Of a stretch of 42,603 nucleotides of DNA, positions 1-42,603 are shown piece by piece. This DNA is from a virus. How positions within the stretch are numbered: the first letter of the stretch is position 1; every line of letters begins with the position of its first letter. Where the stretch lies: positions 1 to 42,603 of the IMG/VR virus record IMGVR_UViG_3300046694_000140; one strand, written 5' to 3'. Under the pieces are notes generated by a model, which was given only the letters and a program-made list of their open reading frames with translations, ran no database searches and had not been told where the DNA came from. The translations under genes and the position numbers were made by a program.

Positions 1-2
1 AA

Positions 3-41
3 CCTAGGTGAGTTGCGGGGGGAAGCGAACTCAAACCTAAG
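3..41. repeat. Long imperfect hairpin at the left window end
   Basis: The arms CCTAGGTGAGTT and GAACTCAAACCTAAG flank a G-rich loop, giving a stem of about 12 bp with a small bulge. On the minus strand it lies just after the last gene. It could be a transcription terminator at the end of the leftmost operon or a structure near the physical genome end. No long U-tract remains before the window edge, so its role is open. Confidence 0.5.
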
Positions 42-69
42 CCAAGCACTGCTCGACGTCACTGCAGCA

Positions 70-318
70 TCATGGTTGTGCTAGTTGTTGTGCAACCTTC
101 TTGTACAGACCAAGAACGTTGTGCTCTACGACCTCATCGATTGCTCTCTCGATCTCGGCTTCTTGATCTGCTTCACTCAAGTCATCAGATAGCCTGACGA
201 CCCTAGCCAGGAAGGCGTTGGTGTGGTAGCCCATAGTGGTGTCCCATGTTGTCCACTCATCGTTCTGTGTGAATGGATCGTATGGGTTGTCCACTGTGGT
301 GAGCATGTGTTGTGTCAT
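70..318 (-). CDS. Conserved small phage protein (82 aa), function unknown
   Basis: This is the last gene on the minus strand, six bases after the RNA polymerase-like gene, and probably shares its transcript. A purine-rich GTAGGGAACC precedes the ATG. The N-terminal DNPYDPFTQNDEW segment followed by a TMGYHTNAFLARV stretch matches, from memory, a small protein very common in phages of Gram-positive bacteria, often beside the same kind of polymerase-like gene. The rest is acidic and probably helical, with no membrane segment. No function is established to my knowledge. Its fixed position next to the polymerase suggests a partner or accessory role, which is inference. The MTQHM start is preferred because of the upstream ribosome site; the second Met (MLTT) is an alternative. 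Confidence 0.8.
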   Translation of the reverse strand: MTQHMLTTVDNPYDPFTQNDEWTTWDTTMGYHTNAFLARVVRLSDDLSEADQEAEIERAIDEVVEHNVLGLYKKVAQQLAQP

Positions 319-324
319 GGTTCC

Positions 325-3054
325 CTACTCACCAAGGCTTCTCTTGAGGGTGGACACAGAGACACCCAGTGCTTCAGCCACCTCTGCCTGGTTGTACCCA
401 TTGCGAAGCATGGCCAGAGCCTGAGTCTTCTTGCCTCCACTCATGAGTGTCTTCTCCTTGGGGGTGGCCAGTTCCTTGACCTTGTCCAGATCTGCGTTAG
501 CAAGAATCTGGTTGAGCTTGCTGGTACTGATGGCACCTGCCTGGATAGCAGCCCATTCAGTATCAGTGATCTCAATTCGGGTCTTGTTGGCACCCGTGCG
601 CTGACGTGCTTCTTCAAGCGCCTTAGCCTTCAACTTCTTTTTCTCAGAAGGCTCCATGTCGGGGTTAGCCTGGGTCTTCTGACGGACCACGGCGTTTCCT
701 AGGACATGGGCCTGCCTTTCGAGGGGGGCGTTCCTGAGAGCGAGGGCTAGCTTCGCATCAAGGGAGCGGACCTCATGAGAATAGGCGGCCTTAGCAGAAG
801 GCGAATAGGGGGCTGTCTTGGTGTGGACCAGCTCCAACCTTGCCTGATTGGCAAGGGCCTTCAGCCTGTTCGAGTGATCTGCATAGATCTTCTCGATAGG
901 CGTACCAGAAGAGAGGGTGTGCGCGTTGTCTGCCTCAGCCAGCTTGGTCGACTTGGGCCCGAGCTTGAGTACTTCTCTCTCGGTGACCTTGCCTGACTTG
1001 CTGGTCTTGGTCTGGGTGTAGGTGGCACCCGAGTACTCGTAGACCCTCTTGCCTGTGGTCTTGTCGATCGGTCCGCCCTTGGCAGCAGAGCGGGGCTTCC
1101 TCTCGGGTACGTCCTGCTGTGAACCAGCCCTTGAGATGACGGTGGATGCGCCACCAGTTGAGCGGCCTTGATACTTCTTCATGAGAGCGGCGATGCCGTT
1201 GTCTCGGGCCGACTGCCTGTAGTCGAGGTTGTGCTTCTCACCATCGATCACGACCATGGAATGCCGAACTGCGCGCGCAAGCTCGGTTTCCGTAGCGCCC
1301 TTGAAGGTCATGTCGGTGATGAGGTTCGAAACCAGACCCATCTGGATGCCCTTGGTACGGGCGTCCATTCGCTTGATGGTGCTGTCATCAGGCAGCTTGT
1401 ACTTCATGGGGTCGAAGCCCTTGAGTCCCTCAAGAGGGGACTTGGTCCTGACCTTGCGATCCCGGTTCGGGATGACCAGAACGGTGTCACCATCGAAGTC
1501 TGCACCAGACAGTCGGTCGGCCACCGAGTGGTGGATACCGATTGCGTCGGGCGCATTGCCAAGAAGGCGCTTCGCTTCGGGGTGGTTGTTGTTGACCGTC
1601 AGCTCGGGGATCTCGAAGATGCCACCGTGCGGGTAACGGATCAGAACAACGGGCTCACCGTTCTTGTAGTTCGGTGCGTACACCTCGGTCGGCTTCATGC
1701 TGTTGATCGGCAGTATTACGTGTGACGCCTGCCGAGGAAGAGCCGCAGCCTTGAGGTGAACGGCCGACGAATCCGCGTCATCCGAGAACGCCTCAAGAAG
1801 GCGCTTCTTCACGACGGGGTTGGTCAGCGACATGATCTCGTCGAACTCACGCTTCTTGCGCTCGTAAGTCATGTCGAGCTGTCCGCGAGCGAGGGCAGTA
1901 GGCTGCTTCGACAGCATCTGAGACGAGAGGCTCTTAGACCACTTGCCCCAGCTGCCTTCCTCATTGACGATGTTCATCGCCGAACGGTTCGTACCAGGAA
2001 TCTCACGACCGAACGAATCCAGCTTGGGAAGCTGACGGACGATCGCACCGAACGGGTCGGTCGGGTCATCCTTCATCTTCTTCATGGCGTCGAGCTTGTT
2101 GCCCGTGTTGGACTTGTTCGTGTTGAACACGAGGTCCACACCATTCGGGAGATCATCCCGGTACATCGCCATGCCCTTGAGGTAGTGCGTACCTCCAACG
2201 GCGATTCGGACCTGAGCGTAGTTGGCCTTGCCCAGAGTCAGATCTTCCTTGCCGCGGCGCACGTAGATCACGCCGTCTGCGTCCTTGCCGCCTTCTTCTG
2301 CATAGCGGACCTTGACCCGGCTCGGATGTACCGAGATGGGAGGCTGCTTGGCGAAGTAGGTCTTACCACCATCATCCGAGTGGCTGCCTGGAATGCGGAT
2401 GTTGTCGCGGTTCCGGAAGACTTCGGAGTAAGTAGTGTTCGGCGGGACCAGGACCTTCATCCGGGTCTGGTGGGACGTGCCAAGTTGGTCGACCAAGACG
2501 TACTCGACGCCGTAGCCTTCCTCCTTCAGACGCGCAACGGCGATGCCGAGCTTGTCCTTGGTGACGCCCATGTGCTGTTCTACGCCGGCACCGACATCGA
2601 TGTAGCTGTGCTTGTCCACCTCAGCGCGGAGGACGTTAGCGGTCGACTCAAGGACGTCCGCCTTCCTCGTGGCACCGGGAGCGAGCAGAGTCCTGACAGT
2701 GGACTCGTTGAGGCCCATCTCTTTGGCGATGGCGACGTTGGAGTTGCCCGCATCCTTCAGGCGCTGTGCCTGCTGGACCTGACGAACCTTCTCCTCAGAC
2801 TTGGCAATGGACTTGGCCGCACGGAGCTGAGTCGTCGTGACACCCAGTCCACGGGCGATCTCCGCCTCGCTGAGGCCCTGCTTCTTGAGACCGTCGACCA
2901 TCCCCAGGAAGCCGGCGTTGCTGGCGTATTCGGGGCCGCCAGAACCCCACGGGTAGCGACCGGACTTACGGAGGATTCCGTAGTGAGCAAGCTCGTTCTC
3001 GTCGCCGTCAGCGTAGGCGTCGAGATAGGTTTCCTCGTCTATCGTAAAGGTCAC
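325..3054 (-). CDS. Single-chain RNA polymerase-like protein (YonO-type, DFDGD motif)
   Basis: This 909-residue protein carries ADFDGD (D519, D521, D523), the magnesium-binding signature of the multisubunit RNA polymerase beta' subunit and of single-chain relatives such as YonO of phage SPbeta, which is about the same length. An IRYPHGG segment upstream resembles the RxP region that precedes the catalytic motif in this superfamily. The N-terminus has an HYGILRKSGRYPWGSG motif (from H24), followed by two helix-turn-helix-like segments (about residues 56-81 and 99-124). A third such segment forms the extreme C-terminus. The gene starts 4 nt inside the end of the PD-(D/E)XK gene and follows a phage-type promoter near 3960. 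It could transcribe a class of phage genes. The catalytic assignment rests on the motif and length; the promoter it uses is unknown. Confidence 0.7.
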   Translation of the reverse strand: MTFTIDEETYLDAYADGDENELAHYGILRKSGRYPWGSGGPEYASNAGFLGMVDGLKKQGLSEAEIARGLGVTTTQLRAAKSIAKSEEKVRQVQQAQRLKDAGNSNVAIAKEMGLNESTVRTLLAPGATRKADVLESTANVLRAEVDKHSYIDVGAGVEQHMGVTKDKLGIAVARLKEEGYGVEYVLVDQLGTSHQTRMKVLVPPNTTYSEVFRNRDNIRIPGSHSDDGGKTYFAKQPPISVHPSRVKVRYAEEGGKDADGVIYVRRGKEDLTLGKANYAQVRIAVGGTHYLKGMAMYRDDLPNGVDLVFNTNKSNTGNKLDAMKKMKDDPTDPFGAIVRQLPKLDSFGREIPGTNRSAMNIVNEEGSWGKWSKSLSSQMLSKQPTALARGQLDMTYERKKREFDEIMSLTNPVVKKRLLEAFSDDADSSAVHLKAAALPRQASHVILPINSMKPTEVYAPNYKNGEPVVLIRYPHGGIFEIPELTVNNNHPEAKRLLGNAPDAIGIHHSVADRLSGADFDGDTVLVIPNRDRKVRTKSPLEGLKGFDPMKYKLPDDSTIKRMDARTKGIQMGLVSNLITDMTFKGATETELARAVRHSMVVIDGEKHNLDYRQSARDNGIAALMKKYQGRSTGGASTVISRAGSQQDVPERKPRSAAKGGPIDKTTGKRVYEYSGATYTQTKTSKSGKVTEREVLKLGPKSTKLAEADNAHTLSSGTPIEKIYADHSNRLKALANQARLELVHTKTAPYSPSAKAAYSHEVRSLDAKLALALRNAPLERQAHVLGNAVVRQKTQANPDMEPSEKKKLKAKALEEARQRTGANKTRIEITDTEWAAIQAGAISTSKLNQILANADLDKVKELATPKEKTLMSGGKKTQALAMLRNGYNQAEVAEALGVSVSTLKRSLGE

Positions 3055-3617
3055 TCTTCCTCCGCTCTACGCTTCTCGACGTACGCGTCGAACTCGATGA
3101 TGGTCTTCATGATTGCTCGGATGGCGGCGGGGTCGGCGTCGTACACGCGGATCTCGTCATTCTGGTAGATGCGAAGTTCCGTCTCGATGTCGTACGGGTC
3201 TATCCCGTATTCGAGACAGAAGAACGCCGCATAGTTCTCCAGCTGATGGTACGAGGTCGCGGTGACGCCGGTCTTCAAGTCGTGGATGTTGAGCTTCCGC
3301 TTCCTGAACCCAATGGTGTCCGCGGTTCCGAAACAGTTCCGAGAGACGAAAAGCATCTGCTCGGAGATCATCCCGAGATCGATGGCGTCCCGAACGTAAA
3401 GGCTGAGCGTGTTGTGCTCTTGGTCGGGTCCACCCATGTACTGCTTGAGGCCGATGGCCAGATGTGCGAGAGCGTGGAGGGCTGTGCCCCGTTGGGCCGC
3501 CTGGTGGGTCGTGAACGCCCTGTCGAGCTTGTCCAGAGTCCAGTTGTTCCAATGGTACTTACTGGCGCTCAGAAAGGCGTGCTGGCCCGCCAGATGCGAA
3601 TGCTTGTTCCAGTCCAC
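3051..3617 (-). CDS. RecB/Cas4-like PD-(D/E)XK nuclease
   Basis: The 188-residue protein has RGTALHALAHLA near residue 43 (the motif I helix with a metal-binding His), then GTADTIGF, HDLKTG and QLENYAAFF. This is the order G..H, GxxD, DxKTG, QxxxY that is typical of RecB-family and Cas4-like nucleases and of phage DUF2800-like proteins. It probably degrades or processes DNA during replication or recombination. The GTG start is preceded by GAGGACGTCCTCC, and the gene overlaps the upstream VRR-NUC gene by 59 nt and the downstream polymerase-like gene by 4 nt, so the three are co-transcribed and probably translationally coupled. The catalytic residues look intact. No helicase domain or Fe-S cysteine cluster is visible. 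Confidence 0.75.
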   Translation of the reverse strand: MDWNKHSHLAGQHAFLSASKYHWNNWTLDKLDRAFTTHQAAQRGTALHALAHLAIGLKQYMGGPDQEHNTLSLYVRDAIDLGMISEQMLFVSRNCFGTADTIGFRKRKLNIHDLKTGVTATSYHQLENYAAFFCLEYGIDPYDIETELRIYQNDEIRVYDADPAAIRAIMKTIIEFDAYVEKRRAEEE

Positions 3618-3879
3618 GGAGGACGTCCTCTTCGTTCGAAGGGTAGATGAAGGCCGCGAAGCTCATCTCATTCAGGGTCTCAACCCAGTAGGGCTGATTC
3701 ACCTGGATGGCGGCTGTAGCGCTGGCCTTGACTTCGAGCATCGCCCACTGGTTGCCGTAGAAGATAACGAGGTCCGGTATCCCTTGCAGGTACGTCGGGT
3801 CGTTCTTCAGGATCACGCAACCAGGGAACCGGCGCTCAAGCTCATCTATGAGTTTGGCTTGGTACTGGCTCTCCCGCAT
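3559..3879 (-). CDS. VRR-NUC domain nuclease
   Basis: This 106-residue protein opens with MRESQYQAKLIDELERRFPG, then NDPTYLQGIPDLVIF and AMLEVKAS, the E..Q, G-x-PD, E-x-K pattern of the VRR-NUC branch of the PD-(D/E)XK superfamily. Such small stand-alone proteins are common in phage replication modules and are thought to cut branched DNA. The chosen ATG has a good AGGAGAT site 4 nt upstream; the open frame extends 13 codons further, into the promoter region, without a ribosome site. It is the first gene of the leftmost operon, so the promoter at 3948-3972 should drive it together with the second nuclease, the RNA polymerase-like gene and the 82-residue protein. Confidence 0.8.
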   Translation of the reverse strand: MRESQYQAKLIDELERRFPGCVILKNDPTYLQGIPDLVIFYGNQWAMLEVKASATAAIQVNQPYWVETLNEMSFAAFIYPSNEEDVLRGLEQAFASGGPARLSERQ

Positions 3880-3895
3880 CGGGATCTCCTGTCGC

Positions 3896-3991
3896 GCTGA
3901 AAACAGAAAACACGGCAAACGCAGAGGGGCGCATTCGGCTCCCTTCTATCATAATGCACGATTACTCTGCGTGTCGGTATCTGTTTTTAGC
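3896..3991. repeat. Imperfect inverted repeat around the leftmost promoter
   Basis: The left arm (3896-3927) and right arm (3964-3991) share GCTRAAAACAGA, then ACRC and CGCAGAG in inverted order with small gaps. The dyad encloses the -10 element of the promoter at 3948-3972, and one arm contains its upstream CGCAGAG box. This looks like an operator or a structured leader rather than a chance repeat. The right arm also covers the stop codon of the upstream HNH-like gene. Confidence 0.55.
3948..3972 (-). promoter_or_regulatory. Promoter-like element of the nuclease/RNA polymerase operon
   Basis: Read on the minus strand: ACGCA, 14 nt, TATGAT. The spacing is identical to six other copies in the window, but here the GAGACCCCTAC leader is absent (AGAAGGGAGCC follows instead). 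It lies 69 bases upstream of the VRR-NUC start. It shows that the operon encoding the phage polymerase-like protein is read from the same promoter class as the membrane-protein genes. Confidence 0.6.
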
Positions 3992-4499
3992 GTAGTAGCT
4001 CGAACCTCTGATAGGTCGGCCAGACGTACGTCTTGTTGCGTACCGTCTCGAATATCTCCACGTCGAGGAGTCCGTGCGTCAGCGCGGCAACCCAAGAGTT
4101 CTCGTAGACCTCTTCCGTTTTCACCTCCACTATGGGGCGTGGAATTCTTGCGTGCGGCTTGCCCCGGAACTGGTCGAAGTACTGACGGGCGAACCAGCGC
4201 GGTCGCCACATCAAATTGTCTGCAGCGTTGTTCTCTCGATCCCCATCGAGATTGATCGGCGTGGTGAAGGTGTGCGACCTTGCGGTGAACACGAATGCGT
4301 GGGCCACCATGAGCGCGACCGAGCGCTTGTGCTGGACTCCGTTCTGCATCATCCCCACGTACACGATCCCGCGAGTGTTCTTCGACAGCTCCAGGATTCG
4401 ACCGGAGTTCCCATTGCGGAAAGCAATGTCACTTCGTACTCGTCCGAGGTTGCTCACCGAGTAGCTCGGGAAGCCTTGTACCACACACCATTCTTCCAT
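3987..4499 (-). CDS. NUMOD4/HNH-like DNA-binding protein, catalytic histidines missing
   Basis: The 170-residue protein starts EEWCVVQGFPSYSVSNLGRVRS, a NUMOD4 DNA-binding module as found in homing-type HNH proteins. The middle has INLDGDRENNAADNLMW, which aligns with the HNH core (HHIDG..NN...NLEW), but the usual His-His pair is replaced by Ile-Asn. It may therefore bind DNA without cutting, or use other residues. The chosen ATG has AGGTGGGG upstream; a longer frame runs into the repeat island. The gene sits between that island and the nuclease/polymerase operon, so a regulatory role is possible. Calling it a regulator is inference. A degenerate homing endonuclease is the alternative. Confidence 0.6.
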   Translation of the reverse strand: MEEWCVVQGFPSYSVSNLGRVRSDIAFRNGNSGRILELSKNTRGIVYVGMMQNGVQHKRSVALMVAHAFVFTARSHTFTTPINLDGDRENNAADNLMWRPRWFARQYFDQFRGKPHARIPRPIVEVKTEEVYENSWVAALTHGLLDVEIFETVRNKTYVWPTYQRFELLR

Positions 4500-4880
4500 G
4501 ATCCCCACCTGTTCGCTGAACTGTTCTTTACATCCGGCATTTTGGAACGTGTTGGAACGCAACCGGCGAAACGGACATGTTGGGTTGTGGTGAAATCTGA
4601 ATGCGAAGCAAAAACTTTTCTAAAAACGTTTCTAGGTATCTAATCTTACTAGTCTCGCGTGAAGGGGTAGGAGACAGTCAGATTTCACAACAGAAAAATT
4701 TTTTTGAAAAGTTTTGTGCTCAGCTTCAAATTTCACAACACAGGGGCGTTTTCGCAGGTCAGACCTGGTTTTAGCCCTTGCGAAATCTGAAAAACATGTG
4801 AAATCCGAACCGCCAGGACCGACGAATCGCGAGTTTTGTCACGTTCGCCGGTCCCGTTCCAAACTGCCAGGCTTGTCCGC
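4500..4880. repeat. Noncoding island with dyads and repeated GTGAAATCTGA motif
   Basis: No gene is supported in these 381 bases. They hold five copies of a GTTGTGAAATCTGA-like motif (near 4584-4600 and 4780-4808 forward; near 4678-4692 and 4726-4740 reverse). A large imperfect inverted repeat has arms at 4584-4620 and 4706-4739, both containing AAACTTTTC. A perfect palindrome CAGGTCAGACCTG lies at 4755-4767. A further inverted repeat has arms 4816-4826 and 4844-4854. The middle is much more A+T-rich than the rest of the window. It lies between the SF2 helicase gene and the NUMOD4/HNH-like gene. This organisation fits a replication origin or multi-operator control region; which one is not shown. 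Confidence 0.55.
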
Positions 4881-6053
4881 TTATGCCGCTTTGCCGACCT
4901 TCACGAACTTGGACTCGTTGAAGTCCTTCTTCTGGCGTAGTGCAGCCATCACTGCGAGATCGATCGCAGAATTCGACAGCAGCACGTAGTACTTAAGTAC
5001 CTTGAAGGGCGTGTTGAGGCGGTTTGTCCTACCGTGCGCCTGTTTCCACGTCCTGTACGAGTATGTCAGGGAATAGAACAGAGTCGCCCGAGTTGTGATA
5101 CAATTCCACGCTTCGGCCCCTGCTGTGTACTGCACGAGATAGACCCACCGTTCCGTCTCCGGAACCTCCTCGTGATTGTGCCCGTTCCACTCCGCAAGCG
5201 TGATCTCCTCCCGGAGCTTCAGCAGCTCCTCGCGCTCGTAGTCGAAGTTGTAGAACACGATGAGCCTCGGTTCCTCCTTGAGGACCTTCCGCACCGCTTC
5301 GAGCCTTGACTCGTGCGAGTACGTCAGCCTCCTCATGCAAGCGAATAGCTCCGAGACGTTCTTGATCGGGCGATCCAGGAAGGGGTTCCAACGCTCCTTC
5401 AGGAGCCTCTTGAACCCGACTTCGTCGAACTGCACCGGGAGGTTGATCGTGTCGCTCACAGCCTCGTACTCGTACGGCATGTGCACCAGGAGGCTGTTCC
5501 GGTGCTTGATGAGAGTGCCGACGTTGTGGTACGCCTTGATCTTCGGGTACTTGCTGAAACTGTCATACTCCACGTGCTGTGCTACGAACTCGGTCTTGTT
5601 CTTGTAGAACCCGTTCGCGACGAAGACCGGTACGTAGTCCATCCACGTGTCCCCAGGTGTGGCAGACAGAAGGACCCAGTTGTTGTTCTTGGCGATGTGC
5701 TTGAACGCCTTGACCCACGCCCCGCTCCCCACGAGGCGCTGTTCGTCGAAGATGAAGAAGGCTCCTTTGACGTTCTTGTACTTCGCGATGTTGTTCCACG
5801 AATCGGTACGAAGAACGCCGGCTACCGTGGCGCCTTTCTCAGTGCCAACGCCGTACCGCACGAACTCGGTGTCCCAGTCAAGGGCGTCCCGCTTCCGTGC
5901 GGTAGTAATGACGTAGACGTCTTTTGGTGCCTCCCGCTCAAGGTAGTAAGCCACCGCGGTGCGTGACTTCCCCGTCCCGACCCCACCCCAGAGGATGCAC
6001 CCGTTGTGCATCTTATCTACTGCAGCCCTCTGATGCGGGTACAGGTCAACCAT
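4881..6053 (-). CDS. SF2 (SNF2-like) DNA helicase/translocase
   Basis: The 390-residue protein has Walker A GGVGTGKS (residues 23-30), a degenerate DEAD-box FDEQ near residue 100, motif III LLSATP near 128 and a C-terminal motif VI HGRTNR near 336. This is the compact phage form of SNF2/DEAD-like ATPases. It probably unwinds or remodels DNA at the replication fork or origin. ATG 6053 is three bases after the preceding small gene, so the two form one transcript. It is the last gene before the repeat-rich island at 4500-4880. Together with the SF3 helicase in the polymerase fusion, the phage has two helicase-type ATPases. Confidence 0.85.
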   Translation of the reverse strand: MVDLYPHQRAAVDKMHNGCILWGGVGTGKSRTAVAYYLEREAPKDVYVITTARKRDALDWDTEFVRYGVGTEKGATVAGVLRTDSWNNIAKYKNVKGAFFIFDEQRLVGSGAWVKAFKHIAKNNNWVLLSATPGDTWMDYVPVFVANGFYKNKTEFVAQHVEYDSFSKYPKIKAYHNVGTLIKHRNSLLVHMPYEYEAVSDTINLPVQFDEVGFKRLLKERWNPFLDRPIKNVSELFACMRRLTYSHESRLEAVRKVLKEEPRLIVFYNFDYEREELLKLREEITLAEWNGHNHEEVPETERWVYLVQYTAGAEAWNCITTRATLFYSLTYSYRTWKQAHGRTNRLNTPFKVLKYYVLLSNSAIDLAVMAALRQKKDFNESKFVKVGKAA

Positions 6054-6056
6054 GGT

Positions 6057-6299
6057 CTACTCCTGATGTGTGCCCTTCGCCAAGTCGGCGAGGGTAGTGA
6101 CCGGAATGGGCTTGATGTGGACGACCTCTTCGTCGTCAACCCCCTGAGTGGCCGGCGCGGGGGCAGCGTTCACGACCTTGTCAGTCTGCCCCATGGATCG
6201 GAAAGCGCTCGGCCTCAAGCGCAGAGTCGGACCCCCGGCGATCATCCGGTTGTAGCCTCGCTCGCGGGCGAGCTGGTCGAATATGGGAGTGTCGCTCAT
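6057..6299 (-). CDS. Hypothetical protein (80 aa)
   Basis: I do not recognise this 80-residue protein. It begins MSDTPIFDQLARERGYNRMI and has a Pro/Ala-rich, acidic C-terminal half, probably partly disordered, with no membrane segment. AAAGGA lies 7 nt upstream of the ATG. It is separated from the previous gene by a terminator-like hairpin (6313-6347) and lies 3 nt before the SF2 helicase, suggesting a helicase accessory factor. That role is inferred from position only. Confidence 0.65.
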   Translation of the reverse strand: MSDTPIFDQLARERGYNRMIAGGPTLRLRPSAFRSMGQTDKVVNAAPAPATQGVDDEEVVHIKPIPVTTLADLAKGTHQE

Positions 6300-6312
6300 G
6301 GCAGTTCCTTTC

Positions 6313-6347
6313 GAAAAAGAGAGGACAGGGAGCCGAAGCTCCCCTGC
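6313..6347 (-). terminator. Intrinsic terminator with UUCG loop
   Basis: Read on the minus strand: CAGGGGAGC, loop TTCG, GCTCCCTG, then TCCTCTCTTTTT. It is a stable stem with one bulge, a UUCG tetraloop and a U-tract. It lies inside what otherwise looks like one operon, just ahead of the 80-residue gene and the helicase, so it may attenuate rather than end transcription. Confidence 0.75.
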
Positions 6348-6369
6348 CCCTTCACCCCGACCCCAGCGG

Positions 6370-6552
6370 TCAGGCGCTACATCTACCCTTCTGGCTCCAC
6401 CCGAGGTACTGCCAGGCGGAGATGGTGCTCTGGTTCATGCGAACGCGGAGGCGTGAGTTGTGCCGTTCGGTGTTCTCGAACAGCCAGTTCTCTACCTCCA
6501 TCGGTGTCCCCTCGAAGGTGATCGAGCCGTCCTGTTCTATGACGTAGTACAC
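6370..6552 (-). CDS. Hypothetical small protein (60 aa)
   Basis: The GTG start is preceded by GGGGAGGGG two bases upstream; a longer open frame upstream has non-coding composition. The protein begins YYVIEQDGSITFEGTPMEVE, a compact alpha/beta pattern, followed by WLFENTERHNSRLRVR. I do not assign a family. It ends 18 nt before the terminator at 6313-6347 and follows the 98-residue gene with an 11-nt gap, so it belongs to the replication operon. Confidence 0.6.
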   Translation of the reverse strand: MYYVIEQDGSITFEGTPMEVENWLFENTERHNSRLRVRMNQSTISAWQYLGWSQKGRCSA

Positions 6553-6563
6553 GTCCCCTCCCC

Positions 6564-6860
6564 TTAGATCAGATCGATGATCCTCTTTGTCATGCGCTCT
6601 GCGTACAGCCGGCGTGCCTGCCCCTTGACAGGTCGCTCCGCCTGGCGGTCCAGCACTTCCTCGACCACCTTGAGAATGGCGGCGAACTTCTCGCGGTTTG
6701 CGTACTCCGACACGGTGATGACCTTCTTGGTCTCCCCCACGAGAATGTAAGACCAACCGGCCGGGATCGGATGCCCCGACTTGATGCGACGGTCTATCTC
6801 TCCTGCCGGCTTAGAGGCCAATACGTTCATGTCCTTGTCGAACACCGTGTCGTTCGGCAT
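6564..6860 (-). CDS. Hypothetical protein (98 aa)
   Basis: Start MPNDTVFD at 6860 is chosen because GGGGAGAC lies just upstream; the open frame extends 25 codons further without a site. The protein has a short N-terminal beta-like part (PAGWSYILVGETKKVITVSEY) and a basic helical C-terminus rich in Arg/Lys. No known domain is recognised. Basic charge and position in the replication operon allow nucleic-acid binding, but nothing in the sequence proves it. Seven bases separate it from the upstream gene. Confidence 0.6.
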   Translation of the reverse strand: MPNDTVFDKDMNVLASKPAGEIDRRIKSGHPIPAGWSYILVGETKKVITVSEYANREKFAAILKVVEEVLDRQAERPVKGQARRLYAERMTKRIIDLI

Positions 6861-6867
6861 GTCTCCC

Positions 6868-7299
6868 CTAGAACAGTCCGAGAATCGCTCGGGTAGCCCT
6901 GTCCGCGACCGCGTCCATGCCGCGACTCGACTCACCGTTGTACGTGGCGGTGTCCTGCTTGTGCATCGCGTTCACGATGATCTGATGGACCTCCGCGTAC
7001 TTCTGGGACTCGTCCGCGATCTCCTGGAACGCCTGCAGGAACGACTTGTTCTTGTAGACGCGGAAGTTGTTGGCGTCCGTGAGCCTGGTGATCCAGTCAC
7101 CCACACGCGCCTCAGCCGTCTGCCTCCGGCCCGTGATGTTGCTTACCGGCACGCGGATGTACATGGCGTTCGTGGCCGGCAGGTGTCCATCGATGAGCTC
7201 TCCACCACACCAACCGGTGAGTTCCATGATGTTCTCCGCGGTGACGCGGATAGCCTGGACCTTGAACGTCCTTCTCTCGAACGTTGCTGTGACGATCAC
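6868..7299 (-). CDS. Conserved phage protein of unknown function (143 aa)
   Basis: The GTG at 7299 overlaps the stop of the preceding gene (GTGA), which fixes the start. Features include ENIMELTGWCGGELIDG, YIRVPVSNI, ARVGDWITR and NNFRVYKNKSFLQAFQEI. The last two (an RVGDW segment followed by FxVYxxxxFxxAF) form a signature I associate with small phage proteins of unknown function in many actinobacterial and Firmicute phages. It is probably a soluble alpha/beta protein. Its place in a chain of overlapping genes suggests early or replication-linked expression. Confidence 0.65.
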   Translation of the reverse strand: MIVTATFERRTFKVQAIRVTAENIMELTGWCGGELIDGHLPATNAMYIRVPVSNITGRRQTAEARVGDWITRLTDANNFRVYKNKSFLQAFQEIADESQKYAEVHQIIVNAMHKQDTATYNGESSRGMDAVADRATRAILGLF

Positions 7300-7490
7300 T
7301 TGCGTCCCCCCAAGTAGCTTGCTACGGATACGTGTTTGAGATCTTGATGGCGCCTTACCTTGTACTGCCAGACTGACTGATTTGTTTCGAGCCGGCCTCT
7401 CAACCAACTCCGGCATGACTCCGGAGAGCCGCAGAACGCAGGGTTGGAGTTCCGATCGAACACCATGTCGTTCTTACTCTCCAGAGTCAT
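7296..7490 (-). CDS. Hypothetical protein (64 aa)
   Basis: The ATG at 7490 has a clear GAGGAG 7 nt upstream, and the stop overlaps the next start by 4 nt (GTGA). The protein is small and basic, with one Cys pair (AFCGSPESC) and a C-terminal run KVRRHQDLKHVSV. No family is recognised. The Cys and His residues could bind metal, but the spacing matches no standard zinc finger. Confidence 0.55.
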   Translation of the reverse strand: MTLESKNDMVFDRNSNPAFCGSPESCRSWLRGRLETNQSVWQYKVRRHQDLKHVSVASYLGGRK

Positions 7491-7500
7491 GCTTTCTCCT

Positions 7501-7782
7501 CTAGGCCGCTGCGTGCCGGCGACGCACCGGTGCGGGCTGGATCTTGAAGACGCCGAGCTGCATGGTGGCGTCCGGGTTGAACGTGATGGGCTTCGCGGCC
7601 TGACGCTGTTCCGCCATCTTGGCGAACGTCTTCATCAGCTGGGCACGCGCACGGGTCTTTCGGTAGTAGTCGGGCACGACGTCCACGGCGACATCAACCC
7701 CGATGGTCAGACTCACCGTCGCCAACCAGGCCACCAGCGTGGCGGTCAGGACGTTCCACTCGGTAAGTATGTTGACGATCAC
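7501..7782 (-). CDS. Small membrane protein (93 aa)
   Basis: AAGGAGGAGCA lies directly before the GTG start, which overlaps the preceding stop (GTGA). Residues 11-30 (VLTATLVAWLATVSLTIGVD) form one probable membrane helix. The rest is basic, with an Arg/His-rich tail (VRRRH), so the C-terminus is expected in the cytoplasm. Function is unknown. It forms a pair of membrane proteins with the 38-residue gene just upstream. Confidence 0.6.
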   Translation of the reverse strand: MIVNILTEWNVLTATLVAWLATVSLTIGVDVAVDVVPDYYRKTRARAQLMKTFAKMAEQRQAAKPITFNPDATMQLGVFKIQPAPVRRRHAAA

Positions 7783-7895
7783 TGCTCCTCCTTGGGAGTC
7801 TTGTCCTTGTTGGTTATGTCGGCGATGACGACGCCGAAGATCACACCCACCAGCATGATCCCGGCGCCAGCCACCATCGACCAGAAGACGATCAC
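7779..7895 (-). CDS. Very small membrane protein (38 aa)
   Basis: A GTG at 7895 overlaps the stop of the ssDNA-binding-like gene (GTGA), and the stop overlaps the next GTG. The product is almost entirely one membrane helix (MVAGAGIMLVGVIFGVVIAD) with a charged C-terminal tail (KDKTPKEEQ). The tight 4-nt overlaps on both sides are the main evidence that it is real. Confidence 0.55.
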   Translation of the reverse strand: MIVFWSMVAGAGIMLVGVIFGVVIADITNKDKTPKEEQ

Positions 7896-8470
7896 GCCTC
7901 GATCGCCAGACGCTCGTCGTCCTCGACCCACTCGCCGCCCTCGACGTCGATGATGTCCTCGTCGCCCGGCGGGAGCGCCAGGACCGGGTCCATCCCGACC
8001 TCGGGCAGGTGGGCGTACTTCTTCTCCAGCTCGTCCTCGGCCACCACGAACATGCCGGTCTTCAGGTAGGCGCTGATGCCGCTGCGACCGCTGATGGTGT
8101 AGTGCGACGCGCTGATGATCACGTCGATGAACTCGTACTCCTGCCAGTCCAGCATGTCGCACGTCTCCTCATCGAGAGGCACGCGACCGCGGGACGTGAT
8201 CAGGACCAGCCGCGGAGGCTTGAACTTGAACGAGACCTTGACCTTGATGAAGTAGAGGGTGTCGTCGCCCTCCTCCTTGCCGGTCCAATCCTTCACGTTC
8301 CAGCCGTCGGCCCGGAGCTCCTCGACGTGGTCGGGGTCGATCGCGACGTTGAAGTAGCGGTCACCCTCTCGGTTGTACTGCTCCTCCTCGCCGGCGAAGT
8401 TGGGCTTGAAGACGATGTGCGTGCCCTCGATCTTGAGGGTGGTTTCACGCCTTCTTGCGGGAAGCGGCAT
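7892..8470 (-). CDS. Probable single-stranded DNA-binding protein
   Basis: The 192-residue protein has an N-terminal beta-rich region (HIVFKPNFAGEEEQYNREGD), a central KVKVSFKFKPPRLVLIT, a conserved ISASHYTISGRSGISAYLK segment and a strongly acidic C-terminal tail. The pattern (a 'phage fold with FAG, NREGD, V.GKSG.KAY') matches a family found next to DNA polymerases in Gram-positive phages. The acidic tail resembles those of ssDNA-binding proteins such as T7 gp2.5. ATG 8470 follows AAGGACGTGCAGTA. The assignment to an SSB role is inference from fold pattern and context. A recombination accessory protein is possible. Confidence 0.5.
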   Translation of the reverse strand: MPLPARRRETTLKIEGTHIVFKPNFAGEEEQYNREGDRYFNVAIDPDHVEELRADGWNVKDWTGKEEGDDTLYFIKVKVSFKFKPPRLVLITSRGRVPLDEETCDMLDWQEYEFIDVIISASHYTISGRSGISAYLKTGMFVVAEDELEKKYAHLPEVGMDPVLALPPGDEDIIDVEGGEWVEDDERLAIEA

Positions 8471-8509
8471 TACTGCACGTCCTTCATTGCGTAGATGAGA
8501 CTGAGGGAC

Positions 8510-8530
8510 GGGGAATACCAAATACTCCCC
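8510..8530 (-). repeat. Hairpin upstream of the SSB-like gene
   Basis: GGGGAATA and TACTCCCC can pair (one mismatch) around a five-base loop. It lies 40 bases upstream of the start at 8470, in the 106-base gap after the DUF6275-like gene. There is no U-tract, so this is probably an mRNA structure or protein site rather than a terminator. Confidence 0.35.
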
Positions 8531-8576
8531 GGCGGTGGCCGGTGACCCCTCCTGTAAAGCCACCGGCGTATGTGCT

Positions 8577-9098
8577 TCACACCCGGTGGTCGGGGATGGG
8601 GAAGTTGTCGTGCTTGACGTAGCAGTCGAAGTACGTGGTCTGCTTGTCGCCGTCGTACGTCAGCTCGAACAGCCGGCCGTCGGGCATCGTCGTACCGAGT
8701 ATGGCCTTCCAGTTCTGCAGCGTCTTGGCGAACCAGACGACGTACACGATGTAGGTCGGGATCTCGACCTGGGGGTGGTTCTGCTTGTGCAGCGAGTCGA
8801 CGTAGTCCTTGACCAGCTGCTTGGCCTTCTCCTGAAAGTCCGTGGTCTCCCCGACCATGTAGCCGTACTCCTGCGCCTCGGTTTTGCAGCGCGGGCAGAG
8901 GTCCACGCCACCGCAGCGGGCAGGCGACTTCGGGGCGTCTCCTACAGCCCCCGCAGGGCTTCCGGGGATCTGGTGTCCGTGGCCGGTGTAGGCCATCTCT
9001 CCTCCTAGCTGACATGCTCCAATGGTGTGGCCACAAGGAAGGGCGAGCTCGTTACAGCTGAGTCCTCGCCCCTCCTCGGTGCCGTGGTTGTGGATCAC
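8577..9098 (-). CDS. DUF6275-like protein with N-terminal zinc-ribbon-like segment
   Basis: The C-terminal half (TYIVYVVWFAKTLQNWKAIL, then TYDGDKQTTYFDCYVKHDNF) matches the DUF6275 family of Gram-positive phages, whose function is unknown. The N-terminal part contains CQLGG, RCGG and CPRC, which could form a four-Cys zinc site. The GTG at 9098 overlaps the previous stop (GTGA), the pattern used by neighbouring genes, and includes the first of those Cys. An alternative ATG at 8996 has a stronger AGGAGGAGAG site but would lose that Cys. The DUF6275 call is fairly secure; the start is not. Confidence 0.6.
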   Translation of the reverse strand: MIHNHGTEEGRGLSCNELALPCGHTIGACQLGGEMAYTGHGHQIPGSPAGAVGDAPKSPARCGGVDLCPRCKTEAQEYGYMVGETTDFQEKAKQLVKDYVDSLHKQNHPQVEIPTYIVYVVWFAKTLQNWKAILGTTMPDGRLFELTYDGDKQTTYFDCYVKHDNFPIPDHRV

Positions 9099-9343
9099 TC
9101 GCTGATCGGCATGGACCTGTAGCGGTCCGCTGGGTCTGCCGCCTTCTTCACGCCGAAGCTGACGGAGTGGTCCTGGGGGTCGATCCAAGCCTCTTCGGTC
9201 GTGATCACACCCTGGATCGTTCCGGTCTCCTCGTCGTAGACCCCACGACCGACGACCTTGCCGTCGACCTTGATCTCGACCTCATCACTGAGGATGGGAT
9301 TCTCGGGATCTTCGTTGTTCTCGAATACGTTCCGCGGACTCAT
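9095..9343 (-). CDS. Hypothetical acidic protein (82 aa)
   Basis: The ATG overlaps the stop of the polymerase fusion (ATGA), which fixes the start MSPRNVFE. The protein is acidic, with a short beta-rich centre (VEIKVDGKVVGRGVYDEETG) and a TTEEAWIDPQDHSVSFG segment. No family is recognised. The direct coupling to the replicase suggests a replication accessory role or co-regulated dosage, which is inference. Confidence 0.6.
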   Translation of the reverse strand: MSPRNVFENNEDPENPILSDEVEIKVDGKVVGRGVYDEETGTIQGVITTEEAWIDPQDHSVSFGVKKAADPADRYRSMPISE

Positions 9344-12300
9344 GCCCTCACCAACTCCTCGTAGGTGACGTACTTCCCGATGGTGTCCTTGGCGTCCTTG
9401 ACCAGTTCGTCGAAGTACTCCATGTCGACGACGCCGGCCAGAACTTCCAGGTCGAAGAACGGCATGTCGATGGCGACCTGAGCCTTGAGCTGCTCGGCCT
9501 CCACCCACTTGTAGCCCTTGGTACCAGTGACGGCGTAGGGCTTCCCCTGGCCGTCCTTGATCTTGACCAGGTCGCCGCCGCCCTGCAGTACGGGAACGAA
9601 GCTGCCGGTCCGGCCCACGTGGACCATGCCGGCGTAGGGCTCAGTCGGAGTTGCCAGCTCCGGCTTCATGTCGAGGTGCATGACCCACGGGCTCAGGACC
9701 GACTTCGTCTCGCACAGGTCGTCGTACTTGACGGCCTCGCCGGAGAACAGGTTCTTGAACACCCACGGGTGCTGGAACTGTGCACCGACGGCATCCCAGG
9801 TGTCGATCTTCTTGGCCTTTTCGGCCCACCCGTACTTCGCGATGTACACCGCGTCGTTGACGAGGCAGAACTTCTTGTACGTCGCCTCGTGCTCGAAGGT
9901 GTAGCCGTACCGCTTGCCGAAGTCCATGACAGCGGCCTTGAGCTCCGGACGAAGCGCATCCGTGACGCCAGGAATCTTGATGGAGTCCGTCTTGATGTGG
10001 ACAACCTGGAACCCGAGAGACTGGATGAACTTCTTGAGGTCCACCATGAACAACGCGCCCCTCTTGGCGACGTAGTTGTCCTTGTTCCGGAGGTCCCTGA
10101 AGTCGTTGTCGAACTTCGCCGCGGTCAGACCGTAGACGATGTTGATCACGATCTTCATCGCGTAGGACAGCCTCTCGGCGTCCTCCTCGTTCTGCAGGTA
10201 GGGAGCGAGCTTGCCGTCCAGCATCTTGCGAGCCGATGCGTAGTCGCCGTGCTTGATCGCCAGACGAGCATCCACCAAGTCCTTGAAGTTCTTGGTGTAG
10301 GGCCCGAACGCTTCCATCTGGATGATGGACGTGGGGTGCATCGACGCGACGTCGTAGACGTCCACGTTCTCGTAGAAGCCGGGTTCCGCGTAGACGTAAC
10401 CGCCTTCGCCCACCGCCTCGTCGCAGTACGTGCTCTTGCCGTAGTTGTACTCGTAGCCGGGGAACTCCTCCGACAGATCCCGGTAGATGAACGACTGCTG
10501 CGGGTTGCGGTCCCCCTTGAAGATGATCCGAGAGGTGTGCTTCTGCGTCGTGGCGTTGATGGGAAGGCCACTCAGGTCGGCCAGGATCTGCCGCGCGACG
10601 AAGTCCTGCTTGAGGTGCCTGAACACCTCACGCGTCGAGTGGACGTCGTTGCTGCAGTAGTCCATGACCTTGTCCCACAGCTCCGGCGGGACGGGTTGAG
10701 TGAACGGGATGTCGAGCTCCACGTGCGGCAGGCCCAGCTTGATCTGCCACTTCTTGAGGCCCATCTTGGTCGCCGCGAATTCGTAGATGTCCGCGTAGGA
10801 GAGGTTGAAAGCCTCACGCAGGTAGTGCGCCTGCGCCTCCTTGCTGACCAGCTTGCTCGACAGCTCGTAGAGCCGCTCGTTGCTCCACCCCATACTGGCG
10901 GCGTACAGCATGTGGTTGTCGTACTTGCGGTTGTTGAAGCCGACCAGCTTGAACTTGAAGAGGGCCGCGACCTCGTCGGGGGTCGGATTGACCATCCGCA
11001 CCACGGTGTCGCTGTCTTCGTACATCCAGCAGATCCCGAAGAAGTTCGGGAAGCACTCGACGTCGAAGATGACCACAGGCGCTTCGCCGGCGTCCACCTT
11101 CGGGGCAACAGTTTCCTCCGCGGAGACTTCCGACGCCCACTTGATGGTCTTGACGATCTTCAGGCAGGTGAGAGCCTGGTTGGTGCTCCCGCTCGCGTAG
11201 ACCAGGATGTCCTTGCGCAGGTCCGTCACGTCGTACGGGAAGCCGGCGGCGTAGGCGTCGTCCGTGAGCTTCTTGATGAAGTCCACATTCGGCTTGGTGC
11301 TGCTGAGCCCCTCGAAGCCGTTCCGAAGGGCCTTCGCGATCATGTTACGAAGGTGCTGTTCGTCCTTCAACGTGTTGGTTTCGAGCACGGGTTTCTTCTC
11401 CCTGAAAGGCAGACCGCTGCTGATCGTGGCTACGGGTACGCTGTTGCAGAGCGAGAGCTTGCGACGCAGGGAGCTGTTCCCCGTGTACACCTTGATCTCG
11501 ATCCCCTTCGAGTACTCGCGCGCCAACTCATCAACGTCGCCGTCGTAGATGTAGTGGAGGTGGACTCCCTTGCCGGACTTTGAGATCTCGGCGTAGGTAG
11601 CCGGCCACGTGCTCGCGGCCTCCAGGTTGGCTTCTAGTGATTTCTTGCCGTCCTTCGTCAGGTCGAAGTCGATCACGATGTGATGCTTCGGCACCTTCAG
11701 GAAGTGCAGCTTGGACGTGTCAAGGTCCCCCAAGACCGTGCTGCAGACCGCCGACGGGTCGGGCTTCTTCAGCTCGCCGTCGATGATCCGCTCTTCGTCA
11801 GTCCAGTACTTTGCAGGGGTCTCATTGTGCTTCCCATACTGGGCCGGCATCCCGACGTACATCTCGTCGATGAGGGAGACCGTCTCCTCCAGGACCAGCT
11901 TGTACGTCTTGGGTGTCGTCTCCGGCACCACTGGGGTCTTGAACTGTTTGGCTGAAAAGCCCTTGAAGTAGCTGTGGACCACAGTTCCGTTGATCATGAT
12001 CCTCGTGTGGAACTCGTCGAAGAAGTCCCTGAGGGCCGTGCGGAACTTGTACTGCGGGAGTTTGAACTCGACTCCCGTGTCGGTGACCCACTCCTTGTAC
12101 ATCGCGTATGCTTGGCGCAGGCTGACGCCGTCCTGCTCCTTGAACGTGTCGTAGTGCTCGTCCACGAAGTTGTGGAACACGTTCGTTTCCAGCATCATCC
12201 GCTCGGGGCGGTACGTGCTGTAATAGCTCTTGCCCAGACGCTTGTAGACCTCAAGGCAATGATGCGCGATAGCACCGAGTTCGAAGTCGATCCGGTTCAT

Positions 12301-13239
12301 CAGAGCGTAGTAGTGATCGGGTTCGAAGACATCTCCGGTCGGAACTACGTCAATAAGACGCCGAATCAGTCCAGACTTGGCATCGGTGATCTTGACGGCC
12401 TTGTTGGTTCCCATGTACAGGAAGGCGTTGAGCTTCATGTCGTAGCCGGACTTGTACTTCTCGTTGATCTTCATCCGGTCATGACCAACAACCGAGTTTA
12501 GTTTCGAGTTGTCCTCGATCTTCGACAGATCGCCGTCATGTTGGATCGCAACCAGCGGGTTGTCCTTGAATGCCTCGGTCGCGAAGTTGTTGTTAGTCCC
12601 GACCAGAGCCTTGGCCTCGAACATCGCGACGTAGCCGTCGAATAGCTTCTCGATGATCTTGAGAATCGTAGACTTGCCGGTGCCACCCTGCCCGTAGAAG
12701 ACCATGAACTTCTCGATCTTCTTGGCATCTCCGGAGATGATGGCACCGATCGACCACTCGATCTTCTCGACCTCTTCGGGGGTGTACAGCTTCCCCAAGA
12801 GCTCGTCCCAGGCATCATGCGCACCCAGGACGAGGCTGTAAGGGAGGTACCGACTGACGTAGTCCGTCTTCTTCGTCGGCACCTGATTGGCGAACGTCAC
12901 CGTTGTATCCAGCTGGTGACTGCTGTCCGCCAAGTTCTTGCAGAACTTCTTGAACTGGTACCAACCGTTGTTGCTTGAGACGCTGAGATACTTCGGAGAA
13001 TACAGAACCCCGCTGGACTCCTGCTTCTCTACGTACATCCTGATCTCTTCGTCTACGAGACGAACAACGTCATACTCGTCCGTGGACCAGAGTCCGAGTT
13101 CTTCATCCCAGATCGCATAGAAGGCCCCTCCGCGAATCATCAGATCGCGAGACCTACCGACCTTGAAGTCGGGCCGGACCTCTACGGGCTTACCATCCTT
13201 CGTGGGTTCCTTCAGGGCGATTCGAAGGAAGTCCAGCAT
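9340..13239 (-). CDS. Fused SF3 helicase, AEP primase and family-B DNA polymerase
   Basis: This 1299-residue protein contains three modules. The N-terminal part is a D5/SF3-type helicase: Walker A YGQGGTGKST (about 181-190), acidic motif QHDGDLS, sensor YMGTNK and arginine finger GLIRRLIDV. The centre is an archaeo-eukaryotic primase: VIDFDL (about 522), SKSGKGVHLHY (about 547-557) and GIEIKVYTG. The C-terminal half is a family-B polymerase: exonuclease IFDVE (about 722), GFNNRKYDNH and YCSNDVHST, then motif A DVASMHPTSI (about 961), motif B KIVINIVYGL (about 1026) and motif C KTDS (about 1081). All key catalytic residues look intact. It would unwind, prime and copy the genome with proofreading. 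ATG 13239 follows GGAGGG. Confidence 0.88.
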   Translation of the reverse strand: MLDFLRIALKEPTKDGKPVEVRPDFKVGRSRDLMIRGGAFYAIWDEELGLWSTDEYDVVRLVDEEIRMYVEKQESSGVLYSPKYLSVSSNNGWYQFKKFCKNLADSSHQLDTTVTFANQVPTKKTDYVSRYLPYSLVLGAHDAWDELLGKLYTPEEVEKIEWSIGAIISGDAKKIEKFMVFYGQGGTGKSTILKIIEKLFDGYVAMFEAKALVGTNNNFATEAFKDNPLVAIQHDGDLSKIEDNSKLNSVVGHDRMKINEKYKSGYDMKLNAFLYMGTNKAVKITDAKSGLIRRLIDVVPTGDVFEPDHYYALMNRIDFELGAIAHHCLEVYKRLGKSYYSTYRPERMMLETNVFHNFVDEHYDTFKEQDGVSLRQAYAMYKEWVTDTGVEFKLPQYKFRTALRDFFDEFHTRIMINGTVVHSYFKGFSAKQFKTPVVPETTPKTYKLVLEETVSLIDEMYVGMPAQYGKHNETPAKYWTDEERIIDGELKKPDPSAVCSTVLGDLDTSKLHFLKVPKHHIVIDFDLTKDGKKSLEANLEAASTWPATYAEISKSGKGVHLHYIYDGDVDELAREYSKGIEIKVYTGNSSLRRKLSLCNSVPVATISSGLPFREKKPVLETNTLKDEQHLRNMIAKALRNGFEGLSSTKPNVDFIKKLTDDAYAAGFPYDVTDLRKDILVYASGSTNQALTCLKIVKTIKWASEVSAEETVAPKVDAGEAPVVIFDVECFPNFFGICWMYEDSDTVVRMVNPTPDEVAALFKFKLVGFNNRKYDNHMLYAASMGWSNERLYELSSKLVSKEAQAHYLREAFNLSYADIYEFAATKMGLKKWQIKLGLPHVELDIPFTQPVPPELWDKVMDYCSNDVHSTREVFRHLKQDFVARQILADLSGLPINATTQKHTSRIIFKGDRNPQQSFIYRDLSEEFPGYEYNYGKSTYCDEAVGEGGYVYAEPGFYENVDVYDVASMHPTSIIQMEAFGPYTKNFKDLVDARLAIKHGDYASARKMLDGKLAPYLQNEEDAERLSYAMKIVINIVYGLTAAKFDNDFRDLRNKDNYVAKRGALFMVDLKKFIQSLGFQVVHIKTDSIKIPGVTDALRPELKAAVMDFGKRYGYTFEHEATYKKFCLVNDAVYIAKYGWAEKAKKIDTWDAVGAQFQHPWVFKNLFSGEAVKYDDLCETKSVLSPWVMHLDMKPELATPTEPYAGMVHVGRTGSFVPVLQGGGDLVKIKDGQGKPYAVTGTKGYKWVEAEQLKAQVAIDMPFFDLEVLAGVVDMEYFDELVKDAKDTIGKYVTYEELVRA

Positions 13240-13253
13240 CTACCCTCCTCCCA

Positions 13254-13793
13254 TCAGATATGTTCCAGTACGTATGCTGAGAGCTGGTACCAGAGTTCGA
13301 TTCCGCGTTGGTCTTCGCAAGGTTCCTTCAGCGGGAACAGCCCGCCTTCACCTTGCCGGTTGTACTGGCGGAACATGACCGTGTAGAGGATTCCTTCGAC
13401 AGCGTCTTCCGAATAGAAACGGAACGAGTCGTTATACTGCCTCAGGTCTATGTTCTCCAGCAGCTTCCAGAACCAATATGGGACTGTCCCGCCCGCCTCG
13501 AATTCAAGGTGGTTGGCCAGTCCCACAACAAGCTCCAAGAAGGAGCATTCGATGTCGATCCAGGCGGGGTCTACGTCCCGCTTGTCGATTCGCTGGTCCC
13601 GGAGGAACACGTTTCGCAGTGCCTTGCCGTCCTCCAGCCGGTTCTCGTCACGAGGGACGAGCCACAGGAACTTAGTCGTGAACATCTGCCGAAACAGCGT
13701 CCAGTAAGTCAGTGACTCGTCCTGCTCGTCGACGATTGCGACTTGGCCGTAGAGCCACCGGAGATACAGCTCGTCAAGTGGCGCGGCGTCCAT
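13254..13793 (-). CDS. Conserved phage protein next to the replicase (179 aa)
   Basis: The sequence LDELYLRWLYGQVAIVDEQD, then LTYWTLFRQMFTTKFLWLVPRDENR and a DG..LR..FL segment, match a family often found next to DNA polymerases in phages of Gram-positive bacteria. It is helical, aromatic-rich and soluble. The function is unknown to me. It precedes the replicase by 14 nt and starts 3 nt after the upstream gene, so it belongs to the replication operon. A polymerase accessory factor is the natural guess but has no direct evidence. Confidence 0.65.
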   Translation of the reverse strand: MDAAPLDELYLRWLYGQVAIVDEQDESLTYWTLFRQMFTTKFLWLVPRDENRLEDGKALRNVFLRDQRIDKRDVDPAWIDIECSFLELVVGLANHLEFEAGGTVPYWFWKLLENIDLRQYNDSFRFYSEDAVEGILYTVMFRQYNRQGEGGLFPLKEPCEDQRGIELWYQLSAYVLEHI

Positions 13794-13796
13794 GGT

Positions 13797-14483
13797 CTAT
13801 CCCGTCTGACCCAGGACTTCGACAGAGTGCTTCCCAGGGCTCCGAGTGACCTCGAAGTCCATGTTGAAGCGCTCGCACCGGACGTAGATCACGTTCGGCT
13901 CCATGTCCGGGTCGGTGGTGAGGGTCCCGAACCTGTTGAGGTTGTCCGTACCGATGATCTGCTCGACGCGGTCCGGAGTGACGACGTTGTCGTCCTCGTC
14001 GATCACGATGCCGTCGCCGGCGAAGAAGGACACCGTGATCTGATCGGCCTGTGTCTCGTTCGCGTCGAACTCGGCGAACGGGATCATGTACGGCGCGCGT
14101 GCATCCGGGTCCGTGGGAGTCGCCGCGACGTTGCTCTCGATGTCGCTTGCCTTATCCTCGATGGACGGGGCGCCAGGCTTGTTGTACGCCGTCACGGTCT
14201 TGGTGACCTCCTGCGCCAGGACCGCGGGGTTGACGACGGTCTCGCCGCCGGAGTACTCGGTCAGAGCCTCGGCCGTCTGGATGGCCTGCTCCATGAACTC
14301 GGGTTCTTCCGGGCCCGCGTACTCCTCGCCCTGCGTGCCCTCGAAGAACTCCTTGGTCCGCCGGACCTCCTCGTCGAGGAGGCGGGCGTATCGCTTCTCC
14401 AGCTGATTGCGCGCGACGAGGTAGCCGACACCCACGCCGGCCGCCCCGATCAGGACTTCCTTCAACATGTCCAGAACCCCCAT
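13797..14483 (-). CDS. Membrane-anchored conserved phage protein (228 aa)
   Basis: An N-terminal hydrophobic segment (VLIGAAGVGVGYLVARN) is followed by basic helices, a long Glu-rich middle and a C-terminal globular part with APYMIPFAEFDANE, ITVSFFAGDGIVIDEDD and PNVIYVRCERFNMDFEV. This C-terminal pattern recurs, from memory, in a widespread phage family of unknown function. The start overlaps the preceding stop (TGATG). It probably sits in the host membrane with the large domain in the cytoplasm. It is the last gene of the membrane-protein island and leads directly into the replication genes. Confidence 0.65.
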   Translation of the reverse strand: MGVLDMLKEVLIGAAGVGVGYLVARNQLEKRYARLLDEEVRRTKEFFEGTQGEEYAGPEEPEFMEQAIQTAEALTEYSGGETVVNPAVLAQEVTKTVTAYNKPGAPSIEDKASDIESNVAATPTDPDARAPYMIPFAEFDANETQADQITVSFFAGDGIVIDEDDNVVTPDRVEQIIGTDNLNRFGTLTTDPDMEPNVIYVRCERFNMDFEVTRSPGKHSVEVLGQTG

Positions 14484-15385
14484 CAGATCTTGTCGTAGAT
14501 GACGCCGTCGACGTTGAAGTCGATCCAGACGGCCCTCTCGTTGCCCTCGGCGAACAGGTCCCCGCCGACTGGGTCCGGGCCGAAGATGTTGAAGATGACC
14601 GTGTCGTCACCGTCGCCGCCGTCAATCCAACCGGTGACTGCACCAGCCTTGGTGTCCGGCAGGCCGAGCATCCGGTAGACGTCGTTCAGGAAGATGTGGC
14701 CGTCGGCACGGAGCTTGTTGTTCGCCCACGTCTGCTGGGCCGCGAGGAAGGTCTGGTTGTAGCCCCAGTCCTTCTTGAAGTTGCGGTTGGACTCGTCGAA
14801 GCAGACCGCGTACATCGAAGTCGCCTTGCCGCTCGGCGTCTTGATCGTCTTGGTAGTGGGGCCGTTCTCGTCCTCGTGGTAAACCTCCTTGTCCACGAGG
14901 TCGTATCGGTACTCGCGGTCCTTGGCCTCACCCTGGTCAGCGATGACCCTGGCGCGGTACTCCTTGAACGCCCGGTCGACAGCCGCGTAGGCCGCGGTGA
15001 CGCCGGCGAGACGCTTGGTGAGGATCATGTGGGCCCCGGTGAACAGGGCAAGGGAGACGCCACCGACGATCACGGCCGGTGCGTACGCCTTGGTGACCTC
15101 GATCGCCAGCTTGACGCGGGAGAGCTTCCGGTCCTGCGCGGCGTCTTCGGCGCTGTACTTCTCGGAGTGCTCGGTCTCCGCCTTCTCGATCTTGGCGCGG
15201 TCGTTCTCGGCCTCGCGGAGGATGCCGTCCATCTTCAGGGTGGCCTTGCTGGCCAGGACCACGGTGGCGACGAAGCCCGCGGCACCGCCGACGAGCATGA
15301 TGGTGGGAGAGTGCTTCTGCGTCAGCAGAATCTGCCGTCCGACCTTGGAGGTCACGGCATTCGAGATGCCCCTGAGGACGCTCAT
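14483..15385 (-). CDS. DUF6353-like membrane protein, long paralogue (300 aa)
   Basis: The protein opens with HSPTIMLVGGAAGFVATVVL, then a KATLKMDGIL helix, a charged coil rich in Glu/Lys, and a second membrane segment (YAPAVIVGGVSLALFTGAHM). A C-terminal soluble domain follows with YAVCFDESNRNFKKDWG and an acidic VIFNIFGPDP region. The HSPTI..G..G..AT..L..KAT start and two-helix layout match the DUF6353 phage family. A shorter paralogue lies at 17732-18478. ATG 15385 overlaps the stop of the 41-residue gene (ATGA). Function is unknown; topology suggests a cytoplasmic domain held at the membrane. Confidence 0.75.
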   Translation of the reverse strand: MSVLRGISNAVTSKVGRQILLTQKHSPTIMLVGGAAGFVATVVLASKATLKMDGILREAENDRAKIEKAETEHSEKYSAEDAAQDRKLSRVKLAIEVTKAYAPAVIVGGVSLALFTGAHMILTKRLAGVTAAYAAVDRAFKEYRARVIADQGEAKDREYRYDLVDKEVYHEDENGPTTKTIKTPSGKATSMYAVCFDESNRNFKKDWGYNQTFLAAQQTWANNKLRADGHIFLNDVYRMLGLPDTKAGAVTGWIDGGDGDDTVIFNIFGPDPVGGDLFAEGNERAVWIDFNVDGVIYDKI

Positions 15386-15507
15386 CGGTTGTAGTCCTTA
15401 CGTGAGTTGGTGCGAGGCGTGGTGGCGACGTACTTCTTGTACAGGTCGAGCAGGATCTCTCGACCCAAGGGGCTCTTGGCCGCAGCCAGAAGGAGAAGGA
15501 GGAACAT
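15382..15507 (-). CDS. Very small membrane protein (41 aa)
   Basis: The ATG at 15507 has ATAGGAAG just upstream, and the stop overlaps the next ATG by 4 nt (ATGA). The product begins with MFLLLLLAAAKSPLG, a short hydrophobic helix, then a basic amphipathic stretch (LDLYKKYV) ending in Arg/Lys. The size and layout resemble single-helix phage membrane peptides. It has no recognised family. Confidence 0.6.
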   Translation of the reverse strand: MFLLLLLAAAKSPLGREILLDLYKKYVATTPRTNSRKDYNR

Positions 15508-15514
15508 GTACTTC

Positions 15515-16201
15515 CTATCCGATGGGTTCGGTCCTCGGGAGGATGAGGATGTAGCCGCCCGTACGAGTACGCCGGACATCAGCGCCGTACAGCTCGGTCC
15601 AGCCCCACTTCTCGTCTGTGAACTCCGCTTCGAGGTCGACCATCTCGTACAGGTCGGCGACCGAAGTGTGACCGAAGCGGTCAATGAACTCCTGCATCTG
15701 GGCGAGAGTCGCCTCAGCCTGCGCACGCGTCCGGAGCTCGATCTCCCCGAAGTCGTGACTCGCACGTCCTCGGGTGCTGATGGTCCGCGGGCCGGCGGTC
15801 TCGCGCGGCGTGGCGGAATAGCGGTTGTACTGGATGTGGCTGGTCGATCCGATGGGTCCGCGGCGGTTGTTGCTCCGGCGGGTGGACTGCTGGGCCTCGC
15901 CGTAAACGAGTCGCTCCACGCCCTGGATGACCGCGTCGGTGATCATGTCCTTGAAGGCCGGGCCGAGCACCTCGGAAATGAGGTAGTCACTGATGCTCTG
16001 GCCGTCCTTGCCGCCGATGGACTCGCGGAAGCGGCTGCCGAGGGACTTCTTCTTCTTTATGGCGTCGCCCGTAACGATCTTCCGGATGACCTTCTCGCCT
16101 CCGGCCGGCGACTGCACCTCGGGAACGTTCTCGTCCGGCTTCTGCCTGCGAACCTTGGGAGTCGTGGGGCCTTCGAGACTGTTGCTGGGGAACTCGTCCA
16201 T
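15515..16201 (-). CDS. Conserved phage protein of unknown function (228 aa)
   Basis: A disordered, basic N-terminus is followed by a GSRFRESIGGKDGQSISDYL helix and VLGPAFKDMITDAVIQGVER. A Gly/Arg-rich linker with YNRYS comes next, and then a C-terminal domain ending in KWGWTELYGADVRRTRTGGY. This domain order is characteristic of a very common phage protein family of unknown function in Firmicute and actinobacterial phages. It is soluble or membrane-associated through the middle helices. AGGATT precedes the ATG. A terminator-like hairpin (16220-16247) separates it from the upstream gene. No own promoter is visible, so it probably depends on read-through. Confidence 0.7.
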   Translation of the reverse strand: MDEFPSNSLEGPTTPKVRRQKPDENVPEVQSPAGGEKVIRKIVTGDAIKKKKSLGSRFRESIGGKDGQSISDYLISEVLGPAFKDMITDAVIQGVERLVYGEAQQSTRRSNNRRGPIGSTSHIQYNRYSATPRETAGPRTISTRGRASHDFGEIELRTRAQAEATLAQMQEFIDRFGHTSVADLYEMVDLEAEFTDEKWGWTELYGADVRRTRTGGYILILPRTEPIG

Positions 16202-16219
16202 GTCAATCCTCGTCTGTGA

Positions 16220-16247
16220 GAAAACAGAAAACCCGTGTTAGGGGTTT
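16220..16247 (-). terminator. Intrinsic terminator
   Basis: Read on the minus strand: AAACCCC, TAACA, CGGGTTT, then TCTGTTTTC. It has the same AACCC/GGGTT stem design as the hairpins at 19281-19302 and 19863-19892, and ends the transcript of the 83-residue gene. Confidence 0.7.
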
Positions 16248-16274
16248 GCTGTCTGGGGCGTGTACGGATGGGAG

Positions 16275-16526
16275 TTACAGGCGGGGCTTGATGTTCTCGT
16301 TCCACCAGTCGACGGCCTCGTCGATCTTGGCGTCGGTGTATCGTCGAGTCGCGTCAGATGCGGCCATTCCGATGACCACCTCAGCGGAGAAGACGGCAGC
16401 ACGGTTGTGCAGTCGCTCCTCCTCGTCGGTGTTCTTCTCGATGATCATCTTGGCGATCCGGGACGCACCAAAGCCAGCGACGACGCCGACAACGGTCTTA
16501 ACGATGTCGATCTTGGTCTTGGGCAT
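16275..16526 (-). CDS. Small membrane protein (83 aa) with own promoter
   Basis: ATG 16526 (MPKTKIDIVKTVVGVV) is chosen because the longer open frame reads through the promoter/leader at 16540-16575. One membrane or membrane-associated helix (VVGVVAGFGASRIAKMII) is followed by a charged part and a second mildly hydrophobic helix (AAVFSAEVVIGMAAS). The ribosome site is weak (TTGGAA). The gene is a self-contained unit, with a promoter-leader upstream and a terminator hairpin downstream. Family unknown. Confidence 0.65.
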   Translation of the reverse strand: MPKTKIDIVKTVVGVVAGFGASRIAKMIIEKNTDEEERLHNRAAVFSAEVVIGMAASDATRRYTDAKIDEAVDWWNENIKPRL

Positions 16527-16539
16527 GGGGTTCCAATCA

Positions 16540-16575
16540 GTAGGGGTCTCGTTATAGTGCTCGGAAAACCTGCGA
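16540..16575 (-). promoter_or_regulatory. Promoter-leader element, copy A
   Basis: Minus strand: TCGCA, 14 nt, TATAAC, then GAGACCCCTAC. The spacing is the same as in the other copies. It lies 14 bases upstream of the 83-residue membrane protein gene. Confidence 0.65.
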
Positions 16576-16643
16576 CGGGATGCGGGGCACATTTTTCACG
16601 GGGGTACCGGCTGTCGTTTAAGACCAGCATCCGGACTGGGTCG

Positions 16644-16654
16644 GGAGACCCCTA
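16644..16654 (+). repeat. Inverted copy of the GAGACCCCTAC leader motif
   Basis: GAGACCCCTAC occurs here on the plus strand with no TATA-like box upstream. It lies about 90 bases from copy A in opposite orientation, so a minus-strand transcript crossing both could pair the two 11-mers. It may be a decoy, a structure or a remnant. Confidence 0.45.
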
Positions 16655-16696
16655 CAGTGACCAGACCCTGCTGATCCCCCATCCCATCGCAGGGAA

Positions 16697-17218
16697 CTAC
16701 GCTGCCTGCTTGCGCTTGAACGCGATCAGCAGGTGGCGCCGGTCCCAGTTCTTGTCGTCCTTGCCGCCGGCCGAGGCGTAGAAGTCCTCCCACGACACGG
16801 TCAACAGCTCTTCGTCGGTGAACTGCCGGTCGCCCGGAAGTGCGACATCGTCCACCCGGCTCTGCATGTCCGGCGGAACCACCTCACGGAAGAACTTGAT
16901 CGCCGAGTCGGTGTTGGTCGCGAGCTCGATGAACAGCTCGGAGTAGGCGCCGGTCTCGACGAACTCCGCCGTGATCTCAGGGCCCTTGACGAACCGCTGG
17001 CCCTCACGGACGCCGTAGGTCTTGAGGATGAGGTCCTTGAAGAGCTCGATGAGCTCCCCGTGGCTCTCGGCCTCGACGATCCTCCTGGCGTACTCCTCCA
17101 CGCCGCCCTTGCGGCTGAAGTTCATCTCGACGGCCTCGGCCTTGGTGAGGTTGAAGAGGTAGGTCCCGGTGACCTGCTCTCCGTCGAGGTTGTGGTACGT
17201 TATCGTCTTCTCGTGCAC
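16697..17218 (-). CDS. Conserved phage protein (173 aa), possibly chaperone-like
   Basis: The protein begins HEKTITYHNLDGEQVTGTYL and continues FNLTKAEAVEMNFSRKGGV, LIELFKDLILKTYGVREGQR, then AYSELFIELATNTDSAIKFF. This is a recognisable family from phages of Gram-positive bacteria. I have seen similar proteins placed near tail genes and described as tail assembly chaperone-like, but I am not certain. Here it lies amid membrane-protein genes far from the tape measure. It is soluble and helical. The GTG start follows AGGGGAGCACC. The presence of a separate candidate chaperone at 32725-33264 leaves its role open. Confidence 0.6.
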   Translation of the reverse strand: MHEKTITYHNLDGEQVTGTYLFNLTKAEAVEMNFSRKGGVEEYARRIVEAESHGELIELFKDLILKTYGVREGQRFVKGPEITAEFVETGAYSELFIELATNTDSAIKFFREVVPPDMQSRVDDVALPGDRQFTDEELLTVSWEDFYASAGGKDDKNWDRRHLLIAFKRKQAA

Positions 17219-17259
17219 GGTGCTCCCCTTGTGCTAGAGGCGGATGGTTGGGTGGTTGA

Positions 17260-17670
17260 TCAGGCTTCGGTGCTGATCTCGTCCGAGGACTCGACGACCT
17301 CGTCGGCCTCCAGCTCCTGCCGGCCCGCGATGACCTTCAGGACGACACTCGCCGCGAGGAGACCGGCGGACGCCAGTACCAGCTTCTTGTTGCGCTGGAA
17401 CACGCCCTTGACGCCGGTGACCAGCTTCTTGGTCTTGGTCTCGCCCTCGACGATGTCCAGGTCGACCTTGCCGTCCTCGTGGACCTTGATGGTGACGGTG
17501 ACGCCGTCGGCGAGACGGTCCTCGATCTTCTGCAGCGCGTCGATCATGGTGTCGGCCGCAACGGCCTCGTGGACGGCGGCGACGATCTTCTCGCCACCCT
17601 TGTTCTGTGCAGGCACGGTGGTCTCCTCGGTGTTGACGGTCTTGGCGGCGGCGTCGTTCTTGGCGCTCAT
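17260..17670 (-). CDS. Tail-anchored membrane protein (136 aa)
   Basis: A disordered, Ala/Lys-rich N-terminus leads into an amphipathic segment (VAADTMIDALQKIEDRLADG), a beta hairpin (VTVTIKVHEDGKVDLDIVEG), and then a basic stretch before one membrane helix (LVLASAGLLAASVVLKVIAG) and an acidic tail. The cytoplasmic domain would precede the single helix. AGAGGCAACAC precedes the ATG. No family is recognised. It lies 41 nt after the upstream gene's product and 41 nt before the chaperone-like gene, without its own promoter motif. Confidence 0.6.
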   Translation of the reverse strand: MSAKNDAAAKTVNTEETTVPAQNKGGEKIVAAVHEAVAADTMIDALQKIEDRLADGVTVTIKVHEDGKVDLDIVEGETKTKKLVTGVKGVFQRNKKLVLASAGLLAASVVLKVIAGRQELEADEVVESSDEISTEA

Positions 17671-17731
17671 TGGATGTGTTGCCTCTCAGCTCAGGAAGTT
17701 CAGGATTTGATGGATGTTGGGCCGGAGCCCG

Positions 17732-18478
17732 TCAGTGAAACGAGGAGTGTCCCCGGTAGGGAACCGTGCGGAACCGAACGACGCCACAAGGACGATCGTC
17801 GACCGTGCTGGCCCAGTTGAATTCGAGCTCCAACGGGCAGTCCGAGTTCCAGCCGATCATGTCGGATTCGTCGGTGCGGTCCAGACCGACCTGGTCGTAG
17901 AAGTCGGACAGCGTCGCGGCGAACTCATTGTTCAGCTGGTGGTTGATGCTGTTCGCGGCCCGTTCCAGAGCCACCTTGGTGCTGTTGAAGTAGCGGCCAG
18001 ACCAGGAGTCCCGGAAGAGGTCCCCACCGCCGCCCTCGATGAACACGGTCTCCCGACTTATCGGGTGCCGGTCCACCTCGTCCTGAGCGATGGCAGTTCG
18101 GACAGACTCCTCCTTCTTCTTGCCGATGGTCTCGACGACCTTGTCCTTGTACGTCAGAGCGGCCTTCTCGGCGATCGTGTACGCAGTCGCCAGTGCCGCC
18201 ACCCGTCGAGCACCGATCCGGTTCGCAGCCACCATGCAGGCGATCGTCACCACGGCGACCCCTGCAGCGGGCACGAACTCCTTCCAGGTGCGTTCGACCT
18301 TCTCCCTGAGCTCCAGGTTCGGGCTCTCCTCGGAGAGGATCGCCGCGGCCTTGAGCGTCGCCTTGCCGGTGAGATACGCCGTTGCCAGCGTCCCCGTGAC
18401 GCTCAGCGCGGTCAGTATGGTCGGCGAGTTGTCGGCAGCGACCTTGCCAGCTCTCCTGGCCAGTATGCCGAAGTTCAT
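17732..18478 (-). CDS. DUF6353-like membrane protein, short paralogue (248 aa)
   Basis: The N-terminus has DNSPTILTALSVTGTLATAY then TGKATLKAAAIL, paralogous to the start of the 14483-15385 product. A second membrane segment (FVPAAGVAVVTIACMVAANR) and a cytoplasmic domain with RETVFIEGGGGDLFRDSWSG and YFNSTKVALERAAN follow. The match to DUF6353 is better here than in the long paralogue. ATG 18478 has AGGAG 8 nt upstream, and a GAGACCCCTAC leader motif abuts that site without a TATA box. Function unknown. Confidence 0.78.
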   Translation of the reverse strand: MNFGILARRAGKVAADNSPTILTALSVTGTLATAYLTGKATLKAAAILSEESPNLELREKVERTWKEFVPAAGVAVVTIACMVAANRIGARRVAALATAYTIAEKAALTYKDKVVETIGKKKEESVRTAIAQDEVDRHPISRETVFIEGGGGDLFRDSWSGRYFNSTKVALERAANSINHQLNNEFAATLSDFYDQVGLDRTDESDMIGWNSDCPLELEFNWASTVDDRPCGVVRFRTVPYRGHSSFH

Positions 18479-18479
18479 G

Positions 18480-18698
18480 TCAATCTCCTGTAGGGGTCTC
18501 CGCGGGCTGGTCGGGGACGACACGGATGCCAGATTGCTTCTCGTAGTCCCTCATACCATCCCTGTACATGCGCTTGTAGTGCGCTCGGTTCCTCTTGTTG
18601 AGCGCTTGCGCCACAGCTTGGGGGAGCGTTCGACCGATCTCGTAGCCGGCACCCACTGCGATGGCGAGCTTGAGCGCCTTGAGGAAAGTCAAGTTCAC
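18480..18698 (-). CDS. Small membrane protein (72 aa)
   Basis: The GTG at 18698 overlaps the upstream stop (GTGA). The N-terminal half (FLKALKLAIAVGAGYEIGRT) forms a short membrane helix; the remainder is basic and helical (KRNRAHYKRMYRDGMRDYEK). The last codons (ETPTGD) are encoded by the GAGACCCCTACAGGAG segment that also serves as leader and ribosome site for the next gene, so coding and regulatory sequence coincide. No family assigned. Confidence 0.6.
   Translation of the reverse strand: MNLTFLKALKLAIAVGAGYEIGRTLPQAVAQALNKRNRAHYKRMYRDGMRDYEKQSGIRVVPDQPAETPTGD
18490..18500 (-). promoter_or_regulatory. GAGACCCCTAC leader motif without a promoter
   Basis: The 11-mer occurs on the coding strand immediately before AGGAGATTGACATG of the DUF6353-like gene, but no TATRAT or CGCA box lies upstream. 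This suggests that the motif acts at the RNA or translation level and is not only part of the promoter. Confidence 0.5.
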
Positions 18699-18889
18699 TT
18701 CGCGGTCTCCTCGGCCTTCTCCTCGTCCTTGCTGTCGATGACCGTCTCGATGTCCTTGGCGATCTTGCCGGTGACCTTCTTGGTACCGTAGAGCAGGCCG
18801 GCCATGCCGATCCCGATACCCACCGACGTACCGAGACCCGAGGCGGCGAACACCAGGAACGTCTTGCCGAGGTACTGTGCGAACTTCAT
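18695..18889 (-). CDS. Small membrane protein (64 aa)
   Basis: MKFAQYLGKTFLVFAASG continues into TSVGIGIGMAGLLYG, giving one long or two short membrane helices. A charged Lys/Glu tail (DSKDEEKAEETAK) follows. AGAAGGACACACC precedes the ATG. The stop overlaps the next GTG. A terminator-like hairpin (18914-18953) lies 25 nt upstream of its start. No recognised family. Confidence 0.6.
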   Translation of the reverse strand: MKFAQYLGKTFLVFAASGLGTSVGIGIGMAGLLYGTKKVTGKIAKDIETVIDSKDEEKAEETAK

Positions 18890-18913
18890 GGTGTGTCCTT
18901 CTACTAGTGGGGC

Positions 18914-18953
18914 GAAAAAGGAAAACCCTAAGCACCTGGGTAGGGTGCTAGGG
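18914..18953 (-). terminator. Intrinsic terminator
   Basis: Minus strand: CCCTAGCACC, loop, GGTGCTTAGGG with one bulged base, then TTTTCCTTTTT. It ends the transcript of the 77-residue gene. Confidence 0.75.
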
Positions 18954-18981
18954 CTCTGAGTGACCTGGGGAGGTCGGTGAC

Positions 18982-19215
18982 TCAGTCTTCGGTCGTCTCG
19001 GTCTCCTCGTCCTCCGACGTGCCGAACACACGGATGGCGAGCGCGGTGACTGCGGCCGTTGCGAGGATGGCGATCACGGCACGCTTGATGAACTGCTTGC
19101 GGTCAGCAGCGAATCCAGCGTTGGTGGTCTCCTCCGTCGTCTCGGCGTCGGTCTCCGGCGCACCTTCAGCGTTCAGCATGGCGGTGGTGAGGATGGACTT
19201 GACGTTCTTGGACAT
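18982..19215 (-). CDS. Small membrane protein (77 aa) with own promoter
   Basis: Start MSKNVKSILTT at 19215 has GGAGACCC immediately upstream; the open frame extending into the promoter is rejected. One C-terminal membrane helix (AVIAILATAAVTALAIRVFG) is followed by an acidic, Thr-rich tail. The N-terminal half is Thr/Glu-rich and probably cytoplasmic. Promoter copy B lies upstream and a terminator downstream, so it is an independent cistron. No family recognised. Confidence 0.65.
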   Translation of the reverse strand: MSKNVKSILTTAMLNAEGAPETDAETTEETTNAGFAADRKQFIKRAVIAILATAAVTALAIRVFGTSEDEETETTED

Positions 19216-19231
19216 TGGGTCTCCAAACAGG

Positions 19232-19267
19232 GTAGGGGTCTCACTATATAGCATGTAATTTCTGCGA
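19232..19267 (-). promoter_or_regulatory. Promoter-leader element, copy B
   Basis: Minus strand: TCGCA, 14 nt, TATAGT, GAGACCCCTAC. It lies 16 bases upstream of the 77-residue gene. Confidence 0.65.
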
Positions 19268-19280
19268 GGCACGGCAAAGC

Positions 19281-19302
19281 ATAAAACCCTTGTCGGGTTT
19301 TA
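19281..19302 (-). terminator. Intrinsic terminator
   Basis: Minus strand: AAAACCC, GACAA, GGGTTTT. A compact 7-bp hairpin with its U-run in the stem, directly after the 41-residue gene and before promoter copy B. Confidence 0.65.
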
Positions 19303-19315
19303 GAGGCTGTTGAGA

Positions 19316-19441
19316 TCAATTCTTCTTGAATATGCGTATGAACTTGCGGGACTGAGCGCACAGGTAGTCGACGGCGAACATGGCAGCTATGCTGCCCGTG
19401 CACGCGGCGATTATGAATGCGATCATGTTGTCGTCAGACAT
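19316..19441 (-). CDS. Very small membrane protein (41 aa)
   Basis: Start MSDDNMIAFII is chosen by GAAAGG 9 nt upstream. The longer open frame reads through promoter copy C. One membrane helix (MIAFIIAACTGSIAAMFAVD) is followed by a basic tail (SRKFIRIFKKN), so the C-terminus should be cytoplasmic. It has its own promoter and terminator, which is unusual investment for a peptide this small and supports its being a real gene. Confidence 0.6.
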   Translation of the reverse strand: MSDDNMIAFIIAACTGSIAAMFAVDYLCAQSRKFIRIFKKN

Positions 19442-19455
19442 GGCATGGCCTTTCA

Positions 19456-19491
19456 GTAAGGGTCTCATCATAGGCCATGTATTTTGTGCGA
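19456..19491 (-). promoter_or_regulatory. Promoter-leader element, copy C
   Basis: Minus strand: TCGCA, 14 nt, TATGAT, GAGACCCTTAC (one base different from the consensus leader). It lies 15 bases upstream of the 41-residue gene. Confidence 0.6.
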
Positions 19492-19524
19492 GGTTTGTCC
19501 AAATTCCTCCCCCGGGGTTTTTCA

Positions 19525-19554
19525 CCAAAACAAAACCCAAACCCCTTTCGGGGT
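19525..19554 (-). terminator. Intrinsic terminator
   Basis: Minus strand: ACCCC, GAAA, GGGGT, then TTGGGTTTTGTTTTG. A GNRA-type loop on a short G-C stem with a T-rich tail, after the 79-residue gene. Confidence 0.7.
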
Positions 19555-19575
19555 GTGCGGGTTCAAATATAGACG

Positions 19576-19815
19576 TTACTCAGACTCGTCGTTCTTGGAC
19601 AGGTTGTCGACCAGGCGGGTGAACGCAGTGGAAACAGCGTAGGTGATGATCACCGCGCCGACGGCCTTAGCGGTGTGGGTCACGAAGTCCTTGGCGATAT
19701 CTGCATATCGCTCGGGCTCCACGTGACTGCACTTCTCGGGCGCGTCGACGGGGGTGTCATTCTTGGGCGTTTTGACTACGGACACCTGGAGGGCACGATT
19801 CCGGCGGTTGAACAC
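19576..19815 (-). CDS. Small membrane protein (79 aa)
   Basis: A GTG start at 19815 follows GAAAGGACCCCGCC. The N-terminal half is polar and includes a Cys (EKCSHVEPERYADIAKD); the C-terminal half has one membrane helix (AVGAVIITYAVSTAFTRLV) and a charged end. The open frame upstream of the GTG covers promoter copy D and is not coding. No family is recognised. Confidence 0.6.
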   Translation of the reverse strand: MFNRRNRALQVSVVKTPKNDTPVDAPEKCSHVEPERYADIAKDFVTHTAKAVGAVIITYAVSTAFTRLVDNLSKNDESE

Positions 19816-19829
19816 GGCGGGGTCCTTTC

Positions 19830-19865
19830 GTAGGGGTCTCATCATAAAGCCGGTAAAACGTGCGA
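19830..19865 (-). promoter_or_regulatory. Promoter-leader element, copy D
   Basis: Minus strand: TCGCA, 14 nt, TATGAT, GAGACCCCTAC. It lies 15 bases upstream of the 79-residue gene. Confidence 0.65.
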
Positions 19866-19892
19866 AAAGCATGAACCCTTGTTAGGGGTTCA
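19863..19892 (-). terminator. Intrinsic terminator
   Basis: Minus strand: GAACCCC, TAACA, AGGGTTC, then ATGCTTTT. It ends the 64-residue gene and touches the upstream box of promoter copy D. Confidence 0.65.
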
Positions 19893-19904
19893 GAGGCTTT
19901 GAGG

Positions 19905-20099
19905 TTATTCCTCGTCGAGCATCATGTCAGTGAATGCCTCAAGGGCCACCAGGTAGTCATCCGCGTCCTGTATGGCGCCGACGAAGAAGCGGGGGAGCAT
20001 GAAGTTCTGGAAGCGAACGTACGTCTCCGCCGATTCCTCGTCGAAGATACGGACGGGGAAGAGCAGCAGGGTGACCATGTTCAGATATGCAGTGAACAC
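19905..20099 (-). CDS. Small hypothetical protein (64 aa)
   Basis: A GTG at 20099 follows GAAAGGCACCAC, the same ribosome-site design as the neighbouring units. The first 20 residues (FTAYLNMVTLLLFPVRIF) are hydrophobic enough for membrane association; the rest is acidic and aromatic (FQNFMLPRFFVGAIQDADD). It has promoter copy E upstream and a terminator downstream. No family recognised. Confidence 0.55.
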   Translation of the reverse strand: MFTAYLNMVTLLLFPVRIFDEESAETYVRFQNFMLPRFFVGAIQDADDYLVALEAFTDMMLDEE

Positions 20100-20115
20100 G
20101 TGGTGCCTTTCGAGA

Positions 20116-20151
20116 GTAGGGGTCTCATTATAAGGCCCGAAAACTCTGCGA
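20116..20151 (-). promoter_or_regulatory. Promoter-leader element, copy E
   Basis: Minus strand: TCGCA, 14 nt, TATAAT, GAGACCCCTAC. This copy has the perfect -10 hexamer. It lies 16 bases upstream of the 64-residue gene. Confidence 0.7.
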
Positions 20152-20169
20152 GAGCAAAAACGAAAGGCA

Positions 20170-20218
20170 CAGAAAAACACAAACACCGCGCAAGAGTTTG
20201 GGTTCTCTTACGCGGTGT
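20170..20218 (-). terminator. Strong intrinsic terminator
   Basis: Minus strand: ACACCGCG with an inner AGAG/CTCT pair, closing with CGCGGTGT, then TTGTGTTTTTC. It is the most stable hairpin of the set, after the 99-residue gene. Confidence 0.8.
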
Positions 20219-20252
20219 CTGCGTTGGTTTCCTTGGGTGGGAAGTGGCCTTG

Positions 20253-20552
20253 TTACCGGGCGAGCTTCGTGACGAAGCCCAGCGCCTTGGTAGCGATGAC
20301 GTGTCCGGACTTCTCGAACAGGAGGATGGCCACGATCCCGGAGAGGCTTCCAGCCAGGTTGGCCAGCGTGTCAGGGCTCACGCGCTTCTTCGACTTGGAT
20401 TCGTCGTTGAGCTTGTAGAGCTTGACCAGCTGGTCAGCCGTCTTGGAGTACTCTTCGGATTCGGGGTCCATCCCCTGCAGCGAGTCGAACAGACGCGTGA
20501 TCGCGTCGTCCAGCGGGGTGGGCTCGATGGTTGAAGCCTTGAGGGTGATCAA
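20253..20552 (-). CDS. Small membrane protein (99 aa), TTG start
   Basis: The TTG at 20552 lies 8 nt after AAAGG and just after the leader of promoter copy F. The product has a soluble helical N-terminus (DDAITRLFDSLQGMD) and one C-terminal hydrophobic segment (LAGSLSGIVAILLFEKSGHV). It is transcribed away from the holin gene and has its own terminator. No family recognised. The TTG start is supported only by the ribosome site and spacing. Confidence 0.6.
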   Translation of the reverse strand: MITLKASTIEPTPLDDAITRLFDSLQGMDPESEEYSKTADQLVKLYKLNDESKSKKRVSPDTLANLAGSLSGIVAILLFEKSGHVIATKALGFVTKLAR

Positions 20553-20566
20553 GGGACAATCCTTTC

Positions 20567-20602
20567 GTAGGGGTCTCATTACAGGCCAAGAATATCCTGC
20601 GA
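20567..20602 (-). promoter_or_regulatory. Promoter-leader element, copy F
   Basis: Minus strand: TCGCA, 14 nt, TGTAAT, GAGACCCCTAC. It follows the holin gene stop by about 10 bases and starts the array of single-gene units. Confidence 0.6.
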
Positions 20603-20612
20603 CCCCCACGAA

Positions 20613-21002
20613 TCAGGGACGAATGATCGGGGTCTCCCCGGTGCTGCTGTTGTCGACGCGGAACGTCACCTCAGGCTGGTGCTCCAACGGATCGGCCGCC
20701 TCGTTGAGGATGAAGTTGAGCTGCTTGGCGTCCGGGGTCTCCTCGACCTCGATGATGCCGGCGTACTTCGTGTCACTCCTGTTGTACGTCCTGGTCGAAT
20801 ATCCGAGGACAACCCCGAGGAACGTGTTCAGCGCGGCCAGTGAGCCGACGACCTCTTCCGCCTTGGGCAGATGCCAGATCTGCGCCATGGTGAAATATAG
20901 AGCGCCAAGCGCCGGCAGTACGACCGTGGTCCACCGCTTCAGCTTGTTGTACGCGCTATCGCCCAGCAGAGGCTTCTTCAGAGCGTGCGACGACTCGGGC
21001 AT
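20613..21002 (-). CDS. Holin (Dp-1 holin-like)
   Basis: The 129-residue protein has TTVVLPALGALYFTMAQIWHLPKAEEVVGSLAALNTFLGVVLGYSTR split between two membrane helices joined by a short turn. This matches the Dp-1-type phage holin pattern (VLPAL.T.Y......W.LP....V.......FLG..LG). The C-terminal half is acidic and soluble. It would form the membrane lesion that releases the endolysin encoded at 40726-41595, which lies 20 kb away. ATG 21002 lies inside the end of the upstream 131-residue gene. Confidence 0.8.
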   Translation of the reverse strand: MPESSHALKKPLLGDSAYNKLKRWTTVVLPALGALYFTMAQIWHLPKAEEVVGSLAALNTFLGVVLGYSTRTYNRSDTKYAGIIEVEETPDAKQLNFILNEAADPLEHQPEVTFRVDNSSTGETPIIRP

Positions 21003-21351
21003 TGTTGATGTGCTCCCCTTCTCGGGTACGTACTTCGGCCACTTCTGCGTACCTCCGGGAAGTGATCGGCAGCTGCTCGACAGCTTGCATGATCCTCTCG
21101 GCTACGCCATTTCCGCCCAGTTCTTTGTACGGGTCGTAGAAGTACTTCCTGTAGTCCTCGTACTCGTCTCTGGTGACGGAACCACGCTGAATGTAGTTCG
21201 CCCCAAGAGTCATCAACTCGATGTAGGCCAGGCCCATCATGAGTCTTGTTGCGGCAGTCTTGTGGTCGGTCTTTCGCAGAACGTAGGCCCAGAAGCCTGA
21301 CGAAGCCACAACCGATCCAGCTGCCACCAGGGCTACCTGCAGCCAGTTCAC
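20956..21351 (-). CDS. Membrane protein next to the holin (131 aa)
   Basis: GTG 21351 follows GGGGAGGAAATTCGC; the longer frame upstream overlaps the fibronectin-type tail gene and is rejected. One N-terminal membrane helix (VALVAAGSVVASSGFWAYV) is followed by KTDHKTAATRLMMGLAYIEL and a charged helical tail. Single-helix proteins of this kind often sit beside holins in actinophage and Firmicute phage lysis cassettes, and may be a second holin or antiholin. The overlap of 47 nt with the holin gene supports coupling. Confidence 0.65.
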   Translation of the reverse strand: MNWLQVALVAAGSVVASSGFWAYVLRKTDHKTAATRLMMGLAYIELMTLGANYIQRGSVTRDEYEDYRKYFYDPYKELGGNGVAERIMQAVEQLPITSRRYAEVAEVRTREGEHINNARVVARSEEASAGR

Positions 21352-21365
21352 GCGAATTTCCTCCC

Positions 21366-22349
21366 CTATGTGGTGCGTTTCCAAACGCCCACGTATCGAA
21401 CCCAGGGCTCTGCGATCTTCCATACGCCTCCTACTTTTACGTATGGGACCGCGAGCTTTGTCTCTGCTCCTACTTTTATGTAGGCGCCGGCAATTGTTCT
21501 GACACTGCGCGGTGCCGACCAGGCTCCCCAGCCAACAGAGTTCTGGGCACGTACCCAGAAGTAGTACACAGTTCCCGGGTTAAGCCCCGTGACTACTTGC
21601 GGTGAAGTTGCAGCGACGGTTGACGTCGGCGTTGACGGGCCGGTTCCGTATCCAATCTGGTAGGCGCTGATCGACGAACCGTTATTCGCCGGCGCAGAGA
21701 AAGCGACGTCTACGCTTCGCATCCGAACGCTAGACAAGAGTGGTGCACTCGGCGCATCTGGAGTTTTGAGCGTCTTGGCTGTTGCTCGACCAGACCAGGC
21801 GCTCCATCCTTCGGAGTTGTGCGTCCTGGCCCAGAAGTAATACGTCGTTCCAGGGGTCAACCCCGAAACTGTGGTCGACCTGTCCGAGGAGACCGTGCTC
21901 TGCACCGTGGTGGAGCTGGTGCCGTACCCGATCTGCCTCGCATCGATGGCATCGCCACCGTTGTCGCCATCCGTGAAGGTGGCGTAGACCGTTGTCGCCG
22001 TGATGTTGGAAATAACCGGCGTTGTCGGTTTGGCCGGAATCGTATCCCGCTGAATTGCGTGCGGGAACGACGTCGGACCACCGATTCCAGAGGCACTGGA
22101 CCCATCAGTGAGCCTGAACGTGACCGTCTGGGAATCGGTGATCGTGACTTCCCCGACCTTGTACCAGGGGCGCCCGGTCGGGTAGTTGATCGTCTTGCTG
22201 GTGGTCTTGCCGTTAGCCGTCCAGTTGAACGGCATTCCGCTCCACCAGTCGGACGAATATCCGGCTCTGAACCAGAATTCAACGTCCGTACCGGTGTCAC
22301 GGATCATCATCTGACCGGTCTCGCCGGTCGTCTTGAAGTAGTCAGTCAT
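21366..22349 (-). CDS. Minor tail protein with two fibronectin type III domains
   Basis: The 327-residue protein has an N-terminal domain of about 110 residues, then two fibronectin type III repeats (TPVISNITATTVYATFTDGD..., GLTPGTTYYFWARTHNSEGW; and LSSVRMRSVDVAFSAPANNG..., GLNPGTVYYFWVRAQNSVGW). A repeat-like tail with YIKVGAE, YVKVGGVWK and WVRYVGVWK ends it. Fn3 domains on phage tails aid weak contact with the host surface. It is the last structural gene before the lysis and membrane region and probably sits at the tail tip or on its fibre. Confidence 0.82.
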   Translation of the reverse strand: MTDYFKTTGETGQMMIRDTGTDVEFWFRAGYSSDWWSGMPFNWTANGKTTSKTINYPTGRPWYKVGEVTITDSQTVTFRLTDGSSASGIGGPTSFPHAIQRDTIPAKPTTPVISNITATTVYATFTDGDNGGDAIDARQIGYGTSSTTVQSTVSSDRSTTVSGLTPGTTYYFWARTHNSEGWSAWSGRATAKTLKTPDAPSAPLLSSVRMRSVDVAFSAPANNGSSISAYQIGYGTGPSTPTSTVAATSPQVVTGLNPGTVYYFWVRAQNSVGWGAWSAPRSVRTIAGAYIKVGAETKLAVPYVKVGGVWKIAEPWVRYVGVWKRTT

Positions 22350-22357
22350 GGAGACGC

Positions 22358-22603
22358 CTAGCTAATGATCTTGAAGTAGATGTCTCCATCGCTACCGACT
22401 GCTGGCGACGGATCGGTCGTTCCCGAGGTGATACCGGAAGCAGAACGAAACCCGTTCTTACCGATGGGGATGAGCGCCCGCACCTGGGCGATATAGTCGC
22501 GGGTTCGGTTGATCTCCCGTGCCCCCCAGCGAACTCGTCCTTCTTCGCCCGAGTCCGGGACCACTGCGTACCCGGCAGCAGCTGCCTGATCTCCTTCGGC
22601 CAT
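22358..22603 (-). CDS. Small minor tail protein (81 aa)
   Basis: The protein has an Ala-rich start, a middle segment GAREINRTRDYIAQVRALIP and an end with SDGDIYFKIIS, typical of short tail-tip or fibre-attachment proteins in siphoviruses. GGAGGTTAGAC lies before the ATG. Its position between the Gp37-like protein and the Fn3 tail protein supports a structural role. The family is not certain. Confidence 0.65.
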   Translation of the reverse strand: MAEGDQAAAAGYAVVPDSGEEGRVRWGAREINRTRDYIAQVRALIPIGKNGFRSASGITSGTTDPSPAVGSDGDIYFKIIS

Positions 22604-22615
22604 GTCTAACCTCCC

Positions 22616-23782
22616 TTACGGCTGAGTAGCCCATTCCTCGGTTGTGAGTTCCGACCACACCTTGTTGTTCAGCCAGGACAGCCAAGAACCAGTCGTGATG
22701 AAGGTGTTGAGTGCAAGCGTCGGATATGACCGCTCGCCCTCCCTGTCAGACACGAAGATCTGCTCAATCACCCGCATGTTGTTGGTCTGGCCGTCAATGT
22801 TGCGCATCTCGACGATGTCGCCGAGGTTGTAGTGCGTTCCGTACTTGTACTGGCTGTTCTGTGGGATCTCGCCATCGAACGCCTGATACACCCGGTTCTT
22901 GGCCAGCTCCTCCATGCCTCTCTGCAATAGAGCGGCAGGAATATCCGGCGTGTCCGTGGTGATGTCGCTTGCGTTAACGACCAGAACGTGACGTTCGAAT
23001 CCTCCGACGTCAGGGTCCACCCCGATGGGGTAAACCTTGAGGAATCCCGCCGGAGAATATACGTACGCGACGTTCTTGGCCTTGTCGACAGTGGTCAGTT
23101 CCTTGGTGTTCTGGAGGTTGTCAAGCTCCGGGGTGAAGATGACCGGCGGAAGGACCGTTTGTGCGCTGGTGCGGTCGCTTCCCGTGTAAATATCGAACCA
23201 GAGCTCGGACGCGTCGAAGTTCCGCAGCAGCCTGAAACCAAGGTTCCAGACGCTGCAAATATCCTCAATGGCGTCGTAGACCGTTGTGGGGTCCAGCTCC
23301 ACTGTGATTGGGTCGACCGGCTCCGGGATCGTGTCGGCAGACAAGAACGTGCCCTCGTTGATGAAGGGTATGACGTCTGCTGGGTCGAGAATCCCGGTGA
23401 CACAAATGTCGTGGAAGATCTTCCTGGCGACGTCAGCCGGAGCGTCCGTGATGGTCCACTTCGGAGACGTCGTCAGATCAGCCGTCGAGTTCTTGGCTAC
23501 GCGGTCGAGAAGGATGGCCTCAAGCGACCTCCCCTTGACCGAAAGCATCTTCCTTCCATCGGAGTCCACACCATCCTCGACGGTTTCCACCACCATGACC
23601 CTGTGCGAGTTGTTCATGGCCAGTAGAGTGCCGGTCTTCAGCAGAGTTCGCATCGGCTGCGTCGAATGGATTTCCAATTGGAAATCACCAAAAACCGCGA
23701 ACCTCTCGGTCCAGATGAGAGATTCGAAGCTGTCGATGACGGATATCCGACGCAGAAGAGGGTCGAGTGTGTAAGCCTCCAC
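22616..23782 (-). CDS. Minor tail protein, ReqiPepy6 Gp37-like
   Basis: The 388-residue protein has RISVIDSFESLIWTERFAVF near the N-terminus, VETVEDGVDSDGRKMLSVKG and SLEAILLDRVA, the layout of the ReqiPepy6 Gp37-like siphovirus tail family, thought to form the tail-tip hub. The start is a GTG that overlaps the previous stop (TAGTG). It follows the distal tail protein, the usual order. No peptidase domain is visible. Confidence 0.85.
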   Translation of the reverse strand: MEAYTLDPLLRRISVIDSFESLIWTERFAVFGDFQLEIHSTQPMRTLLKTGTLLAMNNSHRVMVVETVEDGVDSDGRKMLSVKGRSLEAILLDRVAKNSTADLTTSPKWTITDAPADVARKIFHDICVTGILDPADVIPFINEGTFLSADTIPEPVDPITVELDPTTVYDAIEDICSVWNLGFRLLRNFDASELWFDIYTGSDRTSAQTVLPPVIFTPELDNLQNTKELTTVDKAKNVAYVYSPAGFLKVYPIGVDPDVGGFERHVLVVNASDITTDTPDIPAALLQRGMEELAKNRVYQAFDGEIPQNSQYKYGTHYNLGDIVEMRNIDGQTNNMRVIEQIFVSDREGERSYPTLALNTFITTGSWLSWLNNKVWSELTTEEWATQP

Positions 23783-24603
23783 TACAACCCTCCGTACCTG
23801 TTGAAGTACTCGAAGGTCAGCGGAATTCCAGGCCCTAGAGCCTCGACCTTGAGCGTGTTGATCCCGTTCTCCAGAGAGATCCAGTTCGACTGAGGCGAGA
23901 TGCCGTACAGCACATCATGCCGGACCCCGGAGCGAAGGTAATACACCTCTTTCTCCCCGGGGATGGTGTCGATCAGGAGCCAGTCGCCGGCTATGAGCGG
24001 AGCGGAGAAATCCAGTGTTCGGGTCTCTCCGCTCGGGGTGGTGTGGATGATCGTGAACTGGGTGATGGAACGGTTGGGCAAGAGTACGAACTTGACTCCT
24101 GTGTCAACAGTCCCGTCGTAGTCGAAGGATCGTGCAGACGTGTCCGCGGTCGTCATCCCGAGAAGCTGGATCATATCCGGCTGGACGAAATCCGGATCGA
24201 AACAGATGATCGAGACGTTGATCGTTGGTTCACGGGTGAAAATATCGGGTTCGCAGGTCTCGACTCGACCAGTGATCCCGACTTCGAGGCCGTCTTCCAG
24301 GAAGAACTTGAACGACGCCTCAGTCTTCGGCATGAAGAAGTCATACAGCCTCTGCCGAAGGGACCGGACCGTATCCGTCGTCGGGTCCGGGTCGAGTTCG
24401 ATCTTGAATTTCAGGTTTCGTGTCTCACGCCGGCTTGACTGGTACTGCTCTCCATCCAGGCCGGCGAAGCTCGAAGACACAAGGTTTGCCTTTACAGGGC
24501 CAAGCCCCTCGATTTCAACCACTCGGAAACCCGAGGAGTCGTCATCGAGGGGCAGGCTGAGAAGGTTACCCCGCGGGGTCGTAACATCAACGCTACTTAG
24601 CAC
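23782..24603 (-). CDS. Distal tail (Dit-like) protein
   Basis: The 273-residue product begins VDVTTPRGNLLSLPLDDDSS and has SSFAGLDGEQYQSSRRETRN followed by RSLRQRLYDFFMPKTEASFK, the N-terminal hub pattern of siphovirus distal tail proteins. A beta-rich galectin-like C-terminal part ends in FNRYGGL. It sits directly after the tape measure (10-nt overlap), the standard Dit position, and would form the ring joining tail tube and tip. Confidence 0.85.
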   Translation of the reverse strand: MLSSVDVTTPRGNLLSLPLDDDSSGFRVVEIEGLGPVKANLVSSSFAGLDGEQYQSSRRETRNLKFKIELDPDPTTDTVRSLRQRLYDFFMPKTEASFKFFLEDGLEVGITGRVETCEPDIFTREPTINVSIICFDPDFVQPDMIQLLGMTTADTSARSFDYDGTVDTGVKFVLLPNRSITQFTIIHTTPSGETRTLDFSAPLIAGDWLLIDTIPGEKEVYYLRSGVRHDVLYGISPQSNWISLENGINTLKVEALGPGIPLTFEYFNRYGGL

Positions 24604-27600
24604 TGGTCGACAGGGCTCCCTTCACTGTAGACAGTTGGTTGTTCGTTTGACGGTAGATATCCGCCGAGGACAGAGCCCTTGGCGAGTAGTTGTTCTGGAC
24701 GTAACTGAGGTTGTTGCCGACGATTTCCTCCGCACGTGCAGCAGTGGCAGCCGCATTGCTCGCGTAACCATCGCGCACGTACTTTGCCTTGGCGTAGGCA
24801 GCATCCAACGAGAGGTTGGCCGTTGTGGGGACCAACTGACCCAACTGTGCAGCGCCCTTGCGGACGGCGGACAGGTCCATCACCGGAGTGATGGTGGGTC
24901 GCGCATCCAGATCGTTGGTGATGAGGTCGCTGAAGCCCGTGAGCGACTTCCGGACATTGTCCAGAGCCTCGCTGCCCATGTTCTCTGCCGACTTCGCCAC
25001 CATGCTGGAAGACGCCTCCAGACCCTTGGCGAGACCCTCCGCGGAGAATCCACCGATCTTCATGAACGCCCGAGACGGGGACTTGATGCCGAGCTTCTTC
25101 TTGATGGCCTTGACCATCGCGTCGGCGATCTTGTCCATCTGCTTCTCGATGTTCTTCTGCTGCATTTCGAGACCCTTGACGAGTCCAGCAGCAGACTTGA
25201 CCGCAGCGTCGTACAGGTTCGACGATGCAGTTGAACCGAGAGCAGCACCTGCCTGGTCCAGCTCCTTACCAAGGCTGTTGAGTTCCTTGATCGCGTCCGG
25301 ACCCTTCTTCAGCAAGTCCTCGACGAACGGAAGCGCGCTCGTTCCCTGCGAGAGCAGGTCCTTGTACGTCTCGTCATTGAGGCCGAGCTTGCGAAGTCGC
25401 TGAAGATCGTTCGAGAACACCTTGGTGTCTTCGACCTGCTTCTTCAGGTTCTTCAGGTAATCCTCGACCGAAATATCACCGGTCGGGGCCGCCATGTCCG
25501 AGTACTGATCCGTTACCGACTTCTTGTAGTCGTCACGGGTCTTCTTGATGTCCTCGTACGCCTGCTTGGCGTTCTTGATCCTCTCGGACAGCTTGTCGTA
25601 CTGGTCTGCCAGCTTCCCGAGATGGGTCTTCTCGTCGCTGAGGTTCTTCGTCAGCTCCTTGCTCGCGGCCTTGGCGGCAGCCTCCTCCTTCTTGGCCTGA
25701 GCAAGTTCCTTCTTGGTCGCCTTGATGGCTGCGGTGCTGTGAAGCCCCTTGAGCTTCTTCTCCAGCCTGTTGACGTCACTCTCAGCCGCCTTGGTGGTGG
25801 CAGAAAGCATCTTCTTCAGGTCGTCGAACGCCTTGTAGACCTGGCTCTTGTTGCCATCGAGGCCCTTGCGGAAACCGTCGTTGACGAACCTGCCGACCTT
25901 CTCGAATTCCTTCGAGGGAGAGTGAATTCCCAGGAAGTTCTTCGCTGCGTTCAAAGCGCCCTTGGCCACGTTCACAGCAGCGTTCTTGATCTCGCCAAGA
26001 CCGGCGCCGATGCCCTTGACCATACCCTTGATGATGGCTACAGCCAGCTTGCCGCCTTCGCGGCCCAGGGTTTCGGCGTTCGCGTCAACTGCCTTACGAA
26101 CACCTTGAATGGTCGAGATGATCATCTTGAAGCCGGCGTCAACGACCTTGGGGATTTGCTGCCCCATTGCCTTGAGCCACTCCGTGACGACCTTGGTTCC
26201 TGCTGCTGCGACCTTTCCGATGTTGTTAGCGATGCCTGTAAGAATGCCCGTAAGCAGCTTCAGACCCGCGTCGACCATCTTCGGGACGTACTGAGCCATC
26301 TTCTGAATAAGCATCGTCAGCATACGCAGAAGCATGTCCACGATCTTCGGTGTTAGCCGCACGATCGCACTGATCAACGATTCCAGGACCGTGACAAGCG
26401 CCTTGGTGATCGCTGGACCAGCTGTAGATATGACCTGAGCAAAGGCGATGAGGCCCAAGCCGATCTGCTTCATGACCATGGGGATGAGACCCACCAGGCC
26501 ACTGACGATACCTACGATCGCTGCTGTGCCGGCCACACCTGCCGCAGCTAGGGCTGTAAGGCCCGTTGCGAACAGGAACACACCTGCGCCAGCCGCCAAC
26601 ATGCCGATCCCCAGAAGGGTTACGGCGGCAGCCAGAGCGATCATCAATGGTACGACCGGAGCCAGTACCAAAGCGGCCACGCCGAACACGGCAAAGACGC
26701 CGGCCAGCATGAGAAGGGACGTGCCGATTTCCCCGAGGGACATTTGGCTGAACTGCATGAGCACAGGAGCCAGAACGGTCAAAGCCGCAGCGATAATGAG
26801 CATCGCAGCAGCACCGGGGAGAGCGCCAGTCATCAGGAACATGGCGGCGGCGATGAGACCAAGCGTCCCAGCCAGCATGACCATGGCCTTACCGATCTGC
26901 TCCCAGTCGTACTGGGCGAAGTCGTTCAGAACCTTGGCTACCTGCTGGAGGGCGATCGCCGTGATGAGAATTCCCGCGGCCGCAAGAGGCGCCGTGGGCG
27001 GAATGACGTACAACGCAGCCGCGATGAGGGTAAGCGCCCCCAGCATGACGACGAGACTCTTACCGATCTCACCCCAGCTCATTTGAGCCATCTTGTCCAG
27101 AGCCTTGGCCACCAACCCGAGGGATATGGCTACACCCAGGACACCCGCGGCGGCCAAAGGCGCCGTCGGCGGGATCAAATATAGAGCACCAGTGATTACC
27201 GCAAGCGCACCTGCAAGGGTCACAAGCCCCTTAGCTATACCACCCCATGACAATTTGGACATGTCGGCGACGGCACTCGCCAGGATTTTTATGCCTGCGG
27301 CCAGCAGGATGATGCCGGCACCCTGAAGAACGCCGCCCGCATTGGCCTTGGAGAACATCGTGAAGAGCACGAGTGCCCCGAGCAGGGCACCGACTCCAAC
27401 GAGTCCCTTTGCGAGTTCCTGCCAGCTCAGACCAGAGAGGTCCGTGACTGCACTGGCAAGGATCTTGATACCTGCTGCAAGCGCGATCAGGCCGAGACCG
27501 GTGGAGATCATCCCCTTCGGATTCGGCATGACCTTGAGTGAGCCGACGACCAGACCAAGCGTTACCGCCAGACCAGTCAGGCCCTTGGCGAGCTCGTTCC

Positions 27601-29899
27601 AATTCAGCCCGGCCAGCTGTTTGACAGCCTGAACCAGGATAAGGATCGCAGTCGCGAGGAGAATGAGCGAGCCCATCACGAACGGCAGCTTGGCGAAGCC
27701 TGCCGCACCGATGAACTTGTTGAATATGGCCAGAGAGCCGAGCAGCTGAGTGAACAGACCCGCCATGGCCGCGGAAGCCCGTCCCAACCCATTCGCGTCG
27801 ATCTTCGACAGGGTGTTCATGGACAGAGCCAGGATGCCGACCGCAATAGCGATTTGCAGGAGTGTTGCGGCGTTCAGGGCGTTCTGCATACCCTTGAGGA
27901 CGCCGGTGAAGCCATCGATCGCTTCAGTGATGCCGTCGAGGATGCCCCCGCCAGCGCCACCGCCGCTCACGAACTTCTTGATGATGAGGAAGATGCCGGC
28001 GATGAGGCCAGTGTTGATTCCAGCAAACATCGTGCTGAAATCGATGTTGAGGTTTTCAGTGATCAGCGTGCCGATCTTCGAGAAGAAGTTGGCGATTGCG
28101 CTGCCAACCTTCTGAACACCGGACCAGACCCGATCCATGATGTCGCCGACGTGTTGCCACGCGTTAGACACCATCTCACCGAGCTTCGCCATCGGAGACA
28201 GCTTGTCAGTGAGGCCACCAAGACTCTTGCCGGCGGCTGCAGCGTCTCCTCCGGAGAAGAGATCGGCCAAATATCCGCCGAGCTTCTGGATCAGCTTGAT
28301 CGGAACCGCGAGGATCTTTCCGAGTCCCTCGAAGAACTTGTGGAGCCCTTCGCCCTCCTTGACGGCCTTGTGTAGAGCGACCAGGAAGTCACCGACACTG
28401 GCCGTAGCCGAGAGGAAGCCGCCAGAGCCCTTACCGACCTCACCGAAGAGGCCGAATATGGTCTTGGCGACCTGCTTGACGATCTCCCAGCCGATGCCCA
28501 AGATCGCAAAGAACCCGGCGAAAGTCCGCTTGAGGTTTTCCGCGGTTTGGGAACCGAGCTTGAGCCTCTCCATGAAGTCACGGAACGAGACCGTCATGTC
28601 GTACAGCTGCTTGGCCGTAGTCGCTGGGAAGATCTCCCGGAAGGCTTCCTTGATCGGCTTCAGGATGGAGAACAGGGCCGAGAACGCGTTGGATATGCCC
28701 TTGATCAGAGCATCTCGACCGCCGAGGTCCTTCCAGTCCGACAGCATCTTGTTGCGCGCGTCAGCAGAATCGCCGACGATCTTGCCGATGGCGTTGCTGG
28801 CGCCCGTGAACAGTCCCTTGGCTTCGGTGAAGTCACCAAATATGGTCTGCCACGTCTGAGACCAGCCCGAACCGAGGGCTTCCTTGGTCGTGTCGAACAG
28901 CTGAGACAGCGTCTTGACCTGGGTAGCCGCTTCCTTAGCCGTCTTGGCCTGAGCCTGGATGGCCTTGATCTGCGACTTGTTGAAGCCCTGGGCCGCGAGA
29001 TCCGCGTCACTCAGGTCGCCGGTGAACTGCGCCAGCGTCTGGGTCAGGACCTTCGAAGTCAGCCACGATTCCTCGCCGGGCTTCGCCGTGATCGACTCAC
29101 GGAACGACTTCCCTTCGATCGTGACGTTCTTCATCTTGCCCTTGAGGTCCACCGCACCCTTGCTGAGAGTGCCGAGCTTCTCGGCGTTCATAGCAAGAGC
29201 ACGCTGGAAGACGGTACCGCCCATACCGGCGTTGACAACCGAGTTCCAGTCTTCCAGGGATACCCGACCAGCGGATATCGCCTGTGAGAGCTGGTACATC
29301 GCTCCGGCGGCCTGCTCCGAGTTGGAGCCCGAGAGGGCAGCCAAGTTGGCGATACCCTTGATCGCCGCGGTGGACGTCTTCAGGTCGACACCGGCAGCCG
29401 TGAAGGTGCCGATGTTCTTCGCCATCTCGGAGAAGTTGTAGATCGTCTGGTCGGAGTAGTGATTCAGAGCGTTGAGCTCGTGGTTGACGTCCTTGAGCGT
29501 CGCTCCAGATGCCTGGGTGTTAGCCAGAATCGTCTGGATCGAGTTCAGATTCGTCTCGTACTCGTGGAAACCATCGATCAGTGGCGCCAGTGTGAGCGAC
29601 TTGCCCATCTGGATCGCAGACTCGGATATCCGGGCACCGATGTTGTGCAAGGCACCCGTGGCGATCTGCTGGAGAGCAGTGAACCGACCTGCGACACTGT
29701 TGACGCCGGCTTCCATGTTCTTCAGCGAACCGACCTGAGCATTGGCGGAGCTGCCGATCCCCTGCAAGCCCTTGGAAGCACCTTGGAGCTGAAGCCCATG
29801 GTTGAGGCGGTTGAGAGACGCAAGTGTCTGAGCAACGCCACGCTCAAACGCAGCGTTATCGAACTGCATGTGAACGACGCGATTGTCGACACCGGTCAT
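24593..29899 (-). CDS. Tape measure protein (1768 aa)
   Basis: This very long protein sets tail length and is ejected through the tube. The N-terminal part has SGSNSEQAAGAMYQLSQAIS and AGRVSLEDWNSVVNAGMGG, conserved in tape measures. The middle is strongly hydrophobic and contains six tandem units of 57-59 residues (listed separately). The C-terminal part is coiled-coil and has two IxSPS-type motifs (GIHSPSKEFEKVG and GIKSPSRAFMKIG). The start MTGVDNRV at 29899 is chosen because its ATGA overlaps the previous stop; MEGGDLRM at 29920 is possible. At the usual scale for tape measures (about 0.15 nm per residue), the tail would be roughly 250 nm long. Confidence 0.92.
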   Translation of the reverse strand: MTGVDNRVVHMQFDNAAFERGVAQTLASLNRLNHGLQLQGASKGLQGIGSSANAQVGSLKNMEAGVNSVAGRFTALQQIATGALHNIGARISESAIQMGKSLTLAPLIDGFHEYETNLNSIQTILANTQASGATLKDVNHELNALNHYSDQTIYNFSEMAKNIGTFTAAGVDLKTSTAAIKGIANLAALSGSNSEQAAGAMYQLSQAISAGRVSLEDWNSVVNAGMGGTVFQRALAMNAEKLGTLSKGAVDLKGKMKNVTIEGKSFRESITAKPGEESWLTSKVLTQTLAQFTGDLSDADLAAQGFNKSQIKAIQAQAKTAKEAATQVKTLSQLFDTTKEALGSGWSQTWQTIFGDFTEAKGLFTGASNAIGKIVGDSADARNKMLSDWKDLGGRDALIKGISNAFSALFSILKPIKEAFREIFPATTAKQLYDMTVSFRDFMERLKLGSQTAENLKRTFAGFFAILGIGWEIVKQVAKTIFGLFGEVGKGSGGFLSATASVGDFLVALHKAVKEGEGLHKFFEGLGKILAVPIKLIQKLGGYLADLFSGGDAAAAGKSLGGLTDKLSPMAKLGEMVSNAWQHVGDIMDRVWSGVQKVGSAIANFFSKIGTLITENLNIDFSTMFAGINTGLIAGIFLIIKKFVSGGGAGGGILDGITEAIDGFTGVLKGMQNALNAATLLQIAIAVGILALSMNTLSKIDANGLGRASAAMAGLFTQLLGSLAIFNKFIGAAGFAKLPFVMGSLILLATAILILVQAVKQLAGLNWNELAKGLTGLAVTLGLVVGSLKVMPNPKGMISTGLGLIALAAGIKILASAVTDLSGLSWQELAKGLVGVGALLGALVLFTMFSKANAGGVLQGAGIILLAAGIKILASAVADMSKLSWGGIAKGLVTLAGALAVITGALYLIPPTAPLAAAGVLGVAISLGLVAKALDKMAQMSWGEIGKSLVVMLGALTLIAAALYVIPPTAPLAAAGILITAIALQQVAKVLNDFAQYDWEQIGKAMVMLAGTLGLIAAAMFLMTGALPGAAAMLIIAAALTVLAPVLMQFSQMSLGEIGTSLLMLAGVFAVFGVAALVLAPVVPLMIALAAAVTLLGIGMLAAGAGVFLFATGLTALAAAGVAGTAAIVGIVSGLVGLIPMVMKQIGLGLIAFAQVISTAGPAITKALVTVLESLISAIVRLTPKIVDMLLRMLTMLIQKMAQYVPKMVDAGLKLLTGILTGIANNIGKVAAAGTKVVTEWLKAMGQQIPKVVDAGFKMIISTIQGVRKAVDANAETLGREGGKLAVAIIKGMVKGIGAGLGEIKNAAVNVAKGALNAAKNFLGIHSPSKEFEKVGRFVNDGFRKGLDGNKSQVYKAFDDLKKMLSATTKAAESDVNRLEKKLKGLHSTAAIKATKKELAQAKKEEAAAKAASKELTKNLSDEKTHLGKLADQYDKLSERIKNAKQAYEDIKKTRDDYKKSVTDQYSDMAAPTGDISVEDYLKNLKKQVEDTKVFSNDLQRLRKLGLNDETYKDLLSQGTSALPFVEDLLKKGPDAIKELNSLGKELDQAGAALGSTASSNLYDAAVKSAAGLVKGLEMQQKNIEKQMDKIADAMVKAIKKKLGIKSPSRAFMKIGGFSAEGLAKGLEASSSMVAKSAENMGSEALDNVRKSLTGFSDLITNDLDARPTITPVMDLSAVRKGAAQLGQLVPTTANLSLDAAYAKAKYVRDGYASNAAATAARAEEIVGNNLSYVQNNYSPRALSSADIYRQTNNQLSTVKGALSTSAK
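26560..27610 (-). repeat. Six tandem 57-59 residue repeats in the tape measure
   Basis: Units begin with WNELAKG, WQELAKG, WGGIAKG, WGEIGKS, WEQIGKA and LGEIGTS (near 27605, 27428, 27251, 27080, 26909 and 26738). Each continues into a hydrophobic stretch; units 3 and 4 share LIPPTAPLAAAG or VIPPTAPLAAAG. Regular 171-177 nt spacing shows tandem duplication with drift. Confidence 0.8.
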
Positions 29900-30273
29900 G
29901 CGGAGGTCACCGCCTTCCATACTTCATCAGCGATCATGTCAAATATCGGCCTGATGGCGGGGTTGATGTAGTCCCGTCCCTGGACGTATCCGCCGGTACC
30001 TGTGCCATAGCCATACTGCAGCATGATGGCGACGGGAAAGCCGTTCTCGACGTCCGAGTTGGTCCACTCGATCCGGGCCGAACCGCGAGCTTTCTTGATC
30101 GTGTAGGACCAAGAGCCCGCGGCCAGACCGGAGTCACGAGGGGTAGCTGATTCGAGCGCGGTGACGCCCTGCTGGGCCAAGCGGTCGATACCGTTGTAAA
30201 TATCGCCGCGCTTCAGCTTGTTCAGGAAGTCCTCGACCCGTCCACCCGAACGAGTCGTCGTGAACGAGATCAT
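29896..30273 (-). CDS. HK97 gp10-like neck/tail-completion protein
   Basis: The 125-residue protein has GIDRLAQQGVTALESATPRDSGLAAGSW, followed by IEWTNSDVENGFPVAIMLQYGYGTGTGGYVQ, the pattern of the HK97 gp10/minor tail completion family. Such genes usually lie between capsid and major tail protein; here the gene lies directly before the tape measure and overlaps it by 4 nt. Its place suggests it acts at the tail rather than the neck, or that tail genes were inserted upstream. Confidence 0.65.
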   Translation of the reverse strand: MISFTTTRSGGRVEDFLNKLKRGDIYNGIDRLAQQGVTALESATPRDSGLAAGSWSYTIKKARGSARIEWTNSDVENGFPVAIMLQYGYGTGTGGYVQGRDYINPAIRPIFDMIADEVWKAVTSA

Positions 30274-30280
30274 TGGTTCC

Positions 30281-31909
30281 TTACGTTGCGGGTTCCGTCA
30301 TCTCCCAGGCGACGACACACGTGTCCGTGGCGCTGGTAGATGTGATGGTGAACGAAGTACCTGCAGTTCGCGCACTGACTCGTTGAGCACCGGGGGTACC
30401 GCTGGCCCCAGAAGTCTGGGCCGTGAGCTGTATTCGAGTGTTCGCGGTGACCGACGTGTTGTTGACCGTCGCGGTCCCAGCAGCGAGCGTGACAACACCC
30501 ATACGAGCGTTGGTGCCCTCCTTGATGGCTACACCGCCGCCGACGCTTCCGATGTTGATGGTGTCCTTCGTCCCGGACCAGTAGTTGAACTTGCCGTCGG
30601 ACTGCCCACCACCGCTCAGCACTGAGTAGCCCGCGGCTGCCCACCCTGCATCGAAATCGTTGACCGGGGCCGCAGTGGTACCGGTTCGGGCTCCGATGTT
30701 TGGCCCACGCCGCACCGCGGTGTTACCAGTGCCTTCACTCCATGCGGTGGTGGCTGCGTGAAGGAATCCGCTGGCTACGGAAACGAAGGTGGAGGTTTCG
30801 ACCCGGACTCCGTACTGAGGGCTGTTGGTGCCTGCAGCGTTGTCGTCAACGCCGGGGTAGCAGGTCATCAGACCGACGATGATCGGGGTTGTGGCTCCGG
30901 CCACCTTGAGCCCTGCGTAACCTCCACCACCGGCGTTGGCATTCCGGCCGTCGCGGCGAGTGTGAAGGTTGTCGAACTGAATCGGCGGGTTGCCGGTTGC
31001 ATCGACCAGAACACCGTTCTTGTCGTTGCGATCGGTCGAGCAGTCTCCGAACAGCATTCCGCCGGAACCTGCACCCGTGGCCCAGTTGCCGGTGACGTGG
31101 AATCCGTTGTCGCCGTTCCATTCGGCTCGGCATCCGATCGCCTGTGAGTTGGCCAGGTTCAGGAGATAGAAGCCGTCAGCGCCAGATCCGATCGCCTGGC
31201 AGTCGACCATGGTGATGTCGGTCATGACCTCGAAGGAGAATCCCCGCCATCCAGCCTTGTCGACCATCACCCGATGCAGGCGCCAGCTGTAGGGAAAGAA
31301 TCCCGAGCTAATGCCCGTTCGAATGCCGGCTCCGGTCACCCGACGGATAGTGACGTCTCGAAGTCCGACATTCTGAACGTTGCCTTCGGCAGAGATGCCG
31401 TCGACACTCGGGGTCGAGAGATCCGAACCGTCGATCATCAGGTTCAGAACTCGCTGTTCGCCAGAAATATCGGCGTACCCGCCGGCTACGGCGTCGAGGA
31501 ACTTGATGACGGCACTGCCCGTGAACCCAGCCAGAGGACGGATGTATCCCGGAGGGTCGGTCAGGTCTGTGACGAACATGAGACCGGTTCGAGTGCCCAG
31601 AAGGGTCACTCCAGGCGGAATCACCAGTGGGACGCTGGTGCGGTAGACGCCAGGCGGCATTTCGACAACACCACCCGGAGGGCAGCTGTCGAGAGCCAGC
31701 TGAATGGCCGCAGCGTCGTCAGTTACGTTGTCGCCCATGGCGCCGTAGTTCTTGACGTTGAGGCCGTTGACCACGGTGCCGGCGTTGATCGTCGCCCCGC
31801 CAAAGGTCGTGAGGATGAGGTCCCCAGCGGCGTTGATCGACCCGCCAGAAATCATGGTGTCGCGGATTTCGTAGACCTTGGCGGCGGTCATTCCGGTAAC
31901 GGTAGGCAT
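30281..31909 (-). CDS. Right-handed beta-helix tail protein (pectate-lyase fold)
   Basis: The 542-residue protein has NVKNYGAMGDNVTDDAAAIQ and PPGGVVEMPPGVYRTSVPLV, the opening of pectate-lyase-3-type beta-helices used by phage tailspikes. Many short parallel-strand repeats follow. The C-terminal domain (about 90 residues, Thr/Ala-rich, ending CVVAWEMTEPAT) is likely trimerising or receptor-binding. It may degrade a host surface glycan or simply bind it; catalytic residues cannot be fixed by eye. The position between a major-tail paralogue and the gp10-like gene, upstream of the tape measure, is unusual for a receptor-binding protein. Confidence 0.8.
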   Translation of the reverse strand: MPTVTGMTAAKVYEIRDTMISGGSINAAGDLILTTFGGATINAGTVVNGLNVKNYGAMGDNVTDDAAAIQLALDSCPPGGVVEMPPGVYRTSVPLVIPPGVTLLGTRTGLMFVTDLTDPPGYIRPLAGFTGSAVIKFLDAVAGGYADISGEQRVLNLMIDGSDLSTPSVDGISAEGNVQNVGLRDVTIRRVTGAGIRTGISSGFFPYSWRLHRVMVDKAGWRGFSFEVMTDITMVDCQAIGSGADGFYLLNLANSQAIGCRAEWNGDNGFHVTGNWATGAGSGGMLFGDCSTDRNDKNGVLVDATGNPPIQFDNLHTRRDGRNANAGGGGYAGLKVAGATTPIIVGLMTCYPGVDDNAAGTNSPQYGVRVETSTFVSVASGFLHAATTAWSEGTGNTAVRRGPNIGARTGTTAAPVNDFDAGWAAAGYSVLSGGGQSDGKFNYWSGTKDTINIGSVGGGVAIKEGTNARMGVVTLAAGTATVNNTSVTANTRIQLTAQTSGASGTPGAQRVSARTAGTSFTITSTSATDTCVVAWEMTEPAT

Positions 31910-31921
31910 GGGTTCTCCTTC

Positions 31922-32710
31922 CTATGGCGAGGTGAGTGTGAAGACGGTGTCGTCGACGTTCACAGCATTCGGCGAGGTGATCTGCCAAATTTCGTCGTTC
32001 AACACCTGAATTACTGAGCCTGGTCCCGTAGCCGTGTACGTTCCGTCACCGTTATCGACGACGACAAGGTCGAACAGCTCGTCGTACATGTCGGTAAGCT
32101 CGGAAAGACTCGGAAGTCTGGGTTGCGTTAGTTCGCCACCGTAAAGCGTGTCTTCGATCGCTTTCAGAACCACGACATCTGTCGTTGCCGAATCGATGAT
32201 GACGTGAGCCGTGCTCCTATACCCAGCCATGGCGGGGGGTTTCGTGGTGAGAGACCAACTGAAGGTGGCAGCCTCGGGGGAGTCATTGGTCGTGGTGTAC
32301 GACTTCTGAGTCGGAGCCGCGAGAGCGTTGTACACGAGATGGATCTTGTACCCATGCTCGTTCTTGAGGTCGTTGCCCACGCCGGTTCTGTACGAAAAAC
32401 CGAACTGCTTCCTTCGCTGATGGGTGACAAACAGACCAGTTCGAGCCTGGGCTGTTCCGTCGCACTCAGCAAATTTCGGTGGGTAAGTGAAGGCATTGAT
32501 CGTCGCCTCGAACTCTTCGGCAGAACTGACGTTCAAGTACTTGACGCCGTCCATGTAATACGCCTTCGCCTCGCCGCCACTGGGAGACTCGTCGACTGAG
32601 GACAGACCGACCCAGGGGACACCAGCATCGGCGCCAACGTAAAGGACGCCACGGTCGACGCCAGTTTCGTACTCACGGGAACCCGGGGTGCCCCATTCGA
32701 TCCTTGTCAC
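31922..32710 (-). CDS. Second major tail protein paralogue (262 aa)
   Basis: The N-terminal 190 residues match the major tail protein at 33297-34184: DESPSGGEAKAYY, EEFEATINAFTYP, QFGFSYRTGVGNDL, YKIHLVYNA and NDSPEAATFSWSLTT occur in the same order. The C-terminal part (VVVDNGDGTYTATG then VIQVLNDEIWQI) is different from that of the first copy. It is probably a tube subunit or a special ring such as a tail terminator or baseplate-proximal ring. The GTG start follows AGAGGAGGTATCTGA. The relation to the first copy is clear; the role is inference. Confidence 0.75.
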   Translation of the reverse strand: MTRIEWGTPGSREYETGVDRGVLYVGADAGVPWVGLSSVDESPSGGEAKAYYMDGVKYLNVSSAEEFEATINAFTYPPKFAECDGTAQARTGLFVTHQRRKQFGFSYRTGVGNDLKNEHGYKIHLVYNALAAPTQKSYTTTNDSPEAATFSWSLTTKPPAMAGYRSTAHVIIDSATTDVVVLKAIEDTLYGGELTQPRLPSLSELTDMYDELFDLVVVDNGDGTYTATGPGSVIQVLNDEIWQITSPNAVNVDDTVFTLTSP

Positions 32711-32724
32711 TCAGATACCTCCTC

Positions 32725-33264
32725 TCAACCGCTGGTATTACCCTTAGCCAGACGCTCGGCATTGATTCGCTGCCGCTCAGCGATCATCTCGGCCGCGTTC
32801 CGTTTCTTCGGCGGTTTGGACTTCTCGTTGCAGACCCGGATCAGAGTTAGCAGCTTGTTCAGGTGCCAGTGTTCGGCATCGAGCCAGATGTTGTAGTTGA
32901 TCATCCAGTGATAGATGATCTCTGCCGTGATCGTCTCTCTACTGGGTGTTTGTCGTTCTTCTCGGAACCACGTTGCCGTCATCTTGGCGTGGATGTACTC
33001 GTTGATCTGGTCGAAGTTCTCCGCGGAGACTTTGGACCAAACCTCCGGAGGAACTTCCGGGTTGAGAATCATCATCTCGATGTAAGCCAGCGTCTCTTCC
33101 CGGGTTTTCTCCCCGTCACCGAGAAACGGCTTTTCGAAAGATTGCTCCCATTTTGACAGGGTGGCCAGAGAATGCTCCAGCTCAAGCGTGAACGAGTCGG
33201 TGACGACGAACGTTTCGGTGTCATCATCAAACTTCTCAGACAACGGGACATCGATCTTGAGCAT
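32725..33264 (-). CDS. Tail assembly chaperone
   Basis: The 179-residue protein has an N-terminal VVTDSFTLELEHSLATLSKW segment and LAYIEMMILNPEVPPEVWSK, and a C-terminal basic tail (KKRNAAEMIAERQRINAERL) typical of the GT part of siphovirus tail chaperones. The whole protein is encoded in one frame, so no programmed frameshift is needed. In most siphoviruses this gene lies directly before the tape measure; here three other genes intervene. AAAGGAGG precedes the ATG. Confidence 0.7.
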   Translation of the reverse strand: MLKIDVPLSEKFDDDTETFVVTDSFTLELEHSLATLSKWEQSFEKPFLGDGEKTREETLAYIEMMILNPEVPPEVWSKVSAENFDQINEYIHAKMTATWFREERQTPSRETITAEIIYHWMINYNIWLDAEHWHLNKLLTLIRVCNEKSKPPKKRNAAEMIAERQRINAERLAKGNTSG

Positions 33265-33296
33265 TCTCTGGCCTCCTTTCCGTCAGCTGCCGGCGT

Positions 33297-34184
33297 TTAG
33301 AAGTCGCCGACCAGCCAGTCGGAGTCGATGTTGGTCGGGAACTTGTAGCCGACGTTCGGACGGGACTCGACCACGTGGTTCACGGTGAACGCCGGCTGGG
33401 CGCCCGGAGCCAGAAGCTCGTCGTCCATGTAGTACGAGACACCGGCGATCGTCGGAACGGTCATGACCTTCGTGGTGGTGTTGAAGGCCGGCTCGGTCGG
33501 GGTGACCGTCAGGACGGCGCCGGTGAACATCGCGAGGACGGCAGCCGGCGACGGCAGAGACGGGTCCGTGCCCTCGGTGCCGTACAGGAACTCCCGCAGC
33601 GTGGAGACTGCGGCCGGCGTCTCCTTGGTGGTGTCGATGGTGATCGTCGCGGTCGGCTTGTACGCGACCGAGTTGACCGTACCGACCTCGACCGGGTAGG
33701 TGGTCAGCTCCCACGAGAACGTCGCCGCCTCCGGCGAGTCGTTGACCGTGGTGAACGCCTTCTCGGACGGGTTGGCAGTGGCGCCGTAGACGAGGTGGAT
33801 CTTCTCGCCCGCGTCCGGGTTGAGGTCGTTGCCGACCTTGGAGACGTACGAGAAGCCGAACGAGGGACGGCCCTGCTGGCCCAGCGAGACGCCGGGGGTC
33901 GGAGACGCCGCACCGTCGAGGGCCGGGATGGCCTCCTTCGGGTAGGTGAACGCCTCGATGGTCGCGCCGAACTCCTCCGCAGAACGGAGGCTCGCGTACA
34001 CGCGGTTGTCGGCGTACTGCTTGTTGACCTCGGCGCCCGACGGCGACTCGGTGACGGAGACGAGGCCGTTCCAGGCGTATCCGTTGTTGTAGACACCAGC
34101 GTTGTTGATGGTGTAGAAGACGCCCTTCTCGACGCCGTTCTCGTACACCTTCTCGCCGGTCTTGTCCCATGCCAGGACAGACAT
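33297..34184 (-). CDS. Major tail protein (tail tube) with C-terminal accessory domain
   Basis: The 295-residue protein has a tube-forming N-terminal part (VSVTESPSGAEVNKQYAD, EEFGATIEAFTYP, GFSYVSKVGNDLNPD, NDSPEAATFSW) and a separate C-terminal domain of about 75 residues that starts at VTPTEPAFNTTT. That domain is closely similar to the C-terminus of the major capsid protein (PTEP, ITIPT/MTVPT, GV.Y, GAQ, Y.F...DS.W). It is likely displayed on the outside of the tail tube. GGGAAG precedes the ATG. Confidence 0.88.
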   Translation of the reverse strand: MSVLAWDKTGEKVYENGVEKGVFYTINNAGVYNNGYAWNGLVSVTESPSGAEVNKQYADNRVYASLRSAEEFGATIEAFTYPKEAIPALDGAASPTPGVSLGQQGRPSFGFSYVSKVGNDLNPDAGEKIHLVYGATANPSEKAFTTVNDSPEAATFSWELTTYPVEVGTVNSVAYKPTATITIDTTKETPAAVSTLREFLYGTEGTDPSLPSPAAVLAMFTGAVLTVTPTEPAFNTTTKVMTVPTIAGVSYYMDDELLAPGAQPAFTVNHVVESRPNVGYKFPTNIDSDWLVGDF

Positions 34185-34197
34185 GTGTTACTTCCCT

Positions 34198-34500
34198 TCA
34201 GAAGTACAAGTTGAAGACGTCGTGATGCAGCCCATCAGCTGCGTAGTTGCGATCGAACAGACACATGGGCTGCTGGGCGACCTTGTCCGGGATCTCGCTG
34301 TCGGGGTCCCGGTCGATCACCGTCACCATGTACCGCTTGGTGTAGGCGTACGGCTTGTTGCCAGCGAATTGAGTATCCGCACTGTCGCGCTTATACACGA
34401 TGCACGGATACTCCATCTTCACGTTGGCCGGAGGCTGGAAGTAGACGCGAGGCGTCAACGACACCAGCAACTCATGGAGTTGTAGGCGGGATCGGCCCAT
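34198..34500 (-). CDS. Tail terminator-like protein
   Basis: This 100-residue protein (LHELLVSLTPRVYFQPPANV, then YPCIVYKRDSADTQFAGN and YTKRYMVTVIDRDPDSEIPD) has the size, beta-rich pattern and position of siphovirus tail terminator/neck proteins: directly before the major tail protein and overlapping the head-closure gene. AGGGAAG precedes the ATG. It would cap the tube and join it to the head. Confidence 0.68.
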   Translation of the reverse strand: MGRSRLQLHELLVSLTPRVYFQPPANVKMEYPCIVYKRDSADTQFAGNKPYAYTKRYMVTVIDRDPDSEIPDKVAQQPMCLFDRNYAADGLHHDVFNLYF

Positions 34501-34810
34501 TGTACTTCCCTCCCAGCCTCAAGAGCAGACGGGGACTCTGCACTTCCACTTCTGTGACTTTCCACAGAGTCCCCATCCACTGCACATAGCGAATGGCAAA
34601 GAAATTCTCGTTGGCGTATGGGTCCGCCACAATGCTGATCATGTTGTTCACCGAGAGATCGTCATTGACACTCTCTCCCGATTGGAGTCTCCGCGTGTTC
34701 CGAAGAATATCGCCCGTGTAGTCACGCTCGACAATTACTTCTTCCCAGACTCCTGGCTTAATCTCAACAGATGTGGGGCCGTAACCTACCTTTCCGGAGT
34801 ACTTTGCCAC
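34472..34810 (-). CDS. Head-closure (stopper) protein
   Basis: The 112-residue protein has YSGKVGYGPTSVEIKPGVWE, NDDLSVNNMISIVADPYANE and VQWMGTLWKVTEVEVQSPRL, a pattern shared by small neck proteins of phages of Gram-positive bacteria. Its place immediately after the capsid gene and before the tail terminator supports the stopper role. The GTG start has only a weak ribosome site; it may be coupled to the end of the capsid gene 14 nt upstream. Confidence 0.68.
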   Translation of the reverse strand: MAKYSGKVGYGPTSVEIKPGVWEEVIVERDYTGDILRNTRRLQSGESVNDDLSVNNMISIVADPYANENFFAIRYVQWMGTLWKVTEVEVQSPRLLLRLGGKYNGPIPPTTP

Positions 34811-34824
34811 GGCCAGTGGCTACG

Positions 34825-36141
34825 TCAGGCGGCCGGACGCTTGAACGTCCAGTTGCTGTCCGCGTTGGTGGCGAAGTAGTAGCCCGACGCCGGGACGGCG
34901 TAGACGGTCTTCGACGCGCCAGCGGCCAGAGCCGTCTGGGCACCCGCGGTGAGGGTGGCGCCCGTGGGCGAGCCGTCCTTGTAGACGACACCGGTCTTGG
35001 TCGGGATGGTGATGACGCCGGTGGAGGCGACGAACGTGGGCTCGGTCGGGGCGACCAGGACGTTGGCCGCGGCAGTCTTGAGGATGATCTGCGCGGACTT
35101 GATCTTGGTGAGCGCGCCGGAGAGCCGCGCCTCCATCAGGTACTTGTACTTGTTGTAGTCGATGTCGAAGTCGTCGAACCGGGTGAGCTCGCCGCCTCGG
35201 TCCGTGCCGACCGTGTAGTCGGACAGGTTGACCAGGATGCCGACGAGGTCGCCCTCGCCCTCCATCGCCTCGACGGCGACGATGCTGCTGACGCGAAGGG
35301 CCGCGGCCAGGTCCGCCTCGGTCGGGTACAGACGCCGGTTGGAGTTGGCCTCGTCCTTGAGCAGGAGCATCTCGGTGAGGTGCTGCTCGGTGGTGAAGAG
35401 AGTCGGCCGGCCGGTGCCCTTGTAGAAGCGGCGGGCACGGAGGACGGTCTCGATGACCTCCATGTAGGAGGAGCTCGCGTCGTCGATGTTGACCGTCACC
35501 GTGGTCATGTACAGCTCGTGCTCGTTGCGGATCGAGCGGATGCCGTCGCCGGAAGCAGCGGCCATCGGGTCGGCGATGTGGTCCGGGTCCGAGACGTCGC
35601 GGCCGTCACCGAAGAGGATCGCACGCGCGATCTCCTCCTCGATCATGAGCCGGATCTCGCCCCACAGCCAGGCGACGATGTCGTAGTCGGTGACGTCGAG
35701 GATGTCGTCACGGTCGAGCGACTGCTTCTTGTAGATCGTGGTGGGCCCGGTCTTCCGGGACGTGACCGCGAACCACTCTTCCTTCTTGTACGAGCCGGTG
35801 ATGTAGCCCTTGGCCCGCGCCTCGTCCTGCGTGATGTCCGCGACGAGAGTCTTGATGCGGGAGAACGGCCGGCGGTCGACACCGTTGAGGACGGTCGCGA
35901 CCCACTCGGTCCGGCGCTTGTTCCACTCGGGGGTGTTGTTGATCGTCTTGGCGTCCGGGAACAGGATCTCGATGTTCTCGACACCGTGCTCCAGCGCGGT
36001 CTCTTCGAGGACCGCCTTCAGCGAGCCGGCCTTGACGGCCTTCTTCGCGATCTCCCGGAACTCCGAGTGGGACAGAGTCTTCTGGGGCTTCCCGTCCGAA
36101 CCGGTGCCGGTCGCGGACTGGTCGAACACGTTGCGCGTCAT
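34825..36141 (-). CDS. Major capsid protein from an internal start (438 aa)
   Basis: M257 of the fusion (MTRNVFDQSATG) is preceded by AGGAAGGA, 9 nt before the ATG, the strongest type of ribosome site in the window and better than the one at 36909. The sequence from this Met looks like a normal capsid start. The site suggests that capsid protein alone is made in excess and the protease fusion is a minor product, as lambda C/Nu3 and other internal starts do for scaffold. The motif is seen directly; the in vivo use is inference. Confidence 0.6.
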   Translation of the reverse strand: MTRNVFDQSATGTGSDGKPQKTLSHSEFREIAKKAVKAGSLKAVLEETALEHGVENIEILFPDAKTINNTPEWNKRRTEWVATVLNGVDRRPFSRIKTLVADITQDEARAKGYITGSYKKEEWFAVTSRKTGPTTIYKKQSLDRDDILDVTDYDIVAWLWGEIRLMIEEEIARAILFGDGRDVSDPDHIADPMAAASGDGIRSIRNEHELYMTTVTVNIDDASSSYMEVIETVLRARRFYKGTGRPTLFTTEQHLTEMLLLKDEANSNRRLYPTEADLAAALRVSSIVAVEAMEGEGDLVGILVNLSDYTVGTDRGGELTRFDDFDIDYNKYKYLMEARLSGALTKIKSAQIILKTAAANVLVAPTEPTFVASTGVITIPTKTGVVYKDGSPTGATLTAGAQTALAAGASKTVYAVPASGYYFATNADSNWTFKRPAA

Positions 36142-36909
36142 AGCGCCGGTTCCTTCCTGGTGGTTGAGGTCGCCCTCGGGGTTGTCGTCGGTGGGTTCGC
36201 CGTCCTTCGGCTCCCCGTCCTTGGGCGCGTCGGCCTTGGGCTCGCCGTCCTTGGGCTCGTCGTCGGAGTGCTGGGCGCCGGCCTCAAGGGCCGCTTCGAC
36301 CAGAGCGGTGACGAGACCCTTGGTGTCGTCGTCGAGGTCGTCATACGCCTGCTGCAGCGTCACACCGTCGCCGGAGTCGTCAGCGGGCTTGGCGTCGGGC
36401 TTGACGTTGGCGACACCATCGACCGAGTGGGTCAGTTCGAGCTTCTCGCCGAACCGGATGATCGCCTCGTCGGGCAGCTCGGTGAAGTCGTCCGGGTCAT
36501 CGCTGTGGGCGAGGCGGACGAAGTCGATCTTCGCTCCGGGATTGGCCCCGGCGAGGACGACACTGACCTCACGGATCATGCCGTGGATGACGTTCTTGCC
36601 GCCGGCGATGACCTTCTCGACCAGAGCGTTGGCCCAGATCGAGAGCGAGTCCAGGTCCTTGTGAGCGACCTGTGCCTTGACTGCCTGTCCGCGCTGGGTC
36701 TCGTTGAAGTACCCCTTCGCGTACACACCCTCGTCGCGGTGTTCGAGGATGACGTGACCGAGGACGTTCTCCGGGTCCTTCCGGTCGTGCATCCAGACGA
36801 GCGGTACCTTCTCGCCGTCCATGTGCTTGAAGGCTTCGGGCGTGATGGTCCGGCCGTCAGAGCACTTGAGGTTGGCCTTGGTGGCCCATCCGCCAAAGTC
36901 AGGTTCCAT
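34825..36909 (-). CDS. Fused prohead protease and HK97-fold major capsid protein
   Basis: The first part of this 694-residue protein is an HK97-type maturation protease (VPLVWMHDRKDP with H41, SLSIW with S90, REVSVVLAGANPGAK). A low-complexity, Pro/Glu/Asp-rich linker (repeats of PKDGEPK) and an acidic scaffold-like region follow. The second part, from M257, is the capsid protein, with WNKRRTEWVATVLNGVDRRP and ATSR-type segments and a C-terminal accessory domain (about residues 615-694). Protease and scaffold would be made as one chain and cut during maturation. GGAGGGAACC precedes the ATG, which overlaps the portal gene by 11 nt. Confidence 0.88.
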   Translation of the reverse strand: MEPDFGGWATKANLKCSDGRTITPEAFKHMDGEKVPLVWMHDRKDPENVLGHVILEHRDEGVYAKGYFNETQRGQAVKAQVAHKDLDSLSIWANALVEKVIAGGKNVIHGMIREVSVVLAGANPGAKIDFVRLAHSDDPDDFTELPDEAIIRFGEKLELTHSVDGVANVKPDAKPADDSGDGVTLQQAYDDLDDDTKGLVTALVEAALEAGAQHSDDEPKDGEPKADAPKDGEPKDGEPTDDNPEGDLNHQEGTGAMTRNVFDQSATGTGSDGKPQKTLSHSEFREIAKKAVKAGSLKAVLEETALEHGVENIEILFPDAKTINNTPEWNKRRTEWVATVLNGVDRRPFSRIKTLVADITQDEARAKGYITGSYKKEEWFAVTSRKTGPTTIYKKQSLDRDDILDVTDYDIVAWLWGEIRLMIEEEIARAILFGDGRDVSDPDHIADPMAAASGDGIRSIRNEHELYMTTVTVNIDDASSSYMEVIETVLRARRFYKGTGRPTLFTTEQHLTEMLLLKDEANSNRRLYPTEADLAAALRVSSIVAVEAMEGEGDLVGILVNLSDYTVGTDRGGELTRFDDFDIDYNKYKYLMEARLSGALTKIKSAQIILKTAAANVLVAPTEPTFVASTGVITIPTKTGVVYKDGSPTGATLTAGAQTALAAGASKTVYAVPASGYYFATNADSNWTFKRPAA
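36139..36158 (-). promoter_or_regulatory. Internal ribosome-binding site in the protease-capsid fusion
   Basis: AGGAAGGA, 9 nt, ATG inside the coding sequence at the linker/capsid boundary. The codons it occupies (QEGTGAM) lie in a linker free to evolve, which allows such a site. Confidence 0.6.
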
Positions 36910-38191
36910 TTTGACGGTTCCCTCCCGTCTCTATCAGTTGAGGTGGCGACTCCGACGGAGCCGGCTCGATTGCGAGTGGTTGGCGTGCCGGGCCGAGCTG
37001 CTTGTCGGTCGGCATGTTCGGGTTGGTGAGCTTGTCCGCGGACGGGTCCTTGGCCGGCTTCCAACCGATGGCGGTTCGGATGTCGTTGCCCGTGGCGATG
37101 CGGTTTCGGACGAACTTGTCGCCGATCTCCGCCAGTTGCTCCATGGCGACGAGCTTGAACGGGTTGCGGTACCACTCGACCGACTGCCCTTGAGTCCGAG
37201 CGGTCTTCGTCAGGAAAGCCCGGCGCATGGCTTCGGAGATGGCGTCGAGAATCGGGTCGATGGTGCGGAAGAAGTAGTTGTTCATGGCTGCTTCGTCCGC
37301 CGTGCCGTTCAGGACATCAGGCGTGAGACCCAGCTGGTTGTACAGCATGTCCGTGAAGTACTTGACCTCGTCGAGGAGCTTGTTCTCAACGGGTCGGTTC
37401 AGCTGAGTGATCTTCTCGGTTCCGTCTGTGTAGGCGATGCCGTATTGGCTGCCCTTCAGCTGGAACTCGATCTCCTTCCGGCGCTGTTCGGCCTGCTGCC
37501 GGCGAGCCTCGGACTTGATCACGTACGGCAGCTGGATGATCATGTCCAACTTGCCGGAGCTGTTCGCGTCGTCGGTACGGTCCAGAAGGTTCAACTTCTG
37601 GATCAACCGCTGGTAGGTCGAGTTCGGCTCATTCATCACCGTGTAAAGAGGGTTCTCCACGATGGCGACGAACTTCTTGGGTAGCGTGACCTCTTCCCGC
37701 ATACCGGACAGCTCGTTGTAGAGCATGACGCGAACGGCGTCCGGGTACCACGCTATGACTTCGCCGACTCGAAGAGACCTGATGTCGAAGCCTCCGGTCG
37801 TAGCCGGATTCACGGTGGTTTCCACCGGAACGATGGCAACTACACCCTTCTCCAAGACCGTCTGCGCGATGTCCTGCCTGAATTGCCGACCGCCCTGATC
37901 GATGTTGGCTTCGACCTTGAGGCAATCATTCAGACCGCTCTTCATGTCTTCGACGTAGCGCTCTTCATCGTCCACTCGGACGTGTCGAATCGGCACTTCG
38001 GAAACATCAATCGCGATTCGGTTGATGATCGACGCGATGATGGATCGTTCGTTACCGATCGACATCCGCTGTCGGTCAGGCCGGCCGCCGTAGTTGAACC
38101 CGCCATGGTTTTGGTTGCTGGCGTACGGGTCCGACGTGAAGGCGTTCCATGCGTGCTGCAGGCCGGTCTTCAGTCGGGTTAGCAATGCCAT
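36899..38191 (-). CDS. Portal protein
   Basis: The 430-residue protein has NERSIIASIINRIAIDVSEV near the N-terminus, LLDEVKYFTDMLYNQLGLTP and NGTADEAAMNNYFFRTIDPI, conserved in HK97-type portal proteins of Gram-positive phages. It would form the dodecameric ring at one capsid vertex for packaging and ejection. AAAGGGGGTGA precedes the ATG. It lies 19 nt after the large terminase and overlaps the protease-capsid gene. Confidence 0.9.
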   Translation of the reverse strand: MALLTRLKTGLQHAWNAFTSDPYASNQNHGGFNYGGRPDRQRMSIGNERSIIASIINRIAIDVSEVPIRHVRVDDEERYVEDMKSGLNDCLKVEANIDQGGRQFRQDIAQTVLEKGVVAIVPVETTVNPATTGGFDIRSLRVGEVIAWYPDAVRVMLYNELSGMREEVTLPKKFVAIVENPLYTVMNEPNSTYQRLIQKLNLLDRTDDANSSGKLDMIIQLPYVIKSEARRQQAEQRRKEIEFQLKGSQYGIAYTDGTEKITQLNRPVENKLLDEVKYFTDMLYNQLGLTPDVLNGTADEAAMNNYFFRTIDPILDAISEAMRRAFLTKTARTQGQSVEWYRNPFKLVAMEQLAEIGDKFVRNRIATGNDIRTAIGWKPAKDPSADKLTNPNMPTDKQLGPARQPLAIEPAPSESPPQLIETGGNRQNGT

Positions 38192-38210
38192 GAGTCACCC
38201 CCTTTCCTGG

Positions 38211-39956
38211 CTACTCGAAGGCTTCCTTGTTGAGTTTGTAAGCGACCCAGGCGTCCATCAGGGCTGCGACGTTGTCGATCTTGGCGTCCTGGCGCTTCTT
38301 CAACAGCTTCCGGTTTCCGTTCGTATCCTCCATGGTGATGGCGTTACCCATGGCGAACATCATCAGCTGCTGATCAAATTTCAAGAGTCGTTCTTCACTA
38401 AGAGTCTTGAGTTCCCCAAGCGGGACAGACTCAGTCCTCGCCCCCTGAATCACTTTCTCGATGCCGAACGGACCGTTCTCCTGCTCCCAACGAGTTACGA
38501 ACTCCTTGGCGTTGTACGGGTCATAACCAAGACAACGAACGTCATAGCTCTTACGCTCGATGTGTGCATCGAGGTCGTCGTAGACCTCCATCATGTCGAG
38601 GATCTCACCCTCCAGAACGTGGAGGCTTCCCTCGGCGATGAACTCCTCGTACTTCTGGCGCATGGCGCCAGGCAGCTTGTGGAGAGTGTTCGTGGTTATG
38701 TAGCTTCGGGTCTTGACTCCAAAGCCACGCGGCAGTGGGAAGAGGAATGTGAAGGCACAGAAGTCGTCACCCTGCGAAAGGTCAGCCCCCATTGCACAAG
38801 GAAGCTGCCAGTACTCACGCTTAGGACGATGAGGAATGGTTTCCTCGTACGTGAAGAAGTACGTGTAGCCCTCCATCGGGATTCCAAAGCGCTTCGCCAG
38901 GATGTCGTTCCGAGCAGCTGGGGCTTTCTCGGCACGTTCAACGTCGAGTTGGTAAGTCTCATAGGTGATCGTCTTCCCGAGATTCGGGTTGGCTTTCAAC
39001 CACTTCGACGGGTCGCCAACTTCTTCGAGTTCGTCCAGCTTGTAGTGCCAGATCGAAACGTGCGGAGCTTGGTACTCGCCCTTGAGGATGTCAGCGAGTT
39101 CCATTTTGATCGTGTCGCCCGAACCGTTGCGGACGGTTCCCTCTGAGCTGATGGCGACGATCAGGAAGTCGTCCAGCTTCGAGGCGCCTTGCTCGACGGC
39201 GCCGACTACGTCTTCTCGGAGGTCGCCAGACAACCATTCGTCGATGGTCGAGACCTTGGGCCGAAGGCCCTGGAGCTTGTTGATCGACATTGGCCGGACC
39301 TCAAGCAGAGATCCAGTCAGGAAGTTCTCGACGCCCTTCTTGGTCGACGCCAGCTTGACACGGTTGGCCTTGGAGCCTGTCGTGTTCTGCATCGACCCTT
39401 CAGTGAGGAACTTGAACAGAGGTCCGCGGCTGCGGATGATCGCTGTCCTGAACGGCGACATGACCTCGTCGGCCTGCTTCATCGTCGGCGCCGTGGTGAT
39501 CTGATGCGTCGTCGCTGTGTCGATGTTCAGGAAGTACGCCTGAATGCAGGCGGCGTACATGGACTTGGCGGCTCCGCGGGCGACGATCAAGTACTGCTTT
39601 GTCGTCAGCCGCTTCTTGACTACCTTGTCCTCGTAGTGACCCTCTTCGCCATTCTCGCCCGGAACGTACACACTCCGGTTGACGAAGTAGTACCAGCCGA
39701 AGATCTGCTCAGCCCACAGTTTGAACGTTGGCAGCAGGTTCAGATCACTGCCGTCTGTGAGTGTGAGTTCCTTCTCGCAGTAGAGGATGAAACCCTCGAC
39801 TGCAGCGTCGTCGTAGTAGATGGACGGGTTGGCGATGAGCGCGTCGACACGGTTCATCTCCATGGAGATCTCCCGGTTGACGGGGATCTCTCCGCGGACT
39901 ACCGCATCACGGAACCTCCCGTAGTAGACCGGGACGGCCGTGTTAGACATAGCCAT
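38211..39956 (-). CDS. terL: Terminase large subunit
   Basis: The 581-residue protein has an ATPase with ARGAAKS (about residues 123-129, in place of a standard P-loop), Walker B-like VSTIDEW (near 235), and a nuclease domain with ADLSQGDD (near 387), LGYDPYN and KIDNVAALMDAW as the metal-binding acids. It cuts and pumps DNA into the prohead. AGGGTTAGTA precedes the ATG. The order TerL-portal-protease/capsid is standard. Confidence 0.93.
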   Translation of the reverse strand: MAMSNTAVPVYYGRFRDAVVRGEIPVNREISMEMNRVDALIANPSIYYDDAAVEGFILYCEKELTLTDGSDLNLLPTFKLWAEQIFGWYYFVNRSVYVPGENGEEGHYEDKVVKKRLTTKQYLIVARGAAKSMYAACIQAYFLNIDTATTHQITTAPTMKQADEVMSPFRTAIIRSRGPLFKFLTEGSMQNTTGSKANRVKLASTKKGVENFLTGSLLEVRPMSINKLQGLRPKVSTIDEWLSGDLREDVVGAVEQGASKLDDFLIVAISSEGTVRNGSGDTIKMELADILKGEYQAPHVSIWHYKLDELEEVGDPSKWLKANPNLGKTITYETYQLDVERAEKAPAARNDILAKRFGIPMEGYTYFFTYEETIPHRPKREYWQLPCAMGADLSQGDDFCAFTFLFPLPRGFGVKTRSYITTNTLHKLPGAMRQKYEEFIAEGSLHVLEGEILDMMEVYDDLDAHIERKSYDVRCLGYDPYNAKEFVTRWEQENGPFGIEKVIQGARTESVPLGELKTLSEERLLKFDQQLMMFAMGNAITMEDTNGNRKLLKKRQDAKIDNVAALMDAWVAYKLNKEAFE

Positions 39957-39974
39957 TACTAACCCTCCCTCCGA

Positions 39975-40361
39975 CTACGCTCTGCCGGCAAGGGCCTTGG
40001 CGACCTGCTTAGCGGCGTACTTCTTGGTCTCTTCCTTGCCGATCTGGACCAGGATGTCCTTGATGAACTTCCCAGCCTCTTCCTTGGGGCCTGGATTGCC
40101 CTTCTTGTAGCGCTTCTCCAGGTCCATCCGCTCCAGGAAGGTTTTCAGCTCCTCGTTGCTGAGGGACTTCAGTCCTCCGGCCTTCACCTTGGCCTTGGCA
40201 GCCTTGGCGGTCTCGTGATCACCGGAAGCAGCCGGCTTGGCGGCCGAGGGGTTGGCTCGGCGGACGCCCCACTTCATGCCCTTGATGCCGTAGTGCGAAA
40301 GGACGTCGTCCAGTGCCTTCGGTTCGCCGACTACGCGGCCGGCAAGGACGGATCGGTCCAT
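39975..40361 (-). CDS. HYGIKGMKWG-motif phage protein (128 aa)
   Basis: The N-terminus has the motif LSHYGIKGMKWGVRRANPS, found in many phage proteins near head genes, then an Ala/Lys-rich linker and a helical basic C-terminal part (NEELKTFLERMDLEKRYKKG). The motif's function is not established to my knowledge. A related HYGI..SGRYPWGSG motif opens the RNA polymerase-like protein at 325-3054. AGGGGGATTC precedes the ATG, and the gene overlaps the adaptor-like gene by 31 nt. It may be a minor head or packaged protein. Confidence 0.7.
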   Translation of the reverse strand: MDRSVLAGRVVGEPKALDDVLSHYGIKGMKWGVRRANPSAAKPAASGDHETAKAAKAKVKAGGLKSLSNEELKTFLERMDLEKRYKKGNPGPKEEAGKFIKDILVQIGKEETKKYAAKQVAKALAGRA

Positions 40362-40699
40362 GAATCCCCCTCTCGGGTCACGTTGAGACGGAACTCCATC
40401 TTCTTCACTTGCTCGTCGAAGGAGTTGACGAGGTACTGCGTCTGTGGCGGGTCGAACATGAGTCGCACGCGGAAGTACACGTATGACTTGACGGAACTCC
40501 AGCGAGGATCGTTACCGAAGAAGGCGTCCCACGTGGGAACATCATCTTCGATCATGAACCCGCCGACGGGACCGACCCCGAGCTGTTCGAGGTCAGAGAA
40601 CACCGAGTTGATGTGCATCAAGAGGACGTCGTCGAACACCGTCTGCGACGGGTCGACACCACACATCTTCTTGACGCTACTGAGGATGCTCTGTTCCAC
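40331..40699 (-). CDS. Head-tail adaptor (gp6-like)
   Basis: The sequence EQSILSSVKKMCGVDPSQTV, DDVLLMHINSVFSDLEQLGV and YVYFRVRLMFDPPQTQYLVN is the all-helical pattern of gp6-like head-tail connectors of phages infecting Gram-positive bacteria. The GTG at 40699 lies 8 nt after AAAGGAGG; the GTG three codons earlier overlaps the ribosome site and is rejected. It would sit under the portal ring. Its position upstream of the terminase, rather than after the capsid gene, is unusual. Confidence 0.72.
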   Translation of the reverse strand: MEQSILSSVKKMCGVDPSQTVFDDVLLMHINSVFSDLEQLGVGPVGGFMIEDDVPTWDAFFGNDPRWSSVKSYVYFRVRLMFDPPQTQYLVNSFDEQVKKMEFRLNVTREGDSWTDPSLPAA

Positions 40700-40725
40700 G
40701 CGGGACACCTCCTTTCAGGTGTCTA

Positions 40726-41595
40726 CTAGCTGCGGCGGTTGACCTCGGCCTGCACGGCCTTGGCGTTGTAGCCCGCGCGCGTGAGTCGCTGGACACGGGC
40801 ATCGCCGTCACCCCACTCACCTCGCATGACTTCGGCGGCCAGCTGGTTGATGGACTTCTTGGCGTGGTTGTTGCCGAGCAGAAGGCGGTTGACCTCCTTC
40901 TGGACGGTGGAAGCGTTGTAGCCGGCCTTGGTCAGGCGGGCGACTCGGTCGGCGCCGGTTCCCCACACGCCGTCGATGACCTCGGCAGCGATCTGAGAGA
41001 TCGACTTCTTGGGCGGCGCTGCCTTGAGGAGCTTCTCGACTTCGAGCTGGATCAGGTTGGGGACGTAGCCCGCCTCCCGGAGGCGTCGCGCGCGCGTGGG
41101 GTCGACATCCCACTTGCCGGCGATGACTTCCTTGGCGATCTCGACGTTCGACTTCTTGGCCGGAGGCTTCGGAGTCGGGGTCTCGTCCTTGCCGGGTGCC
41201 TGGTAGGCGCCGGTGAAGAACAGCGCGTGGACGTGGTCCATGTGGTTCTCGGTCGGGCTGCCGCGGTCGGCCATCTTGCGGACGACGCCGGGGCTGGTCA
41301 CGGTCGAGGTGATGTGCTGTTCCCAGATGACATGCTGGAGACGGAGGCGGGCGCGGTTGCGCCAGATGTAGTCACGGACCCACTGACCGGCGGCGTGGTT
41401 GTGGACCATGAAGTCCAGGGCACGGCCGGAGTGGTGCTCGGTGTTCGACGCGTCGCCGTCGTAACCCCACATGAACCAGATCTGGTGGCCAGCCGTCTTG
41501 GCGGCGTCGAAGATCTCCTTGGCCCGCGACTTGGTCGGGGCGGTGACCTTGCCCAGCTTGGAACTGACGTACTCGAAGCTGTTCTTGTCGGTCAT
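40726..41595 (-). CDS. Endolysin: M15-like peptidase with three CW_7 repeats
   Basis: The N-terminal catalytic domain has HHSGRALDFMV (H55, D61) and NHMDHVH (about 115-121), the zinc ligands of an M15/ARB-07466-like peptidase that cuts peptidoglycan peptides. A Pro-rich linker leads to three CW_7 (Cpl-7-type) wall-binding repeats (about residues 148-189, 196-238 and 246-288), each with IA.EVI.G.W, RL..AGY and V..EV. No signal peptide is seen, so release depends on the holin. ATG 41595 overlaps the small upstream ORF (ATGA). Confidence 0.85.
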   Translation of the reverse strand: MTDKNSFEYVSSKLGKVTAPTKSRAKEIFDAAKTAGHQIWFMWGYDGDASNTEHHSGRALDFMVHNHAAGQWVRDYIWRNRARLRLQHVIWEQHITSTVTSPGVVRKMADRGSPTENHMDHVHALFFTGAYQAPGKDETPTPKPPAKKSNVEIAKEVIAGKWDVDPTRARRLREAGYVPNLIQLEVEKLLKAAPPKKSISQIAAEVIDGVWGTGADRVARLTKAGYNASTVQKEVNRLLLGNNHAKKSINQLAAEVMRGEWGDGDARVQRLTRAGYNAKAVQAEVNRRS

Positions 41596-41702
41596 GCTGC
41601 CGGAACCTCCTCAGCGGTGTAGTCGGCCGCGGTCTCCTCGGCCAGGGTGTTCTCTTCGTCGTCCTCGACGGGCGGGCACGGGGCGCCGGTGGCGTCGGCC
41701 AT
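41592..41702 (-). CDS. Small acidic ORF (36 aa)
   Basis: GGAGGAAGC precedes ATG 41702 and the stop overlaps the endolysin start by 4 nt (ATGA). The product is acidic (VEDDEENTLAEETAAD), with a single Cys (ATGAPCPPV). No function is recognised. It could serve mainly to couple endolysin translation. Support is the ribosome site and overlap only. Confidence 0.5.
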   Translation of the reverse strand: MADATGAPCPPVEDDEENTLAEETAADYTAEEVPAA

Positions 41703-41713
41703 GCTTCCTCCTT

Positions 41714-42121
41714 CTACCAGAGCTTGGTATCGCCGGGTTGACGGGCGATAACGGGGCGGGGCAAGAGACTCTCATTGCCGTAATGGATGGCATTGTGAGT
41801 GTCATGGGTAACGGTTATCAGGAAATCAGGGTTGAGGATGTCGGGATTTCCAGACTCTATGTCTCCGACGGTCATCGGATTCATATGGTGAATGTAGAGA
41901 CCGGAATGGATGTCGTATCCCTCGATCCCGAGATCACAGCCTTCGTCCCGAGCAATAACCTCGTGCCGGACGTCCCTCCACTGCCGAGAGGTGTAGAACT
42001 TCTGGTTGATCCACCTGTCGGCACCGAACGTGGCTTCGCCGACCTGACCTTGGAGCTTCAGGTAACGAAATCGTTCTTCAAACGTCAAGAACTGACTCAG
42101 AACGAAATAGTTCCTACTCAT
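41714..42121 (-). CDS. HNH endonuclease (packaging-associated)
   Basis: The 135-residue protein from MSRNYFVLSQF has a TSRQWRDVRHEVIARDEGCD segment, LYIHHMNPMTVGDI and ITVTHDTHNAIHYG, a complete HNH core with intact His and Asn residues. HNH proteins beside terminase genes help cut DNA at packaging. Only the MSRN start gives the typical N-terminus; the ribosome site is weak and the start overlaps the upstream stop, so coupling is likely. It lies two genes from the window end, next to the TerS-like gene. Confidence 0.85.
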   Translation of the reverse strand: MSRNYFVLSQFLTFEERFRYLKLQGQVGEATFGADRWINQKFYTSRQWRDVRHEVIARDEGCDLGIEGYDIHSGLYIHHMNPMTVGDIESGNPDILNPDFLITVTHDTHNAIHYGNESLLPRPVIARQPGDTKLW

Positions 42122-42467
42122 CTTGATCAGATTCGGTCGGAGGGGGCCCATTTCCGGTATAGGCACGGAAGTAGTCCATCGCCTCACGGAACAGCTCGTC
42201 GGATTTGACCGAGGCTTCCATGGCTTCCTTCTTGACGACCATGAGCTCGTTCTCATGCCGAATCCTCTGCTGTTCAAGCCGTTCTCTCGACGAACCGAGC
42301 TTCAGCAGTGCCGTCGTCTCAGTTGCCGATGCAGTTCCATCCCGAAGACGCTCCTCGACGAGGTCGTAGGCCAGCGCGATCATCTGGTTCTCTCGACCCT
42401 GAGGAGTTGTCGCCGGTCTGGTAGCACTTCCTGACTTTTCAGGGTCCCTTCTGGGACGCGTGACCAT
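42114..42467 (-). CDS. Putative terminase small subunit-like protein (117 aa)
   Basis: A basic, Arg-rich N-terminus is followed by QMIALAYDLVEERLRDGTAS and LLKLGSSRERLEQQRIRHEN, a helical family commonly encoded at the start of the packaging module in phages of Gram-positive bacteria. It probably takes the small-terminase role, but no HTH can be confirmed by eye. AAAGGAG precedes the ATG. It is the first gene read from the right end. Confidence 0.5.
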   Translation of the reverse strand: MVTRPRRDPEKSGSATRPATTPQGRENQMIALAYDLVEERLRDGTASATETTALLKLGSSRERLEQQRIRHENELMVVKKEAMEASVKSDELFREAMDYFRAYTGNGPPPTESDQDE

Positions 42468-42603
42468 AGTTTCAACTCCTTTCGATCAGGTTCCTGTCAA
42501 GAAAAGAAGGGGATAGGGGTGCGGGGAAAGGGGAAACATGCCGCCGGAGAAACCACGGGGGCAAAAAGTTTGTGGGAAAAGTCCCCGCGGGGGAAAATAT
42601 AGG
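42468..42603. other. Noncoding right end, possible genome terminus
   Basis: These 136 bases hold no gene. On the minus strand they start CCTATATTTTCCCCCGCGGGG, with a C/G-rich palindrome, run through a pyrimidine-rich stretch and contain TTGACA 35 bases before the first ATG without a matching -10. This is where a cos site or left genome end would be expected. No direct repeat with the other window end is visible. Confidence 0.4.

Follow-up and report, generated by a model that had tools for sequence, protein, structure and literature searches.

A fixed-register element in a Streptomyces siphophage as the probable promoter of a single-chain, two-barrel RNA polymerase

Introduction

Which RNA polymerase reads a promoter-like element that recurs along a phage genome with fixed internal spacing? 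The question is raised by a stretch of 42,603 nt (IMG/VR record IMGVR_UViG_3300046694_000140, hereafter the window), which covers almost the whole genome of a Streptomyces siphophage closely related to RavenPuff and Scap1 of the genus Scapunavirus (84% identity across 97% of the 6.4 kb queried), and in which all annotated genes lie on the minus strand. A preliminary description of the sequence listed seven elements with a CGCA box, a spacer of exactly 14 nt and a TATRAT-like hexamer, and named a YonO-like RNA polymerase encoded by the phage as a tempting candidate for their reader. Two systems frame the question. Thermus phage P23-45 encodes two two-barrel RNA polymerases, the non-virion gp64 and the virion gp96, with AT-rich and GC-rich promoter motifs that were found by ONT-cappable-seq and ChIP-seq, and motifs of this type occur in relatives that possess the enzyme and are missing in those that do not (PMC10770324). 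For YonO of Bacillus phage SPbeta, the promoter sequence was stated by the authors in 2017 to be unknown (PMC5467207).

Promoter-like sites in the window

All seven sites were recovered, six at 16540-20602 and one at about 3948-3972, all on the minus strand, which is also the gene strand. The shared CGCA-N14-TATRAT architecture is real, with a one-base change in the hexamer at three of the seven sites (TGTAAT at 20578, TATAGT at 19243 and TATAAC at 16551). The strict pattern WCGCA-N14-TATRAT has four matches (3948, 19467, 19841 and 20127; all on the minus strand), where shuffling predicts 0.01, and none of 100 shuffles reached four. The sequence GAGACCCYTAC directly follows the hexamer in six of the seven, as had been described, and site 3948 has AGAAGGG at this position. 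A weight matrix whose training set excluded the window and its two nearest relatives gives the six sites at 16540-20602 scores of 28-48 bits, against -1.3 for the best of six shuffled-window scans.

The six sites lie between the lysis and replication genes and, in the direction of transcription, comprise the following candidate promoters, all on the minus strand: promoter 1 (20567..20602; T-CGCA-N14-TGTAAT-GAGACCCCTAC; predicted start 20577; 28.6 bits); promoter 2 (20116..20151; T-CGCA-N14-TATAAT-GAGACCCCTAC; predicted start 20126; 40.4 bits), upstream of a 64-aa open reading frame (ORF) at 19905-20099; promoter 3 (19830..19865; T-CGCA-N14-TATGAT-GAGACCCCTAC; predicted start 19840; 37.1 bits), which abuts a terminator-like hairpin at 19892-19872; promoter 4 (19456..19491; T-CGCA-N14-TATGAT-GAGACCCTTAC; predicted start 19466; 48.1 bits), upstream of an ORF at 19316-19441; promoter 5 (19232..19267; T-CGCA-N14-TATAGT-GAGACCCCTAC; predicted start 19242; 47.1 bits), upstream of an ORF at 18982-19215; and promoter 6 (16540..16575; T-CGCA-N14-TATAAC-GAGACCCCTAC; predicted start 16550; 28.3 bits), upstream of an ORF at 16275-16526. 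Two further exact copies of GAGACCCCTAC have no CGCA or TATRAT box in front of them: one at 18490-18500 on the minus strand, which is possibly a decayed or moved promoter, and one at 16645-16655 on the plus strand, inverted relative to promoter 6.

Site 7 (3937..3972, minus; A-CGCA-N14-TATGAT-AGAAGGGAGCC) represents a second class and lies ahead of a nuclease operon whose last gene encodes a 909-aa protein. The first gene behind it encodes a VRR-Nuc type endonuclease (3559..3900, minus) and is followed by a Cas4/RecB-type exonuclease gene (3051..3617, minus), which directly adjoins the RNA polymerase gene in almost every relative. A similar site precedes the VRR-Nuc/Cas4/polymerase operon in relatives, several with AGAAGGGATAGAAT or GATAGGAATAGAAT. 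Site 7 also overlaps a 9-of-12 match to a sigma-70-like promoter. Ordinary sigma-70/HrdB promoters were considered for the window and rejected: the window contains no strict TTGAC-N17-20 site, and sigma-70-like sites in 1-22700, scanned as two stretches, are at or below shuffled counts.

A longer element with a fixed register

Comparison with relatives revealed that the element is longer than first noted, at about 36 bp, and takes the form TCGCR-N5-(T)ACA-N5-TATARTGAGACCCCTAC in a fixed register, also written CGCR-N5-(T)ACA-N5-TATARTGAGACC. The pooled consensus of the window and its relatives is T-CGCA-N-R-W-W-W-T-ACA-N-G-S-C-Y-TATARTGAGACCC(C)TAC. In position-by-position conservation, (T)ACA in the spacer and GAGA after the hexamer roughly equal the boxes originally noted. 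The view that the spacers are otherwise different did not survive: relatives share (T)ACA upstream of the hexamer at a distance of 5 nt, and in them CGCA is followed by a conserved A/T tract. The spacing of the element is rigid, because a pattern with ACA shifted by one base gave no match in 49 records, all of which had been chosen for carrying the motif.

A single-chain, two-barrel RNA polymerase

The 909-aa protein (325..3054, minus) matches phrog_4291 over its whole length and possesses the DxDGD metal-binding motif as DFDGD at residues 519-523, which is invariant in 24 aligned sequences. Helix-turn-helix (HTH) regions lie near residues 84-124 and 876-907 and have residues conserved across all 24 homologues. 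A sequence search against solved structures returned only HTH-type and spurious matches, and the relationship emerged from a fold search: an AlphaFold model of moderate confidence (pTM 0.59) was matched by Foldseek to QDE-1 (2j7n, E 5.6e-9), to the non-virion RNA polymerase gp62 of phage P74-26 (8f5m, E 2.3e-7) and to plant RDR2, and P23-45 gp64 was also matched by fold in BFVD. On the strength of the QDE-1, gp62 and RDR2 matches, the protein is, as modelled, a single-chain RNA polymerase with the two-barrel fold of the QDE-1/P23-45-gp64 class. The description of the enzyme as YonO-like therefore holds in that the phage encodes a single-chain two-barrel RNA polymerase, but not at the level of sequence family: YonO belongs to phrog_8308, and hhalign of this family against phrog_4291 gave a probability of 4% over a match of only 20 columns. 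A second polymerase in the genome was also considered and rejected, as DxDGD occurs in one protein alone.

The polymerase was detected by tblastn in 250 sequenced phage records, with hosts in Streptomyces, Arthrobacter, Gordonia, Rhodococcus, Curtobacterium, Microbacterium, Lactococcus and Faecalibacterium, and its homologues are mostly annotated merely as 'helix-turn-helix protein' or 'RNA-dependent RNA polymerase'. In the phages pulled, the gene order is a nuclease gene, the polymerase and a small gene, usually at the right end of the genome.

Distribution of the element and the polymerase

The element is present in all 20 actinobacteriophages pulled, with 5-14 sites per genome and always on the gene strand. 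These sites mostly score 20-56 bits with a leave-one-out weight matrix, against shuffled maxima of 13.5 or less, and are weaker in RosaAsantewaa than in the other actinophages. Scanning a motif model over related genomes, a check put forward in the preliminary description, revealed that relatives keep both the CGCA box and the spacing. Lactococcus phages 1706 and P078 have 12 and 6 sites on the gene strand, respectively, and none on the other, in the same register; in both, CGCA has drifted to CACA or TTTA and TTTTACA-N4-C-TATARTRRA is kept in register. Faecalibacterium phage FP_oengus has 11 gene-strand sites, whose CGCG and ACA boxes keep that register, and a blind search of this genome for spaced word pairs (dyads) returned the element as its top signal, CGCGAAAAATACA...CTTTATGGA.

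The association was examined from both sides. Among IMG/VR contigs of at least 40 kb with the pattern CGCAN5TACAN5TATARTGA, 32 of 33 encode phrog_4291. Contig G050, with 17 sites and no polymerase, was rejected as a counter-example, as it ends about 4 kb past the helicase gene and before the syntenic Cas4-RNA polymerase locus. Conversely, the pattern is present in all 14 contigs that were picked solely because they encode the polymerase, and in each it is confined to one strand; one of them (G087) has just one site, with one mismatch. The Streptomyces phages phiC31 and R4, which do not possess the polymerase, have no site even at two mismatches. Whether the search began with the motif or with the polymerase, the two went together, over hosts of two phyla, and this makes the phage polymerase, once only a tempting candidate, the best supported reader of the sites. 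Promoter variation also follows polymerase divergence after removal of host distance and GC content (partial r 0.39, permutation p 0.001). Shared inheritance does not point to the polymerase in particular, however, because about 20 other genes are also common to all members of this one viral lineage. The motif is not reported in open papers on Gordonia, Microbacterium, Rhodococcus and cluster BI phages, and a text search returned nothing relevant.

Transcript starts and genes behind the sites

Some sites precede non-coding units, which are either a tRNA-Ala gene or small structured hairpin RNAs that end in a T-run. The closing helices of these RNAs begin at the first base after the hexamer. 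Examples are GAGAAGG...CCTTCTC-TTTTT, which Shepard and Stayer share, GAAAGGTAAGG...CCTTGCCTTTC in Gordon, GAGAACCCAC...GTGGGTTTTC in ReqiPoco6 and AGAGAA...TTCTCT in Lactococcus 1706. Across 226 sites, the 5' ends of T-run-closing helices have their highest value (10) at +1, and the counts at -1 to -3 largely reflect A's of the hexamer pairing with the T-run. As these helices begin right after TATAAT, RNA folding suggests that transcription starts at or very near this base, closer than sigma-70 allows, and not 6-9 nt past TATRAT as had been anticipated. No convincing Rfam family was found for the structured RNAs or the window region.

Most sites face protein-coding genes. A ribosome-binding site and start codon lie within 90 nt downstream in 136 of 178 sites (control 26%), with a median distance from site to start codon of 26 nt, usually 20-40 nt, and the ORFs behind the sites are short, with a median of 79 aa. 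Those behind the window sites encode small, mostly hydrophobic proteins. Terminator-like hairpins often lie directly upstream of a promoter, as at 19892-19872, and structural genes have no strong site of this kind ahead of them.

Candidate readers of the element

The sites probably serve as promoters for the single-chain two-barrel RNA polymerase that the phage itself encodes (325-3054). This reading is favoured because of the conserved GAGACC, the apparent start right after the hexamer, the persistence of the element across phyla and the enzyme's own HTH regions; the count of gene-strand sites in 23 polymerase-bearing phages, compared with a reversed-pattern control, also speaks in its favour. 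Counted against it are the other genes common to the lineage, the lack of strong sites ahead of structural genes, the moderate confidence of the fold model, the single imperfect site of G087 and the weaker sites of RosaAsantewaa, and also that the TATAAT core is the -10 box of the host. In the main rival reading, the host RNA polymerase with its main sigma factor would use TATAAT in this way, and a co-inherited phage activator would substitute for a -35 element by binding the CGCA and ACA boxes; the upstream box does lie at a fixed distance as such a substitute would, and three uncharacterised proteins (phrog_4079, phrog_4303 and phrog_2152) occur in all or nearly all members. An activator is nonetheless improbable: promoters with an activator and a -10 box need nothing like GAGACC, which is among the most conserved bases, the RNA folds start too near the hexamer for sigma-70, and the register is kept in phages of both Actinomycetota and Firmicutes. 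Moreover, none of the uncharacterised conserved proteins tested matched a DNA-binding family, whereas the polymerase itself has HTH regions.

That the upstream box is not TTGACA might instead point to a special host sigma factor, and actinobacteria possess many alternative sigma factors. The same register, however, occurs in phages of Streptomyces, Arthrobacter, Gordonia, Rhodococcus, Curtobacterium, Microbacterium, Lactococcus and Faecalibacterium, and the element is absent from phiC31 and R4, which leaves this explanation the slimmest of chances. It is also very unlikely that the repeats, instead of being promoters, act as operators, as translation-linked leader motifs resembling start-associated sequences, or as processing sites that have spread with small gene cassettes. 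Their position just upstream of start codons and the two GAGACCCCTAC copies without upstream boxes would fit such roles, but sites that precede a tRNA-Ala gene or T-run-closed hairpin RNAs would not, and the TATAAT core, fixed upstream box and strict strand bias are promoter-like.

If the phage polymerase is the reader, it would recognise the element directly, perhaps with its two conserved HTH regions contacting the CGCA box and the ACA box, and would melt TATAAT and begin RNA at the purine directly after it (GAGACC...). Sites behind terminator-like hairpins would then define short units, each expressing one small, often membrane-associated protein, and the second-class site before the VRR-Nuc/Cas4/polymerase operon may allow the enzyme to feed back on its own gene.

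A further proposal is that virions carry the polymerase and inject it, and that the sites are early promoters from which small host-takeover genes are expressed without the host RNA polymerase; this is doubtful at present. The Lactococcus phage 1706 homologue is annotated as 'structural protein', a label for which a literature search found no source. The promoters face small membrane-type genes between the lysis and replication modules, in a window that yielded no strict sigma-70 consensus site. Circularisation of the genome brings the polymerase gene, which is at the genome end, next to the structural genes.

Relation to known systems

P23-45 offers the closest precedent. Both systems have a single-chain two-barrel phage RNA polymerase with its own conserved promoter motif, proposed here for the window phage, and a motif that is present with the enzyme and absent without it, and P74-26 gp62 and P23-45 gp64 are among the top fold matches. 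The polymerase described here differs in family and hosts, its proposed motif has a longer fixed register, and it is the only one in its genome, with HTH regions at both ends, whereas P23-45 has two. T7-type single-subunit RNA polymerases use compact, sigma-free promoters and initiate with a purine directly behind a TATA-like core. The predicted purine start behind a TATA-like core is alike, but the enzyme is unrelated and the element longer, and none of the window proteins that were profiled was identified as a T7-like RNA polymerase. T4 middle promoters, in which a MotA box lies at a fixed distance from TATAAT and the host RNA polymerase acts with MotA/AsiA, share the upstream box and its spacing but not the conservation downstream of the hexamer, and no MotA-like protein was found.

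The promoter for single-chain enzymes of this type was previously undefined. A concrete promoter would give the polymerase of 250 phages a function and substrate, and dozens of natural promoter variants across one polymerase family are ready for testing. If the proposal is true, sigma-free promoter finding by a single-chain relative of cellular RNA polymerase would inform the evolution of promoter recognition, and the system could provide orthogonal expression in Streptomyces and other actinobacteria.

YonO is likewise a single-chain DxDGD-type phage RNA polymerase, of a different sequence family (phrog_8308) with no significant profile match, and it has one promoter for a late operon, in contrast to the many single-gene promoters here. 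The string TTTGAAATTACATACCCTCGTAAAATAAG lies upstream of yonK in SPbeta, at a position tentatively placed near the expected YonO start by conversion of coordinates through the prophage boundary, and it resembles the Lactococcus variant of the element.

Small structured RNAs and a putative second promoter class at the polymerase operon

In relatives that encode a homologue of the phage's single-chain RNA polymerase (phrog_4291), small structured RNAs of ~60-110 nt that end in a T-run are probably expressed from clusters of the promoter type described for the window. These sites are located at genome positions 31504, 31598 and 31746 in Gordon, 28350/28451 in Stayer, 38785/38900 in Conley, 32916/39268 in Untouchable and 31051/35710 in Lactococcus phage 1706. 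Several of the RNAs contain tRNA T-arm-like loops (GGTTCGAATCC, GGTTCGATCCC), and the Gordon cluster has no fitting family in Rfam.

The VRR-Nuc/Cas4/RNAP operon is preceded by a second promoter class, which comprises window 3937-3972 (-) and sites in relatives positioned at about 0.9 of genome length, with AGAAGGGATAGAAT or GATAGGAATAGAAT present in several relatives. Five Arthrobacter phages possess TTG(C/T/A)NCA ahead of this promoter, a motif that could perhaps enable host RNA polymerase to start the polymerase gene. In Lactococcus phage 1706, the polymerase homologue (orf75) bears the annotation 'structural protein', which may hint at packaging of the polymerase in the virion.

Additional sequence features

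Exact orphan copies of GAGACCCCTAC, both missing the upstream boxes, are present at window 18490-18500 (-) and 16645-16655 (+), the latter inverted relative to promoter 6 (16540-16575, -). Window 14483-15385 and 17732-18475 encode two paralogous proteins belonging to phrog_2152, a family without known function, and the former additionally matches DUF6353.

Upstream of yonK in the SPbeta phage SPBc2 (L221), TTTGAAATTACATACCCTCGTAAAATAAG at 60153-60125 (-) resembles the Lactococcus promoter variant and probably falls near the mapped start of YonO, a single-chain polymerase of another sequence family. SIOphi and 000TH008 are among the otherwise unrelated Bacillus phages that share with SPBc2, at ~78%, a ~92-bp stretch upstream of yonK (L221, about 2903-2994), possibly a non-coding RNA.
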